DNA of 64,000 nt. Source: Peteryoungia ipomoeae (GTDB lineage: Bacteria; Pseudomonadota; Alphaproteobacteria; Rhizobiales; Rhizobiaceae). A program made the translations under genes and the position numbers. The stretch is taken from positions 1,240,001-1,304,000 of the forward strand of contig NZ_STGV01000001.1 in assembly GCF_004912165.1 (NCBI RefSeq), in the 5' to 3' direction. The notes beneath the pieces were generated by a model, which was not told the origin of the DNA, did no database searches, and saw nothing but the letters and a program-made list of their open reading frames with translations. The number at the start of each line of letters is the position of its first letter. The first letter of the stretch is position 1. Shown piece by piece: positions 1-64,000 of the stretch.

Positions 1-755
1 ATCTGATCGCAAGGGCCGGCATTCTGCCCGGCACGACGGCCATCTGGGGTACATCCGCAGGGGCTGCCTCCGCTATGGTGGTGATGGCAGAGTCCCATGG
101 CGCCGACGCGCGGCTCGTCGCCTTCATGCAATATCTGCGGGTTGTCTTCGTCGCGACGGGTGCGGCGATGATGGCTGCCTTCCTGTTCGATGTCGAAAGC
201 GGTGCGCGGCCTGCAACCGTCTGGTTTCCAACGCTAGACTGGCGCGATCTTGGCCTGACCCTGATCGTCGCGGTGACGGCAGCAAGCATTGGCGCGCGTC
301 TGAAGATCCCGGCAGGCACGATGCTCCTGCCGCTGGCTGCAACCACAGCCTTGCATATGATGGGCTATATCAGCCTCAATCTTCCGCCGTGGCTTCTGGC
401 GCTCGCCTATGGCGTCATCGGCTGGCGCATCGGGCTCACCTTCACCCGCCGCATCCTGCGCCATGCGACAAGCGCCCTGCCCCAGATCGTCGGCTCTGTG
501 CTGGCACTGATGTCGTTGTGTGGCTGCCTTGCGGCCCTGCTCTGGGCCTTCATGGGCATCGACCCACTCACCGCCTATCTCGCGACAAGCCCGGGCGGCC
601 TTGATTCGATCGCCATTATCGCGGCCAATACCGATGTCGACATGTCGTTCATCATGGCCCTGCAAACCATGCGGCTGATCGTCGTCATCCTGATCGGGCC
701 GCAGATCGCAAACTTCATGGCCAGCCGCGTCAAGCCCAAGGACCAGCGCGGCTGA
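1..755 (+). CDS. AbrB-family integral membrane protein (C-terminal part)
   Basis: The reading frame is open from the first base, so the gene begins upstream of the window; about 250 residues are visible. The first residues read ARAGILPGTTAIWGTSAG, then SAMVVMAESHGADARLVAFM, typical of the AbrB/COG3180 family of polytopic membrane proteins (often annotated as ammonia monooxygenase-like or AbrB regulators; substrate unknown). Several hydrophobic helices follow, including one near MMAAFLF and one near QIVGSVLALMSLCGCLAALL, and a conserved-looking SPGGLDSIA segment near the C-terminus. An internal ATG at 75 lies in the middle of the conserved motif and is not the real start. It converges on era with a 6-bp gap. 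Family call is good; function is unknown. Confidence 0.8.
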   Translation, partial: LIARAGILPGTTAIWGTSAGAASAMVVMAESHGADARLVAFMQYLRVVFVATGAAMMAAFLFDVESGARPATVWFPTLDWRDLGLTLIVAVTAASIGARLKIPAGTMLLPLAATTALHMMGYISLNLPPWLLALAYGVIGWRIGLTFTRRILRHATSALPQIVGSVLALMSLCGCLAALLWAFMGIDPLTAYLATSPGGLDSIAIIAANTDVDMSFIMALQTMRLIVVILIGPQIANFMASRVKPKDQRG

Positions 756-761
756 CGATCA

Positions 762-1703
762 TCAGTCGCGCGGGAATTCCAGTCCCATCTCGCGGAAGCG
801 CTCGGGGTCATTGCCCCAGTTTTCACGCACCTTGACGAAGAGGAAGAGGTGGACCGGCTGCTCGAGGATCTCGGACAGCTCCTTGCGGGAGGCCGTGGAG
901 ATCGCCTTGATCGCATCGCCATTCTTGCCAAGCACGATCTTCTTCTGGCTGTCACGCTCGACATAGATCACCTGCTCGATGCGCACCGAGCCATCCTTGC
1001 GCTCTTCCCACTTCTCCGTCTCGACATGCGAGGCATAGGGCAGTTCCTGATGCAGACGCAGGAAAAGCTTTTCGCGGGTGATTTCCGCCGCCAGCTGGCG
1101 CATCGGAAGGTCGGAGATCTGGTCCTCCGGATAGTACCAGGGGCCTTCCGGGAAGGAGTCTGCCAGGTAATCCATGACGTCCTCGCAGCCGGAACCGGTC
1201 GTGGCGGAGATCATGAAGGTGCGGTCGAATTTTACCGTCTCGTTTGCGGTGGTCGCAAGCTTCAGCAGCGTTTCCCGCTCGACCCGATCGATCTTGTTCA
1301 GAACCAGGATCTTCGGCTGCGGCACGTCCTTGAGGGCTTCGAGAATTGCCTCGGCATCGCCGCGCAGGCCGCGCTCGCTGTCGATGAGAAGCAGGATCAG
1401 ATCGGCGTCCTTCGCGCCGCCCCAGGCGGATGTGACCATGGCACGGTCCAGCTTCCGGCGTGGCTTGAAGATGCCGGGCGTATCCATGAAGACGATCTGG
1501 GCGTTCTTGTGGATGGCAATGCCTCGCATCACGGCGCGCGTCGTCTGCACCTTGTGGCTGACGATTGAGACCTTGGCACCGACGAAGCGGTTGACCAGCG
1601 TCGATTTGCCGGCATTGGTGGGGCCGATCAGAGCAACAAAGCCGGATCGGGTCGGGGTGTCGGCAGACATTTCGCCGCCGGCTTCAAGTTCAGTGTCGGT
1701 CAT
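762..1703 (-). CDS. era: GTPase Era, ribosome assembly
   Basis: A 313-residue Era GTPase, which binds the 3' end of 16S rRNA during 30S maturation. Visible motifs: G1 GPTNAGKS (27-34), G3 DTPG (74-77), G4 NKID (136-139), SAT (166-168), and a C-terminal KH domain with VLGKNG around 257-262. Length is normal for the family. It is the last gene of the leftward lepB-rnc-era run; rnc stops 9 bp upstream of this ATG. A TTG at 1712, directly after the rnc stop, would add three residues, but the ATG at 1703 is preferred. It ends 6 bp from the convergent AbrB gene, with no terminator seen between them. Confidence 0.97.
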   Translation of the reverse strand: MTDTELEAGGEMSADTPTRSGFVALIGPTNAGKSTLVNRFVGAKVSIVSHKVQTTRAVMRGIAIHKNAQIVFMDTPGIFKPRRKLDRAMVTSAWGGAKDADLILLLIDSERGLRGDAEAILEALKDVPQPKILVLNKIDRVERETLLKLATTANETVKFDRTFMISATTGSGCEDVMDYLADSFPEGPWYYPEDQISDLPMRQLAAEITREKLFLRLHQELPYASHVETEKWEERKDGSVRIEQVIYVERDSQKKIVLGKNGDAIKAISTASRKELSEILEQPVHLFLFVKVRENWGNDPERFREMGLEFPRD

Positions 1704-1712
1704 GGTGTCCAA

Positions 1713-2435
1713 TCAGTCCGCGTCAGAGGCCTTTGCCCAGACGCCTTCGCGTTCAAGAATCTTTGTGGCGGCAACCTGTTCGGCAGCACGCTTGGAGCGA
1801 TCGATCCCGACTTCCGATGGAATGCCAGGAATTTCCACGATCACCGTGAAGCGGGGATCATGATCCGGTCCGGAGCGATCGGCAACCTTATATGTGGGCG
1901 GACGGCCAAACTTGGCATGCGTCCACTCCTGCAGTTCCGTCTTTGCATCGCGCCGAGCCCCTTCGGCACGCTTGGCCCGCTCTGTCCAGTATCGAAGAAT
2001 AAAGCTGCGCGCCGCTTCGAGGCCGGCATCAAGGTAGATCGCGGCAATCAAACTTTCGACGACATCAGCACGGACATTGAGCATGTTTTTGGCGGTAATC
2101 GCCTTCACGTCGGCACCCGTGCGGATGAAGCGATGCAACTGCATTTCGTCAGCGACGGAGGCGCAAGTCTCCGCGCTAACCAACTGGTTGAAGCGAACGG
2201 ACAGCTCACCTTCCGTTGCTGTACGAAAGGTGGTGAACAGAAGTTCGGCGACACACAGTCCGAGGATGCGGTCACCGAGAAATTCCAGCCGTTCGTAGTC
2301 TCCTCCACTCTTGGAGGGCTGGGCACTTGAATGGGTCAGCGCTCGGGCCAGACGATCGCGATCGGCAAACTTGTGGCCGACCGCGTCCTCCATCTGACGC
2401 CACTGCTCTTCGCTGAGGCCCTTTTTCCGGTTCAT
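1713..2435 (-). CDS. rnc: Ribonuclease III
   Basis: A 240-residue double-strand-specific endoribonuclease for rRNA and mRNA processing. The signature ERLEFLGDRIL is at 48-58 (E51, D55 catalytic) and the second acidic pair is in ADVVESLIAAIYLD (D124, E127). A double-stranded-RNA-binding domain follows from about residue 165 (starting near DAKTELQEW). The start was chosen at the ATG (MNRKKGL) that overlaps the lepB stop by 4 bp (ATGA arrangement), implying translational coupling; an in-frame upstream start would intrude 45 bp into lepB. Neighbours lepB and era are the usual partners in rhizobia. Confidence 0.97.
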   Translation of the reverse strand: MNRKKGLSEEQWRQMEDAVGHKFADRDRLARALTHSSAQPSKSGGDYERLEFLGDRILGLCVAELLFTTFRTATEGELSVRFNQLVSAETCASVADEMQLHRFIRTGADVKAITAKNMLNVRADVVESLIAAIYLDAGLEAARSFILRYWTERAKRAEGARRDAKTELQEWTHAKFGRPPTYKVADRSGPDHDPRFTVIVEIPGIPSEVGIDRSKRAAEQVAATKILEREGVWAKASDAD

Positions 2436-3169
2436 TCGACAACCTTGAACAGACGATCCCAACGCATGTTGGACGGCCACTTCCAGACTTCCCGGAAGGA
2501 GGTGTCATTGCCGAGCGAGAAGAAGATCAGCGATGCCTTGCCGACGAGGTTTTCCGCCGGAACGAAACCGACGTCGAAACGGCTGTCGAGCGAGTTGTCG
2601 CGATTGTCGCCCATCATGAAATAGTGACCTGCCGGCACCACGAACTCACGTGTGTTGTCTCCACGGGTGTTCTGGGCCTGATCAAGCGTATCATAGCTCA
2701 CGCCGTTTTCCAGGGTTTCGCGGAAGACCGGCACGTCAGTGCCCGGATCCATGCGATAGTCGGAGGTGAACTGGCCGTCCTGGACCTTCGGAACCGGCTT
2801 ACCGTTGACGTTCAGCACGCCATCGATGACCTGGATCCGGTCACCGGGCAGACCGACGACGCGCTTGATGTAGTCGATGCTTGGATTCGGCGGGAAACGG
2901 AAGACGGCGATATCACCGCGCTCCGGTTCGCTGGCGAAAATCCGGCCCTCGAAAAGGTCAGGCGAGAACGGCAGCGAATACTTTGAATAGCCATAGGAAA
3001 ACTTATTGACGAAGATATAGTCGCCGACGAGCAATGTCGGCATCATCGATCCGGAAGGGATGGTGAAAGGCTGGAAAAACACCGTCCGTATAACCACGGC
3101 CAGCAGAAGGGCCTGGATGATGACCTTGATGTTTTCCCAAAGGGCGCTCTGGTGCTTTTCTTCGCTCAC
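2432..3169 (-). CDS. lepB: Signal peptidase I
   Basis: A 245-residue membrane-bound leader peptidase that removes signal peptides of Sec and Tat substrates at the periplasmic face. One N-terminal membrane segment is visible (about 12-32), then box B PSGSMMPTLL with nucleophile Ser41, and box D YIKRVVGLPGD with general-base Lys102. The late MGDNRDNSLDSR motif (box E) is intact. It sits between acpS (92 bp upstream) and rnc (4-bp overlap), so rnc is probably translated from the same message. Confidence 0.97.
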   Translation of the reverse strand: MSEEKHQSALWENIKVIIQALLLAVVIRTVFFQPFTIPSGSMMPTLLVGDYIFVNKFSYGYSKYSLPFSPDLFEGRIFASEPERGDIAVFRFPPNPSIDYIKRVVGLPGDRIQVIDGVLNVNGKPVPKVQDGQFTSDYRMDPGTDVPVFRETLENGVSYDTLDQAQNTRGDNTREFVVPAGHYFMMGDNRDNSLDSRFDVGFVPAENLVGKASLIFFSLGNDTSFREVWKWPSNMRWDRLFKVVE

Positions 3170-3261
3170 GCGGATCTCTTCCTTCTTGCGAAAATCCTGC
3201 TCTCTCTAGTCCGTTCGGAAGGTCGCGGCAACCGCGAAGCCTGGAAATCCGAAAAGCGTTG

Positions 3262-3669
3262 TCAGACGAGTGTTGCAGGACGTGCTTCTATGATGACGAA
3301 GGCCTGAGCGTAGGGAAACTCGTCGGTTATCGTCAGGTGGACGACAGGCACATGATCTTGCGGCAAGAGCGTGGCAAGAAGCTCCGCGGCGCGGCCCGTT
3401 ACCTCCATGGTCGGGCGACCCGAGGGTTCGTTGACCACGCCCATCTCGTTCCAGAAGACGCCGCGGGCAATCCCGGTGCCGAGCGCCTTGGCCATGGCCT
3501 CTTTCGCGGCAAAACGCTTGGCATAAGAGGCTGCCTTGTCCTTGCGTCCCTCTGCCCGCTCCTGCTCATGGGCGGTGAAGCAGCGCGCCGTAAAGCGCTC
3601 GCCAAACCGTTCGATGGATTTCTCCACCCTTCTGATGTCAATCAAATCACTGCCGATACCGATGATCAT
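3262..3669 (-). CDS. acpS: Holo-[acyl-carrier-protein] synthase
   Basis: A 135-residue phosphopantetheinyl transferase that activates ACP by moving 4'-phosphopantetheine from CoA. The start [12 protein letters not shown] is canonical, with metal-binding Asp8, and the second motif [14 protein letters not shown] carries Glu57. An earlier in-frame start (3717) would lie inside the DUF2062 gene and add an unrelated N-terminus. The gene begins 2 bp after the DUF2062 coding region ends and precedes lepB by 92 bp; the two are likely co-transcribed. Confidence 0.96.
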
Positions 3670-3670
3670 T

Positions 3671-4261
3671 TCAGACACTCGCCCCTTCGAAGGCGTCCGA
3701 GAGACGCGCGCGCGCACGCTCCGCCAACCGGTGACGGCGACGCCCCTGGAATGCTGCGACCGCCTTGTAGATCACGATATAGAGGACGATACCTGAGATC
3801 GCGGCAAGCGGGACTGCGCCGACAAGCATGGGCTTCAGAAACGGCTGCCAGAGATTGGCAAGCCCGCTCGTGGAGAACAAATGCTCAAGGTTGATCTGGC
3901 GGTTGCCCGGGTCACCATGCCCCAGAATGCGATGTCCGACTTCCCAGGTCACAGCCCAGATGAAGGGGAAGGTCAAAGGATTTCCGAAGGCGGTGCCGAG
4001 GGCCGCGGCCACCATATTGCCAGCGAGAAGATAGGCGATCGCAAAGGCAAGAAGGAAATGCAGTCCGATAAAGGGTGTCCAGGAAGCGATAACACCGGCA
4101 ACCACACCAGCGGCGATGGCATGCGGGGTGGCCGTCAGCCTCAGAATGCGCTTACCCACGTAGCGAAACGGACGGGCAAAGCCCTTACGCGGCCAAAGAA
4201 ACTCTCGCAGCTTGACGGAGAATGGGAGCGGATTGCGGCGACGAAACAGCATGACGTCCAT
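3671..4261 (-). CDS. DUF2062 membrane protein
   Basis: About 196 residues from the ATG reading [14 protein letters not shown]; a second ATG three codons on (4252) is also possible. The body [20 protein letters not shown], then [17 protein letters not shown] and a C-terminal hydrophobic stretch, fits the DUF2062 family of small membrane proteins next to acpS in rhizobia. Function is unknown. The C-terminus is basic ([16 protein letters not shown]). An upstream extension to 4354 would read through the terminator-like hairpin at 4322-4342, so it was rejected. Confidence 0.85.
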
Positions 4262-4312
4262 GTAATTGATCGGTTCATTGTCCTGCAAGGCCTGGAAACC
4301 AGCATTGCAGGA

Positions 4313-4342
4313 AAATGCAAAACGCCGGCGTTTTGCCGGCGT
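4313..4342 (-). terminator. Terminator-like hairpin upstream of the DUF2062 gene
   Basis: ACGCCGGC (4322-4329) pairs with GCCGGCGT (4335-4342) around a 5-nt loop. Reading leftward the stem is followed by TTTGCATTTTC. It lies just downstream of the 49-residue gene (ends 4377) and upstream of the DUF2062 gene, so it probably separates the two transcripts, at least partially. Confidence 0.6.
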
Positions 4343-4376
4343 CGAGTCAATCACGTTTGGGTCAAGAGACCTTTAA

Positions 4377-4526
4377 TCATCCGCGACGGAAGAGGCCGCG
4401 ATCGATTTCGCGCTGGCGGTATTCAAGGTCAACGAGATCGCGGGCGCCGTTGAGGTAGGTCATTTCGCGCTCTGCAACGCTCGGCACGCGGAGGGCACGG
4501 GCAAACTTGCGGATCGGCGTAAACAT
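4377..4526 (-). CDS. Small DUF3563-like protein (49 aa)
   Basis: A 49-residue protein beginning MFTPIRKFARALRVPS and containing YLNGARDLVDLEYRQREID, which resembles the DUF3563-type small proteins of alphaproteobacteria (a YL..A.DLVDLEYR.R core). A Shine-Dalgarno AAAGGA lies about 8 nt upstream of the ATG, and a terminator-like hairpin follows at 4322-4342, so it looks like a short independent transcript. It is highly charged, with no membrane segment. Function is not known; the family name is from memory of the core motif, not a search. Confidence 0.75.
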   Translation of the reverse strand: MFTPIRKFARALRVPSVAEREMTYLNGARDLVDLEYRQREIDRGLFRRG

Positions 4527-4711
4527 GGATCAGTCCTTTTCTCTTCGTTCCTTGCTTTGATGAGAAGACCATAATGCTGCAGCGCACAGACAACCAGCGC
4601 CAATACTCCGCAGCAGCCATGCGCCCTGCGCATGTCGGGACAATCAACGTTTACGATTTGGGCAATCCTCTGCCCTATTTCCGGGCATCTTGAGGAGAAT
4701 CTCATCAGCCC

Positions 4712-4742
4712 AACCGGAATCCTGCAGCGCAGCATTCCGGTT
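4712..4742 (-). terminator. Inverted repeat just downstream of rsh
   Basis: AACCGGAAT (4712-4720) pairs with ATTCCGGTT (4734-4742) around a 13-nt loop, 11 bp beyond the rsh stop. No U-run follows on the minus strand, so it may be a processing or stability hairpin, not a strong intrinsic terminator. Confidence 0.4.
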
Positions 4743-4752
4743 TGATGGGCCT

Positions 4753-6978
4753 TCAGTCATAGAGCCGTTTGACGGTTGAAATGCAGTCCAGCGCCTTGAG
4801 CTCACCGATCAGCTGATTGAGCTGGCGAAGGTCCCAGACTTCCAGGTCGAGCCCCATCTCGGTGAAATCGGTGGCGATCCTGATCATGTTCAAGACGCGG
4901 ATATTGATGTCCAGACGTGCGACGCACTGCGCAACCGTGGCCAGCGTGCCCGGCTCGTTCAGGGCGTTGATCAGGATACGGGCAACAAAGCGCGTCTTGT
5001 TGGCTTCATCGAGATCCCAACGGACATCGATCCAGCGCTCCGGCTCGCTTTCAAACTTCTGCAAGGCGGATGCCTGGATCGGGTAGATGGTAATCGCATT
5101 GCCATCCTGCATGATACCGACAATCCGGTCTCCCGGCACGGCACCGGCCGGCGAGAACTGCACCTGCGCAATACCGGACAGCCCGCGAATTGGAAGAGTA
5201 CCGTCCCCGGCCTGTGCTGCCGTGCCATCCTTGGGGTTTGCAGCACCCGGAATCTTGAAGACCATGCCGCTGGCGCTGTTGACGGCAAACCAGCCCTCGT
5301 CCGAGGCCGGCTTCACCGTCACGCGCTCGTCCTGATAGTCTGGATAGACGGCGCGCAGGACGTCGAGCGAGGAGGTTTCGCCGCGACCGACGGAGGCGAT
5401 GGCGTCTTCCACTTCGCGCTGGCCGAGGCGATGCAGCACCGGTTTCAGCACATCCTTGGAGAAGATCTTCCCGGCGCGCTCGAAGGTGCGCTCGAGAATG
5501 CGCTGACCAAGGCCCGCATATTGCTTGCGGATCGCCATGCGGGTGGCGCGGCGAATGGCAGCGCGGGCCTTGCCCGTCACCACGATTTCTTCCCAGGCCG
5601 CCGGCGGCACCTGGACGCCGGAGCGGATGATCTCGACTTCGTCACCATTCGACAGGCGGGTGACAAGCGGCATGATGGAGCCGTTGATCTTGGCGCCAAC
5701 GCAGGTGTCGCCGACATTGGTGTGCACGGCATAGGCAAAATCGATAGGCGTTGCACCACGCGGCAGTGCGATCAGCTTGCCCTTCGGGGTGAAGCAGAAC
5801 ACCTGGTCCTGGAACAGTTCGAGCTTGGTGTGCTCGAGGAACTCTTCCGGATTGTCCCCTTCTGCCAGCGCCTCGATGGTGTGGCGCAGCCAGGAATAGG
5901 CATTGCTCTCGCGCGAAAGCAATTCGCCCTGTTCGCCACCCTCGCCATCCTTGTAGAGGCTGTGGGCCGCGATCCCGTATTCGGCGATGTCATGCATGCG
6001 CCGGGTGCGGATCTGCAGCTCGATACGCTGGCGTGACGGACCGACAATGGTGGTGTGGATCGAGCGGTAATCGTTCTGCTTGGGCGTCGAGATATAATCC
6101 TTGAAGCGGCCCGGCACCACGCGCCAGCGGGTGTGGACGATGCCGAGCGCGCGGTAGCAGCCCGGGATGTCATCGACCAGGATGCGGAAACCATAGACAT
6201 CGGAAAGCTGCTCGAAGGAGAGCGACTTCGACTGCATCTTGCGGAAAACGGAGTACGGCTTCTTCTGCCGACCCTTGACCGAGGCGTTGAGAAGGCCGTT
6301 CGCCACCAGAAGCTCGCGCAACTCATCCTCGATCTTAGTGATGAGGCCTTCATTGCGGGTCGAAAGCTCTGCAAGGCGATTGGTGACCGTCTCGTAGGCT
6401 TCCGGGTTCATGTAGCGGAAGGAGAGATCCTCCAACTCGTCGCGCATGTCCTGCATACCCATGCGGCCGGCAAGCGGCGCATAGATTTCCATCGTCTCTT
6501 CGGAAATGCGGGCGCGCTTGTCATCGCGCATATGTTCGAGCGTGCGCATGTTGTGCAGGCGGTCGGCGAGCTTGACGAGAAGCACGCGCACATCGTCTGA
6601 GATGGCGAGCAGCAGCTTGCGCAGGTTTTCCGCCTGCTTGGCCTTCTTGGTGACGAGGTCGAGCTTCTTGATCTTGGTCAGACCCTCGACCAGCCGACCA
6701 ATGTCTTCGCCGAAGAGCTCATCGATTTCGGCGCGTGTCGCCGACGTGTCCTCGATCGTGTCATGCAGAAGGGCGACCGCAATCGTCGGCTCATCGAGAT
6801 GCATGTCGGTGAGGATGGCGGCAACCTCAAGCGGGTGGGAGATATAGGGGTCTCCGCTGGCGCGCGTCTGCTTGCCGTGCTTCTGCATGGCATAGACATA
6901 GGCCTTGTTGAGCAGAGCTTCGTTGGCGTCGGGCTTGTATTTCTGCACCCGCTCCACGAGCTCGTATTGCCGCATCAT
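4753..6978 (-). CDS. rsh: Bifunctional (p)ppGpp synthetase/hydrolase Rsh
   Basis: About 741 residues. The protein makes and degrades the stringent-response alarmone (p)ppGpp. Order of domains: HD hydrolase (HPLEVAAIL, then VALLHDTIEDT with His72-Asp73), a RelA/SpoT synthetase domain (YGFRILVDD; DYRSIHTTIVGP; GIAAHSLYKDG, roughly 240-370), TGS (GATPIDFAYAVHT), and a C-terminal ACT domain (NEPGTLATVAQCVA). Both catalytic halves look intact, as expected for the single Rsh of alphaproteobacteria. The start MMRQYELVERVQKYKP matches rhizobial Rsh; longer starts run into the rpoZ terminator at 6997-7028. rpoZ lies just upstream, the classical rpoZ-spoT arrangement, but with its own terminator. Confidence 0.96.
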   Translation of the reverse strand: MMRQYELVERVQKYKPDANEALLNKAYVYAMQKHGKQTRASGDPYISHPLEVAAILTDMHLDEPTIAVALLHDTIEDTSATRAEIDELFGEDIGRLVEGLTKIKKLDLVTKKAKQAENLRKLLLAISDDVRVLLVKLADRLHNMRTLEHMRDDKRARISEETMEIYAPLAGRMGMQDMRDELEDLSFRYMNPEAYETVTNRLAELSTRNEGLITKIEDELRELLVANGLLNASVKGRQKKPYSVFRKMQSKSLSFEQLSDVYGFRILVDDIPGCYRALGIVHTRWRVVPGRFKDYISTPKQNDYRSIHTTIVGPSRQRIELQIRTRRMHDIAEYGIAAHSLYKDGEGGEQGELLSRESNAYSWLRHTIEALAEGDNPEEFLEHTKLELFQDQVFCFTPKGKLIALPRGATPIDFAYAVHTNVGDTCVGAKINGSIMPLVTRLSNGDEVEIIRSGVQVPPAAWEEIVVTGKARAAIRRATRMAIRKQYAGLGQRILERTFERAGKIFSKDVLKPVLHRLGQREVEDAIASVGRGETSSLDVLRAVYPDYQDERVTVKPASDEGWFAVNSASGMVFKIPGAANPKDGTAAQAGDGTLPIRGLSGIAQVQFSPAGAVPGDRIVGIMQDGNAITIYPIQASALQKFESEPERWIDVRWDLDEANKTRFVARILINALNEPGTLATVAQCVARLDINIRVLNMIRIATDFTEMGLDLEVWDLRQLNQLIGELKALDCISTVKRLYD

Positions 6979-6996
6979 CCAGGCATCTCCCGAAAC

Positions 6997-7028
6997 GAAA
7001 AAAGCGCGCCAGCCGTCACGGCTGGCGC
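6997..7028 (-). terminator. Intrinsic terminator of rpoZ
   Basis: A 10-bp perfect stem GCGCCAGCCG (7006-7015) / CGGCTGGCGC (7019-7028) with a 3-nt loop is followed leftward by a run of six T. It separates rpoZ from rsh, so rsh either has its own promoter or depends on read-through. Confidence 0.85.
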
Positions 7029-7074
7029 ACACAATCCAACTAGGGTCGTAGACTTATAGCGCGACAGTTGACGA

Positions 7075-7476
7075 TTAGTAATCGTCGCTCTTTTCCGGCG
7101 GAACAAGTCCTTCGATACCGGCAAGCAGCTCTTCTTCCGACATCTGGTCGAAGGTGAGCGTTTCCGGCAGTTCGTTCTCTTCGTCGCCCTTGCCGGCAGT
7201 GCCGGTATTGGAGAGCATCGAGCTCGGCTCCTGCTCAGGCTCATCCACTTCCACATGCTTCTGCAGCGAATGGATCAGATCTTCCTTGAGATCGTCAGGC
7301 GACAGCGTCTCGTCGGCGATTTCGCGCAGGGCGACAACCGGGTTCTTGTCCTTGTCGCGATCGACGGTGATCGGCGCGCCTTGCGAAATCTGGCGCGCAC
7401 GGTGGCTGGCGAGCAGCACGAGCTCGAAGCGGTTTTCGACTTTGTCGATGCAATCTTCAACGGTGACGCGGGCCAT
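7075..7476 (-). CDS. rpoZ: RNA polymerase omega subunit
   Basis: A 133-residue omega subunit that assists assembly of beta' into RNA polymerase and, in proteobacteria, forms part of a ppGpp site. [20 protein letters not shown] and the ASHRARQI helix are diagnostic. The C-terminal half is a long acidic tail ([12 protein letters not shown], then [16 protein letters not shown]), as usual in Rhizobiales. The ATG at 7476 gives the canonical N-terminus. A strong terminator follows. Confidence 0.97.
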
Positions 7477-7765
7477 TGGCTGTCCTTTCGCGTTCATGAC
7501 TGTCAGGAATTGACGGTTGCGATACAATCAATGGACAAGAAATTCAAGTTTTTCGTTCCGGACCTAAAATGGCCGCGTTCACCCGGTGGAAAAGAGGTCA
7601 ATCGCAACCAATTTCAATCCTAGGTTGCTTGGAATGTTTTCGCGGGCACTTTAAACAACATGTATATGATCACTTCATAATTTAAAGGAGTGGTCATTTG
7701 TGAAGGTGCAGCGGCACATTTTCATTGCCTTTCACTTTTTTTGATTTGGATTTGAGGATATCGGG

Positions 7766-8350
7766 ATGTTCGATCCACGCGAAAAAATCGCCTTGTTCAT
7801 CGATGGCGCCAATCTTTACGCCGCCTCAAAAAGCCTCGGTTTCGACATTGACTATCGCAAGCTTCTGAAAGCCTTTCAGAAGCGCGGCTATCTTCTGCGC
7901 GCCTATTATTATACGGCGCTGATCGAGGATCAGGAATATTCCTCGATCCGTCCGCTGATCGACTGGCTGGACTATAACGGCTACAAAGTCGTGACGAAGC
8001 CGGCCAAGGAATTCACCGACTCCATGGGCCGCCGCAAGGTGAAAGGCAATATGGATATCGAGCTTGCCATCGATGCCATGGAGCAGTCCGAAACGGTGGA
8101 TCACCTGGTGCTCTTCTCCGGCGACGGCGATTTCACCACGCTGGTGGAAGCCCTGCAGCGCAAGGGCCGCAAGGTTTCGGTGGTATCCACCATGTCGACG
8201 CAACCACCGATGATTGCAGACGACCTGCGCCGCCAGTCGGACCACTTCATCGACCTGATGACGCTGAAGGCCGAAATCGGCCGCGACCCGAGCGAACGCG
8301 GTGCGCCGCGCGTGGCCGAACCTGCAACGGCAAGCGAAGCCGAACAGTGA
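7766..8350 (+). CDS. NYN-domain (LabA/DUF88) protein
   Basis: A 194-residue protein of the NYN/PIN-like nuclease fold. Conserved acidic residues are in place: FIDGANLY (Asp13), NMDIELAIDAM (Asp97) and the SGDGDF motif (118-123). A GAGGA Shine-Dalgarno is 7-8 nt upstream of ATG 7766. Homologues are common in alphaproteobacteria next to rpoZ/smpB, and an RNA-cleaving role is proposed for the fold, but the substrate is unknown. The C-terminal 30 residues are low-complexity (GAPRVAEPATASEAEQ). It is transcribed divergently from rpoZ across a 289-bp AT-rich spacer. Confidence 0.88.
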   Translation: MFDPREKIALFIDGANLYAASKSLGFDIDYRKLLKAFQKRGYLLRAYYYTALIEDQEYSSIRPLIDWLDYNGYKVVTKPAKEFTDSMGRRKVKGNMDIELAIDAMEQSETVDHLVLFSGDGDFTTLVEALQRKGRKVSVVSTMSTQPPMIADDLRRQSDHFIDLMTLKAEIGRDPSERGAPRVAEPATASEAEQ

Positions 8351-8394
8351 GGGTTTGAGGCGTCCTCCCCGCGACTTATCGGTTCGCTGCAGGG

Positions 8395-8560
8395 TACCCC
8401 CCTCTGTCACTTCGTGACATCTCCCCCACAAGGGGGGAGAGTGGGGACGCTGTCGCCTTGCCATCCTCACTCTGAAGCGATCGATGAGTGTGGCTACAGT
8501 CGCGGCTCAGCCGCCCTCCCCCCCTTGTGGGGGAGATGCCCGGCAGGGCAGAGGGGGGTA
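8395..8560. repeat. RIME-like intergenic repeat pair, inverted
   Basis: Copy A (8395-8440) and copy B (8515-8560) are the same element in opposite orientation. Both share CCCCCCTCTG and ATCTCCCCCACAAGGGGGG when read the same way. Between these, copy A has a TGTCAC..GTGACA stem while copy B has TGCCC..GGGCA, so the bases differ but the pairing is kept. This looks like the Rhizobiaceae intergenic mosaic elements. It fills the 247-bp gap between the NYN gene and the convergent DUF3830 gene, and may act as a transcription end or processing site. Confidence 0.75.
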
Positions 8561-8597
8561 TTTGCCGACACCCCTGCCGATTAAGCCTTCCAGAGAA

Positions 8598-9017
8598 TTA
8601 CATCGCCTCGAATGCGATTGGCTGCGCGCCCTGCCAAAGAACCATTTTCCCCATGGCCTCCAGCTGCTCCATACCCTTCGTAACCGTCAGGACATGATTG
8701 CCCGCAAGCACGCCCATCTTCGAGGCGAACTGCGAGGAGCCGTAGGCGAACAGAAGTTCCGTTTCGCTGAAGCCGCCGGGATAAAGCAGGATATCGCCGC
8801 GCGAGGGATGCGCCGTGTGGTTTTCGAACCCGGCGCCGAACTGGAAATCGCCAAGCGGCACCCAGATCGCCTCGCCCGACCAGCGCGAATGGATCGTCTG
8901 GTTTCTGAATGGCAGAAAACTCTCGAAAATCCGACAGGTCTCGGGCGCCTTTTCGCGCTCGAAACGGGCCTCGAAGACAAAGTCTCCGACGGTGACCTTC
9001 AGATGCGAGAGCGCCAT
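8598..9017 (-). CDS. DUF3830 protein (cyclophilin-like fold)
   Basis: A 139-residue soluble protein starting MALSHLKVTVGDFVFEARF and containing ETCRIFESFLPF, RWSGEAIWVPLGDF and PGGFSETELLFAYG. This matches my memory of the DUF3830 family, which has a cyclophilin-like barrel; biochemical role unknown. It starts 2-3 bp after smpB stops, so it is probably co-translated with smpB. A TTG at 9023 overlapping the smpB stop would add two residues. Confidence 0.75.
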   Translation of the reverse strand: MALSHLKVTVGDFVFEARFEREKAPETCRIFESFLPFRNQTIHSRWSGEAIWVPLGDFQFGAGFENHTAHPSRGDILLYPGGFSETELLFAYGSSQFASKMGVLAGNHVLTVTKGMEQLEAMGKMVLWQGAQPIAFEAM

Positions 9018-9019
9018 GA

Positions 9020-9496
9020 TCAACCCGTCTTCAAGAGGCGGGATTTCTGCCGGTTCCAGTCGCGTTCCTTCTCGGTCTCGCGCTTGTCATGCAGTTTCTT
9101 GCCCTTGGCGAGCGCCAGCTCCAGTTTCGCCCTGCCCTTCTCGTTGAAATAGATCTTGAGCGGCACCAGCGTCATGCCCTCGCGGTTGGTCGAGGCGCGC
9201 AGACGGTTGATCTCGCGCTTGGACAACAAGAGCTTGCGACGACGGCGCGGCTCGTGGTTGAAGCGGTTTGCCTGCAGATACTCCGGCAGATGCGAATTGA
9301 TCAGCCAGATCTCCTCGCCCTCGTCCGAGGCATAGGATTCGGCAATATTGGCCTTGCCCTCGCGCAGCGACTTGACCTCCGTACCGGTCAAAACCAGACC
9401 GGCCTCGTAGGTGTCGACGATCTCATAGTTGAACCGCGCCTTGCGGTTTTCCGCAACGATCTTGTTGACGACACGCTGTGAGCCTTTCGGGGCCAT
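9020..9496 (-). CDS. smpB: SsrA-binding protein SmpB
   Basis: A 158-residue tmRNA partner in trans-translation. Recognisable segments: [57 protein letters not shown] and the basic tail [17 protein letters not shown]. The ATG at 9496 gives [10 protein letters not shown] as in other Rhizobiales; a TTG two codons upstream is less likely. The window has no recognisable ssrA gene. The DUF3830 gene follows immediately. Confidence 0.96.
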
Positions 9497-9662
9497 GGTC
9501 AATTCTTCCGTTTCGCCCGGGATTTTGTCGTATGTCGCCTGCGCCCGGGCGGGGCGTGGCGGTTGTCATGGATATGTAATGGAGGATGGGGGGGAAATAA
9601 AGGTGGGGGTGGGATGGAGGGAGATCGATGACCGCTTTGCGGCTCCACACCGGACATCGCCG

Positions 9663-10193
9663 CTAAGCAGACGTCCGGCATAGCGAAAGGATGGTATCGA
9701 CCACAGCCGGCAACGGTGCAGTGGCATCAATGACGATAGCATCGACAGGGATATCTTCTTTCGTCGCGAGGAGCTGCAGAACGAATTCCTGTTCAGTAGG
9801 CTTGCTGCCAAATTCGCCCTCCGGTCGCACGCTAAGCCGCTTCCTCAGCGTTTCTGCGTCAACGTCAAGGACAAACACTGCACTGAACAGGTGAATGAAG
9901 CTGGGGAAGTTCCGCGATCCGCCACAAAAGAAAGCCATCGCATGGCTCTTGTCCTCTATCGCCTTATCCACTTTTCCGACATCCCAGACGTGATGCCGAT
10001 GCTTAAAGGTCGAATCGAGGCTATCTTGATCGAGCAACGATAGGTCAATCGGCTCTCCAGTAATGGGATCGCCCTTGTAAGCAAGCTCACGATCACCGTG
10101 CAGAACGTGATAGCCCTGGCGCTGCAATTCCGTGGCGACAGATGTCTTTCCTGCACCGGACACGCCTTCGATGAGATAGTTCCTGATGGCCAT
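9663..10193 (-). CDS. Small P-loop ATPase / kinase-like protein
   Basis: About 176 residues with a Walker A motif GVSGAGKT at 10-17 close to the N-terminus and a VFVLDVDAETLRKRL segment near the middle-end that resembles the LID/NMP-kinase region of small-molecule kinases. The start MAIRNYLIEGV was chosen at the ATG 10193. The family is the broad AAA/nucleotide-kinase group; the substrate is not predictable (GDRELAYKGDP and HHVWDVG may be substrate-binding). It interrupts the usual dapA-smpB neighbourhood and is flanked on both sides by non-coding DNA (166 and 137 bp), which suggests acquisition as a single gene. Confidence 0.75.
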   Translation of the reverse strand: MAIRNYLIEGVSGAGKTSVATELQRQGYHVLHGDRELAYKGDPITGEPIDLSLLDQDSLDSTFKHRHHVWDVGKVDKAIEDKSHAMAFFCGGSRNFPSFIHLFSAVFVLDVDAETLRKRLSVRPEGEFGSKPTEQEFVLQLLATKEDIPVDAIVIDATAPLPAVVDTILSLCRTSA

Positions 10194-10292
10194 ACCGCCT
10201 CGCCCAGTTCGAAATGCTATGCACTCTACGTCCAAGTTATTGTCGCGCAGATGACTGCTTCGGGCCCCAAACTAGTCCCTCTCCATATAACC

Positions 10293-10316
10293 AAAAAAGC
10301 CGGCGTTTCCGCCGGC
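10293..10316 (-). terminator. Intrinsic terminator of dapA
   Basis: GCCGGCG (10299-10305) pairs with CGCCGGC (10310-10316), loop TTTC, followed leftward by six T. It lies 15 bp beyond the dapA stop. Confidence 0.85.
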
Positions 10317-10330
10317 CCTTCGTCGTCCCC

Positions 10331-11215
10331 TCAATTCATCAGCCCCGCATGGACCATCGCCGCATCGATCGCGGCTTCCGTCGAGGCCTCCAGCGTGCCC
10401 ATCAGCGGCAGGCGGACGTTGCGATTCATGCGGCCGAGGCGGTGGAGGGCATACTTTGCGCCGCAGAGGCCGGGCTCGATGAAGATCGCCTTGTGCAGCG
10501 GCATCAGGCGGTCATGCAGGTCGAGCGCCTTGGCGTAGTCTCCTGTCCGGGTCGCGGCCTGGAAGTCTGCACAGAGGCGCGGGGCGACATTGGCGGTCAC
10601 CGAAATGCAGCCGACGCCGCCATGGGCGTTGAAGCCGAGCGCCGTTGCATCCTCGCCCGAGAGCTGGACGAAATCTGTGCCGCAGGTGATGCGCTGCTCG
10701 GAGACGCGCTCGATCTTGCCGGTCGCATCCTTCACGCCGACAATGTTCTTGTGCGCCTTGGCAAGCGCACCCATGGTTTCCGGCGTCATGTCGATCACCG
10801 AGCGGCCGGGGATATTGTAGATGATGATCGGGAGGGTCGTTGCCTCGGCAATCGCCTTGTAATGGGCGATCAGGCCCTTTTGCGTCGGCTTGTTATAATA
10901 AGGTGTAACGACGAGCAGCGCATCGGCGCCGACGGCCTCTGCATGCAGGGCAAGCTCGATGGCCTCCACCGTGTTGTTGGAGCCGGCACCGGCAATGACC
11001 GGCACGCGCTTTGCCGCAGCCTGGACACAAAGCTCGATGACCCGCTTGTGTTCGGCATGCGACAGCGTCGGAGATTCGCCGGTGGTGCCGACGGGAACGA
11101 GACCGGACGATCCTTCCGCAATCTGCCATTCGACATGGGCGACAAAGGCCTTTTCGTCGACGGCGCCTGCTTCGGTCAGAGGCGTAACGAGCGCGGGAAT
11201 GGATCCCTGGAACAT
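10331..11215 (-). CDS. dapA: 4-hydroxy-tetrahydrodipicolinate synthase
   Basis: A 294-residue class I aldolase-type enzyme condensing pyruvate with aspartate semialdehyde in lysine and diaminopimelate synthesis. [47 protein letters not shown] and the Schiff-base lysine in GVKDATG are all present. The ATG at 11215 gives the normal N-terminus; the upstream in-frame start at 11242 adds unrelated residues. It has its own promoter (11276-11304) and terminator. Confidence 0.97.
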
Positions 11216-11275
11216 GCAATGAACTCCCACGGCCGACTTCACGCTTCGGCCTCATTCCTGAATTAAATCGGCTGC

Positions 11276-11304
11276 ACATTACTTCGCACCTTCTGGTGCG
11301 ACAA
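11276..11304 (-). promoter_or_regulatory. Probable dapA promoter with overlapping palindrome
   Basis: On the minus strand TTGTCG (11299-11304), a 17-nt spacer and TAATGT (11276-11281) form a sigma70-type promoter about 60 nt upstream of dapA. A perfect 7-bp palindrome TCGCACC/GGTGCGA (11284-11301, loop TTCT) covers the spacer and part of the -35, so it could be an operator. Not tested against any known regulator motif. Confidence 0.5.
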
Positions 11305-11429
11305 GCGCATGCTCAACGGTTTTGTGACAGATTCCCGTGGCTTTCTACGGCAGGTCCGAAACCCGCGATCTTATGGCAACATGGCGAGCGTTGATTATGC
11401 CGGACGCTCGCCCTTTCTGGGATGTTTGG

Positions 11430-13535
11430 ATGAAGAAATCCGTCTTGCTCGCTTCTCTTCTTGGCTGTGGCGTGTTGAGCGCTGTTCCTATGGACGTGGC
11501 GCGAGCCTTGTCGGAGGTCGACTTGCCGGCCAAAGCGCCGGTGCCGGACAACAAGCCGCTCGGCTTTGCGCCGAGCAAGGTTGCCGCCCCTCTTTTCCTG
11601 CGGCCCGCCGGCGACGTGACGGGCACCATTCCCCGCACGGCAGACATGATCAAGGTCAATCCCGATCTCAAGACGGGCCTCGATGCCCTGTCCGACCGCG
11701 ATGGCGCCAAGGCGCTCGAGATCCGCAACCGCATGGCAGCCGGCCTTGACCGGCATATGCTGACCTGGTCGATCGCGATGTCGGGTCTGCCTGCCATCAC
11801 GGCAGAGGATATCGCCGCCGCGGCCAAGGAGCTCGACAACTGGCCGGGCGAGAAGACCTTCCGCTCCAATTCCGAGCGTGCGCTATTTCGCGCCAAGCCA
11901 CCGGCCAGCGACGTGATTGCCTTCTTCTCGGCCAAACCGCCGGAAACCATTGAGGGCAAGATCCTGTTTGCGCGCGCCAAGGCGGAAACCGGCAAGAGGC
12001 CCGAAGCGGAGCAGATGGTACGCACGCTTTGGCATACAGACCCGATGGAGGATATCTGGGAGGATCGCATCCTTGCCGATTTCGAGGGCGTGCTAAAGAC
12101 AGACGATCACTACAAGCGCATGGCGTTTCTGCTTTACAAGGACCGCATGACCCAGGCGCGGCGCTTTGCCGGCCTTGCGGCGGCCCCTTCTCTCTATGAA
12201 GCCTGGGCCGCCTCGATCTCCGGCAATGACAAGGTCGACGGCCTGATTGCGAGGGTAGACCCCAAGCTGGCGAAAACACCGGAGCTTCTTTATCTGCGGG
12301 TCAAATCGCTGCGCAAACAGGAAAAATACGAGGAGGCGGCAAAGCTTCTGGCGCAAGTGCCGGCTGACAAGCAGGCCCTGATCGATCGCGGTGCCTGGTG
12401 GAACGAACAGCGGATCATCGCCCGCGGACTTGCCGACCTCGGCAAGAACGAGGAGGCGTTCAAGATCGTTGCAGCCCATGTGGCCGAGGACCCGACGGAT
12501 GTGGCCGACGCCGAATTCCACGCCGGCTGGTATGCACTGCGCCGTTTGAACAACCTGGAGGCCGCGAAGAAACACTTCCACAGCCTGCTCGCCACGTCCA
12601 ACCGGCCGCTCTCGGTCTCGCGGGCACATTACTGGCTCGGCCGCACGGCGCAGGCTGCCAAGGACGAAGAGGGCGCGCGGCGGCAATATGAGCTTGCGGC
12701 ACGCCATTCGAGCACGTTTTACGGTCAGCTGGCCTTTGCCAAATCAGGGCTTTCCGGCCTGCTGATCCCTTATCCGGCGCCTGCCGACGCCGATCGCGAG
12801 CGTTTTGCCGGGCGCGAGGCGGTTCAAGCGATCGAGCGCTATGAGGCTGCCGGCCATGGACGCCGGGCACAGAGCCTCTACCGCATGCTGGCCGATCAGC
12901 TGGAAAGCCCCGGCGAGCTTGCACTCCTTGCCGCCAAGGCGGAAAAATCCGAGGGCGGCCATCAGCTGGCGCTGCATATCGGCAAGACCGCCTATGGCCG
13001 GGGTATTGATGTGCCGGCGCTCGCCTTCCCCGTCGGCGTCATCCCCGACACAGCCGATATCGGCGGCTCCGGCCGGGCGCTCGCCTATGCCATTGCCCGG
13101 CAGGAAAGCTCGTTTAACCCCGGCGCGGTTTCGCCCGCCAATGCCCGCGGGCTCCTGCAACTGATGCCGGGCACGGCAAAAAGCGTCGCCCAGCGGCACG
13201 GCATTGCCTATGCGCCGGACAAGCTGACACGCGATGCCGGCTTCAACGCAACGCTTGGGGCGCACTATCTCGGCGAACAGATCGACGCCTTCGACGGGTC
13301 CTACATTCTGACCTTCGTTGCCTATAATGCCGGACCGCGGCGCGTGCCCGACTGGATCAAGCGTTATGGCGATCCGCGCGGCAGGCCAATCGACGATGTC
13401 GTCGACTGGATCGAGAACATCCCCTACCCCGAGACACGCAGCTATGTGCAGCGTGTCATGGAGAACTATCAGGTCTACAAGACACGGCTCGGGCAAAAAT
13501 CCGATATCGAGCGGGACCTGCGCTTCGGGCGCTGA
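11430..13535 (+). CDS. Soluble lytic murein transglycosylase (Slt family)
   Basis: About 701 residues. The start MKKSVLLASLLGCGVLSAVP gives a Sec signal peptide with a likely cut after ARA; upstream ATGs (11337, 11397) would bury it. A long alpha-helical superhelix of TPR-like repeats (about 100-530) precedes a GH23/SLT domain with AIARQESSFNPGAVSP (catalytic Glu about 559), ARGLLQLMPGTA and TFVAYNAGPRRV. It cleaves the MurNAc-GlcNAc bond in the periplasm, forming 1,6-anhydro products. It is divergent from dapA, a gene pair conserved in rhizobia. Confidence 0.93.
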   Translation: MKKSVLLASLLGCGVLSAVPMDVARALSEVDLPAKAPVPDNKPLGFAPSKVAAPLFLRPAGDVTGTIPRTADMIKVNPDLKTGLDALSDRDGAKALEIRNRMAAGLDRHMLTWSIAMSGLPAITAEDIAAAAKELDNWPGEKTFRSNSERALFRAKPPASDVIAFFSAKPPETIEGKILFARAKAETGKRPEAEQMVRTLWHTDPMEDIWEDRILADFEGVLKTDDHYKRMAFLLYKDRMTQARRFAGLAAAPSLYEAWAASISGNDKVDGLIARVDPKLAKTPELLYLRVKSLRKQEKYEEAAKLLAQVPADKQALIDRGAWWNEQRIIARGLADLGKNEEAFKIVAAHVAEDPTDVADAEFHAGWYALRRLNNLEAAKKHFHSLLATSNRPLSVSRAHYWLGRTAQAAKDEEGARRQYELAARHSSTFYGQLAFAKSGLSGLLIPYPAPADADRERFAGREAVQAIERYEAAGHGRRAQSLYRMLADQLESPGELALLAAKAEKSEGGHQLALHIGKTAYGRGIDVPALAFPVGVIPDTADIGGSGRALAYAIARQESSFNPGAVSPANARGLLQLMPGTAKSVAQRHGIAYAPDKLTRDAGFNATLGAHYLGEQIDAFDGSYILTFVAYNAGPRRVPDWIKRYGDPRGRPIDDVVDWIENIPYPETRSYVQRVMENYQVYKTRLGQKSDIERDLRFGR

Positions 13536-13691
13536 CGCCGCCCCCCCCCTTCGCAATCATGACCATGCCCGAGAGCAAGGCGCCGTCCGCGCAGTCCGGG
13601 CGGCGTGTTCGGTCATCGCTGGAGCTGGTATCGCTTGCCTCCCGGGTCGAAGCGATGAAAGATGCATCCTTCGCAACGAGGGAGTGCTGCA

Positions 13692-14552
13692 ATGGTTGCA
13701 ATCGAGGATCGGTTCATCCCCAATGCGGATGGCTTGCAGCTGCATGTCCGGCTCTATGGTGAGCCCACGGACGCGGTGCCTGTCATATGCCTGCCCGGCC
13801 TCACGCGCAATGTTCTGGATTTCGACCGCCTGGCGCGGCTGCTTGCATCGCCGCCTCATTCTTTTCATGTTGTCAGTCTGTCCTCACGCGGACGCGGATT
13901 GTCGGATCATGATCCGGATCCCAGCCGCTACACGGTTGCGAACGAGGCCGCCGATGTGCTCGGCGTCATGCAGGCGCTCCGCATCGAAAAAGCCGCCTTC
14001 ATTGGCACCTCGCGGGGCGGCTTGATTCTGCATGTGCTGGCACTGACAGCGCCGGAGCGCATCGATCGCGCCGTTCTCAACGATATCGGCCCGGCTCTGG
14101 AGGTCGATGGCCTCAAGCAAATTCAAGAGGCGTTGAAAAAACGGAACGCGCAGAAAGATCTTGGCACCGCCGCCAAAGCCTTGCGGCACGCCTATGGCAC
14201 AGAATTCCCCCGCCTTGCGCAGGGGGACTGGGCTGAGATGGCCGAGGCACTGTTTCTTGAGCAGGAAGGTCTGCTCGTTTCCGCCTATGATACCGCGATT
14301 GGCGACCAGTTCCGCGACATGGATCTCGACACACCCCTGCCCGCGCTCTGGGAGGCATTCGACGCCCTTGCCACCCGACCCTTGATGGTGATCCGCGGCG
14401 AGCACTCGAGACTGCTGTCTCGCGAGACCGTAAAAGAGATGGCTCGCCGCCAGCCAAAAATGGCAATCGTCGAAGCGCAAGGTCAGGGCCACGCGCCACT
14501 GCTTCATCTGGACGACCTACCGAAAGAGATCGCACAGTTTCTCCTGAGATAA
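13692..14552 (+). CDS. Alpha/beta-hydrolase
   Basis: A 286-residue cytosolic hydrolase. The nucleophile elbow is GTSRGG (Ser107), the oxyanion region CLPGLTRN is near 34-40, and the catalytic His lies in GQGHAPLL near the C-terminus. The acid is probably the Glu/Asp after VIRGEHS. A GGGAG Shine-Dalgarno is about 8 nt upstream of ATG 13692, so this start is preferred over 13662. Substrate is unknown. It converges on porin 1 with a shared terminator. Confidence 0.88.
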   Translation: MVAIEDRFIPNADGLQLHVRLYGEPTDAVPVICLPGLTRNVLDFDRLARLLASPPHSFHVVSLSSRGRGLSDHDPDPSRYTVANEAADVLGVMQALRIEKAAFIGTSRGGLILHVLALTAPERIDRAVLNDIGPALEVDGLKQIQEALKKRNAQKDLGTAAKALRHAYGTEFPRLAQGDWAEMAEALFLEQEGLLVSAYDTAIGDQFRDMDLDTPLPALWEAFDALATRPLMVIRGEHSRLLSRETVKEMARRQPKMAIVEAQGQGHAPLLHLDDLPKEIAQFLLR

Positions 14553-14601
14553 GCGCCGGCTACAGGCATCTGATTTCATCGACCCAAGCGCCCAAACAGA
14601 A

Positions 14602-14630
14602 AAAGCCCGGCTAGAAGCCGGGCTTTCCCT
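14602..14630. terminator. Bidirectional terminator between hydrolase and porin 1
   Basis: AAAGCCCGGC (14602-14611) pairs with GCCGGGCTTT (14617-14626) around TAGAA. A-rich and T-rich flanks on the two sides make it usable from both strands. Confidence 0.85.
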
Positions 14631-14649
14631 TATCCGATCTGGGATCGAA

Positions 14650-15633
14650 TTAGAACGAACGGGTCAGGCGAACGAAACCAGACCAGCTGTCGCCAGCCAG
14701 ATCTTCGTCGTAGTAGTCAACCGTTGCCGAAGCCTTCAAGCCGGTTGCGATCTGGTATTCAGCCAGAAGGCCAGCGCCCCAAGCGTCGTTGCCATCGAGG
14801 AAGTCGACATCGCCCCAGTAGTTGGCAGACGGGGTGATGGTCAGCTTTTCAGTGGCCTTGAAGCCGTAAGCAGCGCCAACGGTCCACTCAGCGGTTTGAG
14901 CGTAGGTCGAGAAGCCAGAAGCGTAACCAGCGTAGAGTTCGAAGGTGCCCGGACCGAGGTCGGCAGAGACTTCACCAACAACGAGACCTTCTTCAGCGTC
15001 GAAGTCGTATGCGCCCCAAGCCGAAACGGTCGCTGCGCCGAGCGAAGCCGAAGCGAAGCCCTGTACGCCGAGGTCGTCGAAGCCAGCGGTGGTGTCCAGT
15101 TCGTCAACGCCGAGACCGACGGTGAAGGCGTCAGAAGCATAGGTGTACGAAACGGAGTCAAACTTGGCGCCATCGATGAAGGCGTCGCCTTCAGAAGCCG
15201 TGCCAACGTCGTCGAGCCAGGTCAGGAAGTAACCAGCCTTGAAGCCGCCAACCGTAATGTAAGCCTGGTCGAGCTGAACGTCGTTACCCTGGGTAGCGCT
15301 GTCGCTGTTGCCTTCGATGCGGATGTAGGAACCGATGGTGCCAACTTCCGAGTCGTTGCGGGCTTCGAAGGTGACGCGAGCGCGGGTGGTGAAGTCACCG
15401 CCGAAGTCTGCGCCATCATCCTTGTTCCAGTCGTAAGAAACGCGGATTTCGCCGCCGATCTTGAGGCAGGTCTCGGTGCCGGGGATGTAGAAGTAGCCGG
15501 TGCCGAATGCGTCGCAAACGCGAACGTATTCCATAGGCTCAGGCTCGGCAGCAACGATAGCGTCGGCAGCCTGTGCGCCAGAAACTACAGCGAGAGCTGC
15601 AGCGGAGCCGATGAGAAGGCTCTTGATGTTCAT
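14650..15633 (-). CDS. Outer-membrane porin, RopA/Porin_2 family (porin 1)
   Basis: A 327-residue beta-barrel porin. A signal peptide MNIKSLLIGSAAALAVVSGA ends at AQA, followed by the N-terminal CDAFGTGYFYIPGTETCLK segment with two Cys, typical of rhizobial RopA porins, and a C-terminal GFVRLTRSF ending in Phe for BAM recognition. A strong TGGAGG Shine-Dalgarno precedes the ATG. Codon use is biased towards GCT/GTT/GGT, as in highly expressed genes. Its first 203 bp, including the ribosome-binding site, are identical to porin 2 on the other strand. The mature barrel sequences diverge. Confidence 0.95.
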   Translation of the reverse strand: MNIKSLLIGSAAALAVVSGAQAADAIVAAEPEPMEYVRVCDAFGTGYFYIPGTETCLKIGGEIRVSYDWNKDDGADFGGDFTTRARVTFEARNDSEVGTIGSYIRIEGNSDSATQGNDVQLDQAYITVGGFKAGYFLTWLDDVGTASEGDAFIDGAKFDSVSYTYASDAFTVGLGVDELDTTAGFDDLGVQGFASASLGAATVSAWGAYDFDAEEGLVVGEVSADLGPGTFELYAGYASGFSTYAQTAEWTVGAAYGFKATEKLTITPSANYWGDVDFLDGNDAWGAGLLAEYQIATGLKASATVDYYDEDLAGDSWSGFVRLTRSF

Positions 15634-15650
15634 TATTGACCTCCAGTCAA
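15448..15650 (-). repeat. Left arm of a 203-bp perfect inverted repeat
   Basis: Read on the minus strand this arm starts TTGACTGGAGGTCAATAATG and runs through the signal peptide to GGCGGCGAA. I compared it base by base with 16577-16779 and saw no difference over 203 bp; identity stops abruptly at both ends. It covers the ribosome-binding site, signal peptide and first part of the mature porin. Confidence 0.93.
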
Positions 15651-16223
15651 GTTTCGTATGGGTCTGGGTTATACGGCTGAAAGACAGCGTTCCCTGCCCA
15701 TCCCCGTCGGTTTCAGAAGACGGACGATCCACCGCCTCGCTTCCGATGTTGAAAATACAAAACATCTCGGGTCATGCAATCCGCAAAGAGAGGAATGGGG
15801 GATTGAATCCGGCCCTTCCGGTCGGGCTGTTGCTGAAACGCCACAAAACGAGCCCCCAGGATCGCTCAAACTTTACCTTTCGTTAAGAAACGCGTGTGGA
15901 AACGGGCACTTAAGGAAGCGCTCCCTATATATAGAGGGGATCGGTGAGGTGTGGATCGAACCCGTGAATTCAGGATTCCCAGGGCGAATCCGTGAGTCTT
16001 TGCGGTTTCATTCATCAGCTGAGAGGCTGCTCGGACCTTGCGTGACGCGCTTGCCGGTCCGTCCGCAGGCCAATTTCCGGCCTCCATTCAGAAGAATCGC
16101 TGCGTTTCCCGGAGAATCGCGGGAGTGCAGTCTGCGATTCTCCTTACTGCAGCTGCTGCGCACCTTCTGAGCTGGGCGTTTTAAACCACGATGCGGAATA
16201 ATGTGTGCGAGAGAGAAAATCCC

Positions 16224-16252
16224 TTGCATTCAGTGATTCAACGCAATAATCA
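16224..16252 (+). promoter_or_regulatory. tRNA-Ser promoter
   Basis: TTGCAT (16224-16229), a 17-nt spacer and TAATCA (16247-16252) lie 9 bp upstream of the first tRNA base, a good sigma70-type fit. Confidence 0.6.
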
Positions 16253-16261
16253 GGCCCGACC

Positions 16262-16352
16262 GGAGAGGTGGCCGAGTGGTCGAAGGCGCTCCCCTGCTAA
16301 GGGAGTATACGTCAAAAGCGTATCGAGGGTTCGAATCCCTTCCTCTCCGCCA
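16262..16352 (+). tRNA. tRNA-Ser(GCU)
   Basis: A class II tRNA with acceptor GGAGAGG (16262-16268) pairing to CCTCTCC (16342-16348), discriminator G and encoded CCA. The anticodon loop CTGCTAA carries GCT (16296-16298), flanked by CTCCC/GGGAG. A long variable arm and the GGTTCGAATCC T-loop are present. It reads AGC and AGU serine codons. It lies between the two porin promoters. Confidence 0.97.
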
Positions 16353-16508
16353 CTGCCTGGATGGCAAAACTCCCCTTTCATGACATCAGATCTTGCGCCC
16401 GGCGCTGCGATTCTCCGTGCCGTTTCAGGCACTGCATTGTGCCTTGCACGGACGTTTCTTGACTTCCTTCAGTCGGATTTTTGCCGTCACAATGAATATT
16501 CGCAAAAT

Positions 16509-16539
16509 CTGAAATTAAACTAAATAATTGAAATATAAT
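16509..16539 (+). promoter_or_regulatory. Possible porin 2 promoter
   Basis: A perfect TATAAT (16534-16539) is about 55 nt upstream of the porin 2 ATG. The -35 is weak (CTGAAA at 16509-16514, 19-nt spacer), in a very AT-rich stretch. Confidence 0.45.
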
Positions 16540-16576
16540 AGCTAGTTTCTCCAATCCCCCTTGCCGACCTCTATAA

Positions 16577-16779
16577 TTGACTGGAGGTCAATAATGAACA
16601 TCAAGAGCCTTCTCATCGGCTCCGCTGCAGCTCTCGCTGTAGTTTCTGGCGCACAGGCTGCCGACGCTATCGTTGCTGCCGAGCCTGAGCCTATGGAATA
16701 CGTTCGCGTTTGCGACGCATTCGGCACCGGCTACTTCTACATCCCCGGCACCGAGACCTGCCTCAAGATCGGCGGCGAA
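16577..16779 (+). repeat. Right arm of the 203-bp perfect inverted repeat
   Basis: Identical in sequence to 15448-15650 read on the opposite strand. It includes the TGGAGG ribosome-binding site and codons 1-62 of porin 2. Confidence 0.93.
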
Positions 16780-17604
16780 GTTCGTGCGACCCTCGGCTTC
16801 AACGACGCAGAGGACCTTGGCCTGGATGAAGACCAGAGCTTCAACTCGACTGTTCGTGCTCGCATTTCCTTCGAAGCCAAGAACGACTCGGAAATCGGCA
16901 CGATCGGTTCCTACATCCGTCTCGAAGCCAACCAGGGCGCGCTCTCTGACATCAACACCGCGTTTGGCGTTGAGCAGGCTTACATCACCGTTGGCGGTTT
17001 CAAGGTCGGTCGCGTTCTGACCTGGGCTGACGATTGGGGTCTGGCTGGCGAATCCGACGACTTCTTCGGTGAGGCTCGCTTCAACACCGTTTCCTACACC
17101 TACACGTCTGATGCCTTCACCGTCGGTCTCGGCGTTGATGACCTCTCTGACGACTACGCGTTTATCACCGACGACAACGAAGTTGGCGTTCAGGGTGTTG
17201 TAACCGCTGCTTTCGGCCCGGCTTCGCTCGCAGTAAACGGCGTTTACGACTTCGCAGTCGAAGAAGGCGCAATCGGCGGCGTTCTCACCGCTGACCTCGG
17301 CCCGGGCACGCTCGGCATCGCTGGTGCCTACGCAACCGGTCAGTCTGCTGCTTACGACTTCGCTTCCGAGTGGACTGTTGGTGCAGCTTACACCTTCAAC
17401 GCTACCGAGAAGCTCGCTGTAACGGCTCAGGCTGTTTACTGGGGTGACTACGGCTTCAGCTCGTCTGACGCCTGGGGCGCAGACCTGCTCGTCGAGTACA
17501 AGCTGGCACAGGGCCTCAAGGCTTCTGCTGATGTTCAGTACACCGACATCGACGACGGTGACGACAACTTCGAAGGCTTCGTTCGCCTGACCCGTTCGTT
17601 CTAA
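16594..17604 (+). CDS. Outer-membrane porin, RopA/Porin_2 family (porin 2)
   Basis: A 336-residue porin with the same signal peptide and the same first 62 residues as porin 1, then a diverged barrel, with conserved islands such as SEIGTIGSYIR, EWTVGAAYTFNATEKL and the terminal EGFVRLTRSF. It forms general diffusion channels in the outer membrane by family. Codon use is strongly biased (GCT, GTT, CGT), implying high expression. It faces away from porin 1, with the tRNA-Ser gene between the promoters, and is followed by a hairpin and then the recombinase gene. Confidence 0.95.
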   Translation: MNIKSLLIGSAAALAVVSGAQAADAIVAAEPEPMEYVRVCDAFGTGYFYIPGTETCLKIGGEVRATLGFNDAEDLGLDEDQSFNSTVRARISFEAKNDSEIGTIGSYIRLEANQGALSDINTAFGVEQAYITVGGFKVGRVLTWADDWGLAGESDDFFGEARFNTVSYTYTSDAFTVGLGVDDLSDDYAFITDDNEVGVQGVVTAAFGPASLAVNGVYDFAVEEGAIGGVLTADLGPGTLGIAGAYATGQSAAYDFASEWTVGAAYTFNATEKLAVTAQAVYWGDYGFSSSDAWGADLLVEYKLAQGLKASADVQYTDIDDGDDNFEGFVRLTRSF

Positions 17605-17632
17605 TCCACAGCGGATTAGCGAAAAAAGTTGA

Positions 17633-17668
17633 GGGTCCGGCGTCGACAGATGCCGGACCCTTCACTGC
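17633..17668 (+). terminator. Terminator-like hairpin after porin 2
   Basis: GGGTCCGGC (17633-17641) pairs with GCCGGACCC (17652-17660), then TTCACTGCTTC. A second small stem, CTAATCC/GGATTAG (17601-17619), overlaps the stop codon. The U-run is weak. Confidence 0.6.
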
Positions 17669-17805
17669 TTCATTCATTCACGCAAATCTCTCGCTGGAAC
17701 AATAGGTTCCCCTCCCCTCGCGGGCTGGTGATCCTGAATTTTGGAGGTCAGATCGGACGCATCTTGAAGGCTTGAATCGAGCCGCTCGCAAAAGTTTGTG
17801 CAGTT

Positions 17806-17833
17806 TTGCCGTATACTTTTTATGAAATATAAT
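17806..17833 (+). promoter_or_regulatory. Promoter of the recombinase gene
   Basis: TTGCCG (17806-17811), a 16-nt spacer and a perfect TATAAT (17828-17833). It would start transcription near 17840, which excludes the in-frame ATG at 17822 and supports translation from 17900. Confidence 0.6.
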
Positions 17834-17899
17834 AATTATGCCGCCCGCGGGGAAACGGGCGTTGGGTTCGTTTGCCCTGGTGAACGAGAGTGGGGACCT

Positions 17900-18832
17900 A
17901 TGCACGTTGAACTGTCGGCCGGAGAGGATTTCGACACCTTTGTCGAAGTGCCGAACTATTCGGTCCATTACCAGTACAGCCAAGGCAATATTCTGCACGA
18001 GGTGCGGGAAACGAGCCTGCGCGACCTGTTTGCCCAATATGGTGACTTGCTCTGGATGAACGGCAGCCACAAATACAACGTGACAAATTTTATCGGAGAG
18101 CTTCACGACCTCCTGGATGTTCCGAGATTTTCGACCTTCTCCCAGGCGATGCTCGACCAACTCATTGGCAAATTGCGCAAACGCGGTAATAGCAACGCCA
18201 CCATCAACAGAAAGATGGCGGCCCTCAGCAAGCTACTGCGAAAGGCGTATAAGATGGGCGACGTTCACAGTCTGCCTGAGTTCAAACGGCAAAAGGAAAA
18301 GGCCGGGCGAATTCGTTTCCTCGATCGCGATGAAGAGGACCTGCTGTTCTCCGAACTTCGCGCGCATTCCGAACTTTACTACCGCTTCTGCCTCTTTCTG
18401 GTCGATACGGGCGCGCGCCTGAGCGAGGGCCTTGATCTGCGCTGGGGTGACATCCATGGAAACCGGGTCACGTTCTGGGTCACCAAATCGGGCCGCTCCC
18501 GTTCTGTCCCCCTCACCCAGCGGGCCATAGACGCGATTGCTGCATCGGATCGGCGTCATGCCGGACCCTTTGCCGAAATCGACCAGCAGCGTTTCCGCAT
18601 CGCATGGCACAATGCCAAGGATGCGGTTGGCTTTGCCGATGACAAGGATGTCGTGCCGCACGTGCTTCGCCACACCTGCGCATCGCGTCTTGTCCAGGGC
18701 GGCATCGATATCCGGCGCGTGCAGATGTGGCTTGGCCACCAGACGCTGACGATGACCATGCGCTATGCGCACCTGGCGTCGCATGACCTCGACATGTGCG
18801 TCCCCGTCCTGGAGCGGGCTGCCGCATGCTGA
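17900..18832 (+). CDS. Tyrosine site-specific recombinase (XerC/D-like integrase)
   Basis: About 310 residues. A core-binding SAM-like N-terminal domain (FSTFSQAMLDQLIGKLRKRG, then INRKMAALSKLLRKA) is followed by a complete catalytic set: Arg in TGARLSEGLDLRWGD (R173), Lys in TKSGRSRSVPL (K196), HxxR in PHVLRHTCASR (H254, R257), His in WLGHQ (H280) and the nucleophile in MRYAHL (Y289). It is therefore likely active. The ATG 17900 has GGGG 6 nt upstream and lies below a clear promoter. It stands alone, without excisionase or phage genes, directly after the porin pair. Its target could be the porin inverted repeat, the tRNA, or something outside the window. Confidence 0.88.
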   Translation: MHVELSAGEDFDTFVEVPNYSVHYQYSQGNILHEVRETSLRDLFAQYGDLLWMNGSHKYNVTNFIGELHDLLDVPRFSTFSQAMLDQLIGKLRKRGNSNATINRKMAALSKLLRKAYKMGDVHSLPEFKRQKEKAGRIRFLDRDEEDLLFSELRAHSELYYRFCLFLVDTGARLSEGLDLRWGDIHGNRVTFWVTKSGRSRSVPLTQRAIDAIAASDRRHAGPFAEIDQQRFRIAWHNAKDAVGFADDKDVVPHVLRHTCASRLVQGGIDIRRVQMWLGHQTLTMTMRYAHLASHDLDMCVPVLERAAAC

Positions 18833-18926
18833 CGGTTCATTTTTTTAACAGTGATATGACAGCGCTACCATCACTTTGAAATCATTATGCTTTCGCTGTC
18901 ATAAATAACGATTATATGGAAAAAGT

Positions 18927-18957
18927 AAAGGGCCCGGCGCAAGCCGGACCCTTTGTC
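18927..18957. terminator. Bidirectional terminator between recombinase and flavoprotein
   Basis: AAAGGGCCCGGC pairs with GCCGGACCCTTT (one C/A mismatch), loop GCAA, spanning 18927-18953, with TTTGT following on the plus strand and an A-rich 5' side giving T residues on the minus strand. Confidence 0.75.
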
Positions 18958-18979
18958 ATTTCCACGAGGCAGCGCTTAC

Positions 18980-20197
18980 TCAGGCCAGGAGCTGCTTCAC
19001 ATCTGCGTTCTGATCTCTAAGCAGGGCACGATCGACCGCGGCGCCAGTTTCCAAAAGCTTCTTGCCCGTCACATAGGCCTTGGCATCGTTGATCGCATCG
19101 ACCGCCACAAAAATGCCCTCTCGGAAATACCAGACCGATGAGCTTCCAGCACGGCTGCCAGCGCGGACAATGGTCTCGTCATAGCCCAGGTTGAAGCCCG
19201 CGATCTGAAGCTTGACGTCATATTGGTCTGACCAGAACCACGGTTTTGGTCGGTAGGGCTCGGTTCCGCCAACCAGCAGCGCGGCAATCGCTTCCGCCTG
19301 GTCCACGGCGTTCTGGACCGATTCCAACCGCACACGCTCACCCTTCCAAACCTGAACGGCACAATCGCCAGCGGCAAAAATGAGCGGGTCGCCCGTGCGC
19401 GCAAAGTCGTCGACGACGATGCCGTTCATCGTTTCAAGGCCTGCCTTGGCTGCCAGTAGATCATTTGCCTGCACGCCGATTCCGACAACAACCAGATCGG
19501 CGTCGACGGTGCTACCATCGGAGAGTTCGGCAGCGACCACCTGACCGTCATTGCCGATCAGCCGGACCAGCCCGGTCTTTTCCCTGATATCGACGCCTTC
19601 GGCCTGGTGGATGGCTCGGATACTGTCTGCGGTTTCCTTGGCCGCCACGCGGGCGAGTATCCGGTCGGCCATTTCGATCAGGACAACATCCAGGCCAAGT
19701 TTGCGCGCAACTGCCGCGGCTTCCAGGCCGATATAGCCGCCACCAACAATCAGAAGCCGCCGCCCCGCCTTCATCTCGGCGGAGAGAGCATCGGCATCGG
19801 CCTTGTCCCTGACAGTGTAAACACTCGCAAGATCGCCGCCGATCGCCGAAGGGAGCCGGCGCGGCGTTGCACCCGTTGCAAACACCAGATGACCGTAGTC
19901 AATCGTCGTTCCATCGAATAGCCGCACGGCCTGTGCCTGCCGATCAATCTCTTCGACCGGTGTCGACAGGCGCAAGTCCACATTGTTTTCCGAATACCAT
20001 TCTGCGGGTCTGAACAGCAGCCGCTCGAATGTCATCTCACCCAGAAGGTATTTCTTCGAGAGTGGTGGACGCTGATAAGGGGCTACGGGTTCGGAGCCGA
20101 GCATTGTGATGGGACGCGTATCGCCGAGGGAGCGCAGTTTTGCGGCAAGCGCAAACCCTGCCTGTCCTGCACCAATGATTACCAGATTGTCTGCCAC
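18980..20197 (-). CDS. FAD/NAD-dependent ferredoxin reductase-like oxidoreductase
   Basis: A 405-residue pyridine-nucleotide-disulphide family flavoprotein. FAD-binding GAGQAG at 9-14, the APYQRPPLSKKYL segment typical of rhodocoxin/putidaredoxin/BphA4-type ferredoxin reductases, a second Rossmann motif LIVGGGYIGLEAA near 150, and FAAGDCA near 270. There is no CxxC redox pair. It probably transfers electrons from NAD(P)H to a ferredoxin for a mono- or dioxygenase, but no partner is adjacent. The start is GTG at 20197 (MADNLVIIGAG). Confidence 0.88.
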   Translation of the reverse strand: MADNLVIIGAGQAGFALAAKLRSLGDTRPITMLGSEPVAPYQRPPLSKKYLLGEMTFERLLFRPAEWYSENNVDLRLSTPVEEIDRQAQAVRLFDGTTIDYGHLVFATGATPRRLPSAIGGDLASVYTVRDKADADALSAEMKAGRRLLIVGGGYIGLEAAAVARKLGLDVVLIEMADRILARVAAKETADSIRAIHQAEGVDIREKTGLVRLIGNDGQVVAAELSDGSTVDADLVVVGIGVQANDLLAAKAGLETMNGIVVDDFARTGDPLIFAAGDCAVQVWKGERVRLESVQNAVDQAEAIAALLVGGTEPYRPKPWFWSDQYDVKLQIAGFNLGYDETIVRAGSRAGSSSVWYFREGIFVAVDAINDAKAYVTGKKLLETGAAVDRALLRDQNADVKQLLA

Positions 20198-20420
20198 GCC
20201 GGCCCTACTCCTGCATCATACAAGCTTGCCTGGCCGGTGTGTTGGACCGACCTTGTATCGCATCACGGGTACCCGGCTCACCATGTGTGGTCAACGCCCA
20301 AACGAGCTGGGCATCTCCCAGATCGAAAATCTGTTCATTCGAATTTTATCAATCAATTGCAGTATGAATATAGAAAGTTGCACTATCGTGATTGTCGGCA
20401 ACTTGCCAGAGGACCGTGAC

Positions 20421-20774
20421 ATGCCGCTACAGCGCATTCCCGACGCAAAAGAAGCCCTCCCGCGGGACCAGATCTTTGAGAAATACAAGATCGACCGTCC
20501 GGGCAAGATCATCTTTGTCGGTCACCACCTCAGCATGAAACAGACCCTGCGCTGCGTGATCCGCACCATTTCCCTTTACGGTGCCGAGCTCGATGTCTCC
20601 CCGCATGTCGCGGTTCCCAACAACTTCTTCCTGGAGATCCTGGGCATCCACGACCATATCGGCTGCACGACCATCCGCCGCGAAGCGGAGAACTTGACCG
20701 TCGGCTTCAACATGCTGATCGATGCCGAATTCCTTCATCATGTCGTCCGACTGAACTTCGAGCTGAGCCACTGA
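20421..20774 (+). CDS. PilZ-domain-like protein 1
   Basis: A 117-residue protein starting MPLQRIPDAKEALP at ATG 20421, which has AGAGGA about 8 nt upstream. The segment CVIRTISLYGAELDVSP matches the PilZ (D/N)xSxxG motif region in layout, but the usual N-terminal RxxxR motif that grips c-di-GMP is not clear (EKYKIDRPGK). It may therefore bind c-di-GMP weakly or not at all. A second PilZ-like gene follows 114 bp downstream on the same strand. Confidence 0.7.
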   Translation: MPLQRIPDAKEALPRDQIFEKYKIDRPGKIIFVGHHLSMKQTLRCVIRTISLYGAELDVSPHVAVPNNFFLEILGIHDHIGCTTIRREAENLTVGFNMLIDAEFLHHVVRLNFELSH

Positions 20775-20888
20775 GCCTGCGATGTAGGTGTCATTTTAAG
20801 GCGCGCCTAAAATACGAAGAGTTTCGTTCAAGCTCTTGCAGTCAATCGCCCTCTAAGGTTTTCCGGATTAAGGGAGAAACGCGCCACG

Positions 20889-21290
20889 ATGCAGAGGGAA
20901 ACGTCTACCCACCTGTCGACGATCACGTCCGAAATGTACGAACGCAAATGGGAGCGCTTCTACGTCAAGCGTCCGGCAAGACTTATCAGCGTGAAGCCAT
21001 GCTTGAGTGGCACCACGACCCGAAGCTGTCAGGTTGTCGACATATCGCGCGGCGGCGCTGCACTGGAAGTCACCAGCACAACCGGCTTGAGTTCCCATTA
21101 CTATATCCAGATCGTCGGCTTGGGTGAGCGCATCGGCGCCGCGGAGGTGTATCGCAACGCAAGCCGTATCGGCGTGAAATTCATCGCACCAATCTCGGAA
21201 GCACTGCTGCACCAAATTGTTCGGGCCGATTTCCTGCTTGGCGAGAAAGCACAGGTAACTTCACCTCTTTCGGCGGCTCGCTTGCGCTGA
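20889..21290 (+). CDS. PilZ-domain protein 2
   Basis: A 133-residue protein with a better PilZ pattern: ERFYVKRPARL followed by CQVVDISRGGAALEV (DxSxxG) and VKFIAPI. The RxxxR spacing is off by one (RFYVKR), so ligand binding is uncertain. A GGGAGAAA ribosome-binding site is present about 12 nt upstream. The tandem pair may come from duplication, although sequence similarity between them is low. A possible cytosolic c-di-GMP effector; a GGDEF-EAL protein is encoded 30 kb away in this window. Confidence 0.78.
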   Translation: MQRETSTHLSTITSEMYERKWERFYVKRPARLISVKPCLSGTTTRSCQVVDISRGGAALEVTSTTGLSSHYYIQIVGLGERIGAAEVYRNASRIGVKFIAPISEALLHQIVRADFLLGEKAQVTSPLSAARLR

Positions 21291-21401
21291 CGCCTGTCTT
21301 GCCAGATCGTCGCCGTAGTACCGAAAGATCGCATCACGCCCTTGTCTTTGAACGGTCGTTTTCTATGGTGCGGTGTTCACACGATCAGGATGCCTCCCAG
21401 C

Positions 21402-22514
21402 ATGACCGCCTTTTCCCGTTTCACACCGCTTGCCCAGAGTCTGCCTGCCACGGTACCCTTTGTCGGCCCCGAAGCCATTGAGCGGCAACGAGGTTTAAAA
21501 GTCCAAGCTCGCATCGGTGCCAATGAGAGCGGATTTGGCCCTGCCCCTTCCGTCCTTGCCAGGATCACGGAAGCCGCGCCGGAAATCTGGAAATACAATG
21601 ATCCGGAAAATCATGCGCTGAAGACGGCTCTAGCCAGCCACCTGGGCATCCGATCAGACAATCTCGTGATCGGCGAAGGCATTGACGACCTGCTGGGCCT
21701 CATCGTGCGCCTCGTGATCGAGCCAGGCATGCCGGTCGTCACATCGCTCGGCGCCTATCCGACCTTCAACTTTCATGTCTCGGGCTTTGGCGGGCGGCTC
21801 GTGACAGTCCCCTATCGCGATGACCGCGAGGATCTGGATGCACTTCTTGCTGCCACGCGGCGTGAAGATGCGCCGCTTGTCTATTTCGCCAATCCCGACA
21901 ATCCTATGGGCAGCTGGTGGGATGCAGAGGCGATCATCACGTTTGCGCGCGCTCTGCCGGAAACGACGCTGCTCATTCTTGACGAGGCCTATAGCGAGAC
22001 CGCGCCTGCGGGATCAATTCCACCGATCGGCGCCCTCATTGACCGGCCCAATGTCATACGCACACGCACGTTCTCAAAGGCCTATGGACTTGCGGGGGCG
22101 CGGGTCGGCTATGGCATTGGAACGGCCGGCACGGTTCAGGCCTTCGACAAGATCCGCAATCACTTCGGGATGCCGCGATTGTCGACGGAAGCCGCACTTG
22201 CCGCCTTGCAGGACCAGGCCTACCTAGAAGACGTGGTGTTGCGGATAAAGACCGCGCGCGAGCGGATCGCGGCGATTGCCGCTCAAAATGGGCTGCTTGC
22301 TCTTCCCTCAGCCACCAACTTCGTTGCAGTCGATACGGGTCGCGACGGTGTCTTCGCCCGTGCAATCGTGGACGGGTTGATGGAACATGGCGTCTTTATC
22401 CGGATGCCCGGGGTTTCACCTCTCAACCGCTGCATCCGGGTATCGACCGGCGTTGCAGCGGACCTCGACCTTTTCGAGCAGGCTCTACCGGACGTGTTGC
22501 GACGATTTCGCTAA
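21402..22514 (+). CDS. Pyridoxal-phosphate aminotransferase, HisC-like (class I/II)
   Basis: About 370 residues from MTAFSRFTPLAQSLP (an ATG four codons upstream at 21390 is also possible). The N-terminal ANESGFGPAPSV, NPDNPMGSWW, ILDEAYSE and the PLP-lysine motif TFSKAYGLAGARVGYG place it in the histidinol-phosphate aminotransferase-like group. It is not part of a his operon, so the substrate is probably another amino acid or phosphonate. It is followed by a strong terminator and is likely monocistronic. Confidence 0.88.
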   Translation: MTAFSRFTPLAQSLPATVPFVGPEAIERQRGLKVQARIGANESGFGPAPSVLARITEAAPEIWKYNDPENHALKTALASHLGIRSDNLVIGEGIDDLLGLIVRLVIEPGMPVVTSLGAYPTFNFHVSGFGGRLVTVPYRDDREDLDALLAATRREDAPLVYFANPDNPMGSWWDAEAIITFARALPETTLLILDEAYSETAPAGSIPPIGALIDRPNVIRTRTFSKAYGLAGARVGYGIGTAGTVQAFDKIRNHFGMPRLSTEAALAALQDQAYLEDVVLRIKTARERIAAIAAQNGLLALPSATNFVAVDTGRDGVFARAIVDGLMEHGVFIRMPGVSPLNRCIRVSTGVAADLDLFEQALPDVLRRFR

Positions 22515-22523
22515 CAAGAGAAA

Positions 22524-22560
22524 AAACCGCGCCGGCCTTGTTCCTGCCGGTCGCGGTTCT
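22524..22560 (+). terminator. Terminator of the aminotransferase gene
   Basis: ACCGCGCCGGC pairs with GCCGGTCGCGGT (one mismatch), spanning 22526-22557, preceded by AAAAAA and followed by TCTTAAAG. Confidence 0.7.
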
Positions 22561-22653
22561 TAAAGTGTTGGCCTGGCCCCGTCCAAAGGTCCCCGCCACG
22601 TTCCCCAATCGGGTTATCGCTTTTGTCTGTCAGGCGATTTTGCAGCCCGTGTC

Positions 22654-22920
22654 TCAGTGCATTGTCATCCATTCGCGGGCAGCGCGCAGCGCCTCGGCGA
22701 GTTCGGATTTCGACATTGTGTGGGCAAGATCGGCACGCAACTCGGCGGCGCGGTCGCAGCCCTTGATCGCCGCGATGTTCAGCCACTTGTGCGCCGCGAC
22801 CAGATCGATCGGGCAGCCCCGACCGGTTGCGTACATCAAGCCCATGTCTCTGTAGATGTCGGCTCGGGTTTCGCCACCCATGGTGGCGGTTTCGGAATTG
22901 TGCATTTCAAAGCGTGCCAT
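22654..22920 (-). CDS. Small Sel1-repeat protein
   Basis: An 88-residue protein with one recognisable Sel1/TPR-like repeat: YRDMGLMYATGRGCPIDLVAAHKWLNIAA. The N-terminus MARFEMHNSETATMGGET lacks a signal peptide, so it is likely cytosolic. Single-repeat Sel1 proteins of this type are common in Rhizobiaceae; the partner is unknown. It faces the aminotransferase terminator. Confidence 0.75.
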   Translation of the reverse strand: MARFEMHNSETATMGGETRADIYRDMGLMYATGRGCPIDLVAAHKWLNIAAIKGCDRAAELRADLAHTMSKSELAEALRAAREWMTMH

Positions 22921-23434
22921 CGGTTTTGTCCCTGTTCTGCCTATTGTTCAAATGTCCCTGTTTTCCCTTTCGGGCTCCTCCGAAACGGTGCCGGCTCTTT
23001 GTCCGTGCATTCTCGTTTCGACTGAGTTTCGGCGGGTTTTCCCCTGCTCGTTTGATGAGACCAATATGCAGCAAGGCTTTTGAAAGTCGCTTAAAATGCA
23101 TCCTTAATTTGCTGAAAACAAAGTACAAATTCTTTGTAAACTTCGGTTTTCGTTAAGTATCGGATCGCCTGTATTTCCGGCAATTCGGCGAAAAATTGTC
23201 GAAAACACCGCGACCCGAAAGAAACGGTTCATTCACCACAGAATCCGAAGCGATTTTCTGGAATGCTCGATCAATACTTGGCGGCGGACGAAATCCGCCT
23301 CCCAAAAAACCACGGAAAGCGGCGGATTGCGTTTTACCTTTACGTGTGCGTAAGATGTTTTAGCCGCCCATGCGCCGCAAGCCGATCCGGCCAGCAAGGC
23401 GGCAGTCATCATCATCTCGGGAGGAGATTAAGAC
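22921..23434. other. 514-bp AT-rich intergenic region
   Basis: The stretch 23080-23300 is clearly richer in A and T than its surroundings. Short open frames on both strands lack ribosome-binding sites and family motifs. It must contain the promoters of the leftward Sel1 gene and the rightward DUF2147 gene; I cannot place them. Confidence 0.5.
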
Positions 23435-23770
23435 ATGCGTTTCATCATCATCGCGGCTGCGCTTGCGCTTTCTGCCATGACCGCACAGGCTGCCGAGCCC
23501 ATCGAAGGCAACTGGAAGACGGCATCGGGGGCCACTGCACAAATCGCACCTTGCGGCGGCGGCTTTTGCGTTACCTTGAAAAGCGGCAAGCACAGCGGCA
23601 AGCAAATCGGCAAGATGGCCGGCTCGGGCGACAGCTACAAAGGCACCATTACCGATCCGGAGGCGGACAAGACCTATTCCGGTTCAGGCTCCGTGTCAGG
23701 CAATTCGCTGAAGATGAAGGGGTGCGTCATGGCAGTGCTTTGCAAGACGCAGACCTGGACCCGCCTCTAA
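23435..23770 (+). CDS. Secreted DUF2147-type protein
   Basis: A 111-residue protein with a clear signal peptide (MRFIIIAAALALSAMTAQAA, cut after AQA) and a small mature domain: EGNWKTASGATAQI, then GGGFCVTLKSGKHSGKQIG and MKGCVMAVLCKTQTW. The W..G, C.V.L.. and terminal CK.QTW features fit the DUF2147 family of periplasmic proteins, function unknown. GGGAGGAG lies 8 nt upstream of the ATG. Confidence 0.82.
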   Translation: MRFIIIAAALALSAMTAQAAEPIEGNWKTASGATAQIAPCGGGFCVTLKSGKHSGKQIGKMAGSGDSYKGTITDPEADKTYSGSGSVSGNSLKMKGCVMAVLCKTQTWTRL

Positions 23771-23943
23771 GCAAATACCCTTCAGGATCTCTTCGCGGCG
23801 TCGGGTATCCGGCGCCGTTTTGTTTTGCTGTCTTTGTCGCGCCCGAGCTTTAACGCTTGTGAACACCAGATGAACTGTCATCTCAGCCTCTATTCAGCCC
23901 CCTGCCGTTAAACCTTTCACCAGGGTAACAGGGAGTTCGGGAC

Positions 23944-24114
23944 ATGACAGATCTAGCAAGGCGCATGACACTGATTACGCTGACCATGGCGGTCTTCGCC
24001 CTGGCTTTCAGCCAGCTTGTGATCAACACCGCACCGACCAAGCGGAACTTGCCTGGCAGTCTTGTCGCCAGTTGCGAACCAACCGGTCTCAACACATGCC
24101 GCTTGACCTTCTGA
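23944..24114 (+). CDS. Possible small membrane protein (56 aa)
   Basis: A short frame starting MTDLARRMTLITLTMAVFAL with one hydrophobic segment (about 9-26), a positively charged N-terminus and a small C-terminal region with two Cys. AGGGAG is 10-11 nt upstream of the ATG. I recognise no family. It fills part of the 437-bp gap between the DUF2147 gene and amn; coding status rests on the ribosome-binding site and membrane-like composition only. Confidence 0.45.
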   Translation: MTDLARRMTLITLTMAVFALAFSQLVINTAPTKRNLPGSLVASCEPTGLNTCRLTF

Positions 24115-24207
24115 TCGGGTCAGATGCAACCTCTGTGAAAGCATCGAAAACTGTGCGGGCGCCACAGTCGTCGTTTGCTTGTCAAGCTTGGCCTCTTATA
24201 ATGACGT

Positions 24208-25710
24208 ATGAGCACACGAATCTTTACTCAATCGCCCGTCAGTTTCATCAGCCCCGAGCCCTACACGCCGCAGGTATTTTCCGACGCTGCGGCTGCCGTC
24301 GATGCGTTGACGGCGCTTTATGAGCGCAATACCGGCTTTCTGATGGAGGCGTTTTCGGCGCTTGCCAACGGCCAGCCGGTGGCCGGACGCTACCGTGCCT
24401 TCTACCCGCAGGTGAGCATCGAGACGACCAGCTTTGGCCATATCGACAGTCGCATCTCCTATGGCCATGTGACGGCCCCGGGCATCTACACGACAACGAT
24501 CACTCGGCCGCACCTGTTTCGCCACTACCTCAAGGAGCAGTTGGCGCTCCTGATGCGAAACCACCAGGTGCCCATCACCGTTTCACAGTCCAGCACGCCG
24601 ATCCCGCTGCATTTTGCCTTTGGCGAAGGCGCGCATGTCGAGGCTTCCGCCGGCGGACTTGCCGACATGACCTTGCGCGACATCTTCGATACGCCCGATC
24701 TGACGGTCACTGACGACGAAATCGCCAATGGCGAATATGAGCCGCCGCCGGGCGAGCCTCAGCCGCTTGCGCCATTCACGGCGCAGCGCATCGACTATTC
24801 GCTGGCCCGCCTTTCCCACTACACGGCCACGGGTGCAGCGCATTTCCAGAATTTCGTACTGTTCACCAACTATCAGTTCTATGTCGATGAGTTCTGCGCC
24901 TATGCCCGGAAACTGATGGCCGATGGCGGCGAGGGGTATTCCGCTTTCGTGGAACCCGGCAACATCATCACGCCGGCTGGCCATGCGGACCCGACGGAAG
25001 GCGTGGCGCTTGGGCGACTGCCGCAGATGCCGGCCTATCACCTGAAGAAAAAGGGCCATGCCGGCATTACCCTGATCAATATCGGCGTCGGCCCTTCGAA
25101 TGCCAAGACGATCACCGACCATGTCGCGGTTCTGCGCCCGCATGCCTGGCTGATGCTCGGCCACTGCGCGGGCCTGCGCAACAGCCAGCGGCTTGGCGAC
25201 TACGTGCTGGCGCATGCCTATATGCGCGAGGATCACGTCCTCGACGACGACCTGCCGGTCTGGGTGCCGATCCCGGCGCTCTCGGAGGTTCAGCTTGCGC
25301 TCGAAGACGCGGTCGAAGAGATCACCGGCTATGAAGGCTTCGAGCTGAAGCGCATCATGCGCACGGGCACGGTCGCCACGATCGACAACCGCAACTGGGA
25401 ACTGCGCGACCAGCGCGGCCCGGTGAAGCGCCTCTCGCAAGCGCGTGCGATCGCACTCGATATGGAATCGGCCACGATCGCCGCCAATGGCTTCCGCTTT
25501 CGCGTGCCCTACGGCACCCTGCTCTGTGTCTCCGACAAGCCGCTGCATGGCGAACTGAAGCTGCCGGGCATGGCAACGGCTTTTTACAAGACACAGGTCA
25601 GCCAGCATTTGCAGATCGGCATCAGGGCGCTGGAAAAGCTCGGTGCCATGCCGACGGAAAAGCTGCATTCCCGCAAGCTCAGAAGTTTCTTCGAGACGGC
25701 ATTCCAGTGA
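24208..25710 (+). CDS. amn: AMP nucleosidase
   Basis: A 500-residue enzyme hydrolysing AMP to adenine and ribose 5-phosphate in purine salvage and adenylate balance. The N-terminal AMN domain (RYRAFYPQVSIET, SYGHVTAPGIY) is followed by a nucleoside-phosphorylase-like catalytic domain (LINIGVGPSNAKTITDH, LMLGHCAGLR, LDMESATIAANGFRF, LCVSDKPLHGELK). Length fits the E. coli enzyme (about 484). The start ATG 24208 gives MSTRIFTQSPVSF. Confidence 0.94.
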   Translation: MSTRIFTQSPVSFISPEPYTPQVFSDAAAAVDALTALYERNTGFLMEAFSALANGQPVAGRYRAFYPQVSIETTSFGHIDSRISYGHVTAPGIYTTTITRPHLFRHYLKEQLALLMRNHQVPITVSQSSTPIPLHFAFGEGAHVEASAGGLADMTLRDIFDTPDLTVTDDEIANGEYEPPPGEPQPLAPFTAQRIDYSLARLSHYTATGAAHFQNFVLFTNYQFYVDEFCAYARKLMADGGEGYSAFVEPGNIITPAGHADPTEGVALGRLPQMPAYHLKKKGHAGITLINIGVGPSNAKTITDHVAVLRPHAWLMLGHCAGLRNSQRLGDYVLAHAYMREDHVLDDDLPVWVPIPALSEVQLALEDAVEEITGYEGFELKRIMRTGTVATIDNRNWELRDQRGPVKRLSQARAIALDMESATIAANGFRFRVPYGTLLCVSDKPLHGELKLPGMATAFYKTQVSQHLQIGIRALEKLGAMPTEKLHSRKLRSFFETAFQ

Positions 25711-25714
25711 CCAA

Positions 25715-25743
25715 GCAGGCGGGCGGCCCTTGCGCCGCCCTGC
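25715..25743. terminator. Hairpin between convergent amn and flippase-like genes
   Basis: GGGCGGC (25721-25727) pairs with GCCGCCC (25734-25740), extended by GCA/TGC. There is no U-run, so termination is uncertain. Confidence 0.4.
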
Positions 25744-25748
25744 TCCTC

Positions 25749-26711
25749 TCAGGACTTGTGTCTTGATGGTGACAGCAGAACGGCAACTGCCGTCCCGACG
25801 AAGGCTGACATCAGAACAAGAAGGTGTGCGTTGACCGCCGCCTTTCCGATCTGGGCCAAGGCTGCAGACGAGGCCCCAGAGCCAAAGGCGAGCGCTCCGG
25901 CGATGATACCCGCCGGATAGGTGCCGACCCCGCCCGGAGCATGAACCGGCAGCACCGATGACAATTCTCCCCCCAACGCACCACCGAAGCTTGCGGCGAA
26001 AGGCACGATATCCATCAGCCTGAGCACCCAGGCGAGCACCACCACCTTCACGCCCCAATTGACCAAGGTGGCACCCCAGGCACGCAGGAAGGCCCGATAC
26101 CCGTCAGGCAATCCGCTTTCGATGTCCGCGATTACGGATTGCAGACGTCTGGGCAAACGGTCAGCCAAGGTCAGGATGGGCATTTTCAGCGCGAACAGCG
26201 GGAGCGGCGCAAGCAGGAACGCCAGCCAGAGCATGACGGCGAGTGCCGCCCCTTCAGCGGCAAGGACTAGCCCGATACCGGCTGCGGCCATCAAGGCATG
26301 CAGATCGAGAAGCCGCATGACCAGAAGTGCGGCCGTGGCCCGGCCGAGCGGCATTGCGAATTCCGAACGCATAAGCAGCGGAAAGCTTGCTTCGCCGGCA
26401 CGAAAGGGCAGCATGACGTTGAGGAGATTGTGCACCAGCGTCAATCGAAGCAGGCGGCGAAACTGACCTCGGGTTTCCTGCGGAAAGTAATCGGCAACCC
26501 GCCATGTGCGCACAAAGTATGTCGACACCAGCAGGAAAAGAGCACTGAAAATCGGTAAAAATCCAATATCCGCAAACACTTCCAACAGTTCGCCGATACC
26601 AAATGAGAGCTGCAGAAATCCGGCATAGGCGCCGAGCGTCGCTGTTGTGACAAGCCACATCCTATTGCGTCGCACCCACCTTTGTTTGCTGGCGTCCTTG
26701 CTGTACTTCAT
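25749..26711 (-). CDS. Flippase-like / lysylphosphatidylglycerol synthase-type membrane protein
   Basis: A 320-residue polytopic protein with roughly eight hydrophobic segments. LLRLTLVHNLLNVMLPFRAGE and VHAPGGVGTYPAG, with the SVLPVH motif, match the UPF0104/LPG-synthase membrane domain family, often called flippase-like; it has no aminoacyl-transferase domain. It is divergent from a GT2-GT39 pair, and the three genes are commonly associated with lipid-linked sugar transfer. Substrate unknown. The intergenic spacer is under 100 bp, so promoters overlap. Confidence 0.82.
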   Translation of the reverse strand: MKYSKDASKQRWVRRNRMWLVTTATLGAYAGFLQLSFGIGELLEVFADIGFLPIFSALFLLVSTYFVRTWRVADYFPQETRGQFRRLLRLTLVHNLLNVMLPFRAGEASFPLLMRSEFAMPLGRATAALLVMRLLDLHALMAAAGIGLVLAAEGAALAVMLWLAFLLAPLPLFALKMPILTLADRLPRRLQSVIADIESGLPDGYRAFLRAWGATLVNWGVKVVVLAWVLRLMDIVPFAASFGGALGGELSSVLPVHAPGGVGTYPAGIIAGALAFGSGASSAALAQIGKAAVNAHLLVLMSAFVGTAVAVLLSPSRHKS

Positions 26712-26796
26712 ATATCCCTACGGTCAAAAAATTAGAGCGCCCGCCCTTAGCATGGGCGAGCAGCGCCATGCCACCGGCGCGACATGGAGTTTATGC

Positions 26797-27807
26797 GTGA
26801 ATGCGATGATCGAAACGAGCCGTGAGCCTATCGCAACAGTGGCGCCGGCTACAGAGCTCTCCATCGTGGTGCCGATCTTCAACGAAGAAGAAAGCGTAGG
26901 GCCCCTCATCGAGCGGATCGTGGAGGCAATGGCGGCATATCCGGAGACCTGGGAGCTTGTGCTGGTGGACGATGGCAGCGCGGACCGCACCCTGCCGAAC
27001 GCCCGATCCTACCTTGATCGTCCCGGCCTCAACCTGAAGATCGTCGAGCTCCAACGGAATTTCGGGCAGACAGCCGCAATGCAGGCCGGCATAGACACGG
27101 CCATCGGACGCTTGATTGCAACGCTCGACGGCGACCTGCAGAATGATCCCAACGACATTCCCGGCATGGTGTCGGCGCTTGAAGAGCGTGAACTCGACCT
27201 CCTTGTCGGCTGGCGGAAAAACCGCAAGGACGGCCTTGTCCTTCGCAAAATTCCGTCCTGGTGTGCAAACTATCTCATCGGCAAGATCACCGGGGTAAAA
27301 TTGCACGACTACGGCTGCAGTCTGAAGATCTATCGCTCCACAGTCATCAAGCAGGTCAAGCTGATGGGTGAGATGCACCGTTTCATTCCGGCATGGGTGG
27401 CGGGCGTCGTGCCGAGTTCGCGGATCGGCGAAATGGAGGTGACGCACCATGCCCGACAGCATGGCACCTCGAAATATGGTATTTCCCGCACCTTCCGTGT
27501 GATCCTGGATCTGCTCTCGGTCATGTTCTTCATGCGTTACAAGGCACGGCCGGGTCACTTCTTTGGCTCGCTCGGTCTCGGCACAGGGTTTCTCAGCGCG
27601 GTCATTCTGACATGGCTTTTCATCGAGAAGGTCGCCTTCGGCGCGGATATCGGCGGGCGCCCGCTTCTGATCCTCGGCTTCATGCTCTTCCTGTCATCGG
27701 TCCAGTTGATTACGACAGGCATTCTCGCTGAAATGATTGCACGCACCTATTACCGTGACGATGCGCAGCCCAATTATATTGTCAGGCAAATCTTCGGAAA
27801 CCCGTGA
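26797..27807 (+). CDS. Polyprenyl-phosphate glycosyltransferase (GT2, DPM/ArnC-like)
   Basis: About 336 residues. The GT2 domain carries ELSIVVPIFNEEESVGPL, LVDDGSADRT, LDGDLQNDPNDIP (DxD) and FGQTAAMQAGID, and the C-terminus has two membrane helices (FFGSLGLGTGFLSAVILTWL and LLILGFMLFLSSVQLIT). This is the architecture of enzymes that charge undecaprenyl-phosphate with a sugar. GTG 26797 has GGAG 7 nt upstream; ATG 26806 without a good site is the alternative. The GT39 gene begins 1 bp after its stop, so the two are co-translated: this enzyme probably makes the lipid-linked donor used by the next one. Confidence 0.9.
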   Translation: MNAMIETSREPIATVAPATELSIVVPIFNEEESVGPLIERIVEAMAAYPETWELVLVDDGSADRTLPNARSYLDRPGLNLKIVELQRNFGQTAAMQAGIDTAIGRLIATLDGDLQNDPNDIPGMVSALEERELDLLVGWRKNRKDGLVLRKIPSWCANYLIGKITGVKLHDYGCSLKIYRSTVIKQVKLMGEMHRFIPAWVAGVVPSSRIGEMEVTHHARQHGTSKYGISRTFRVILDLLSVMFFMRYKARPGHFFGSLGLGTGFLSAVILTWLFIEKVAFGADIGGRPLLILGFMLFLSSVQLITTGILAEMIARTYYRDDAQPNYIVRQIFGNP

Positions 27808-27808
27808 G

Positions 27809-29305
27809 ATGCAGAGAATTTTGATGAAGAGGCCAGACACCGTGCTGGTGCTTCTTGCTGCCTATTTCGCTGTGATGTTCGGCATCAGGCACATCATTCC
27901 CGATGGTTTGCGATATGACGAAGCGCAGCAGGCATTCTTTTCGCAATGGATCGTTGCGGGATATGATTCGCAGCCCCCACTCTACAACTGGGTCCAGGCC
28001 GCATTTGTAGCCGTCTTCGGACTGTCAATCACATCTCTTGCCTTCGTGAAGGCCGTCGCTCTGTTTGCTGCCTATGCGAGCTACTACCGTCTCGCGCGCG
28101 AAGTGCTGACGGAGAGGCTCTTCGCTGTCATCGCCACATTGTCGCTGATGACGATCCCGCAAATTTTCTGGGAGGCCCAGAGAGATCTCACCCACTCCGT
28201 CGCGCTTGTCATCTGCATCAACCTCTTCCTGCTTGTCGTCATCCGCACGCTGAAGGCGCCAACGACATTGCTCTATGCCAGCCTTGGTCTCATCGCCGGG
28301 CTCGGAATGATCTCAAAATATAATTTCGCCCTGATCTTCTTGGGAACCTTCGTCGCGGTTCTGGCGAATCCGCAATGGCGGGTCCGGCTCTATGATCCGC
28401 GCATTCTCCTGTCTTGCCTGATCGGCCTTCTCGTCGTTCTGCCACACGGGCTTTGGTTGCTCGACAACTTCGGCGTCGCGTCCAACAAGACGCTGACCAT
28501 CATGGGCCAGGATGCACCAGACGAGGCGCTGCTGAAATTCGTCCAGGGACCAATTCGATTTTTCAGAATAACGGTCATCATCCTTGCGCCTCTCGCCCTC
28601 GTCTATCTCCTGGTATTCCGCAGCAATCTTCTCCGAAGCCTCAGGGCCTCGACGGACTGGACGCGGTTGTTCGGTTGGATCTTTGTCACGATCATCCTGA
28701 CTGTGCTCATTCTCATCGTGACGATCGGAATGACGGCCCTTCGCGATCGCTGGCTCATGCCATTCGTGGCACTTGTCCCACTCTTTCTCTGCCTGAAACT
28801 CGAAGCGCTCAAGGTGCAGTCGCATGACTTTTTGGGGCGGTTCCTGGTCTTTCCGCTGACGGTCATGCTGCTCGTGCCGCTTGCGCTGACCTTGCGTACC
28901 AATGCACCACAGCTTTTCGGATCCTATCAGGCCTATAACATGCCGTATGGCGATCTGATGGAGCACATCCTTGCCGAAGAAGGGCGCAAGCCCGGTTTGA
29001 TCCAGACCACGAACTGGATGGTCGCTGGCAACAGCCATCTGCAGACCCCGGACATTCCCGTCATGGCAACCTCACTTGAGGCCTTGCAGTTGCCCTATGC
29101 CTGGTCCGATGAAAACCCCATGCTGTTGATATGGCTTCGCAGTGAAGGCGATACCATTCCACCCTCCATCTCAGCGTGGCTCGAGCGGGCAGCCCCCGTG
29201 CACCGCCTCAGCGGCCCGCGCTCCATCGAACGCCCCTACCAGCACAGTTTCAACGATGAAACGGCCGCGCTCGGCTATGCTTGGGTATACCCTCCTTCAC
29301 CGTGA
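27809..29305 (+). CDS. GT39/ArnT-like membrane glycosyltransferase
   Basis: About 498 residues, with ten or more hydrophobic segments and the GT39/PMT_2 signature GLRYDEAQQAFFSQ near residue 30 and GYDSQPPLYNWVQ (the DE and QPPLY motifs of ArnT/Rgt-type enzymes). It would transfer a sugar from a polyprenyl phosphate, in the periplasmic leaflet, to lipid A, LPS core or another acceptor. The preceding GT2 gene supplies the likely donor. In Rhizobium leguminosarum, Rgt proteins of this family add galacturonic acid to LPS; whether this is an Rgt orthologue cannot be told here. It ends 1 bp before the convergent OsmC gene. Confidence 0.87.
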   Translation: MQRILMKRPDTVLVLLAAYFAVMFGIRHIIPDGLRYDEAQQAFFSQWIVAGYDSQPPLYNWVQAAFVAVFGLSITSLAFVKAVALFAAYASYYRLAREVLTERLFAVIATLSLMTIPQIFWEAQRDLTHSVALVICINLFLLVVIRTLKAPTTLLYASLGLIAGLGMISKYNFALIFLGTFVAVLANPQWRVRLYDPRILLSCLIGLLVVLPHGLWLLDNFGVASNKTLTIMGQDAPDEALLKFVQGPIRFFRITVIILAPLALVYLLVFRSNLLRSLRASTDWTRLFGWIFVTIILTVLILIVTIGMTALRDRWLMPFVALVPLFLCLKLEALKVQSHDFLGRFLVFPLTVMLLVPLALTLRTNAPQLFGSYQAYNMPYGDLMEHILAEEGRKPGLIQTTNWMVAGNSHLQTPDIPVMATSLEALQLPYAWSDENPMLLIWLRSEGDTIPPSISAWLERAAPVHRLSGPRSIERPYQHSFNDETAALGYAWVYPPSP

Positions 29306-29306
29306 G

Positions 29307-29780
29307 CTAAGCCTCGACGATGATCGGTTCGCACCGCACGGGAAAATTCAGCGAATTGGCGATGAAGCATTTTTCATGGGAATCTGCGTGGAGTTCCTCA
29401 GCGACCTTCGGGAACGTTCCGCGCTTGATGGTTACGCGCGGGCGAAGCACGATTTCGGTAAAACGGCCGCCGCCGCTCGCATCCATCTCCATTACCCCTT
29501 CGGCGTTATCCTCGTAGGCGGTCACAATCACGCCGGAAACAGCGCAGAAATGCAGATACCAGAGCTTGTGACAGGCCGCGACGGAAGCGAGAAAGAGATC
29601 CTCCGGGTTCCAACGCGTGGGATCACCGCGGAAGGCCGGATCGGCAGAGGCAAGGATGGTTGGGCGGCCTTCAGCTGAAATCAGATGATCGCGACCATAG
29701 TCACGATAGGCCGATGTGCCGGTGCCCGCATTGCCCGTCCAGATTATCTGGACCTTGTAGTCGTGCCGCTTCTCGCTCAA
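29307..29780 (-). CDS. OsmC-family peroxiredoxin-like protein
   Basis: About 157 residues from a TTG start with GAGGAG 6-7 nt upstream (MSEKRHDYKVQIIWTG). The catalytic cysteines are in ASVAACHKLWYLHFC and HEKCFIANS, and the second half is RPRVTIKRGTFPKVAEEL. This is the OsmC/Ohr superfamily of thiol peroxidases; the substrate (organic hydroperoxide or other) is not clear. A longer frame to 29822 has no ribosome-binding site. Confidence 0.9.
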   Translation of the reverse strand: MSEKRHDYKVQIIWTGNAGTGTSAYRDYGRDHLISAEGRPTILASADPAFRGDPTRWNPEDLFLASVAACHKLWYLHFCAVSGVIVTAYEDNAEGVMEMDASGGGRFTEIVLRPRVTIKRGTFPKVAEELHADSHEKCFIANSLNFPVRCEPIIVEA

Positions 29781-29915
29781 CACACTCTCCTCGCTTTGCC
29801 GTAAGGGCAGAATAGAGAGCAAGTTTCCTCAATCCAAGGCTTGTCAATCTTCTGGCGTCAAATTATCTACATACCTGATAATTCGACTCAACAAATTCTT
29901 GCTGGAGTGCTCGAC

Positions 29916-30209
29916 ATGGCCAGAACCACCGCGGTGATCGCGACCGAAAACGGTTGGAAATATATTCAGCAGCTCTGCAAGCACTGGGCCCACAAACTGC
30001 AGGTCGACCTTGATGAGGAGGCACAGCGCGGCGTCGTGACGTTCGACCACGCGGTTGCCACCATGCAGGCCGATGCATCGAGCCTCAAGGTGTTCATCGA
30101 TAGCAGCGACGAGGCTGGACTGGAGACCTACAAAGGCGTCGTGGCCAGCCATCTAGACCGCTTTGCCTTCCGCGAGGCGCCTCTGCCCTTCGATTGGAAA
30201 GTTGCGTAA
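29916..30209 (+). CDS. DUF2218 protein
   Basis: A 97-residue protein (MARTTAVIATENGWKYIQQL, KHWAHKLQ, GVVTFDHAVATM) of the DUF2218 family. ATG 29916 has GGAG 8 nt upstream. In other bacteria these small proteins sit near iron-siderophore or SDR genes; the role is unknown. The SDR gene follows 82 bp downstream. Confidence 0.85.
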   Translation: MARTTAVIATENGWKYIQQLCKHWAHKLQVDLDEEAQRGVVTFDHAVATMQADASSLKVFIDSSDEAGLETYKGVVASHLDRFAFREAPLPFDWKVA

Positions 30210-30291
30210 GCTTGTCCACCTCAGGACGGGAGCGTCTTGCCAAATAGTGTCGAGGCCGCTCTAACTTGTCCGACAACAGGAGGACAAGCCC

Positions 30292-31065
30292 ATGACCGTA
30301 CTCACCATCCCCGACCTCGCCGGCAAGGCCGTGCTGATTACCGGCGCATCGAGCGGCATCGGAGAGGCCCTGGCCCGGGCTTTTGCTGCACAAGGGGCGC
30401 TCGTGGGCCTGCACTACAATTCCAATGCGGAAGCAGCGCACGCCATCGCGCGTGACATCGAAGCCGCCGGGGGCAGCGTTGTGCTGGTCAAGGCAGAGGC
30501 CGCATCTTCGGAGGCGATGGCCGAGGCGGTGGCGCATGCCGCGGCAACCTTCGGCCGCCTTGACGGTGTGATCAACAATGCCGGTAGCATGATTGCGCGC
30601 GTGCTCTATGAAGAGATGACGGATGAGCATTACGACAAGGTAATGGACGTCAATGCCCGCTCGGTGATCGCCACGACCCAGGCCGCCGTGCCGCACCTCA
30701 AACGCCAGGGCGGATTTGTCATCAACACGACATCGGTTGCGGCCCGCACCGGCGGAACGGCGGGCTCGGGCGTCTACGGCTCGTCCAAGGCCTTCGTCGG
30801 CGCGGTCACCAAGGGCATGGCGCTGGAATTTGGCAAATACAATATCCGCGTCAACGCGGTCGCGCCCGGCGTCATCACGACACCATTTCAAGACAAATAT
30901 GCGCTGCCCGGCCAACTCGATCAAGTCGCAGGCAATGTGCCGCTCAAGCGCACCGGAACGCCGCAGGACTGCGTCGGGGCCTATCTCTTCCTCGCGTCCG
31001 AGAGCCTGTCAGGCTATATCACGGGGCAGACGATCGATATCAACGGCGGGCAGTTCATGCCGTGA
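30292..31065 (+). CDS. Short-chain dehydrogenase/reductase
   Basis: A 257-residue classical SDR. TGASSGIG (cofactor), NNAG, the catalytic Ser in NTTSVAA, and YGSSK (YxxxK) are intact, and the C-terminal ITGQTIDINGGQFMP is usual for 3-oxoacyl-ACP-reductase-like SDRs. AGGAGGACAAGCCC precedes the ATG. NAD or NADP preference and substrate cannot be decided. It is convergent with the class-III aminotransferase gene. Confidence 0.9.
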   Translation: MTVLTIPDLAGKAVLITGASSGIGEALARAFAAQGALVGLHYNSNAEAAHAIARDIEAAGGSVVLVKAEAASSEAMAEAVAHAAATFGRLDGVINNAGSMIARVLYEEMTDEHYDKVMDVNARSVIATTQAAVPHLKRQGGFVINTTSVAARTGGTAGSGVYGSSKAFVGAVTKGMALEFGKYNIRVNAVAPGVITTPFQDKYALPGQLDQVAGNVPLKRTGTPQDCVGAYLFLASESLSGYITGQTIDINGGQFMP

Positions 31066-31113
31066 GTGGCAAGGCGCCGGAAACCCCGATGCCCCACACC
31101 TCGGCGAGCGCGT

Positions 31114-32487
31114 TCAACCCTCGCCGCGATTGTCCTTCAGCCAGTCCAGACCGTTGCGCAAGGTATCGACGGCCTGATCGATCTCGGCGCGCGTGATGAT
31201 CAGCGGTGGCGAAAAGAGCATGCGGTCGCCGGTGGCGCGCAGCACAACGCCGGCATCGACGCACTGGTTGCGCACGGCGGTGCCCGTGTCATCCGGCTTC
31301 TTGAAGCGGCGGCGCGTTGCCTTGTCGGCTGTGATCTGCACCGCCCCCATCAGGCCGACGCTGACGGCTTCGCCGACGAGCTCGTGATCCGCGAGCGAGG
31401 CGAGAGCGGCGGCAAGATAGGGACCCGTGTCGTCATGTACGCGCTCGACCAGTCCCTCCTCCTCGATGATGCGGATGTTTTCAAGCGCTGCGGCAGCGGC
31501 CACCGGATGGCCGGAATAGGTGTAACCGTGGTAGAAATCGCCGAGCTCGTTGACCATGACTTCGGCCACGCGGTCCGACACCAGCACACCGCCGATCGGC
31601 AGATAACCGGAAGACAGGCCCTTGGCGATCGGGGCGAGATCCGGTTCGAAATCATAATACTGATGGCCAAACCACGTACCGAGGCGGCCGAAGCCGGAGA
31701 TGACTTCGTCGGCGACCAGCAGGATCTTGTACCTGGCGCAGATGCGCTTGATTTCGGGCCAGTAGGTGGATGGCGGAACGATCACGCCGCCGGCCCCCTG
31801 GATCGGCTCGGCGACGAAGGCTGCGACATTCTCCTCGCCGAGTTCGAGGATCTTTTCCTCCAGCTCGCGCGCGACCTTCAGGCCGAAATCCTCGGGCGAG
31901 AGATCGCCGCCCTCGGCATACCAATAGGGCTGGTTGATGTGGTGGATGCCGTCGATCGGCAGGTTGCCCTGCTCATGCATCCACTTCATGCCGCCGAGCG
32001 AGGCACCGGCCACGGTCGAGCCGTGATAGGCGTTCTTGCGGGCGATCACCTGGGTCTTTGTCTCGTGGCCGAGCGCCTTCCAGTAGACGCGGGCCATGCG
32101 GAACCAGGTGTCGGAGGCTTCCGAGCCGGAATTGGTGAAGAAGACGCGGTTGAGCTTCGGGCCGGTCTTTTCGGCGATCTTCTGGGCGAGCAGCGTGGTC
32201 GGCGGCGTCGTCGTGCCGAAGAAAGTGTTGTAATAGGGCAGTTCCAGCATCTGGGCGTGCACGACATCGGCGATCGACTTGCGGCCATAGCCGACATTGA
32301 CGCACCAGAGGCCTGCAAAGGCGTCGAGATACTGCTTGCCGTTGGAATCCCAGATATGCACGCCTTCCGCACGGCTGATGATCTTGGTGCCGGACGCGTT
32401 CAGCTTCTTCATGTCCGAGAACGGATGCAGATGATGCGCTGCATCAATGGCACCGAGATTGGAGACGGCGGAAAACGGCTTGTTCAT
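31114..32487 (-). CDS. Class-III aminotransferase (omega-amino acid or polyamine:pyruvate type)
   Basis: A 457-residue PLP enzyme. The fold markers are FTNSGSEASDTWFRMAR, AYHGSTVAGASLGG, VADEVISGFGR and PLP-Lys in PIAKGLSSGYLPIGG. HLHPFSDMKKL at the N-terminus is typical of the putrescine/omega-amino-acid:pyruvate subgroup (SpuC-like). The ATG at 32487 fits the family; the 32562 start was rejected. Its divergent neighbour is a glutamine-synthetase-like gene, as in polyamine catabolism clusters, so putrescine or a related diamine is a reasonable but unproven substrate. Confidence 0.88.
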   Translation of the reverse strand: MNKPFSAVSNLGAIDAAHHLHPFSDMKKLNASGTKIISRAEGVHIWDSNGKQYLDAFAGLWCVNVGYGRKSIADVVHAQMLELPYYNTFFGTTTPPTTLLAQKIAEKTGPKLNRVFFTNSGSEASDTWFRMARVYWKALGHETKTQVIARKNAYHGSTVAGASLGGMKWMHEQGNLPIDGIHHINQPYWYAEGGDLSPEDFGLKVARELEEKILELGEENVAAFVAEPIQGAGGVIVPPSTYWPEIKRICARYKILLVADEVISGFGRLGTWFGHQYYDFEPDLAPIAKGLSSGYLPIGGVLVSDRVAEVMVNELGDFYHGYTYSGHPVAAAAALENIRIIEEEGLVERVHDDTGPYLAAALASLADHELVGEAVSVGLMGAVQITADKATRRRFKKPDDTGTAVRNQCVDAGVVLRATGDRMLFSPPLIITRAEIDQAVDTLRNGLDWLKDNRGEG

Positions 32488-32676
32488 ATGACATGTCCTC
32501 AGGGCAGCACGGCGCCGCAAATCATGGCCAAACAAGGTCCGGCCCGGCACCTGCCACCGCATTGAAAGGTGGAACTTTATCGGCTACGAACATGACCTTC
32601 CGATGCGCATTTGGCAAGGCAGCGAGCGCCGTGTTCCTCTGGCCGAAATCGCACCAGCCAGAAAGAGTTTTCGCGC

Positions 32677-34035
32677 ATGACCGCATCGTTTGAGGCCGCC
32701 CAGCAACCAGCAGATGATCCCTCCGCCCGTGTCGAGGTCCTTCTTGTCGGCATGAATGGTGACCTGCGCGGCAAGATGATCCCGCTCAAGGCAGAGGACA
32801 AGATCTGGAAGAACACCGTGCGCCTTCCGGCATCGACCCAGTCGCTCGACATCTGGGGCGACGACAATGATGACATCACGAAAATTTCACTCACCCTGGG
32901 CGATCCAGATGGCATCTGCATGCCGGACAAAACCTCGCTGACCACGCTGCCCTGGGGACCCAAAGGGTCGAAGCAGGTGCTGGCGACGATGCACACGCTG
33001 GATGGCGAGCCGCATTATGTCTGCCCACGCGCGATCCTCGCCAGGGTGCTGAAGCGCTTCGAGGAGAAGGGTCTGACGCCGGTCGTTGCGACCGAACTCG
33101 AATTCTACGTCATCGAGCCGGATTTCCGCCAGACCGGCCGGCCCATGCCGCCGAAGGCGCTCGTCATGAATGGCGAGGTCGAGGGCTACCAACTCTATGA
33201 CATGCGCGCGACCGCGACGATGGAAGACTTCCTTGGGACGGTGCGGTCTTATTGCGACCATATGGGCCTACCGGCCGATGCCACGACCGCCGAATTCGGC
33301 CCCGGCCAGTTCGAGGTCAACCTCTTGCACAAGCCGGATGCGATAGCGGCTGCCGACGACTGCATCTACCTGAAACGCGTCGTTGATTTCGCCGCCCGCC
33401 GCCATGGCCTCAAAGCCACCTGCATGGCCAAGCCCTATGGCGACCATGCCGGCTCCGGTCTCCATGTGCATGCCTCGATCATCGACCGGGACGGCCGCAA
33501 CATCCTCGACGCCAAGGGCGGCGATCCGGTGAAGCTGAAGTCGATCACGGCGGGCATGCTGCAATCGATGCAGGATGCGCAGCTGATCTTCGCGCCCTTT
33601 GCCAATTCCTACAGGCGCTTCCAGCCGGGTTCGTTCGCGCCCGACAAGATCGACTGGGGGTTCGGCAACCGCGGCACAGCGATCCGCATTCCCGACAGTG
33701 AAGGCCCGGCGGCCCGCATCGAGCACCGGGTGGCCGGTGCAGATGCCAATCCGCATCTGTTACTGGCTGCCATCCTCGGCGGGATACTCCTTGGCCTCGA
33801 AGAGGACCTCGACCCGGGTCCGGTGACGACACCGGAGAGCGCGCCGGAGAACCCCGACATGCTGACTTACGACTTCCTGACAGCAGTCGAACGTTTCCGC
33901 GCTTCGGCCTTCATCGCGGACATCTTTGGCGCCGAATATCAGCGCATCTATGGCGACACCAAACGCAAGGAAGCCATGGCCTATCTCAGAACCGTCTCGA
34001 GCTTTGACTACCAGACCTACCTGCCGCGGATCTAA
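32677..34035 (+). CDS. Glutamine synthetase-like enzyme (gamma-glutamylpolyamine synthetase candidate)
   Basis: A 452-residue member of the glutamine-synthetase fold: LVGMNGDLRGKMIP at the N-terminus, TELEFYV and AEFGPGQFEVNL metal-binding motifs, AKPYGDHAGSGLHVH (nucleotide and metal), and NRGTAIRIP with ARIEHRVAGADANPHL. This matches the PuuA-like gamma-glutamylputrescine synthetase group, not type I GlnA. ATG 32677 is preferred over 32611. Together with the divergent class-III aminotransferase it could form a glutamylated polyamine route. A terminator-like hairpin follows. Confidence 0.88.
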   Translation: MTASFEAAQQPADDPSARVEVLLVGMNGDLRGKMIPLKAEDKIWKNTVRLPASTQSLDIWGDDNDDITKISLTLGDPDGICMPDKTSLTTLPWGPKGSKQVLATMHTLDGEPHYVCPRAILARVLKRFEEKGLTPVVATELEFYVIEPDFRQTGRPMPPKALVMNGEVEGYQLYDMRATATMEDFLGTVRSYCDHMGLPADATTAEFGPGQFEVNLLHKPDAIAAADDCIYLKRVVDFAARRHGLKATCMAKPYGDHAGSGLHVHASIIDRDGRNILDAKGGDPVKLKSITAGMLQSMQDAQLIFAPFANSYRRFQPGSFAPDKIDWGFGNRGTAIRIPDSEGPAARIEHRVAGADANPHLLLAAILGGILLGLEEDLDPGPVTTPESAPENPDMLTYDFLTAVERFRASAFIADIFGAEYQRIYGDTKRKEAMAYLRTVSSFDYQTYLPRI

Positions 34036-34054
34036 GTTGTCTTGAAACCGTCAT

Positions 34055-34092
34055 AAAATTGCCCCGTACAGACGCGCTGCGCAATTTTTTGT
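34055..34092 (+). terminator. Terminator-like hairpin after the GS-like gene
   Basis: AAAATTGC (34055-34062) pairs with GCAATTTT (34081-34088), ending in TTTTTTG. The loop is long (18 nt). It separates this gene from the opp operon. Confidence 0.5.
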
Positions 34093-34221
34093 CGATTTTG
34101 GAACAAATTGGAGAAAATACCTCCCGAAAATTAGGGTATGGTTCATAAATTCTCTTGCCCCTTTTGGGGGAATGTCCTCATGTCCCTTGTTCGTCAACGA
34201 AGAACTGGGAGTTCCAAAAAG

Positions 34222-35820
34222 ATGACAATCCAGACGCGCCGTATTCTCGGCACCTCTCTCCTGCTCGGCTCGCTTTTCCTCGGCGCAAGCCAGGCGCTGG
34301 CCGAAACCGTGCTGCATCGCGGCAACTCCGGCGAGCCGCAGACGCTCGACCAGGCCAATACCTCGATCGACATCGAAGCCTTCATTCTGAAGGATCTCTA
34401 CGAAGGCCTGACGATCTACAATCCCAAGGGCGAAATCGTGGCTGGCGCTGCCGAAAGCTGGACGATTTCCGACGACGGCACTGTTTACACCTTCAAGATC
34501 CGCGAAAACGCCAAGTGGTCGGACGGTTCGCCGGTGACGGCAGAAGATTTCGTCTTCTCCATCCAGCGCGTGCAGAACCCGGAAACCGCAGCGAAATACG
34601 CCAACATCCTTTACCCGATCAAAAATGCCGAAAAGGCAAACAAGGGCGAAGCGAAGCTGGAAGAAATCGGTGTAAAGGCCGTCGACGCCAAGACCCTGGA
34701 AATCACGCTTGAGCGCGCGACCCCCTTCTTCCTCGAACTGCTGGCCCACCAGACGGCCCTGCCTGTTTCCAAGGCAAGCGTCGAGAAGAACGGCAAGGAC
34801 TTCGTCAAGCCGGGCACGATGGTCTCGAACGGCGCCTACAAGCTCGTCAGCCATGTTCCAAACGACAATCTGGTCGTTGAAAAGAACGAAAACCACTGGG
34901 ACGCAGCCAATACCAAGATCGACAAGGTCATCTTCTACCCGATCGACGACCAGGCCGCTTCGGTTCGTCGCTTCGAAGCCAAGGAAATGGACCTCGTCTA
35001 CAATTTCTCGGCTGACCAGATCAATCGCCTGAAGGAAAGCTATGGCGAGCAGGTCCGCGTGTCGCCGTCAGCCTCGACCTATTACTACGTCTTCGACAAC
35101 CGCCAGGAACCCTTCAACGACGTCCGCGTCCGTCAGGCCCTGTCGATGGCTGTTGACCGCGACTTCCTCGCCACCGAAATCTATTCGGGCGCCCAGCTTC
35201 CAACCTACTCGCTGGTTCCGGACGGTCTCGGCGGCTACTCGGCAGCCAAGGCTGACTTTGCGGAAATGTCGCAGCTCGACCGCGAGGACAAGGCAATCGC
35301 CTTGATGAAGGACGCTGGCTACGGTGAAGACGGCAAGCCGCTCGCCATCGAGATCCGCTACAACACCAACCCGAACCACGAGCGTGTTGCAACGGCTGTC
35401 GCCGACATGTGGAAGAACACATTCGGCGCCACTGTCACGATGACCAACCTCGACGTGGCCTCGCACTACGCCTACCTCCAGGAAGGCGGCGCCTTCAACG
35501 TCGCGCGCGCCGGCTGGGTCGCCGACTATGCGGATGCCGAAAACTTCCTGGCGCTCAACGTCTCGACCAATACCTCGTTCAACTACGGCAAGTACAAGAG
35601 CGAGGAATTCGATGCGCTGATGGCGAAGTCCTACGCCGAGGGTGATGCAGAGGCTCGCAAGAAGATCCTGCACGACGCTGAAGTGATCCTGATGCGCGAT
35701 CAGCCGATCGCTCCGCTCATGAGCACGGCGAACCTGTGGCTTGTTTCCGACCGCGTCAGCGGCTGGGAAGACAATGCCGCCAACGAGCACCTCAGCCGCT
35801 TCCTGAGCGTTGCCGAATAA
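34222..35820 (+). CDS. oppA: Peptide ABC transporter, substrate-binding protein (OppA)
   Basis: A 532-residue periplasmic solute-binding protein (SBP_bac_5). A signal peptide (MTIQTRRILGTSLLLGSLFL, cut after ALA) is followed by RGNSGEPQTLDQANTS, DLYEGLTIYNPKGE, the WSDGSPVTAEDFVFS motif and EPFNDVRVRQALSMAVDR. The ATG at 34222 gives the signal peptide; upstream ATGs do not. It heads a four-gene transporter operon and has an RNA hairpin just after its stop, a common means of raising the binding protein over the membrane parts. Confidence 0.93.
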   Translation: MTIQTRRILGTSLLLGSLFLGASQALAETVLHRGNSGEPQTLDQANTSIDIEAFILKDLYEGLTIYNPKGEIVAGAAESWTISDDGTVYTFKIRENAKWSDGSPVTAEDFVFSIQRVQNPETAAKYANILYPIKNAEKANKGEAKLEEIGVKAVDAKTLEITLERATPFFLELLAHQTALPVSKASVEKNGKDFVKPGTMVSNGAYKLVSHVPNDNLVVEKNENHWDAANTKIDKVIFYPIDDQAASVRRFEAKEMDLVYNFSADQINRLKESYGEQVRVSPSASTYYYVFDNRQEPFNDVRVRQALSMAVDRDFLATEIYSGAQLPTYSLVPDGLGGYSAAKADFAEMSQLDREDKAIALMKDAGYGEDGKPLAIEIRYNTNPNHERVATAVADMWKNTFGATVTMTNLDVASHYAYLQEGGAFNVARAGWVADYADAENFLALNVSTNTSFNYGKYKSEEFDALMAKSYAEGDAEARKKILHDAEVILMRDQPIAPLMSTANLWLVSDRVSGWEDNAANEHLSRFLSVAE

Positions 35821-35846
35821 TTCTCGTTAGACAAGCATGACAGGGC

Positions 35847-35870
35847 GACGCACGGTGAAAGCCGCGCGTC
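35847..35870 (+). other. Stem-loop between oppA and oppB
   Basis: GACGCACGG (35847-35855) pairs with CCGCGCGTC (35862-35870), one mismatch, loop TGAAAG. There is no U-run, so it is more likely a stabiliser or attenuator of the oppA message than a full terminator. Confidence 0.5.
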
Positions 35871-35889
35871 GTCTGTTCAGGAGCAGGAC

Positions 35890-36813
35890 ATGACATCCTT
35901 CGTACTGCGACGGCTCATGAGCGCCGTCCCGACGATCTTTATCGTCGTCACCATTTCATTCTTCCTGATGCGGTTTGCGCCCGGCGGCCCCTTCAACCTT
36001 GAGCGCCCGCTACCGCCCCAGACGATGGCCAACATCATGGCCACCTACAAGCTCGACCAGCCGCTGTTCAGCCAGTATCTGAGCTATATCGGCAATGCCG
36101 CAACCGGCGATCTCGGCCCGAGCTTCATCTACAAGGACAACACCGTCTCCGAATTGATCGGCAAGGCCCTGCCCTATTCGATCCAGCTCGGCAGCATCGC
36201 CATCCTGGTCGCACTGATCGGTGGCGTTCTCCTCGGGACGATTGCTGCCCTCCGGCAAAATAGCGCCATCGATTTCGCCGTCATGTCCTTTGCGACCGTC
36301 GGCGTCACCATTCCGAACTTTGTCGTTGGCCCGGTTTTGACGCTGCTCTTCGCGGTCATTCTCAACTGGCTGCCCGCTGGCAGCTGGGGCGATGGCTCGC
36401 TGCGCTACATGGTGCTTCCGGTTACGGCCCTTGCCTTGCCGCAGCTCGCCGTCTTTGCCCGACTGACACGCGGCGCGATGATCGAAGCGCTGCACACCGA
36501 CCATATCCGCACCGCAAAGGCCTATGGCCTGCCGTCTCGTGTCGTGGTCGTCACGCATGCCATGCGCGGCGCGATGCTGCCGATCGTCTCCTATCTTGCC
36601 CCATGTGCCGCGGCGCTCCTCACCGGTTCGGCGGTCGTCGAGACGATCTTCACCATCCCGGGCGTCGGACGCTACTTCGTCCTTGGCGCGCTCAACCGCG
36701 ATTATCCTCTTGTCATGGGCACCGTGATCCTCGTCGCCGTGTTCGTGATCGTCTTCAACCTGTTGGTCGACATCGCCTACGGCCTGCTCGATCCGAGGGT
36801 TCGCAATGACTGA
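35890..36813 (+). CDS. oppB: Peptide ABC transporter permease OppB
   Basis: A 307-residue inner-membrane permease with about six helices (first MTSFVLRRLMSAVPTIFIVV). The EAA-type loop AKAYGLPSRVVVVTHAMRGAMLP is near residue 215. CAGGAGCAGG precedes the ATG. It overlaps oppC by 8 bp, consistent with coupled translation. Confidence 0.93.
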   Translation: MTSFVLRRLMSAVPTIFIVVTISFFLMRFAPGGPFNLERPLPPQTMANIMATYKLDQPLFSQYLSYIGNAATGDLGPSFIYKDNTVSELIGKALPYSIQLGSIAILVALIGGVLLGTIAALRQNSAIDFAVMSFATVGVTIPNFVVGPVLTLLFAVILNWLPAGSWGDGSLRYMVLPVTALALPQLAVFARLTRGAMIEALHTDHIRTAKAYGLPSRVVVVTHAMRGAMLPIVSYLAPCAAALLTGSAVVETIFTIPGVGRYFVLGALNRDYPLVMGTVILVAVFVIVFNLLVDIAYGLLDPRVRND

Positions 36814-37930
36814 TACCACCTCGATTCCAGAAACCGAGATCGCCGGCCGCAGCCTGGCGCAGCTCGCCATGATCCGTTTCAAGCGCAACAAAGCGGCAAT
36901 CTCCGGCTGCTTCATGCTGGTCCTGATCGCTCTGTTCTCGTTTGCCGGACCGTTCTTCGTACCGCACACCTACGACCAGGTCTTCTCGTCCTACGTCAAC
37001 GTGCCGCCGAGCCTGTCGCCACGCCCCGATCCGCAGAGTTTGCAAGAGGTCGCTGAAAGCGTCGCATCCCGTGCGCGCGTGACGCTCGACAGTTTCGAGG
37101 TCGAAAACGGAACCTTCACGGCAAAGATCAGCTCCGCCTCGGAGATCGATCCGCGCACCATCCGCTATTTCGACCGCAACAACGAGTTCCGCAACACGCA
37201 GGTCGTCGAGACGGGTGCCGACAACCGGTCGATGACCGTGTCGGGCGAAGTCGACCAGGTCTATTTCCCTTTTGGGACCGACTCGAATGGCCGTGACCTC
37301 CTGGTACGCGTCATGCTCGGCGGCCAGATCTCGCTTGCCGTCGGCTTTGCCGCAAGCCTGGTTTCGCTTGGTATCGGCGTCATCTACGGCGCCACATCGG
37401 GTTATCTCGGCGGACGTGTCGACAACGTCATGATGCGCCTGGTTGAAATCCTCTACTCCCTGCCCTTCGTGTTTCTCGTCGTCGTGCTGGTCGTCTTCTT
37501 CGGTCGATCGGTGATCCTGATCTTCCTGGTGATCGGGGCGGTCGAGTGGCTGGAAATGGCCCGCATCGTGCGCGGTCAGACCCTGTCGCTGAAGCGCCGC
37601 GAATTCGTTGGCGCGGCCGAGGCATTGGGCCTGACCGACGGGCAGATCATCCGCCGTCACATCATCCCGAACACGATCGGTCCTGTCATCGTCTTCGTCA
37701 CGGTTGTCGTTCCCAAAGTCATCCTGCTTGAAAGCTTCCTGTCCTTCCTCGGCCTCGGCGTCCAGGCGCCGCTTGCAAGCTGGGGCACGTTGATCTCGGA
37801 AGGTGCCGCCAGCATGCAGAATGCGCCCTGGCTGCTGATCTTCCCGGCAATCTTCTTCGTGGCGACACTGTTTTCGCTGAATTTCGTGGGCGATGGCCTG
37901 CGTGATGCACTGGATCCGAAGGACCGATGA
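36806..37930 (+). CDS. oppC: Peptide ABC transporter permease OppC
   Basis: A 374-residue permease. An N-terminal OppC_N helix (RNKAAISGCFMLVLIALFSF) is followed by a periplasmic region of about 100 residues, and then the permease domain with GTDSNGRDLLVRVMLG and the EAA loop AAEALGLTDGQIIRRHIIPN. It overlaps oppB by 8 bp and the ATPase gene by 4 bp. Confidence 0.93.
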   Translation: MTDTTSIPETEIAGRSLAQLAMIRFKRNKAAISGCFMLVLIALFSFAGPFFVPHTYDQVFSSYVNVPPSLSPRPDPQSLQEVAESVASRARVTLDSFEVENGTFTAKISSASEIDPRTIRYFDRNNEFRNTQVVETGADNRSMTVSGEVDQVYFPFGTDSNGRDLLVRVMLGGQISLAVGFAASLVSLGIGVIYGATSGYLGGRVDNVMMRLVEILYSLPFVFLVVVLVVFFGRSVILIFLVIGAVEWLEMARIVRGQTLSLKRREFVGAAEALGLTDGQIIRRHIIPNTIGPVIVFVTVVVPKVILLESFLSFLGLGVQAPLASWGTLISEGAASMQNAPWLLIFPAIFFVATLFSLNFVGDGLRDALDPKDR

Positions 37931-39540
37931 GCATGGACGACAAGACGAACAATGACACCGTGCTCGACGTTTCCGATCTGAAGGTGACATTTGCGACACC
38001 AGACGGAACGGTCGACGCGGTCAAAGGCATCAGCTTTTCGGTGAAGAAGGGCGAAACGCTCGCCATCGTCGGCGAGTCGGGTTCCGGCAAGAGCCAGACC
38101 ATGATGGGCATCATGGGGCTGCTCGCCAAAAACGGCGACGTGACCGGCAAGGCGCTTTACGGCGGCAAGAACCTGGTTGGCCTGCCGCTCGGCGAACTCA
38201 ACAAGGTCCGTGGCGCCAAGATCACGATGATCTTCCAGGAACCGATGACCTCGCTCGATCCGCTCTACCGGATCGGCAAACAGATCGCCGAACCGCTGAT
38301 CCACCATCGTGGAATGAGCAAGGCGGAGGCCCGCGCGCGTGTGCTGGAGCTCCTGAAGCTTGTCGGCATTCCAGACCCCGAGCGCCGCATCGACAGCTAT
38401 CCTTACGAAATGTCCGGCGGCCAGCGCCAGCGCGTGATGATCGCCATGGCGCTCGCCAACGAGCCGGACCTTTTGATCGCCGACGAGCCGACGACGGCGC
38501 TTGACGTAACGATCCAGGCGCAGATCCTCGATCTCCTCGCCGACCTGCAGAAGCGGTTCGGCATGGCGATCGTGCTGATCACCCATGATCTCGGCGTGGT
38601 GAAGCACGTTGCCGATCGGGTTGCCGTGATGCGCAAGGGCGAGATCGTCGAAACGGGCAGCCGCGACGCGATTTTCGGCGATCCGCAACACGACTATACC
38701 AAGATGCTGCTCGCTGCCGAACCGACGGGAACGAAGCCGCCGCCGCCGGCGGATGCCCCGGTGATGCTCGAAGGCCGCAATGTAATCGTCGACTTCGACA
38801 TCGGCCGCAGCGGTCTCTTCGGCCCGTCGCGGACGTTCCGCGCGGTCGACGATGTCAGCATCCGCCTCCAACAGGGCCAGACGATCGGCATTGTCGGCGA
38901 ATCCGGTTCGGGCAAGTCGACGCTTGGGCGGGCGCTTTTGAAGCTGCTCGCTGCCGACGGTGCCTTCCGCTTCGAGACGAACGATCTGTCGGGTCTGGAT
39001 CGTGGCGGCATGCGTCCGTTCCGCAAAGAGCTGCAGCTGGTGTTCCAGGATCCCTATGGCTCGCTGTCACCGCGTCAGACCGTCGGAGAGATCATCACCG
39101 AAGGCCTCTACGTGCACGAACCGCAGCTGTCGCGCGCCCAGCGCGACCAGAGGGCAATCGCCGCACTGAAGGAGGTCGGCCTCGATCCTGCGGCGCGCAA
39201 CCGCTACCCGCACGAGTTCTCGGGCGGCCAGCGTCAGCGCATCGCCATTGCCCGCTCGATGATCCTGAAGCCGAAGGTCGTCATTCTCGACGAGCCGACG
39301 TCAGCGCTCGACCGCTCGGTCCAGCGCCAGGTGATCGAACTCCTGCGCGACCTGCAGGACAAGCACGGTCTCTCCTACGTCTTCATCAGCCACGACCTTT
39401 CCGTCATCAAGGCGATGTCGGACCATGTCGTGGTCATGAAGAACGGCAAGATCGTCGAACAGGGAGCGACGGAGGATATCTTCGAGCATCCGACGCAGGA
39501 TTATACCAAGGCGCTGATCGCCGCAGCGTTCAGCCACTGA
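37927..39540 (+). CDS. oppDF: Fused peptide ABC ATPase (OppD-OppF)
   Basis: A 537-residue protein with two ABC ATPase halves. Half 1 has Walker [11 protein letters not shown] (~49), signature [10 protein letters not shown] and Walker [13 protein letters not shown]; half 2 has [11 protein letters not shown] (~322), [13 protein letters not shown] and [12 protein letters not shown]. The fused DF form is normal in rhizobia. It completes the oppABCDF operon, and a strong terminator follows. The ligand (oligopeptide, dipeptide or a conjugate such as a glutamyl compound) is not determined. Confidence 0.92.
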
Positions 39541-39548
39541 CAAGACCA

Positions 39549-39580
39549 GAGGCCCCGCAACACCAGCGGGGCCTCATTTC
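39549..39580. terminator. Terminator between opp operon and GntR gene
   Basis: GAGGCCCCGC (39549-39558) pairs with GCGGGGCCTC (39566-39575), loop AACACCA, followed by ATTTCTTGT. It serves the two convergent transcripts. Confidence 0.75.
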
Positions 39581-39604
39581 TTGTGCGGCTATGCAATGGG
39601 GCGC

Positions 39605-40330
39605 TCAGACCAGCAGCGCATCCTTGAGGGTCATGGCCTCGATTTCGCGCAGATCGAGATCCGCTTCGATATGGCCGATATGATGCAGCATGGCGGTGGT
39701 TGCGCCCTCTACATCGCCCCGCTCCAGCGCTTCCAGAATATCGCCGTGATCGTCGTGCCCGCAGCTCGAGACACCGGTTCGGCCATAGAGCGCGATCACC
39801 AGCGACGAGCGCGCCACAAGTTCGTGCATGAACTTCTCGAGAATGGCATTGCCCGACAGCCTGGCCAGCAGCAGATGGAAATCACCGGACGCCTTGATCT
39901 CCGCACGCCGGGCGCTTGGTCCGCGCTCACCCTTGTGGCGGGTTTCTTCCTCGATATGGGCGCGGAAAGTATCGATGTCCTCGGGCGTCAGGCGCGGCGC
40001 TGCGGCGGCAACAATTGCCGCTTCGATCACGCGTCGGCTGTCGAAGATCTGTCGCGCCTCTTCAGGCGAAGGATTGGACACGAAGGCGCCGCGGTTGCGC
40101 TCGGTCTTCACCAGGCCCTCAAAAGCCAGCATCTGCAGCGCATCCCGCACAACCGTCCGGCTGACGTCGAACAGTGTCCCGACCTCTGCCTCCGACAGTT
40201 TTGTCCCCGGCGCCAGGCGGCGGTCGACAATCGCATCCCGCAAGCTGTCACGGATCGCGCGGGCGCGGTCCTCTTGCTGGCTCTCCGGCACAGTCACGGC
40301 TTTGGCAATCGGCTTCGTCAAACGTTCCAT
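39605..40330 (-). CDS. GntR/FCD transcriptional regulator
   Basis: A 241-residue regulator. The N-terminal winged helix has RDSLRDAIVDRRLAPGTKLSEAEV and FDVSRTVVRDALQMLAFEGLV; the C-terminal FCD domain (from about 100) carries metal/ligand-type residues in ASGDFHLLLARLSGN and MLHHIGHIEADLD. This fits regulators of small-acid or purine/hydantoin catabolism. It is divergent from the ABC-racemase operon, and a palindrome at 40416-40447 in the shared region is its probable operator. Divergent placement suggests repression of that operon relieved by its substrate. Confidence 0.9.
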   Translation of the reverse strand: MERLTKPIAKAVTVPESQQEDRARAIRDSLRDAIVDRRLAPGTKLSEAEVGTLFDVSRTVVRDALQMLAFEGLVKTERNRGAFVSNPSPEEARQIFDSRRVIEAAIVAAAAPRLTPEDIDTFRAHIEEETRHKGERGPSARRAEIKASGDFHLLLARLSGNAILEKFMHELVARSSLVIALYGRTGVSSCGHDDHGDILEALERGDVEGATTAMLHHIGHIEADLDLREIEAMTLKDALLV

Positions 40331-40415
40331 ATCGGTCTTTTACCGCTCTCAGAAGCAGGTTGCAAATTTGTTGCGCGCAACACCACACCTGAAATGCGAT
40401 CAAAGAAGACGCATT

Positions 40416-40447
40416 ATTGTATGCAATGTTGAAATTCTGTGCATACA
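40416..40447. promoter_or_regulatory. Probable operator of the GntR/FCD regulator
   Basis: TGTATGCA (40418-40425) and TGCATACA (40440-40447) are exact inverted 8-mers 14 nt apart. The left one is part of ATTGTATGCAAT, which has the TTGTAT..ACAA look of FCD-type sites. It lies between the divergent promoters of the regulator and the ABC operon. Confidence 0.55.
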
Positions 40448-40573
40448 GAGCTGACCGATCTGAGAGCCAAGGTCGGGGTTGCGAGCACGAGTTGAATGGC
40501 TTCAGACACTTAGAGTGCGCCGCAGCAAACTGGCACGCCACCTGCATCTCTCCTGGCATAGAGGGATCGCATC

Positions 40574-41662
40574 ATGACAAAAAGTGCCGATATCGAACTT
40601 GCCGCCGTCTCGAAAGCCTACGGGCAAACCATTGCCGTCCATCCCGTCAGCTTGAAGATCCCGGCCGCGACCTATTGCTGCCTGCTCGGTCCCTCCGGTT
40701 GCGGCAAGACATCGACGCTGCGCATGATCGCTGGGCACGAGAGCGTCACATCAGGCGATGTGCTGCTGGGCAATGCCAATGTCACGGATCTGCCGCCGGC
40801 ATCGCGTGGCACGGCGATGATGTTCCAGTCCTACGCGCTCTTCCCGCATCTCGATCTCGTCGACAACGTCGCTTTCAGCCTGAAGATGAAGGGCGTCGAC
40901 AAGGAGGCGCGCCGTCGCGAAGCGCTTGAAATGCTGGCCCTGATGCAACTTGAGCCGTATGCAAACCGCCGGCCGGCCCAGCTTTCCGGCGGGCAGCAAC
41001 AGCGCGTCGCGCTCGCCCGCGCCCTGATCACCAAGCCGGAAGCGCTGCTTCTCGACGAACCCCTCTCGGCGCTCGATCCATTTCTCAAGATCCGGATGCG
41101 GGCGGAACTCAAGAAGCTGCAGACTTCACTTGGCATCAGCTTCATTCATGTGACGCACAGCCAGGAAGAGGCCATGGCGCTCGCGGATCTCATCGTCGTG
41201 ATGAATGCCGGACGCATTGAGCAGGCGGCTACGCCGCGCCAGGTGTTCGAGCAGCCGGCCACCGCCTTCGTTGCCCGCTTCATGGGCGATCACAACGTCA
41301 TCTCGGGCCGCGTCGTCGAAAGCGGCGAGGACCACACAGTCATCGAGACCACTGCCGGCATCCGCTTCCAGGCGCCCGCCTCCGCAGCGCCTGTCGGCCA
41401 GATGCTTGATCTCGCCCTGCGGACGGATCGCGTCGTGATCGGCGGCGAGATCGAACCGCTGCTCGGCTTCAACGGCGTGGTGTCCGGCGTGGAATATCTC
41501 GGCGCCACGGTGAAGATCGCGGTCGCCGGAGCCGGGATCGACGAGTTCACCATCGTCACCAGCGATGCCGCCTATTTCGCCATGCCCGTGAAACCGGGCG
41601 ATGCCGTGCCGCTCTCCTGGAGTGCACGTGACGTGATCACGCTCGGCAAGGCCGATGCCTGA
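40574..41662 (+). CDS. Polyamine-type ABC transporter ATPase (PotA-like)
   Basis: A 362-residue ATPase. Walker A GPSGCGKTST, Q-loop FQSYALFPH, signature LSGGQQQRVALARAL and Walker B ALLLDEPLSALD are followed by a C-terminal TOBE domain (from about 270). GAGGG is 9 nt upstream. It heads an operon with a Tat-exported binding protein, two permeases and an Asp/Glu-racemase-family enzyme. The class usually imports spermidine/putrescine-like, thiamine-like or iron-like ligands; here the racemase suggests a hydantoin or allantoin. Confidence 0.9.
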   Translation: MTKSADIELAAVSKAYGQTIAVHPVSLKIPAATYCCLLGPSGCGKTSTLRMIAGHESVTSGDVLLGNANVTDLPPASRGTAMMFQSYALFPHLDLVDNVAFSLKMKGVDKEARRREALEMLALMQLEPYANRRPAQLSGGQQQRVALARALITKPEALLLDEPLSALDPFLKIRMRAELKKLQTSLGISFIHVTHSQEEAMALADLIVVMNAGRIEQAATPRQVFEQPATAFVARFMGDHNVISGRVVESGEDHTVIETTAGIRFQAPASAAPVGQMLDLALRTDRVVIGGEIEPLLGFNGVVSGVEYLGATVKIAVAGAGIDEFTIVTSDAAYFAMPVKPGDAVPLSWSARDVITLGKADA

Positions 41663-41704
41663 CGCAAGACCTGACCAACCATAAAAATCCAGAGGAGAAT
41701 GAGC

Positions 41705-42997
41705 ATGACTGTGAAGACCACCTCCGAGAAGAAAGGCCTGACGCGCCGGAACCTTCTGAAGACAGCCTCGGCCGCAGCGGGCCTTGCGGCCGGCTCCGGC
41801 GTGATCACCGGCTTCCCGACCATCTGGGCGCAGAACCCGATCACGCTTCGCCAGTTCGGCACGGGCGTCTCGAACATCAACGCTATCGCGCAGAAGTGCA
41901 AGGAAGACCTGGGCATCACCCTTGAGATGACGGCGACGGATTCCGACGCCGCCGCCCAGCGCGCGGTCACTCAGCCGAATTCCTACGATATCGCCGATAT
42001 CGAATACTGGATCCTGAAGAAGGTCTATCCGACCGGCGTCATCCAGCCGATGGAAACGGCGAAGCTCAAATACTACGACAAGGTCGTGCCGCTGTTCAAA
42101 ACCGGCAAGCTCCTGCCCGACAGCGTGATTGCCCAGGGAACCGCGCCGCATACCGTCGGATATGTCGAAAGCAAGGACGCCAAGACCTTCGCGTCGAGCG
42201 AGACCGAGCTCTTCACCATGATGCCGACGATCTACAATGCCGACACGCTCGGCATCCGGCCAGACCTCGTCGGTCGCGAGATCACCTCCTGGGCGGACAT
42301 CATGGACCCGGCCTTCAAGGGCAAGGCCTCCATCCTCAACATCCCGTCGATCGGCATCATGGATGCGGCGATGATCATGGAGGCGCTCGGCAACATCAAG
42401 TATGCCGACAAGGGCAATATGACGAAGGAAGAGATCGACGCAACGATCGACTTCCTGATCAAGGCCAAGCAGGACGGCCAGTTCCGCGCCTTCTGGAAGT
42501 CGTTTGACGAGTCGGTCAACCTCATGGCCTCCGGTGAGGTCGTCATCCAGTCGATGTGGTCGCCAGCCGTTGCCGCCGTCCGCTCCAAGGGCATCGCCTG
42601 CAAATACCAGCCGCTCAAGGAAGGCTACCGCTCCTGGGGCGGCGGCCTTGGCCTGGCGGCGCATCTGACCGGCGCTCAGCTCGACGCGGCCTATGAATAC
42701 ATCAACTGGTACACGTCCGGCTGGGTCGGTGGCTATCTCAATCGCCAGGGCTATTACTCCGCCTGCATGGAAACCGCCAAGGAGCACATGTCGGCCGACG
42801 AATGGGGCTACTGGATCGAGGGCAAGGCCGCGGCAGGCGACATTATGTCCCCCGAAGGCAAGGTCATGGAAAAGGCAGGCGCTGTGCGCGATGGCGGCTC
42901 CTTCGAGGAGCGCATGGGCAAGGTGGCCTGCTGGAACTCCGTCATGGACGAGGACCGCTACATGGTCCGTCGCTGGAACGAGTTCATCGCGGCTTGA
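41705..42997 (+). CDS. ABC substrate-binding protein, Tat-exported (PotD/SBP family)
   Basis: About 430 residues. AGAGGAGA lies right before ATG 41699 and 7-8 nt before ATG 41705, so the latter is preferred (MTVKTTSEKKGLTRRNLLK). TRRNLLK plus an Ala-rich core gives a Tat signal; the cut is probably near the FPTIWAQ segment. The mature part resembles bacterial polyamine-type extracellular solute-binding proteins. Its ligand cannot be read from sequence. A 144-bp palindromic repeat lies between it and the first permease. Confidence 0.88.
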   Translation: MTVKTTSEKKGLTRRNLLKTASAAAGLAAGSGVITGFPTIWAQNPITLRQFGTGVSNINAIAQKCKEDLGITLEMTATDSDAAAQRAVTQPNSYDIADIEYWILKKVYPTGVIQPMETAKLKYYDKVVPLFKTGKLLPDSVIAQGTAPHTVGYVESKDAKTFASSETELFTMMPTIYNADTLGIRPDLVGREITSWADIMDPAFKGKASILNIPSIGIMDAAMIMEALGNIKYADKGNMTKEEIDATIDFLIKAKQDGQFRAFWKSFDESVNLMASGEVVIQSMWSPAVAAVRSKGIACKYQPLKEGYRSWGGGLGLAAHLTGAQLDAAYEYINWYTSGWVGGYLNRQGYYSACMETAKEHMSADEWGYWIEGKAAAGDIMSPEGKVMEKAGAVRDGGSFEERMGKVACWNSVMDEDRYMVRRWNEFIAA

Positions 42998-43014
42998 TGG
43001 CCAGACCCAGGCTG

Positions 43015-43158
43015 TTTGCCCCTCATCCCCGGCGCAACGTGTTGCGCCTGTGCTGCCGCCACCTTCTCCCTGCAAGCGGGCGAAGGTCGATAGGGCCGCC
43101 GCTCTGCCTCTTCCCCCGTTTGCGGGGAGAAGGTCCCGGCAGGGGGATGAGGGGCAAA
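43015..43158. repeat. RIME-like palindromic element within the ABC operon
   Basis: A 144-bp element with exact 16-bp terminal inverted repeats (TTTGCCCCTCATCCCC at 43015-43030, its complement at 43143-43158). Inside, two arms ACCTTCTCCCTGCAAGCGGG and CGTTTGCGGGGAGAAGGT are partly complementary. It has the look of the Rhizobiaceae intergenic mosaic elements. It occupies the 203-bp gap between the binding protein and permease genes, so it would fold in the mRNA. Confidence 0.7.
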
Positions 43159-43200
43159 CTTCCCAGCAGGCATGACCGCAGCGACAGGAGACGGAAAGAC

Positions 43201-44106
43201 ATGACCACAGTGCGATTTCTGGGCGTCGGCGAGGACAAGCCGAAACGCGAGATCCGGGTGCCAGCATGGCTCGCGTCCTATCTGCAGGCGCTGCCGCTGA
43301 CGCTGATCCTCGGTTTTTTCCTGCTCCTGCCCATCCTGCTGATCGGCGTCGTGAGCTTCTGGGACTATGATTTCGCCCAGATGTATCCCGATTTCGTCAC
43401 CTTCAACTACAGCGAGACGCTCGGTTCCTGGGTCACCTGGAAAACCTATCTCAATACCTTCAAATACGCGCTGATGGTCTGGGCGATCACGCTCGTCATC
43501 GGCTTCTGGGTTGCCTATTTCCTCGCCTTCCACGTCCGGACCGCCGCCATGCAGAGCGTGCTGTTTCTGGTCTGCACCGTGCCGTTCCTGACGTCGAACA
43601 TCATCCGCATGATTTCTTGGATTCCGGTGCTCGGTCGCAATGGGCTCGTCAACACCACACTGGTCAACTCCGGCCTGGTCAGCCAGCCCGTCGAGTGGCT
43701 GCTCTATTCCGATTTCGCCGTGGTGCTCGCCATGGTGCATCTCTACACGCTGTTCATGGTGACGCCGATCTTCAACACCATGATGCGCATCGACCGGTCG
43801 CTGATCGAGGCCGCGCGCGATGCCGGCGCAAGTGGCGTGCAGATCCTCGCCAATGTCATTATCCCTCTGGCCAAACCCGGCATGGCGATCGGTACGATCT
43901 TCGTCGTCACGCTCGTCATGGCGGATTTCTCGACCGTCCAGGTGATGTCCGGCGGACAGAGCGCCTCCGTCGCCCTGATGATGAAGAACCAGATGTCGCT
44001 CCTGCAATATCCGGCAGCGGCCGCCAATGCGGTGGTGCTGCTTGCCCTTGTTCTCGTGATGGTCGCCGCGATCCTGCGCGTCGTCGACATCCGCAAGGAG
44101 TTGTAA
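43201..44106 (+). CDS. ABC transporter permease 1 (PotB-like)
   Basis: A 301-residue permease with about six helices (first LPLTLILGFFLLLPILLIGV) and an EAA-like loop IEAARDAGASGVQILANVIIPLAKPG. AGGAG is about 12 nt upstream of ATG 43201; upstream in-frame starts fall inside the repeat and the preceding gene. The stop is 1 bp before the second permease. Confidence 0.9.
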   Translation: MTTVRFLGVGEDKPKREIRVPAWLASYLQALPLTLILGFFLLLPILLIGVVSFWDYDFAQMYPDFVTFNYSETLGSWVTWKTYLNTFKYALMVWAITLVIGFWVAYFLAFHVRTAAMQSVLFLVCTVPFLTSNIIRMISWIPVLGRNGLVNTTLVNSGLVSQPVEWLLYSDFAVVLAMVHLYTLFMVTPIFNTMMRIDRSLIEAARDAGASGVQILANVIIPLAKPGMAIGTIFVVTLVMADFSTVQVMSGGQSASVALMMKNQMSLLQYPAAAANAVVLLALVLVMVAAILRVVDIRKEL

Positions 44107-44107
44107 G

Positions 44108-44926
44108 ATGAATACCGAAAAACGCTCGCGCGGATTTTACGCACTCGCATTCTTCTTCCTGCTGTTCGTGCTGTTTCTCTACGGACCGCTTTCGGCGATC
44201 GTCATCTTGTCCTTTCAGGGACCGAATGGCGGCCTCACCTTTCCGCTGAACGGTGTGTCGCTGCACTGGTTTTTCAATCTCTTCGAACAGCAGGCGGTGG
44301 GGGACTTCGGCGGCTCTTTCCGGCGCTCTTTCCTGCTCGGGCTGATGGTCATGGCGGTCACCGTCGTCGTCTCGCTTCTGGCAGGGCTTGCCTTCCGCCG
44401 CAGGTTCTGGGGAGCAACGCCGCTCTTCTATCTCGCGGTTGCAAGCCTCGTCGTCCCCTCGATCATCGTCTCGCTCGGTATCGGCGTGCTCTTCTCGCAG
44501 CTCGGCCTGCAACCGGCCTGGTACACGTCCGGCTTCGGCGCGCATCTCACCTGGACGCTGCCGTTCGGCGTGCTGATCATGTTTGCCGTGTTCAACCGCT
44601 TCTCGCCGGCCTATGAGGAAGCCGCCCGCGATCTCGGCGCCTCCTCCTGGCAGAGCTTTCGCCATGTCGTGCTGCCCATCATCCTGCCGAGCCTGATCGG
44701 CGTCGGTCTCTTCGGCTTCACACTCTCTTACGACGAATTCGCCCGCAGCCTGATGACGTCGGGCACCTACAACACCTTGCCGCTCGAGATCTACGGCATG
44801 ACAACCAATGTCACCACGCCGGTTCTCTACGCACTCGGCACGGTCACCACTGTGTTCTCCCTTCTCGTGATCGGGGGCACGCTTGCTCTGATCATCGGCC
44901 TCAACCGCCGCCATGGCAGGGGCTGA
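44108..44926 (+). CDS. ABC transporter permease 2 (PotC-like)
   Basis: A 272-residue permease (first helix YALAFFFLLFVLFLYGPLSA), EAA loop EEAARDLGASSWQSFRHVVLP, and a conserved FTLSYDEFARS. It starts 1 bp after permease 1 and ends 6 bp before the racemase-family gene, so all are one operon. Confidence 0.9.
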   Translation: MNTEKRSRGFYALAFFFLLFVLFLYGPLSAIVILSFQGPNGGLTFPLNGVSLHWFFNLFEQQAVGDFGGSFRRSFLLGLMVMAVTVVVSLLAGLAFRRRFWGATPLFYLAVASLVVPSIIVSLGIGVLFSQLGLQPAWYTSGFGAHLTWTLPFGVLIMFAVFNRFSPAYEEAARDLGASSWQSFRHVVLPIILPSLIGVGLFGFTLSYDEFARSLMTSGTYNTLPLEIYGMTTNVTTPVLYALGTVTTVFSLLVIGGTLALIIGLNRRHGRG

Positions 44927-44932
44927 GCGTCA

Positions 44933-45679
44933 ATGAAGATTGCCATCATCAATCCAAACACGACGGCCAGCATGACCGCGACCATTGCGGATGCCGCGAG
45001 GCGGGTGGCGCACCCTGACACCACCATCCACGCCGTCACCTCCAGCATGGGACCGGCCTCGATCGAGGGCTACTATGACGAGGCACTGGCCTTGCCGGGG
45101 CTGCTCCTCGAAATCGCCAGGGCCGAACAGGAGGGCGCAGCCGCCGCAATCATTGCCTGCTTCGACGATACCGGCCTCGACGCGTCCCGCGCCCTTGTCC
45201 GAATTCCCGTGCTCGGCATTTGCGAAGCCGCCCTCTCGATGGCGAGCTTCATTGCGCAGCGCATCACCGTTGTCACCACCATGGAACGCTCGCGACTGCC
45301 CATCGAACATCTCGTGCATCGCTACGGCAAGGCCGGGAGTGTCAAAGTGCGGGCCGCGGACATTCCCGTGCTGTCGCTTGAAGATCCCCATTCGTTTGCC
45401 CGGGAAAAGCTGTGTCAGGAGATCGCCTCGGCCCTTCGTGAAGACAGGGCCGAGGCCATCGTGCTCGGCTGTGCCGGCATGGCGGACCTGGCGCTCGACC
45501 TTACCCAAGAGTTTGGTGTGCCGGTGGTCGATGGCGTGGCAGCCGCCGTCAAACAGGCGGAGGGGTTGGTCACACTCGGCCTGACCACAGGGAAATCCCG
45601 CGCCTATGCAGCCCCGGTCGAGAAGCAATTCACCGGCATGCTTGAGGCCTTCTCCCCATCACGGCTGGGAGCTGGCTGA
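44933..45679 (+). CDS. Asp/Glu racemase family, hydantoin/allantoin-racemase-like
   Basis: A 248-residue enzyme. MKIAIINPNTTASMT, AIIACFDDTGLDA (first catalytic Cys, near 76) and AIVLGCAGMADL (second Cys, near 181) match the HyuE/HpxA group of hydantoin and allantoin racemases, which share the aspartate/glutamate racemase fold. It is the last gene of the ABC operon controlled, presumably, by the divergent GntR regulator, so the imported ligand may be a 5-substituted hydantoin or allantoin. No hydantoinase or carbamoylase is present in the window. Confidence 0.85.
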   Translation: MKIAIINPNTTASMTATIADAARRVAHPDTTIHAVTSSMGPASIEGYYDEALALPGLLLEIARAEQEGAAAAIIACFDDTGLDASRALVRIPVLGICEAALSMASFIAQRITVVTTMERSRLPIEHLVHRYGKAGSVKVRAADIPVLSLEDPHSFAREKLCQEIASALREDRAEAIVLGCAGMADLALDLTQEFGVPVVDGVAAAVKQAEGLVTLGLTTGKSRAYAAPVEKQFTGMLEAFSPSRLGAG

Positions 45680-45680
45680 G

Positions 45681-46538
45681 ATGACATCAACAGCCGTTCG
45701 CGCCCTAACACGAGAAGAGCTCGATAGACTGCTCGATTGGGCAGCGGACGAAGGCTGGAACCCTGGACTGGCCGATGCCGCTGCGTTCCATGCCGCTGAT
45801 CCCGCGGGTTTCCTGGGATGTTTTGTCGGAGGTGAGCTGGCCGCCGGCATCTCCGCCGTCGCTTATGACGCGCAGTTCGGTTTCATCGGGCTTTATATAT
45901 GCCATCCCCGTTTCCGCGGAAAGGGTTATGGCCGAAAGGTCTGGGATGCGGGCATGGAGTATCTCGGCAGCCGCAGCATCGGGCTCGATGGCGTACCCGA
46001 GCAACAGGCCTATTATGCCAGCCGGGGCTTTGCCCGTCTCTACGAGACTGTCCGGTGGAATGGGATCGCAGGCAAGGGGCTACCGATAGCGAGCCTGGGG
46101 ACAGCATCGGTCCGCGCCATCACAGCGAGGGATCTGCCGGCCCTCTCCGCCTTCGACAGGCGTCACTTCCCTGCCCCTCGTCACGGCTTTCTCCCCCTAT
46201 GGACAGCGGAGGGTGCGCGTGACGCATGTGTCGCGACGACGAATGATGGAACCATCCTGGGCTATGCCGTCCTTCGCCGCTGCCGGCAAGGTCGAAAGAT
46301 CGGCCCACTCTTTGCAGTCGATGACGAGACAGCCGAGCTCTTGCTGCATACCAGCCTGGACAGCGCCATGGGTGATGGCATCCAGATCGACGTGCCGGAT
46401 CATCAGATTCGTCTGAGCGAAACACTCCGGCGCCTGGGTTTTGAACCCGGCTTCACGACAGCGCGCATGTATCGCGGCCCTGTGCCTGCGATCGCTCTCG
46501 CGGGCGTCTATGCCATCACCACACTGGAACTTGGCTGA
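45681..46538 (+). CDS. GNAT N-acetyltransferase, two-domain
   Basis: A 285-residue protein. An N-terminal GNAT fold has the acetyl-CoA motif FRGKGYGRKVWDAG (about 80), and a C-terminal GNAT-like half (about 150-285, GILGYAVLRR-like TILGYAVLRRCR) matches the Acetyltransf_18 type. GGGAG lies upstream of ATG 45681, which is 2 bp after the racemase stop; it may be the last cistron of that operon. The acceptor is unknown. Confidence 0.85.
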   Translation: MTSTAVRALTREELDRLLDWAADEGWNPGLADAAAFHAADPAGFLGCFVGGELAAGISAVAYDAQFGFIGLYICHPRFRGKGYGRKVWDAGMEYLGSRSIGLDGVPEQQAYYASRGFARLYETVRWNGIAGKGLPIASLGTASVRAITARDLPALSAFDRRHFPAPRHGFLPLWTAEGARDACVATTNDGTILGYAVLRRCRQGRKIGPLFAVDDETAELLLHTSLDSAMGDGIQIDVPDHQIRLSETLRRLGFEPGFTTARMYRGPVPAIALAGVYAITTLELG

Positions 46539-46553
46539 AACCGCGATGGCTCC

Positions 46554-47462
46554 TCAAGTCGCACTCGGGACCAGCACCTTGAGTTCCCCCGCATGCATCT
46601 TGATTTCGACATCCGCCGGCATGCGCAACAATTCGCCGTCAAGCACACAGGCGGCCCCTTTGCGGTGCTTGGGAAAATGCAGATGCACGTGATTGGCCGT
46701 TGAGGCCGTCACCGCGTCATTCTCCTTGAAGCGACCGCGCAGGATGTCAAAAGCCAGTGCCCCGACGCCTGTCGGCTCAAGAGGATCGGCGAGATAAACG
46801 CCGAGACGGCCAGTATTGACGGCATCGGCGAAAAACAGCGAATTGTTGCCCAGCGGGTTGTTCGACACTGAAATCGCAGAGACGGGACGCTCATCGCTGC
46901 GACCGTCGCCATCGATATCGAACATCACCTCAAAGCGGGGCGGATCCAGCATCACGCCAAAGGCAGCACTTGTGCTCGCGCGGATTTTGCCGAGCCGCGA
47001 CGCAAAATTCATCTGGTTGCGCATCCGCACCATTCGGGCATGCAGTCCGGCCGAAAACTGGTGCACGAATGGCCGTCCATTGGCCGTAGCAATATCGACA
47101 TCGGCAACCCTTGCGTCGGCCAGCACATCGAGAACCTTCCAGATATCGAGCGGCAGCTTGAGCGAGCGGGCAAACAGGTTCATCGTGCCGGCCGGAACGA
47201 TCCCCAGCGGCAGGCCAGCTTTCCAAGCAATTCCGGCAGCGGTCGAGATCGTTCCGTCGCCACCACCGGCAACCACAGCATCGATTCCGCCGTCATCCGC
47301 CACGCGCTGGAGCGCGTCGACGATCTCGTCACCGCCGACCACGGCGCAATCGAGTTCGTGCCCCTTTGCGGTGAAGGCGCGGGTGGCGCTCTCGCAATAG
47401 GCCTCCATATCGGTGGTCTTGAAGGTGCCGCCGTCGCGATTGAGTACCGCTTTGATCTTCAT
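46554..47462 (-). CDS. Diacylglycerol kinase-like lipid kinase
   Basis: A 302-residue protein with a DAGK catalytic domain: AVVAGGGDGT at 62-71 and LGIVPAGTMNLFARSLKLP, plus NNPLGNNSLFFADAV and LDGELLRMP near the C-terminus. It belongs to the YegS/BmrU group of lipid or sphingosine-type kinases. No membrane helices, as usual. It converges on the GNAT gene (15 bp apart). Confidence 0.9.
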   Translation of the reverse strand: MKIKAVLNRDGGTFKTTDMEAYCESATRAFTAKGHELDCAVVGGDEIVDALQRVADDGGIDAVVAGGGDGTISTAAGIAWKAGLPLGIVPAGTMNLFARSLKLPLDIWKVLDVLADARVADVDIATANGRPFVHQFSAGLHARMVRMRNQMNFASRLGKIRASTSAAFGVMLDPPRFEVMFDIDGDGRSDERPVSAISVSNNPLGNNSLFFADAVNTGRLGVYLADPLEPTGVGALAFDILRGRFKENDAVTASTANHVHLHFPKHRKGAACVLDGELLRMPADVEIKMHAGELKVLVPSAT

Positions 47463-47734
47463 AGGGTCCTTTCACGGCTCAGGGGGAGAGCCGTCGTTTC
47501 AAACGTGCCGCGGTGGGAAAAGTTTCCGGTCGAAGCACAAATCGAGCCGCCCATGAAAGATTTCAAGTGCGGTCGCAAAATGGCCTCGCGACCGCCATTT
47601 AGAGACCGCGCCGATGGCAGCAACGCCTGGTTCACCGCGCGACCATTGGTCGACTGGCGTGAGCACCGATTTGCGACCCGCATCAATGCCAGCCTAGACT
47701 GGCGCCTGCTGATTCCCGATCCTCCGGAGAGCCC

Positions 47735-48631
47735 ATGTCCGCTAACCCTGCCCCGCTCGACAATCGCCGTTCGGTGCTTGGGGCCATCTCCGCCCTTTCC
47801 GTCGTCCTCATCTGGGCGACCTGGCTTGTATCGACACGGCATGGGGTCGGCGCAGGTCTTGGACCGCTTGATCTCAGTCTACTGCGGTATGGCATTCCCG
47901 CGCTGGTGCTTACGCCCGTCTGGTGGCGCACCGGGCTGTTTCCCAAGGGGGCGAACAGCGCGCTTGTGCTGATGATCCTGGGCTCAGGCGCCCCCTTCTT
48001 TCAGCTCGTGTTTTTTGGGATGCGCCACACCCCGGCCTCGGCGGCGGGTGTGCTCCTGCCAGGCCTGATGCCGCTTGCCGTTGCGTTGATCGGCATGATT
48101 TTCCTCGGGGAACGCCCGGATATCTGGCGGAAACTGGGCATGGCGGCGATCTTTGCCGGTGGCGCCCTGCTGCTCTTCGGCAATCTCGGCGATGATGGGC
48201 TAAGTTGGATCAGCTTTGCCATCCTGCCGTTCGGTGCTGTCTTGTGGGCGGTTTACACCCACGCCTTCCGCCGTAGCGGCCTGACGGCCTTCGAAGGCGC
48301 TGCCCTCATCTGCGTCTGGTCGACCATTCTCAATCTAGCCGCCCTGCCCTTTGTCGGCACCCGGTTCCTCACTGCCCCCGTCAGCGAAATCGCCCTGCAA
48401 TCCCTGACCCAGGGGTTACTGTCGGGATTGGTCTCCACGCTGCTTTATGGCACCGCCGTACGCGCGCTTGGCGGCACGCAGGCTGCAGCCTACACCGCAA
48501 TCACGCCGGTTGCGGCCGCACTTGGGGGTGCTGTCGTGCTCAGCGAACCTCTCGGCTTGCCAACATTGATCGCAGCCCTGATCACGGGCATCGGGGTGCT
48601 GCTTTCGACTGGCGTTCTGCGCAAACGCTGA
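47735..48631 (+). CDS. EamA-family (DMT) transporter 1
   Basis: A 298-residue inner-membrane protein made of two EamA repeats, about ten helices. TPASAAGVLLPGLMPLAVAL and the second-half QAAAYTAITPVAAALGGAVV are the repeat signatures. GGAG precedes ATG 47735. Exported compound unknown. Confidence 0.88.
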   Translation: MSANPAPLDNRRSVLGAISALSVVLIWATWLVSTRHGVGAGLGPLDLSLLRYGIPALVLTPVWWRTGLFPKGANSALVLMILGSGAPFFQLVFFGMRHTPASAAGVLLPGLMPLAVALIGMIFLGERPDIWRKLGMAAIFAGGALLLFGNLGDDGLSWISFAILPFGAVLWAVYTHAFRRSGLTAFEGAALICVWSTILNLAALPFVGTRFLTAPVSEIALQSLTQGLLSGLVSTLLYGTAVRALGGTQAAAYTAITPVAAALGGAVVLSEPLGLPTLIAALITGIGVLLSTGVLRKR

Positions 48632-48688
48632 TCCAGTCAGGCGTGGGCGGGGTTTCACAGCCCTGCCCGCATGCAGATCCGGCAGAGC

Positions 48689-49303
48689 TCACGCCTGTTT
48701 GACGATCACCTTGGTTCCAACGGGAACCCGCGCGGCGAGATCGATGACATCGTGGTTCATCATGCGGACACAGCCGGACGACATCGCCTGTCCGATCGAC
48801 CATGGCTGGTTTGTACCATGGATGCGGAACATCGTGTCGTTGCCACCGCGATAAAGATACATGGCGCGAGCGCCGAGCGGATTGTTGGGGCCACCCGGCA
48901 GACCGCCGGCATATTTCAGGTTCTTTTCGGGATCGCGCCGGATCATGTTGGGGGTCGGGGTCCAGGTCGGCCATTCAGCCTTGCGGCCGACATAGGCATT
49001 GCCGGCGATAGCCAGCCCCTCGCGTCCGACACCGATGCCATAGCGCATGGCTCGACCACCACCCATCACATAATAGAGCCGGCGCGCGGGCGTATCGACA
49101 ACGACAGTGCCCGCAGGATGGGTCGTCTCATAAGCCACCTCCTGGCGACGAAGCTCCGGCTTGATCTTTTCAAGCGGCACCTTTTTCAGCGGATAGGGCT
49201 CAGTCGTCACATCGCCATAAAGCGCCTGCTGGTTGGTACCGGCCTGGCAACCGGCCAGGAAGAGCGGCAGGCCAAGCAGAAGGCCGCGGCGGGAAATTGT
49301 CAT
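48689..49303 (-). CDS. L,D-transpeptidase lipoprotein (YkuD/ErfK family)
   Basis: A 204-residue protein with a lipobox (LAGC, Cys19) after a twin-Arg N-terminus (MTISRRGLLLGLPLFLAGC). The YkuD domain has HGTNQPWSIGQAMSSGCVRM, in which His and Cys are the catalytic pair. It cross-links peptidoglycan or links it to outer-membrane proteins. A 276-bp gap to the next gene (49304-49579) shows no supportable gene. Confidence 0.93.
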   Translation of the reverse strand: MTISRRGLLLGLPLFLAGCQAGTNQQALYGDVTTEPYPLKKVPLEKIKPELRRQEVAYETTHPAGTVVVDTPARRLYYVMGGGRAMRYGIGVGREGLAIAGNAYVGRKAEWPTWTPTPNMIRRDPEKNLKYAGGLPGGPNNPLGARAMYLYRGGNDTMFRIHGTNQPWSIGQAMSSGCVRMMNHDVIDLAARVPVGTKVIVKQA

Positions 49304-49579
49304 GGGTCGGAGTTCCTCAGAGCAAGATTCGTTGCCGAGGAGCCTAGGAATTTATGGTTAACGGCGGGTTAAGTCAGCATCCGCTGGTTAAGCTTCATGG
49401 CAAAATCGCGATGCGGCCGAAACACCGACCCTGCCGGTCCGACTTGTAGGATCGCCAACTCTCCAGCCGGTGGCGAAACAGGAAAGGCGGCCTCTCGACC
49501 ACCCTTGACGCTTGCGCTTACCAGTCGACCGGACCATTGCCAGCCAACGTCCACGGCGGCCTGCCGGGCCCACGACGAA

Positions 49580-51241
49580 CTACATGTTCGGATAGACCGG
49601 CCCTTCGCCGCCCTGCGGTGGCACCCAGGTAATGTTCTGATTGGGGTCCTTGATGTCACAGGTCTTGCAGTGGACGCAGTTCTGCGCGTTGATGACGAAG
49701 GTTTCCTCGCCATCCTTCTCCACCCATTCATAGACACCCGCCGGACAGTAGCGCGTCGAGGGACCGGCATACACGCCGAGTTCCGACCGCTTCTGCAGGT
49801 CCATGTCCTTGACCTTCAGGTGGACAGGCTGATCTTCCTCATGATTGGTGTTCGACAGGAACACGGAGGACAGGCGGTCGAAGGTCAACACGCCGTCCGG
49901 CTTGGGATAGGCGATCGGCTGGTGTTTTGCCGCCGGCTCCAGCGATTGTGCATCCGTCTTGCCGTGCTTCAACGTAAAGGGCGAAGTCCCGAAGATCTGG
50001 TTTATCCACATATCCAGTCCGCCAAGTGCAACGCCCAGCGCCGTGCCGAACTTCGACCAGAGCGGTTTGACGTTGCGCACCCGCTTCAGGTCCTTGCCGA
50101 TATCCGTGGAGCGCCATTCGTTCTCGATCTCGATCGCCTCGTCATTGGCGCGACCGGCGGCAATCGCATCGGCAATCTTTTCGGCCGCCAGCATGCCGGA
50201 AAGCACGGCATTGTGGGAGCCCTTGATGCGGGGCACGTTGACCAGACCGGCCGAACAGCCGATCAGCGCGCCGCCGGGGAAGGTCACCTTCGGCACGGAC
50301 TGATAACCGCCCTCGGTGATGGCACGTGCGCCATAGGACAAACGCTTTGCGCCCTCAAAGGTATCGCGGATTGCCGGGTGCGTCTTGAAACGCTGGAACT
50401 CCTCGAAAGGATAGAGATAGGGGTTCTTATAGTTCAGGTGAACCACGAAGCCCACTGCCACCATGTTGTCTTCAAGATGATAGAGGAACGAACCGCCGCC
50501 GGTCTTCATGCCAAGCGGCCAGCCGAAAGAGTGTTGCACCAGGCCTTGGCGGTGATGCTCAGGCTTGACCTGCCACAGTTCCTTGATGCCGATGCCGAAT
50601 TTCTGCACGTCGCTGTCCTTCGACAGCTGGTACTTGGCGATCAACTGCTTGGCCAAGGAACCACGCACGCCCTCGCCGATCAGCACATATTTGCCGAGCA
50701 GTTCCATGCCGCGGGTATAGCTCGGTCCAGGCTCACCGTTCTTTTCGATGCCCATGTCGCCGGTCGCGACACCGATCACGGCTCCCTGGTCATTGTAGAG
50801 CACTTCCGTTGCGGCAAAGCCCGGATAGATCTCGACACCAAGCGCTTCGGCATGGGCGCCCAGCCAACGACAGACATTGCCGAGCGAGACGATATAATTG
50901 CCGTGATTGCTCATCAGCGGCGGCATGAGAAAATTCGGCAGACGAATTGAACCGGCAGGCCCAAGGAAAAGGAACTGGTCGTCCTTCACTTCGGTCTTGA
51001 ATGGGTGATCGGTCTCTTCGCGCCAATCCGGCAGCAGCTTGTCGATGCCAACAGGATCAACCACAGCGCCAGAGAGTATATGCGCCCCCACCTCGGCACC
51101 CTTTTCGAGCACGACCACCGTCAGGTCCGGATTGACCTGCTTCAACCGGATTGCAGCAGACAGGCCCGCAGGCCCCGCACCGACGATTACCACGTCGAAT
51201 TCCATGCTCTCGCGTTCCGGCAGTTCCATTTCGGTGCTCAT
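49580..51241 (-). CDS. Electron transfer flavoprotein-ubiquinone oxidoreductase
   Basis: A 553-residue inner-membrane-associated enzyme that passes electrons from ETF (hence from acyl-CoA and branched-chain dehydrogenases) to ubiquinone. FAD motif VVIVGAGPAGLSAAI near 16-30; the C-terminal [4Fe-4S] Cys set is in INAQNCVHCKTCDIKDPNQN. The start MSTEMELPERE (51241) is preferred; an ATG two codons earlier (51247) is possible. A promoter with an ACGT palindrome lies about 120 bp upstream. Confidence 0.95.
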   Translation of the reverse strand: MSTEMELPERESMEFDVVIVGAGPAGLSAAIRLKQVNPDLTVVVLEKGAEVGAHILSGAVVDPVGIDKLLPDWREETDHPFKTEVKDDQFLFLGPAGSIRLPNFLMPPLMSNHGNYIVSLGNVCRWLGAHAEALGVEIYPGFAATEVLYNDQGAVIGVATGDMGIEKNGEPGPSYTRGMELLGKYVLIGEGVRGSLAKQLIAKYQLSKDSDVQKFGIGIKELWQVKPEHHRQGLVQHSFGWPLGMKTGGGSFLYHLEDNMVAVGFVVHLNYKNPYLYPFEEFQRFKTHPAIRDTFEGAKRLSYGARAITEGGYQSVPKVTFPGGALIGCSAGLVNVPRIKGSHNAVLSGMLAAEKIADAIAAGRANDEAIEIENEWRSTDIGKDLKRVRNVKPLWSKFGTALGVALGGLDMWINQIFGTSPFTLKHGKTDAQSLEPAAKHQPIAYPKPDGVLTFDRLSSVFLSNTNHEEDQPVHLKVKDMDLQKRSELGVYAGPSTRYCPAGVYEWVEKDGEETFVINAQNCVHCKTCDIKDPNQNITWVPPQGGEGPVYPNM

Positions 51242-51359
51242 GGTCATTTCCTCATCAGGCGGTCCCGTCCGCCCTCCTCCTTGACAAAACCCGACCCGAT
51301 TGTCGAGCCGAAGCGCGACGCCGGGCGACGCAAATTCCGGCAGGGCGGTGTGAGAGGGA

Positions 51360-51388
51360 AGAATATCTTACGTACACGTAAACGTCAA
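51360..51388 (-). promoter_or_regulatory. Promoter of ETF-QO with palindromic operator
   Basis: On the minus strand: TTGACG (51383-51388), 17-nt spacer, TATTCT (51360-51365). The spacer contains TTACGT-AC-ACGTAA (51368-51381), an exact 6-2-6 inverted repeat. ACGT-rich operators of this sort are described for the MerR-family regulator LiuR, which controls branched-chain and fatty-acid degradation genes, and ETF-QO would fit such a regulon; this link is inference. The rest of the 435-bp gap (51242-51676) shows nothing else clear. Confidence 0.55.
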
Positions 51389-51676
51389 TGCACAGCCGAT
51401 CCGGATACGTCCCAGCTCAAGCACCGCTGATGTGCGTTCCGTCACAAACAGAACCGCAAGTCCCCTTCCTTTTTAGGGGTTCCACGAAAGCATCTCGGCG
51501 AGACGACATGAGTATAATCGCAATCAGCCCAATATGAACCAAGACATTCTCGCGGGAATCATCCTGCTCAACGTCAAATTGCGAGCGAAAAACGTGCATT
51601 TTCCGTTGTTTGAGCATAAAATGGCACGTTACGCATTAACCTGTCTTCAACTGGCACAGCGTATGATTGCGCTATC

Positions 51677-53290
51677 TTGAACAGCAATCGGTCCAGTCCG
51701 ACGAGCGTCGGATGGGAGGGCCACGAACGAGATCGGGTCAGGCTCTTGCGCGAAATACTTAACCTTCTCCGAACCGTCAGGGTGGCGTTCTTGACCGCCG
51801 TCGGCTCGTCAGGGATGGCCGCCTTGCTTGCCGTCGTGGCATTGATCATGACGCCTGCATCCGAGGAGTTTGTCAGGCAATTGATGATGGCGACAGCCGT
51901 CGGCTCCGGCGCCGCCAGTATTGCCCTCATCTTGCATCTGGGTCCTGTCTCGGCCGTCTGGCGGGCGCTGAGTGCCAGGACCAAACGGGTCGAGCGTCGC
52001 GCCAATGTCGATGAAATGACCGGCTGCTGGAACCGCCGCCGCTTCATGGAAATCCTGAACGACAAACTCGCCGAAATCGAAGACGCCAAGGATGCCGGTC
52101 GCGCCTATGAGGAGATCACCATGCTTCTCCTCGACGTCGACCATTTCAAGATGATCAACGACACCTTCGGTCACGCGAATGGCGACGAAGTGCTGCGCAT
52201 GCTCGGCCAGTGCGCTCGGGAAAATCAATCCTGGACGGTCGGTCGCCTCGGCGGCGATGAGTTCGCCATTTTGGTCGCCGGCAGCGATCCTCGCCTGATC
52301 GGCCCTGAGGCGCGCAACTTCGCCGACAAGCTGGCGTCGCTGCTGCGTAACAACGAAAAAGCCCGTGGCTTCCAGGGCATTTCCGTGGGCGTTGCCAGCG
52401 CCCCCCAGGATGCCTCGCGCTCGCAGGATCTGATGCACAAGGCCGACGTCGCGCTTTACGCCGGCAAACGCAATGGCCGCGGCAAGATTACCTTCTATCA
52501 TCGCGACATGGAGCACGAGGAAGCCGAAGAGCGCCAGATCGCCCATGATCTCCATGCGGCCCTCCTGCTCGACCAGCTCGAACTGCATTACCAGCCGATC
52601 ATCGAGGCGGACGGCACGGTGTGTGCAGCCGAAGCGCTTCTGCGCTGGCGCAATCGCGGCCGTGGCTATGTGCCGCCGGACAAATTCGTCCGCGTCGCCG
52701 AAAAGTCCGAGATGATCCATCGTCTTGGAGAATGGGTGTTCAAGCGCGCCTGCCGTGATCTGAAATCGAGCGGATACCCGCGCTTCTCCGTCAACGTCTC
52801 CGGCGCCCAGTTCCGCAATGACGGTATGGTCGACATGTTCCGCCGGGTGCTGCGTGAAAGCGGCTGCGAGGCCAGCCAGTTCACGCTGGAGATCACGGAA
52901 ACCGTGGTGCTGAGCGCCACCCCCTCCGTGCAGCGGGCGCTGAAGGAGCTGCGCGAAATGGGCTTCACCATCGCGCTCGACGATTTCGGCACCGGAAATA
53001 ACTCGTTCGCCCTGCTCCGCGATCTGCCGGTCGACTATATCAAGATCGACAAGAGCTACACGCAGCGACTGGAAACCGACAAGATCACCCAGATCTTCGT
53101 GACCGCAATCGGCGAAATCGCCAAGGAACTGGACATGATCGTCGTGGCCGAAGGCATCGAAACCGAAGAGCAGCAGACCTGCTCGCGTATTGCCGGCGCG
53201 GTCCGTTTCCAGGGTTATCTGCATGGTCGCCCCGAGCCGATCCGCGGCCAGCAGCGTCCCGCAGCCGTGCTTGAACAGGTGGCCTCCTAA
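51677..53290 (+). CDS. GGDEF-EAL protein (c-di-GMP turnover)
   Basis: A 537-residue membrane protein. Two hydrophobic segments (about 37-58 and 67-88), then GGDEF (192-196, RLGGDEFAIL) and EAL (319-321, AAEALLRW). The upstream inhibitory-site position reads RENQ, not RxxD, so product inhibition at the I-site is unlikely. The EAL domain keeps SVNVSG, TLEITET, LDDFGTG, IKIDK, AEGIE and FQGYL, so phosphodiesterase activity is expected, and both domains may be active. The start is a TTG with no clear ribosome-binding site; the exact N-terminus is uncertain. Confidence 0.9.
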   Translation: MNSNRSSPTSVGWEGHERDRVRLLREILNLLRTVRVAFLTAVGSSGMAALLAVVALIMTPASEEFVRQLMMATAVGSGAASIALILHLGPVSAVWRALSARTKRVERRANVDEMTGCWNRRRFMEILNDKLAEIEDAKDAGRAYEEITMLLLDVDHFKMINDTFGHANGDEVLRMLGQCARENQSWTVGRLGGDEFAILVAGSDPRLIGPEARNFADKLASLLRNNEKARGFQGISVGVASAPQDASRSQDLMHKADVALYAGKRNGRGKITFYHRDMEHEEAEERQIAHDLHAALLLDQLELHYQPIIEADGTVCAAEALLRWRNRGRGYVPPDKFVRVAEKSEMIHRLGEWVFKRACRDLKSSGYPRFSVNVSGAQFRNDGMVDMFRRVLRESGCEASQFTLEITETVVLSATPSVQRALKELREMGFTIALDDFGTGNNSFALLRDLPVDYIKIDKSYTQRLETDKITQIFVTAIGEIAKELDMIVVAEGIETEEQQTCSRIAGAVRFQGYLHGRPEPIRGQQRPAAVLEQVAS

Positions 53291-53385
53291 GCCTTGGGCC
53301 GAGCCTTGTGCAAATGCCCCTTCCCGCTCGCCTCACCCCTTGCTAGGGTCCGGTAAAAGCATCGCATCACGGAAGGATTGCACTC

Positions 53386-54171
53386 ATGGATCTCGGCATC
53401 ACAGGAAAACGCGCACTGGTTCTCGCTGCATCACGCGGACTGGGGCTTGGCATTGCCAACGCGCTTGCAGCTGAAGGCGTCCATGTCCTCATCTGCGGGC
53501 GGACGGAAGAACGCCTGAAAGCCAATGTCGAACGCATCCGTGCCTCGGGCGGCAAGGCTGACTATGTGGTCGCCGATCTCGCCGACAGCCATTTCGTCGA
53601 CCAGATGCTGCATGCCGTGCATCACACGCTCGGCGGCATCGACATCCTCGTCAACAATACGGGTGGCCCAACCCCGGGCACGGTCGAGGACATGGATGCC
53701 GAGAAGCTCTACAACTTCTTCCAGTCCATGGTGGTGCGCGTGATCACGCTCACCAACGCGCTGATGCCACTGATGAAGACACAAGGGTTCGGTCGCGTTC
53801 TGACTGTGGCCTCTTCCGGTGTTTTTGAACCCATCCCCAACCTCGCCCTTTCTAATACCTTGCGCGGCGCACTTGTTGGCTGGAACAAGACGCTGGCGAC
53901 CGAAGTCGCCTCCTATGGCGTGACGGCCAACATGATCCTGCCTGGTCGCATCCATACCGACCGAATTGATGAACTCGATGGCGCCAACGCAAAACGCCAG
54001 GGAACGTCGCTGGATGCGGTACGCGAAAACTCGATCAAGGCCATCCCGGCCGGACGGCTTGGCAAGGTCGAGGAATTTGCTGCGGCCGCGGCCTTCCTGT
54101 GCTCGGTGCCAGCAAGCTATGTGACGGGCACTATGCTGCGCGTCGATGGTGGCGCGGCAAAGTCCAACTGA
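53386..54171 (+). CDS. SDR-family protein with altered active site
   Basis: A 261-residue SDR fold (VLAASRGLGLGIA cofactor region, LVNNTGG, VASSGVF, and the C-terminal VTGTMLRVDGGAAKSN). In the YxxxK position, counted from the catalytic Ser, it has S156-x-x-x-R160 (ALSNTLRGAL), so the usual Tyr and Lys are missing. Homologues with the same LSNTLR... pattern exist in a BKR-like clade by my recollection, so this may be a conserved variant that binds NAD(P) but uses other chemistry. GGAAGG precedes the ATG. Confidence 0.87.
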   Translation: MDLGITGKRALVLAASRGLGLGIANALAAEGVHVLICGRTEERLKANVERIRASGGKADYVVADLADSHFVDQMLHAVHHTLGGIDILVNNTGGPTPGTVEDMDAEKLYNFFQSMVVRVITLTNALMPLMKTQGFGRVLTVASSGVFEPIPNLALSNTLRGALVGWNKTLATEVASYGVTANMILPGRIHTDRIDELDGANAKRQGTSLDAVRENSIKAIPAGRLGKVEEFAAAAAFLCSVPASYVTGTMLRVDGGAAKSN

Positions 54172-54649
54172 GACGTCGAACTGTAGACGAGGTGGCCTGA
54201 CGCTATTTCATTAGCGCTCGCTAAAATCTTAATGGCGATCTGAACATCTTGGCAAGGCAGTTGGGGTATTCCTGTCCCATCATCCTTGCCAAGAAAGTCT
54301 ACAAAAATGCTCCCCGCCGGACATGAAGACCGGTTGACGCCACCATTTGACGTGCAACAACCTGATCCCTCGGACGAAACGGATGAGCCGTCGCGTGCCG
54401 TTGCACTTTTGGGTCCCCGCTCACGCATTTTCGCTCAGGGCAAGATCATCGGTCACATATTGCCTCTGATTGCGACGAGCGAAGAGGGTTCAGGGCCCAA
54501 ACACAGACGATCCGTCCATTCCGTGGCTTACGACGAGATGTGACACCAAACGCGGTGTCAAACCGAGTACTTGGGTCACCCCTGAGATCGGGCACAGATT
54601 TATGACCTAACGATCCACGCCTCAGCGCCGAGCATTAGGCTGAAGCTGT
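54172..54649. other. Intergenic region without a supported gene
   Basis: There is no strong gene in these ~480 bp. A short frame at 54307-54543 (MLPAGHEDRLTPPFDVQQ) has no convincing ribosome-binding site and no family match, so it is not called. Confidence 0.4.
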
Positions 54650-54806
54650 TCTGAAGACATCACCCGAAAGTCGATCCCGCATTGCCGCCCTGTTCCATCA
54701 GGGATGCGAGCAAGGAATAGTTTTTCGTCCCGCCACCTTGCCTCCGATCAGCCGCTATGGCATCAGGCGCCCTCTTTCCCAGGCCCGGTTTCGTCCGGGC
54801 CTTTTT
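54650..54806 (+). ncRNA. Candidate small RNA ending at an orphan terminator
   Basis: AGGCCCGG (54781-54788) pairs with CCGGGCCT (54795-54802), loop TTTCGT, then TTTT (54803-54806): a good intrinsic terminator on the plus strand. No protein gene of that strand ends between the SDR stop (54171) and this point, so it must serve an unannotated transcript or attenuate the Hsp70 gene downstream. The 5' end is a guess. Confidence 0.4.
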
Positions 54807-54841
54807 GCGGCACCCTCCCAATCGTCACAGGACAGAAAGCG

Positions 54842-56140
54842 ATGGCCATGGCACAGGCGCTCGGCTTGGATTTCGGCACCACCAACACCGTGATGGCAGT
54901 GGCCGATGCTGGTGATCACACCCGCTCCGTCTCCTTCACCTCGTCTGCAGGTGAAACCGACAGCATGCGCACGGCGCTCTCCTTCATGAAGGATCCGCAA
55001 CTGGGCGCCGGCGCGCTAAAGGTGGAAGCCGGCCAGGCTGCCATTCGCACCTTCATCGACAATCCGGGAGAATGTCGCTTCCTGCAGTCGATCAAGACCT
55101 TTGCCGCCTCCCCTCTGTTCCAGGGTACCCTGGTTCATGCCCGGCGCTTCCAGTTCGAAGACCTGATGGAAGTGTTCCTCAAGCGTCTGGAAGCCTATGC
55201 CGGCAGCGGCTGGCCGGTGGATACCAAACGGCTTGTCGTCGGCCGCCCCGTGCATTTTGCCGGGGCAAGCCCCGATCCGGCCCTTGCCACCACCCGCTAT
55301 CAGGAAGCTTTGACGCGCCTCGGATTTCCGGAAATCCACTATGTCTACGAACCCGTGGCCGCCGCCTTCTATTTCGCCCGGACACTGAAACAGGACGCGA
55401 CCGTTCTCGTTGCCGACTTTGGCGGCGGTACAACAGACTTTTCGCTGATCCGGTTTGAAAGCAATGCCGGGCGCCTGAGTGCAACCCCGATCGGCCATTC
55501 CGGTGTCGGTATCGCCGGCGACCAGTTCGATGCCCGCATCATCGACCATCTCGTCGCTCCCGAGATCGGCAAGGGCACGCAGTTCAAAAGCTTCGGCAAG
55601 CTGCTCGACGTGCCGAGCAACTATTTCCTCGCCTTCTCGCGCTGGAACCAGCTATCTATCTTCAAAACAATGAAGGAATTTGCTGATCTGAAGTCCCTTG
55701 TCCGCCAGGCCGAGGAGCCGGAAAAGCTCGAAATCTTCATCGACCTGATTGATCATGACGAGGGCTATCCGCTCTACCAGGCGGTCTCTGCGGCGAAAAT
55801 GGCGCTGTCCTCGCAAGAGGAAGCCGAATTCCGTTTCGCACCCCTCGGCAAGGCTGGACATAAGCAGGTCAAGCGAACGGACTTCGAAAGCTGGATCGCG
55901 GACGACATTGTCCGCATGGAAGAAGCGCTCGACCAGGTTCTTGAACAGAGCAACACGAACGCCGCCGCAATCGACAAGGTGTTCCTGACCGGAGGCACCT
56001 CCTTCGTTCCGGCCGTCCGCGATATCTTCAACCGTCGTTTTGACGCCGACCGGATCGAAACAGGCGGCGAAATGGTCTCGATTGCCCATGGTCTGGCGCT
56101 GATCGGCGATCGCGACGACATCGGCCAATGGACCGCGTGA
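54842..56140 (+). CDS. Hsp70-family protein (YegD-like)
   Basis: About 432 residues with the actin/Hsp70 ATPase fold: LGLDFGTTNTVMAVAD (phosphate 1), VVGRPVHFAG, YEPVAAAFYFAR, VADFGGGTTDFSLI (phosphate 2) and VFLTGGTSFVPAVRDIFN (adenosine). It has no DnaK-type substrate-binding and C-terminal lid domains, as in E. coli YegD. Two in-frame ATGs (54842, 54848) are near AGGA; the distant start at 54704 would read through a terminator. Chaperone role unproven. Confidence 0.9.
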   Translation: MAMAQALGLDFGTTNTVMAVADAGDHTRSVSFTSSAGETDSMRTALSFMKDPQLGAGALKVEAGQAAIRTFIDNPGECRFLQSIKTFAASPLFQGTLVHARRFQFEDLMEVFLKRLEAYAGSGWPVDTKRLVVGRPVHFAGASPDPALATTRYQEALTRLGFPEIHYVYEPVAAAFYFARTLKQDATVLVADFGGGTTDFSLIRFESNAGRLSATPIGHSGVGIAGDQFDARIIDHLVAPEIGKGTQFKSFGKLLDVPSNYFLAFSRWNQLSIFKTMKEFADLKSLVRQAEEPEKLEIFIDLIDHDEGYPLYQAVSAAKMALSSQEEAEFRFAPLGKAGHKQVKRTDFESWIADDIVRMEEALDQVLEQSNTNAAAIDKVFLTGGTSFVPAVRDIFNRRFDADRIETGGEMVSIAHGLALIGDRDDIGQWTA

Positions 56141-56201
56141 AAGCGAGAGACCGCTTGCTTTTGATTTGCCTTGCCACGGCGATTGGCACTAGAACGGACG
56201 C

Positions 56202-57089
56202 ATGATCCAAGCCCGCGACATGACGCCCGCAGAACTCGCCGCCCTTCTGGCATTCCATGCCGATGCGGGCGTCGAGTGGCTGGTTGAAGACGAGCCGGTG
56301 GATCGCATTGCAGCCTTTGCAGGCGAACGGGCGGCGCGGCACGTGCAGAGGGCGCAACCGCAACCCGCACCGATGCAAGCCGCAGCAGCGCGCGGCATTC
56401 CGGCACCGCCGCAAGACCAGAAACCCGCGCGATCGCAGGCCGCCCTCGGCTCCACCCTGCCCGCCATTCCGGACGAAAACGCCGTTGCCGAGGCGCGTTT
56501 TGCCGCAGAAAGTGCCCGATCACTGGCCGAACTGAAAACGGCCATCGAGGGATTTGCCAGCTGCAATCTCAAGGCCTCCGCCCGTTCGACAGTGTCCGTC
56601 ACGGGCTCCGGCCAATCCGGCATCATGGTCATCGGGCCAATGCCGAGCGCTGACGACGACCGGGAAGGTACAGCCTTTTCCGGGCGCGCCGGGCTTCTGC
56701 TGGACCGGATGCTGGCGGCAATCGGCCAACCGCGGGAGGCGGTTTACGTAACGACCATCATTCCCTGGCGCCCGCCGGGAGATCGCATGCCTTCGCAACC
56801 CGAAATCGCCATCTGCCGCCCCTTCATCGAGCGGCAGATCGCGCTCTGCGAACCGCGACAGGTTCTGGTTCTCGGCAATTTTGCCGCCCGTTTCTTCTTC
56901 GGAGAAACCGGCACGATCCATGCTTTGCGCGGAAAATGGCGCGAGATTGGCGGCTCCGGCCATATCGTTCCGGCGCTTGCCACCCTGCATCCGCAGGAGC
57001 TTCTGTCTGCTCCCGGCAGCAAGGCTCTGGCCTGGCTCGACCTTCTGGCTTTTTCCGAGCGCCTTCAGCAGGCACCTGCCCAGGTTTAA
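56202..57089 (+). CDS. Uracil-DNA glycosylase family protein (type 4-like)
   Basis: A 295-residue protein. After an N-terminal linker (Ala/Pro-rich, about 40-95) comes a UDG fold: IMVIGPMPSADDDREGTAF (in place of GEAPGxxED), TTIIPWRPPGDRMP, VLVLGNFAARFF and the TLHPQELLSAP motif. Type 4 enzymes carry a [4Fe-4S] cluster with four Cys; here only C121, C205 and C216 are seen in the domain, and the first CxxC is F118-A-S-C121. The cluster is probably incomplete or differently ligated. GEAPG to GPMPS is also unusual at the active site. Confidence 0.82.
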   Translation: MIQARDMTPAELAALLAFHADAGVEWLVEDEPVDRIAAFAGERAARHVQRAQPQPAPMQAAAARGIPAPPQDQKPARSQAALGSTLPAIPDENAVAEARFAAESARSLAELKTAIEGFASCNLKASARSTVSVTGSGQSGIMVIGPMPSADDDREGTAFSGRAGLLLDRMLAAIGQPREAVYVTTIIPWRPPGDRMPSQPEIAICRPFIERQIALCEPRQVLVLGNFAARFFFGETGTIHALRGKWREIGGSGHIVPALATLHPQELLSAPGSKALAWLDLLAFSERLQQAPAQV

Positions 57090-57687
57090 GGCATTTCAAC
57101 GGAGATATGACAAACGCCATGCGAATTGCGCATGGCAGCATCGCATTTGTTCGCCTTGCCGAAAAAATGCTGCACTGCGATATTCGGCACCTGTGAGGGA
57201 GGATCGACTCACAAGGAATAACCCCGTGACCCTGCGCACTCGCCCAATCCACTGCAAATTCGAGACGCTCCGTCTGGCCGGCGACATTGGGCGCGTCAAT
57301 GCGCCATACCATCGCGGTGGTCTTGCAGCCACAGAGCAGTTGACGGCCCGCTGCACCTCCCATGTCGGCCGCATCGCACGCCCGCTCACAAGCGTTGTCG
57401 AGCACAGCCTCTAACCTGGCTTGAACCGACGCTCGAAGCGTCGCCGAACTTTTGTTGCCACGGGTCACCGAAAAGCCCCAGCAAACAGCTCTGCGTTCCC
57501 CTGCGCGACCCTGCGCAAACGCCTCGGCGCCGATGTAACTCCGGACAGTTCTCCAAACCTCCGCATGCCGAACGGGCGGCTCTGCGCGAAGCGCATATCT
57601 GCCTCTCCCATTTGTGCATTGCATCAATCGTTCAATCGTGAACAGATTAAGGGCTGCAAGACCACCACTCTCGTCAAGGAGAACGTC
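57090..57687. other. 600-bp gap without a supported gene
   Basis: A GTG-initiated frame (57226-57414, VTLRTRPIHCKFETLRL, with AAGGA 8 nt upstream) is possible but has no family. A perfect palindrome CGACGCTCGAAGCGTCG (57427-57443) follows it, with CCGAACTTTTG after; it could end such a transcript. I do not call a gene here. Confidence 0.35.
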
Positions 57688-57846
57688 ATGTCCCTTCGCC
57701 TCAGCTCTGTCCGCAGTCTTCGCCAGGTCATGAATGACATCGAGCAGGCCATCAGTGTTTCCGCCGCCCTGTCGGATGCGGCGCGTCGCCGTCGGGCCGC
57801 TCTCGAACGCGGCGAAACAGCTCGCGCTTGCGCCTTCGATATCTGA
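57688..57846 (+). CDS. Small basic protein (52 aa), unknown
   Basis: A 52-residue protein (MSLRLSSVRSLRQVMNDIEQ, then AARRRRAALERGETARAC) with a perfect AAGGAG 6 nt before the ATG. It is rich in Arg and Ala and probably helical. No known family. It is convergent with the gene at 57879-58775, 32 bp apart. Confidence 0.55.
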   Translation: MSLRLSSVRSLRQVMNDIEQAISVSAALSDAARRRRAALERGETARACAFDI

Positions 57847-57878
57847 CCCTCTCAGTCAGCCCGACGACAAAGTCTTGC

Positions 57879-58775
57879 TCACGCCTCGCGAAGCGTGTTG
57901 CGCTGCGGCTCGCGCAGACTAAGGCGCACAGGGCCGCAGATTGCCTCGAAGGCAAAATCAACGACTGCAAACTTGATGGCCTGCCAATGGCAGTATTCCT
58001 CAAGGAACGCCCGCTTCAACACAAAGCCGGACTTTGCATCGTCCACATAGGCTAGGCAACCGAGATCCACCGCCTTGCGCAGCAGACGCTGCAAATGCGT
58101 GCGCGAGATCATGAACTGCTCGGACAGACTGCGCGCATCCACCCGACCGATCGGGTAGCCGTCCAACTCCGAATTCAGATCCGTCGCGCGCCGGACCATC
58201 TCATCCATCACCAGACCGCCGGCCTCCGTCCAGAGGAAATGCGCGACACGGTTCGGCGGCTCGCGCCAGGCGGGGCAATGGCACGTTCGATGAGCGATCT
58301 GTGGCTGGATCAGGCGAAACAGCTCGGGCTTGGCGAGAAGCTGCGACACACGCCCGCCCCCATCCAGGCTGTCGAGAAGCCTGAGGTTCGTCACCAGCCA
58401 CTGGAACATGGCCGCAAGACTGATATCGGTTGCCTCGTAGCGTTTGGGCCGACGGTAGGGATCACCGGCAATTCGGACAAACTTGTAGCTCAGCAGCTGG
58501 TCGAGAAAATTCAGCACGGTGTTGCGGCTTGCAGCGGACGTGGTCGTGACGATCTCGCGCAGGTTTGTCGTCGTCAGCCCACTGCTCGGCTGGCTTGGAT
58601 CATACTCCAGATCGAGTGCAAGCGCCGCCTGGCTCAAGAGCCAGCGCTGATGCGATGCCATCATCCGCGACAGCCTGGGCGCACCATCGAACTGCTGACG
58701 CAGACTGCTTGAGTAATCGCGCAGGGCCCCAAGAAAATGCGGATGTTCGGCAATCTCATCGACCGAGAACGGCAT
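57879..58775 (-). CDS. Winged-helix-like protein, unknown regulator
   Basis: A 298-residue soluble protein. Two segments resemble winged helices: TTNLREIVTTTSAASRNTVLNFLDQL (about 68-95) followed by YKFVRI, and DARSLSEQFMISRTHLQRLLRK (about 215-240) followed by GCLAYV. No sensor domain is recognised. A GAGGAGGCAAC ribosome-binding site precedes ATG 58775. It is divergent from the MFS gene and may control it. Function not known. Confidence 0.7.
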   Translation of the reverse strand: MPFSVDEIAEHPHFLGALRDYSSSLRQQFDGAPRLSRMMASHQRWLLSQAALALDLEYDPSQPSSGLTTTNLREIVTTTSAASRNTVLNFLDQLLSYKFVRIAGDPYRRPKRYEATDISLAAMFQWLVTNLRLLDSLDGGGRVSQLLAKPELFRLIQPQIAHRTCHCPAWREPPNRVAHFLWTEAGGLVMDEMVRRATDLNSELDGYPIGRVDARSLSEQFMISRTHLQRLLRKAVDLGCLAYVDDAKSGFVLKRAFLEEYCHWQAIKFAVVDFAFEAICGPVRLSLREPQRNTLREA

Positions 58776-58952
58776 GTTGCCTCCTCAAGGACAGAGTGAC
58801 GGCCAAAATGAACGGATCAGTCCCCTGACGGTCCTGTGGTTCGCCAGCTTTCCATCGGTCCTTTGCACTTTGCCGAAACAGCATGAAAACCTTTCGTCAG
58901 CGACCGCCAACGTGCAGCCGCCGTCCTGTGACACTTAACAACCTAAACGAAA

Positions 58953-58980
58953 TTGCCTCACCATTTCAATTCATTATTAT
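58953..58980 (+). promoter_or_regulatory. Possible promoter and metal-box-like sequence upstream of the MFS gene
   Basis: TTGCCT (58953-58958), 16-nt spacer, TATTAT (58975-58980) suits the rightward gene. The following stretch TATTATTATCAATGATTGTC has the AT-rich, ATCAnTGAT look of Fur-like boxes, but the dyad is only 4 bp. The remainder of the 321-bp divergent gap is featureless. Confidence 0.35.
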
Positions 58981-59096
58981 TATCAATGATTGTCATCGCC
59001 ACCGAAGGCGTGATTTCACCCCGGCGGGTCGCAACTTCATCTTGAAGGATTGTTATTTCCGGTCAAGATCGCAAAATCTTGCAAGGAACCCGCCGC

Positions 59097-60341
59097 ATGC
59101 TGTCAAGCCTCGCCTCTATCGCCACGCTGATGCTCTCGACCCTGATGATGATGGCGGGCTTCGGGCTGATGAGCTACATGCTGCCCATCCGCTCCCTGGC
59201 CGAGGGCTGGTCGACACTGATCATTTCGGTGATCGCGACCGGCTACACGTTCGGCTTCACGTTGTCCTGCATCGTCACGCCGATCTTTGTCCGGCGGGTG
59301 GGACATGTCCGGGTTTTCGGCGCACTTGTCACGCTCCTGACCATCTCCATCCTGCTCTGCGCTCTCGTCGTCGAGTGGTGGGCCTGGATGATTTTCCGCG
59401 GCCTCTCCGGTTTTGCAATCGCAGGCGCCTATCTCTTGATCGAAAGCTGGCTCAACGAGCGCGTCAACAACGACAACCGCGGCGCCCTGTTTTCCGTCTA
59501 TATGGTGACCTGCCTGGTCGGCTCGATCGGCGGCCAGTATCTCGTCCCGCTTGGTGATGTGAATGGCCCGCAGCTCTTCATGATCTGCGCCCTGATCTTT
59601 TCAGCCGCCCTGTTTCCCGTAGCGCTGTCGACCGCGCAATCGCCCTCGCCCATCGCGGAAGCGAGCTTTGACCTCAAGCGCCTGCTCAATCGGTCGCCGA
59701 TTGCCTTTTTCGGCTCGCTTCTATCCGGTGCGCTGTCGGGAACCTGGGGCAGTCTGGGCGGCGTCTACTCGCAGAATATCGGCCTCAACACGGCGCAGGG
59801 CGCAACCCTTCTTGCCGCCTTCCTGGCTGGTGGAGCTTTGGCCCAGGTGCCGATCGGGCGGCTCTCCGACCGCATCGATCGACGCAAGGTCATGATTGGC
59901 GCGGGCCTGTTCGGCGTCGGCGCATGCCTTCTCATGATGGCCTTCGGCAGCGAACAGCCTCTCGCCGTCTACCTCTCCGGCTTCCTTGTCGGCGCCGTTC
60001 TCTATCCGGTCTACTCGCTCAATGTCGCGCATGCCAACGATCTCGCCGAGCCGCATGAATATGTGACGCTGTCGAGCGCCATCATGATCCTCTACGGCCT
60101 CGGGACCGTCACCGGTCCGATCATGGCGGGTTCGCTGATGCAGGCCTTTGGCCCCAATGCGCTGATCTGGTTCCTCGGTGTCGCCTTCGCGCTCTATGCC
60201 GGTTACGCCGCCTGGCGCATGACCCGCCGCCCGGCCGATGTCACCGCAGATGACAAGACCGATTTCCAGGCGCTTATGCCCAGCATGCAGGGCACCGACG
60301 CGCCCTCGCCGCTGCATGACCCCGCAGCAGAAACGAGCTAG
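59097..60341 (+). CDS. MFS transporter (YcaD-like)
   Basis: A 414-residue transporter with about twelve helices. The loop between helices 2-3 is VTPIFVRRVGHVRVFG and the second-half equivalent is GRLSDRIDRRKVMIG; RGLSGFAIAGAYLLIESWLNE matches the YcaD/UPF0226-type group. ATG 59097 has AAGGAA 9 nt upstream; a TTG at 59079 is rejected. The C-terminal ~30 residues are polar. Its stop overlaps the stop of the convergent EamA gene by 3 bp. Confidence 0.88.
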   Translation: MLSSLASIATLMLSTLMMMAGFGLMSYMLPIRSLAEGWSTLIISVIATGYTFGFTLSCIVTPIFVRRVGHVRVFGALVTLLTISILLCALVVEWWAWMIFRGLSGFAIAGAYLLIESWLNERVNNDNRGALFSVYMVTCLVGSIGGQYLVPLGDVNGPQLFMICALIFSAALFPVALSTAQSPSPIAEASFDLKRLLNRSPIAFFGSLLSGALSGTWGSLGGVYSQNIGLNTAQGATLLAAFLAGGALAQVPIGRLSDRIDRRKVMIGAGLFGVGACLLMMAFGSEQPLAVYLSGFLVGAVLYPVYSLNVAHANDLAEPHEYVTLSSAIMILYGLGTVTGPIMAGSLMQAFGPNALIWFLGVAFALYAGYAAWRMTRRPADVTADDKTDFQALMPSMQGTDAPSPLHDPAAETS

Positions 60342-61276
60342 TTTGCAGGCGTCGAGGCCTTTCGTGCCCGTCGCCGCTCCAGGCCGAGTTGGTGCTCGCG
60401 AAAGATGATGAAAATCCCCGCCCCGACAACAATCAGCGCGCCGATGACCGTGGTGCCGGTCGGGATTTCCGAAAAAAGCACATAGGCGACAGCCGATCCC
60501 AGAATGATCGAGCAATATTCAAAGGGTGCAATCGTCGAGACATCGGCATAGCGATAGCTTTCCGTCAGCAGGATCTGCCCGATGCCGCCGAAGATGCCGG
60601 CCAGGATCAAGAGAAGCGTGGCCTCCGCCGTGAGACTTGCCCAGCCGAAGATCCAGGTGATTGCGGAGAGAAGCGCTGCCATGACGGAAAAAAAGAGGAC
60701 GATGGTCGAGGTGTTTTCCACTTCGACCAGTTGGCGAACCTGAAGCATGGCAGCCGCACCGAGCGCTGCCGAACACAGAACGGCGATGGCGCCAATCGCC
60801 GCCTGCCCTCCCAGGCCCGCCTCACTGAAAAGCGACAGCTTGGGCAACGATATGATCAGCACGCCCACAAGACCGATGGCGACGGCCGACCAGCGATAGA
60901 GCCGCACCGTCTCCTTGAGGAAAACCGCAGCAAAGACGACGGCCAGCAGTGGCATGGCATAACCGATGGCAATCGCGTCCGGCAGCGGCAGCAAGACGAG
61001 GCCATAAAAACCGAAGCCCATGGCGAAGACGCCAATCAATCCACGTTTGACATGGCCGAAGGGATGATCGGTCCGCATCGCCCGACGCAATTCACCCCGC
61101 CATGCGAGGTAGGCCACAACCGGCAAAACGGCAAAGGCCGACCGCATGAACGTGATCTGTCCGGGCGGAATTCCGGCACCCGCAAGCTTGATGCAGGTCG
61201 CCATGGCAACAAACACACCAACCGAACAAACCTTGAGTAGGATCCCGCGTAAGGGGCTTGGGTCGGCGTATGCCAT
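60338..61276 (-). CDS. EamA-family (DMT) transporter 2
   Basis: A 312-residue protein with ten helices in two EamA halves (MRSAFAVLPVVAYLAW; AIAIGYAMPLLAVVFAAVFL; TESYRYADVSTIAPFEYCSI; SEIPTGTTVIGALIVVGAGI), close to the RhaT/S-adenosylmethionine-like DMT exporters. ATG 61276 was chosen; the 61339 start adds a polar tail. Substrate unknown. Confidence 0.88.
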   Translation of the reverse strand: MAYADPSPLRGILLKVCSVGVFVAMATCIKLAGAGIPPGQITFMRSAFAVLPVVAYLAWRGELRRAMRTDHPFGHVKRGLIGVFAMGFGFYGLVLLPLPDAIAIGYAMPLLAVVFAAVFLKETVRLYRWSAVAIGLVGVLIISLPKLSLFSEAGLGGQAAIGAIAVLCSAALGAAAMLQVRQLVEVENTSTIVLFFSVMAALLSAITWIFGWASLTAEATLLLILAGIFGGIGQILLTESYRYADVSTIAPFEYCSIILGSAVAYVLFSEIPTGTTVIGALIVVGAGIFIIFREHQLGLERRRARKASTPAN

Positions 61277-61770
61277 CGTAGCTGTGCTGCCTGTCTGTCT
61301 ATCGGTCTCACAACCGGGTCTTCTGCGCCCCAGACTCACCCTCCGGGTCGCTCATGCGGCGCGAACCCTTGCAGCTTCCCGGTGATCAGACAAGGCAGCA
61401 ATCGACCTTCCCTCGATCTTTCGGGCATAGGCAGTCCGGCCGGACTCCTGACGCGAACCGGCGTTTCTCCGGCCTCGACGATCCATCGTGCATGCATTCA
61501 AAATAATCCCGAACTGCCCTCTTCAGTCACCGAAATTTGAAAGGGCCGGGCAAGATCAGCGGTGAACTATTCTTGGGCAATGTTCCATTATGACGCCATA
61601 ACGCGCGCTTTTCTGCCTTTGCGGCAGATAAGCAGACCCATAAATTCGCTAGAGTTTTAACAATCGTTCAGAATTTGCTGTAATGATCGACTGGATTTGG
61701 CTCAGACATGCGATGCTGACAACAGGACGCTGGCAACCGGGCCCACATTGAGAAGCGACCAGGACATACT
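61277..61770. other. 494-bp divergent intergenic region
   Basis: No supported gene. It must hold promoters for the leftward EamA gene and rightward pepN. The AT-richest part is 61560-61700; I could not place a convincing -35/-10 pair. Confidence 0.4.
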
Positions 61771-64000
61771 ATGCGCACAGATACGGGCCGGATCGTTCAT
61801 CTGGCAGACTACCGCCCCACCGATTTTGTTCTGGAACGAGTTGATCTGACCTTCGAACTTGATCCGACCGAAACCAAGGTGGAAGCGCGTCTGATCTTCC
61901 ACCGGCGCGAAGGTGTCGATCCCGCAGCCCCCCTCGTTCTGGATGGTGACGATCTCACCATGACCAGTCTTCTCTTCGATCAGATCGAGATGGATCCGGC
62001 GCGCTACACCGCCCTGCCCGAGAGTCTCGAGATCCGCGACCTGCCGGAATCGACACCGTTCGAGATCACCGTCGTCACGATGATCAATCCGGAGGCCAAC
62101 ACGCAGTTGATGGGCCTCTACCGGTCGAACGGCATCTATTGCACCCAGTGCGAGGCCGAAGGCTTCCGCCGCATCACCTATTTCCCCGACCGGCCGGATG
62201 TGCTCGCGGTCTATACGATCAACATCATCGCCGACAAGGCGGCCAATCCGCTTCTGCTGTCCAACGGCAATTTCCTCGGTGGCGCCGGCTTCGGCCCCGA
62301 CAAGCATTTCGCCGCGTGGTTCGACCCGCATCCGAAGCCATCCTACCTCTTTGCGCTGGTCGCCGGCGATCTCGGCGTCGTCGAAGACACCTTCACCACC
62401 ATGACTGGCCGCGAGGTCGCGCTGAAGATCTATGTCGAGCATGGCAAGGAGCCGCGCGCGGCCTACGCCATGGATGCCCTCAAGCGCTCGATGAAGTGGG
62501 ACGAAGAGGTTTTCGGACGCGAATACGATCTCGATATCTTCATGATCGTCGCCGTGTCCAACTTCAACATGGGCGCGATGGAGAACAAGGGTCTCAACAT
62601 CTTCAACGACAAATATGTCCTTGCCGACCCGGAGACCGCGACAGATCAGGACTACGCGAATATCGAAGCGATCATCGCGCATGAATATTTCCACAACTGG
62701 ACCGGCAACCGCATCACCTGCCGCGACTGGTTCCAGCTCTGCCTCAAGGAAGGCCTGACGGTCTATCGCGACCACGAATTCTCGGCCGACATGCGCTCCC
62801 GCCCGGTCAAGCGCATTGCCGAAGTGCGCCACCTGCGCTCGGAGCAGTTCCCGGAAGATTCCGGCCCGCTCGCGCATCCGGTCCGGCCGACGAAGTATCG
62901 TGAGATCAACAATTTCTACACGACCACGGTCTACGAGAAGGGCTCCGAAGTCACACGCATGATCGCGACCATTCTCGGTCGCGACGGCTTCAAGAAGGGC
63001 ATGGATCTCTACTTCGAACGCCATGACGGCGATGCCTCGACCGTCGAGGATTTCGTCAAGTGCTTTGAAGATGCAACAGGCGCCGACCTCAACCAGTTCG
63101 CACTCTGGTATCATCAGGCCGGCACGCCGCAGGTTACCGTCTCCAGCGTCTATGATGCCGCCGCATCGACACTCTCGCTTTCCTTGGAGCAGATGTTGCC
63201 GGCAACACCCGGACAGCCGAACAAGGAGCCGATGCACATCCCGCTGCGCTTCGCGCTGATCGGCGACAATGGCGCCGAACTCGACGCCAGCATCGTCACG
63301 GGTGGCAAGGTCACAGCCGACGTTTTGCATCTGACGGAGCGTTCGCAGACTTTTGTCTTCAGCGGCATTTCCAGCCGCCCTGTCGTCTCGCTCAACCGGG
63401 GCTTCTCCGCCCCCATCACCCTGCATTTCGAGCAGAGCGAAGCGGATCTCGCCCATATCGCGCGCCACGACAGCGACCATTTTGCCCGCTGGCAGGCCAT
63501 TACCGACAGCGCATTGCCGGTTCTCACCAAGGCCGCGCGCGCCGCGCAGGCCGGCGAACCTGTCGCAGTCAGCGCCTCGCTTGTCGATATCCTTCTCACG
63601 GTCGCCGCCGACGAAGAGCTCGAGCCGGCCTTCCGCGCCCAGGCGCTTGCCCTGCCCAGCGAATCCGACATCGCGCGGGAACTGGGCGGAGACAACGACC
63701 CGGATGCCATCCATGTCGGACGCGAGGCCGTCCTTGTCGCGCTCGCCAAGGCTGGTGCTTCCGTGTTTGCCGCTCTCTACGACCGTCACGCCGTAACCGG
63801 TGCCTTCTCGCCGGACGCTGCCAGTGCCGGACGCCGGGCTTTGCGCAATGCGGCACTGACTTTCCTGTCGATTGCCGAGGGCGATCCGAAACGGGCGGCA
63901 GAGGCCTATGCCGCAGCCAACAACATGACGGATCTTTCGCAGGCGCTGAGCGTGCTGGCCCATCGCTTCCCGGAGGCGAAAGAAACCGCCGCCACCCTGC
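61771..64000 (+). CDS. pepN: Aminopeptidase N (partial, runs off the right edge)
   Basis: 743 codons are visible with no stop. It is an M1 zinc aminopeptidase of the bacterial PepN type, which removes N-terminal residues from peptides in the cytosol. Substrate motif GAMEN at 268-272, zinc site HEYFHNWTGNR (His304, Glu305, His308, then the ~19-residue-distant Glu in KEGLTVYRD), and a Tyr in VYEKGSEV; the N-terminal beta domain has CTQCEAEGFRRITYFPDRPD. AGGA is 8 nt upstream of ATG 61771. A very long frame on the opposite strand is only a codon-bias shadow. Confidence 0.95.
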   Translation, partial: MRTDTGRIVHLADYRPTDFVLERVDLTFELDPTETKVEARLIFHRREGVDPAAPLVLDGDDLTMTSLLFDQIEMDPARYTALPESLEIRDLPESTPFEITVVTMINPEANTQLMGLYRSNGIYCTQCEAEGFRRITYFPDRPDVLAVYTINIIADKAANPLLLSNGNFLGGAGFGPDKHFAAWFDPHPKPSYLFALVAGDLGVVEDTFTTMTGREVALKIYVEHGKEPRAAYAMDALKRSMKWDEEVFGREYDLDIFMIVAVSNFNMGAMENKGLNIFNDKYVLADPETATDQDYANIEAIIAHEYFHNWTGNRITCRDWFQLCLKEGLTVYRDHEFSADMRSRPVKRIAEVRHLRSEQFPEDSGPLAHPVRPTKYREINNFYTTTVYEKGSEVTRMIATILGRDGFKKGMDLYFERHDGDASTVEDFVKCFEDATGADLNQFALWYHQAGTPQVTVSSVYDAAASTLSLSLEQMLPATPGQPNKEPMHIPLRFALIGDNGAELDASIVTGGKVTADVLHLTERSQTFVFSGISSRPVVSLNRGFSAPITLHFEQSEADLAHIARHDSDHFARWQAITDSALPVLTKAARAAQAGEPVAVSASLVDILLTVAADEELEPAFRAQALALPSESDIARELGGDNDPDAIHVGREAVLVALAKAGASVFAALYDRHAVTGAFSPDAASAGRRALRNAALTFLSIAEGDPKRAAEAYAAANNMTDLSQALSVLAHRFPEAKETAATL

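Follow-up and report, generated by a model that had tools for sequence, protein, structure and literature searches.

Two head-to-head porin genes of Peteryoungia ipomoeae start with the same sequence in opposite directions, which raises the question of whether the DNA between them is an invertible switch or whether gene conversion simply keeps the two 5′ ends alike. The window analyzed here is a 64,000-nucleotide stretch of this genome, and the locus within it is composed as follows.

13662..14552, + strand: alpha/beta hydrolase, left flanking marker (synteny)
14650..15633, − strand: porin 1, Porin_2 family (PF02530, 1.8e-64), TyrR-distal and P1-linked in the window
15448..15650, − strand: inverted arm A, porin 1 RBS through codon 62, 203 nt equal to arm B
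15637..15649, − strand: arm A copy of motif TGACTGGAGGTCA, inner edge, candidate site of recombination that doubles as RBS
15651..16576, no strand: invertible segment between the arms, 926 bp, inverted against collinear flanks in L034 versus L070
16262..16352, + strand: tRNA-Ser(GCT) of the invertible segment, without a second close copy in the genome
16577..16779, + strand: inverted arm B, porin 2 RBS through codon 62, 203 nt equal to arm A
16578..16590, + strand: arm B copy of motif TGACTGGAGGTCA, inner edge, candidate site of recombination that doubles as RBS
16594..17604, + strand: porin 2, Porin_2 family (PF02530, 2.8e-71), TyrR-adjacent and P2-linked in the window
17798..18832, + strand: TyrR, tyrosine recombinase (PF00589, 1e-26), probable start ATG 17900
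18980..20197, − strand: ferredoxin reductase-like gene, right flanking marker (synteny)

Porin arms and the segment between them

Repeat detection placed the arms at 15443–15650 and 16577–16784 (208 nt, 99% complementary, 926 nt apart). The identical 203-bp ends of the original prediction (15448–15650 and 16577–16779) were confirmed on re-measurement, with exact identity from −17 to +186 relative to the start codons (62 codons). Identity in 30-nt windows rose through 17, 30, and 70% to six windows at 100% and then fell to 60, 47, and 23%, so both edges are as sharp as had been described. Since the two porin proteins are 62% identical overall, 203 perfect bases far exceed the background divergence of the pair. 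Thus, one feature of a DNA inversion switch, inverted repeats flanking a segment, is present. A porin 2 query against the 23-contig genome matched only porins 1 and 2, and a sequence search of porin 2 against solved structures gave no match at E 0.001.

The tRNA-Ser gene that had been placed between the arms was found there; other matches to it in the genome were just 78 to 79% identical, and an Rfam scan at gathering scores detected nothing besides it. The two ends of the segment are distinct.

15651..15800, − strand: P1, porin 1 upstream/leader region, carries the CCCAGACCC box, mostly ≥90% conserved
16353..16576, + strand: P2, porin 2 upstream region from tRNA-Ser to arm B, poorly conserved

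When 30 segments of the genus were aligned by the direction of their tRNA gene (leaving out L038, L043, L049, L056, L057, L058, and L067), P1 was mostly at least 90% conserved, with patchy conservation to about 15910, and the side reading into porin 1 was the only one strongly conserved among relatives. The claim that both promoters lie between the arms was less well borne out, given this one-sided conservation and a sigma-70 scan of the segment that found one candidate against 0.7 expected, none above chance. In the P2 leader of the window, a predicted hairpin (−11.8 kcal/mol, z −2.7) includes the RBS, and stretches of at least 6 nt complementary to the motif occurred on 30 of 87 P2 sides but on 1 of 87 P1 sides (shuffled, 5%). 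The idea that P2 is a translational OFF side was nevertheless dropped, because predicted GGAGG accessibility was lower, not higher, at P1 (median unpaired probability, 0.006 at P1 and 0.22 at P2), and no ON or OFF side is claimed from folding.

Orientation and concerted evolution among relatives

A single fixed orientation in all relatives had been named as the observation that would refute a switch, and this is not what was found. Among 87 loci with distinct TyrR sequences (identical sequences counted once; only loci with two exact arm motifs), the segment lay one way in 60, including L138, which was scored on a one-base difference, and the other way in 27. At least 11 changes of orientation were counted on the recombinase tree of these loci, a quick build with long-branch warnings. 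Within the genus of the window, from which loci were taken in 53 of 63 genomes, the two states were seen in 22 and 16 of 38 labelled genomes with at least eight changes; these labels include G008, G013, and G032 (without TyrR) and G027 and G039 (where a contig ends at one arm). Six pairs picked for being opposite in state were aligned, one of them (L046/L080) over only 80 nt on the left side owing to a contig end. In these alignments, the segment was inverted, the flanks and porin bodies remained collinear until 5 nt or less from the motif, and the breakpoints fell inside the arms. Opposite-state pairs include Mesorhizobium huakuii and M. intechi (L228/L233) and Shinella fusca and S. sumterensis (L204/L202). 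Both orientations, a further feature of a DNA inversion switch, are thus documented between species by the 87-locus count and the six alignments. Together with breakpoints inside the arms, they uphold the proposal that recombination between the arms inverts the segment and swaps the porin upstream regions, leaving the proteins unaltered.

Opposite orientations might instead reflect misassembly of a 200-bp inverted repeat; in six genomes of the genus (G001, G006, G022, G027, G039, and G045), contigs do end inside the arms, and G049, a single-contig metagenome genome, has lost the whole segment. However, each state is represented among single-contig genomes (one by G003 and G238, the other by G278 and G166), and the states follow the tree instead of being scattered at random. 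We rejected this explanation as highly improbable.

Shuffling the labels gave a mean of 23.3 changes compared with 11 observed, indicating that orientation tracks phylogeny more than expected by chance, and several clades are uniform in orientation. Having fewer changes than shuffled labels suggests that flipping would be slow or strongly biased and, together with the uniform clades, argues against fast, unbiased flipping. The same two observations favor an account in which the 5′ ends stay alike through gene conversion alone and orientation differences are rare neutral accidents with no regulatory role, and conversion at Brucella omp2, as described in passages of PMC7050475, provides a precedent. 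Gene conversion, which the original prediction had offered as its alternative, is indeed real, as judged from the sequence comparisons: the arms evolve in concert and the porin bodies mostly do not. The third-position mismatch within pairs divided by that between loci, followed from 0 to 270 nt, was 0, 0.07, 0.10, 0, 0.25, 0.69, 0.85, and 0.93 in the genus (32 loci) and 0.13, 0.15, 0.14, 0.19, 0.39, 0.23, 0.45, and 0.64 in the family (36 loci); a position table leaves out L043, L130, and L151, and one arm-versus-body comparison includes G013 and G032 (both without TyrR). As a complete explanation, however, conversion alone seems quite unlikely in view of the inversions across several genera, the linked recombinase, and the near-constant upstream edge of the arms: in the genus, 33 of 34 full pairs have it between −16 and −22, and in the family, 36 of 38 pairs have it between −16 and −21.

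In five of 34 genus genomes, representing both states (G002, G017, G025, G030, and G031), position +139 is T in the TyrR-distal porin and A in the adjacent one. This hints that crossover may occur upstream of +139, in too few genomes for a claim; the arms resemble each other too closely to place the crossover exactly.

A tyrosine recombinase linked to the arms

The TyrR ORF begins at 17798 (GTG) or, as its reading frame suggests is probable, at 17900 (ATG), 0.2 to 0.3 kb past the porin 2 stop and about 1.0 to 1.1 kb from the arm, in agreement with the predicted distance of about 1.1 kb. Its catalytic domain matched PF00589 with 94.2 bits against a cut-off of 27.1 (E 1e-26). Tyrosine recombinases use the catalytic residue set R-K-H-R-H-Y, and R173, K196, H254, R257, H280, and Y289 of TyrR showed no variation in alignments of 14 and 23 sequences. 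The AlphaFold model (pLDDT 80.1, pTM 0.57, low confidence at 1–33 and 281–292) matched the Tn1549 integrase (E 1.1e-9) and lambda integrase (E 1.6e-9) in Foldseek. By domain, candidate catalytic residues, and predicted fold, TyrR qualifies as a member of the tyrosine recombinase/phage integrase family. Assignment to XerC/XerD was rejected (87.4 versus 329.6 bits for XerD; 81.2 versus 335.15 bits for XerC), as was that to FimB/FimE-like invertases (38.6 versus 222 bits for NF007371; 31.2 versus 221 bits for NF007370).

At E ≤ 1e-60, TyrR was detected in 138 of 394 family genomes and 45 of 109 genera. Of 40 loci retrieved on the basis of TyrR alone, 39 had a porin match upstream on the same strand, and none of the other searched genes intervened; G338 (L135) has TyrR without an upstream porin. 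Motif pairs were in opposite versus the same direction at 96:1 in TyrR-positive genomes and at 15:35 in TyrR-negative genomes, counts that take no account of phylogeny and in which orientation is arbitrary where the two sites are on different contigs. Fewer than two motif sites were found in 41 of the 138 TyrR-positive genomes, and a reversed-pattern control gave none among the matches listed.

The arms themselves differed in the same way, again counted without regard to phylogeny. Counted from the ATG, the median exact run was 146 nt in 71 TyrR-positive pairs and 17 nt in 31 TyrR-negative pairs (three each from G131 and G020), and identity over the first 150 nt reached 98% or more in 56 of 71 and 5 of 31 pairs, respectively; identities are ungapped, so that indels depress some. 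The motif-to-ATG linker was the same in both arms of all 65 TyrR-positive pairs carrying two exact motifs (10 types of linker) and of 11 of 20 TyrR-negative pairs. These statistics leave out L038, L049, and L067 (broken or missing 5′ ends), place G431 and G273 (TyrR fragments) in neither group, do not count G032 (without TyrR) as TyrR-positive, and include G041, G419, and G112. Arms less than 90% identical were found in seven of the 71 TyrR-positive pairs (L120, L122, L130, L139, L140, L151, and L152). Proximity was all that had been predicted for the recombinase, and the link turned out far stronger, through the upstream porin, the motif orientation, and the near-perfect arms.

Matching arms occur in two topologies, with the promoter segment between the porins in 31 of 38 family pairs and with TyrR between outward-starting porins in seven; in both, upstream regions are exchanged by recombination. 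In Neorhizobium galegae (L201) and L187, the porins around TyrR point the same way, an arrangement in which recombination would delete instead of invert. The TGACTGGAGGTCA motif stays on single porins of TyrR-less genomes; being the RBS as well, it would thus be more than a recombinase site.

The enzyme could also be a different one, with RecA-dependent homologous recombination between the arms carrying out both inversion and conversion and the linked TyrR doing something else. Arms of about 200 bp should suffice in length for homologous exchange, and their concerted evolution fits this explanation. TyrR-less head-to-head pairs also persist, with both motifs in G090, G188, G271, G324, and G032, and two of the six head-to-head pairs without TyrR retain 98% or more identity across 150 nt. 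As a group, however, TyrR-less arms are less perfect and their motif pairs mostly run in the same direction, whereas TyrR keeps its porin neighbor and invariant candidate catalytic residues. We consider the RecA explanation unlikely, although less so than conversion alone.

Proposed inversion unit and comparison with known systems

Taken together, the comparisons make a recombinase-linked DNA inversion unit serving two major porins a fairly probable explanation of the locus; flipping of the segment probably changes which of the two is placed under the main promoter. One end of the segment would supply the conserved region P1 and the other tRNA-Ser and the different region P2. Exchange between the identical inverted arms would flip the segment and put either porin body behind P1, and the common first 62 codons would keep both proteins unchanged; in the window state, P1 faces porin 1. 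TyrR would be the most likely dedicated enzyme, catalyzing inversion at or near TGACTGGAGGTCA, the candidate recombination site at the inner arm edge, from which repeated strand exchange and conversion may hold the arms identical. P1 may be the main expression site, and flipping may occur within populations.

Porin_2-type porins act as phage receptors in rhizobia, according to passages of PMC10132094 and PMC6256558, and Brucella porins set sugar permeability, according to passages of PMC7050475. The benefit may be swapping the porin usable as a phage receptor, or permeability. More tentatively, and with somewhat more doubt than belief, a dedicated TyrR might run a reversible switch between two divergent porins, so that a pre-existing minority escapes phages using the other porin, beside the main porins in dozens of genera of the rhizobial family, including Sinorhizobium, Shinella, and Mesorhizobium. 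If true family-wide, DNA orientation would set which porin a cell shows, and reference genomes would freeze one state. The unit would tie DNA inversion switching to porin gene conversion of the Brucella omp2 kind and to porin recombination that confers phage resistance, and would offer a directly testable enzyme-site pair in laboratory rhizobia. It may also account for contigs of some relatives ending at the locus.

FimB/FimE and their relatives are tyrosine-type DNA invertases (NF007370 and NF007371) beside a promoter-sized invertible segment. The present locus has a tyrosine recombinase in the same setting, but TyrR scores far under the invertase cut-offs, and the arms consist of the 5′ ends of genes instead of short sites. 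The sap genes of Campylobacter fetus have common 5′ ends. In C. fetus sapA and Lactobacillus acidophilus slp, inversion alters which surface-protein gene follows the promoter, as proposed here (work cited in PMC4902306; for C. fetus, also passages of PMC3887049). Those switches concern S-layer proteins, whereas here there are porins, a linked tyrosine recombinase, and a single-copy tRNA gene in the segment, and inversion here is known between species only.

In Brucella, the linked porin genes omp2a and omp2b run in opposite directions, are separated by about 830 bp, and trade sequence by gene conversion, with expression reported for omp2b only (passages of PMC7050475). A head-to-head Porin_2 pair under gene conversion is likewise found here, but mainly the 5′ ends are homogenized, a recombinase adjoins, and the spacer is found inverted. 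The main text of PMC7050475 has no mention of integrase, recombinase, inversion, promoter, or tRNA, and no Brucella record is among the best 80 of 343 loci. Sinorhizobium and Agrobacterium ropA1-ropA2 are also linked porins; passages of PMC10132094 and PMC6256558 describe RopA1 of S. meliloti as a phage receptor and a phage-resistant Agrobacterium clone with a ropA1-ropA2 fusion via a 1,203-bp deletion. Those passages do not mention inversion or a recombinase ("invers" has no match in PMC10132094). The S. meliloti record L194 has the order porin-TyrR-porin with opposed motifs, its porins being, we infer, RopA1 and RopA2. An invertible porin segment in the rhizobial family was not found in titles and abstract starts of open-licence literature, a weak search that leaves subscription papers mostly outside. 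The locus reads as a new, family-wide variant of DNA-inversion expression switching whose layout is akin to those of Brucella omp2 and Sinorhizobium ropA.

The porin pair and its inverted arms

The original prediction placed a perfect 203-bp inverted repeat at the 5' ends of two porin genes, and this repeat was confirmed: 203 nt, running from −17 nt of the start codon through codon 62, are identical in opposite orientation, and the arms lie 926 nt apart. The genes of the locus are as follows.

14650-15633, minus strand: porin 1 (Porin_2), head-to-head with porin 2
16594-17604, plus strand: porin 2 (Porin_2), head-to-head with porin 1
17798 or 17900 to 18832: TyrR, a tyrosine recombinase gene, after porin 2

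The full porin proteins share 62% identity, and a genome search with porin 2 as the query recovered only porins 1 and 2 (23-contig assembly). The tRNA-Ser(GCT) within the segment between the arms is the sole close copy in the genome.

Segment orientation among relatives

To compare orientations, 63 genomes of the genus were searched, and the locus was fetched for 53. Head-to-head members mostly kept the order dapA-SLT-hydrolase-porin-segment-porin-TyrR-reductase, and the tRNA-Ser faced the TyrR side in some members and the hydrolase side in others. Among 38 labeled genomes, 16 were window-like and 22 opposite, which required at least eight orientation changes when mapped onto a tree built from the concatenated sequences of six flanking proteins. 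In the wider family set, orientation was scored by which porin has the conserved CCCAGACCC box, which marks the upstream region P1; 60 loci were window-like and 27 opposite (the call for L138 hangs on a one-base score difference), and the TyrR tree requires no fewer than 11 changes of orientation. Thus, the relatives do not share one fixed orientation. Single-contig genomes also showed both states (G003 and G238 one way, G278 and G166 the other).

Six opposite-state pairs, picked by us, were aligned directly, including Mesorhizobium huakuii/M. intechi, Shinella fusca/S. sumterensis, and the window versus the G062 locus (L070). In all six, the segment was inverted and the flanks and porin bodies were collinear to within 5 nt of the motif at the inner arm edge, with the left side of one pair ending with its contig. 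The nearest relative of 68 porin bodies was a body at the same position of another genome in 50 cases, at a different position of another genome in 12, and the own partner in 6, indicating that bodies tend to remain with their flanks. Because flanks and bodies are collinear around the inverted segment and bodies stay with their flanks, the breakpoints are placed in the arms. The predicted inversion is therefore supported comparatively. The window may retain an older orientation of its clade, so no flip is claimed on its own branch.

Orientation labels were clustered (11 changes versus a mean of 23.3 and a minimum of 17 in 1000 shuffles), suggesting that inversion is slow or biased on an evolutionary scale; fast switching with one favored state in culture is possible.

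Other rearrangements were observed. In L124, L127, L140, L142, and L150, the porin-TyrR module and the hydrolase-SLT-dapA flank run in opposed directions, showing that larger inversions involving the module also exist in the family. L056 (G031) has 3.9 kb between the porins rather than the usual ~0.95 kb, and L071 (G041) has four porins, two on either side of the tRNA-Ser segment, with the motif on the inner two only. In the single-contig metagenome genome G049 (OY288189.1; L067/L160), the entire segment, including the tRNA-Ser, is missing, and the porins are fused near codons 31-51 (~5750-5790 of L067), an arrangement that probably reflects assembly collapse at the inverted arms.

TyrR, arm identity, and proposed strand exchange

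Of 394 family genomes, 138 contained a TyrR match at E ≤ 1e-60, and these matches fell in 45 of the 109 genera; the named relatives suggest that this sample represents Rhizobiaceae in the broad sense. Forty of the 138 loci (29 genera), selected by TyrR alone and mostly from few-contig assemblies, were fetched. In 39 of the 40, the nearest upstream match among the searched genes was a porin reading in the direction of TyrR, and in L138 and L144 this match covers the N-terminal part only. The 38 porin-pair loci comprised 31 head-to-head pairs and 7 with TyrR between outward-starting porins, and inter-arm recombination swaps the upstream regions in both topologies. L149 (G443) has two opposed TyrR-like genes between the porins (porin, TyrR, TyrR reversed, porin reversed). 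The candidate catalytic residues of TyrR were invariant in both alignments and its predicted fold is that of a tyrosine recombinase; by score, it belongs neither to the XerC/D group nor to a curated subfamily of invertases.

For 33 of 34 full genus pairs, the point at which exact identity starts lay between −16 and −22; for 36 of 38 family pairs, it lay between −16 and −21. This edge falls on the motif TGACTGGAGGTCA, which is at once the ribosome-binding site and a short palindrome. L120, L144, and L153 each have one arm in which the first base of the motif deviates. In a census of the same 394 genomes, the motif preceded ATGAA in 299; a reversed-pattern control gave zero matches among those listed. 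The ratio of opposite- to same-direction motif pairs was 96:1 with TyrR and 15:35 without it (Fisher 8e-21, ignoring relatedness and with arbitrary orientation for sites on different contigs). Fewer than two sites were found in 41 of 138 TyrR-carrying genomes. Among the 15 TyrR-less opposite-orientation genomes, nine have sites that are distant or on different contigs, and two (G273 and G431) adjoin TyrR fragments. G090, G188, G271, and G324 have close opposite-orientation pairs with no TyrR at the locus. In L201 (Neorhizobium galegae; 3500-8200), four same-direction porins surround TyrR with a motif on each; these are direct repeats, and therefore deletion rather than inversion is expected.

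Within the genus, TyrR was found in 44 of 63 genomes, and 11 of the 19 lacking it were inspected. Porins were in tandem in G004, G014, G015, G050, G051, G054, and G056; G020 has several porins, G013 a degenerate motif, and G032 retains the head-to-head pair and both motifs. In G008 (L038), the second, TyrR-side porin is broken to a fragment with its motif still present.

The motif-to-ATG linker was equal within the pair in 65 of 65 TyrR-carrying cases, despite 10 linker types, and in 11 of 20 TyrR-less pairs. In the genus, the within-pair to between-loci ratio of third-position mismatch was 0 at the start codon and climbed to 0.93 past 210 nt; in the family, it increased less evenly, from 0.13 to 0.64. 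The own partner was among the nearest neighbors for arms in 21 of 34 genus genomes and for bodies in 3 of 34. The arms thus undergo concerted evolution, strongest toward the motif end. Furthermore, identity over the first 150 nt reached at least 98% in 56 of 71 TyrR-carrying versus 5 of 31 TyrR-less pairs, and the median exact run from ATG was 146 versus 17 nt. The rule linking TyrR to near-identical arms is not strict, because arm identity falls below 90% in seven TyrR-carrying pairs, and among the six head-to-head pairs without TyrR, two retain at least 98%. The main rival explanation is that RecA drives recombination at the arms and TyrR is irrelevant.

On these sequence comparisons, the best reading is that TyrR would exchange strands between the arms, at or near the motif. 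A crossover would flip the segment, and conversion would maintain arm identity; with the first 62 codons common to both porins, the exchange would be silent in both proteins.

Upstream regions and related systems

Thirty genus segments were aligned in tRNA orientation. On the P1 side, ~150 bp were very highly conserved (window 15651-15800) and a further 100 bp were patchy; on the P2 side, little was conserved other than the arm edge and the tRNA with its neighboring sequence. The conserved block is possibly a regulatory 5' leader. P1-type sequence also precedes the motif-bearing porin in several TyrR-less genomes. We infer that P1, which faces porin 1 in the window, is the main expression site. 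RNA folding indicated that GACCTCTA in the window P2 leader can pair with the ribosome-binding site TGGAGGTC (within 16566-16590), and at least 6 nt complementary to the motif occurred on 30 of 87 P2 sides versus 1 of 87 P1 sides. Overall, however, the folding predictions did not single out either side as the expressed one.

Among the titles and abstract openings listed from an open-license library, none concerned an invertible porin segment in the family. Sinorhizobium records are among the loci with the window-type layout, and their porins are probably ropA1/ropA2. RopA1 is reported to serve as a phage receptor, and a phage-resistant Agrobacterium clone is reported to have had a ropA1-ropA2 fusion (PMC10132094; PMC6256558). 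The Brucella omp2 locus (PMC7050475) has the same layout as the window locus. In its proposed working principle, the window locus resembles the Campylobacter fetus sapA switch (PMC4902306; PMC3887049) and the Lactobacillus slp switch (PMC4902306).
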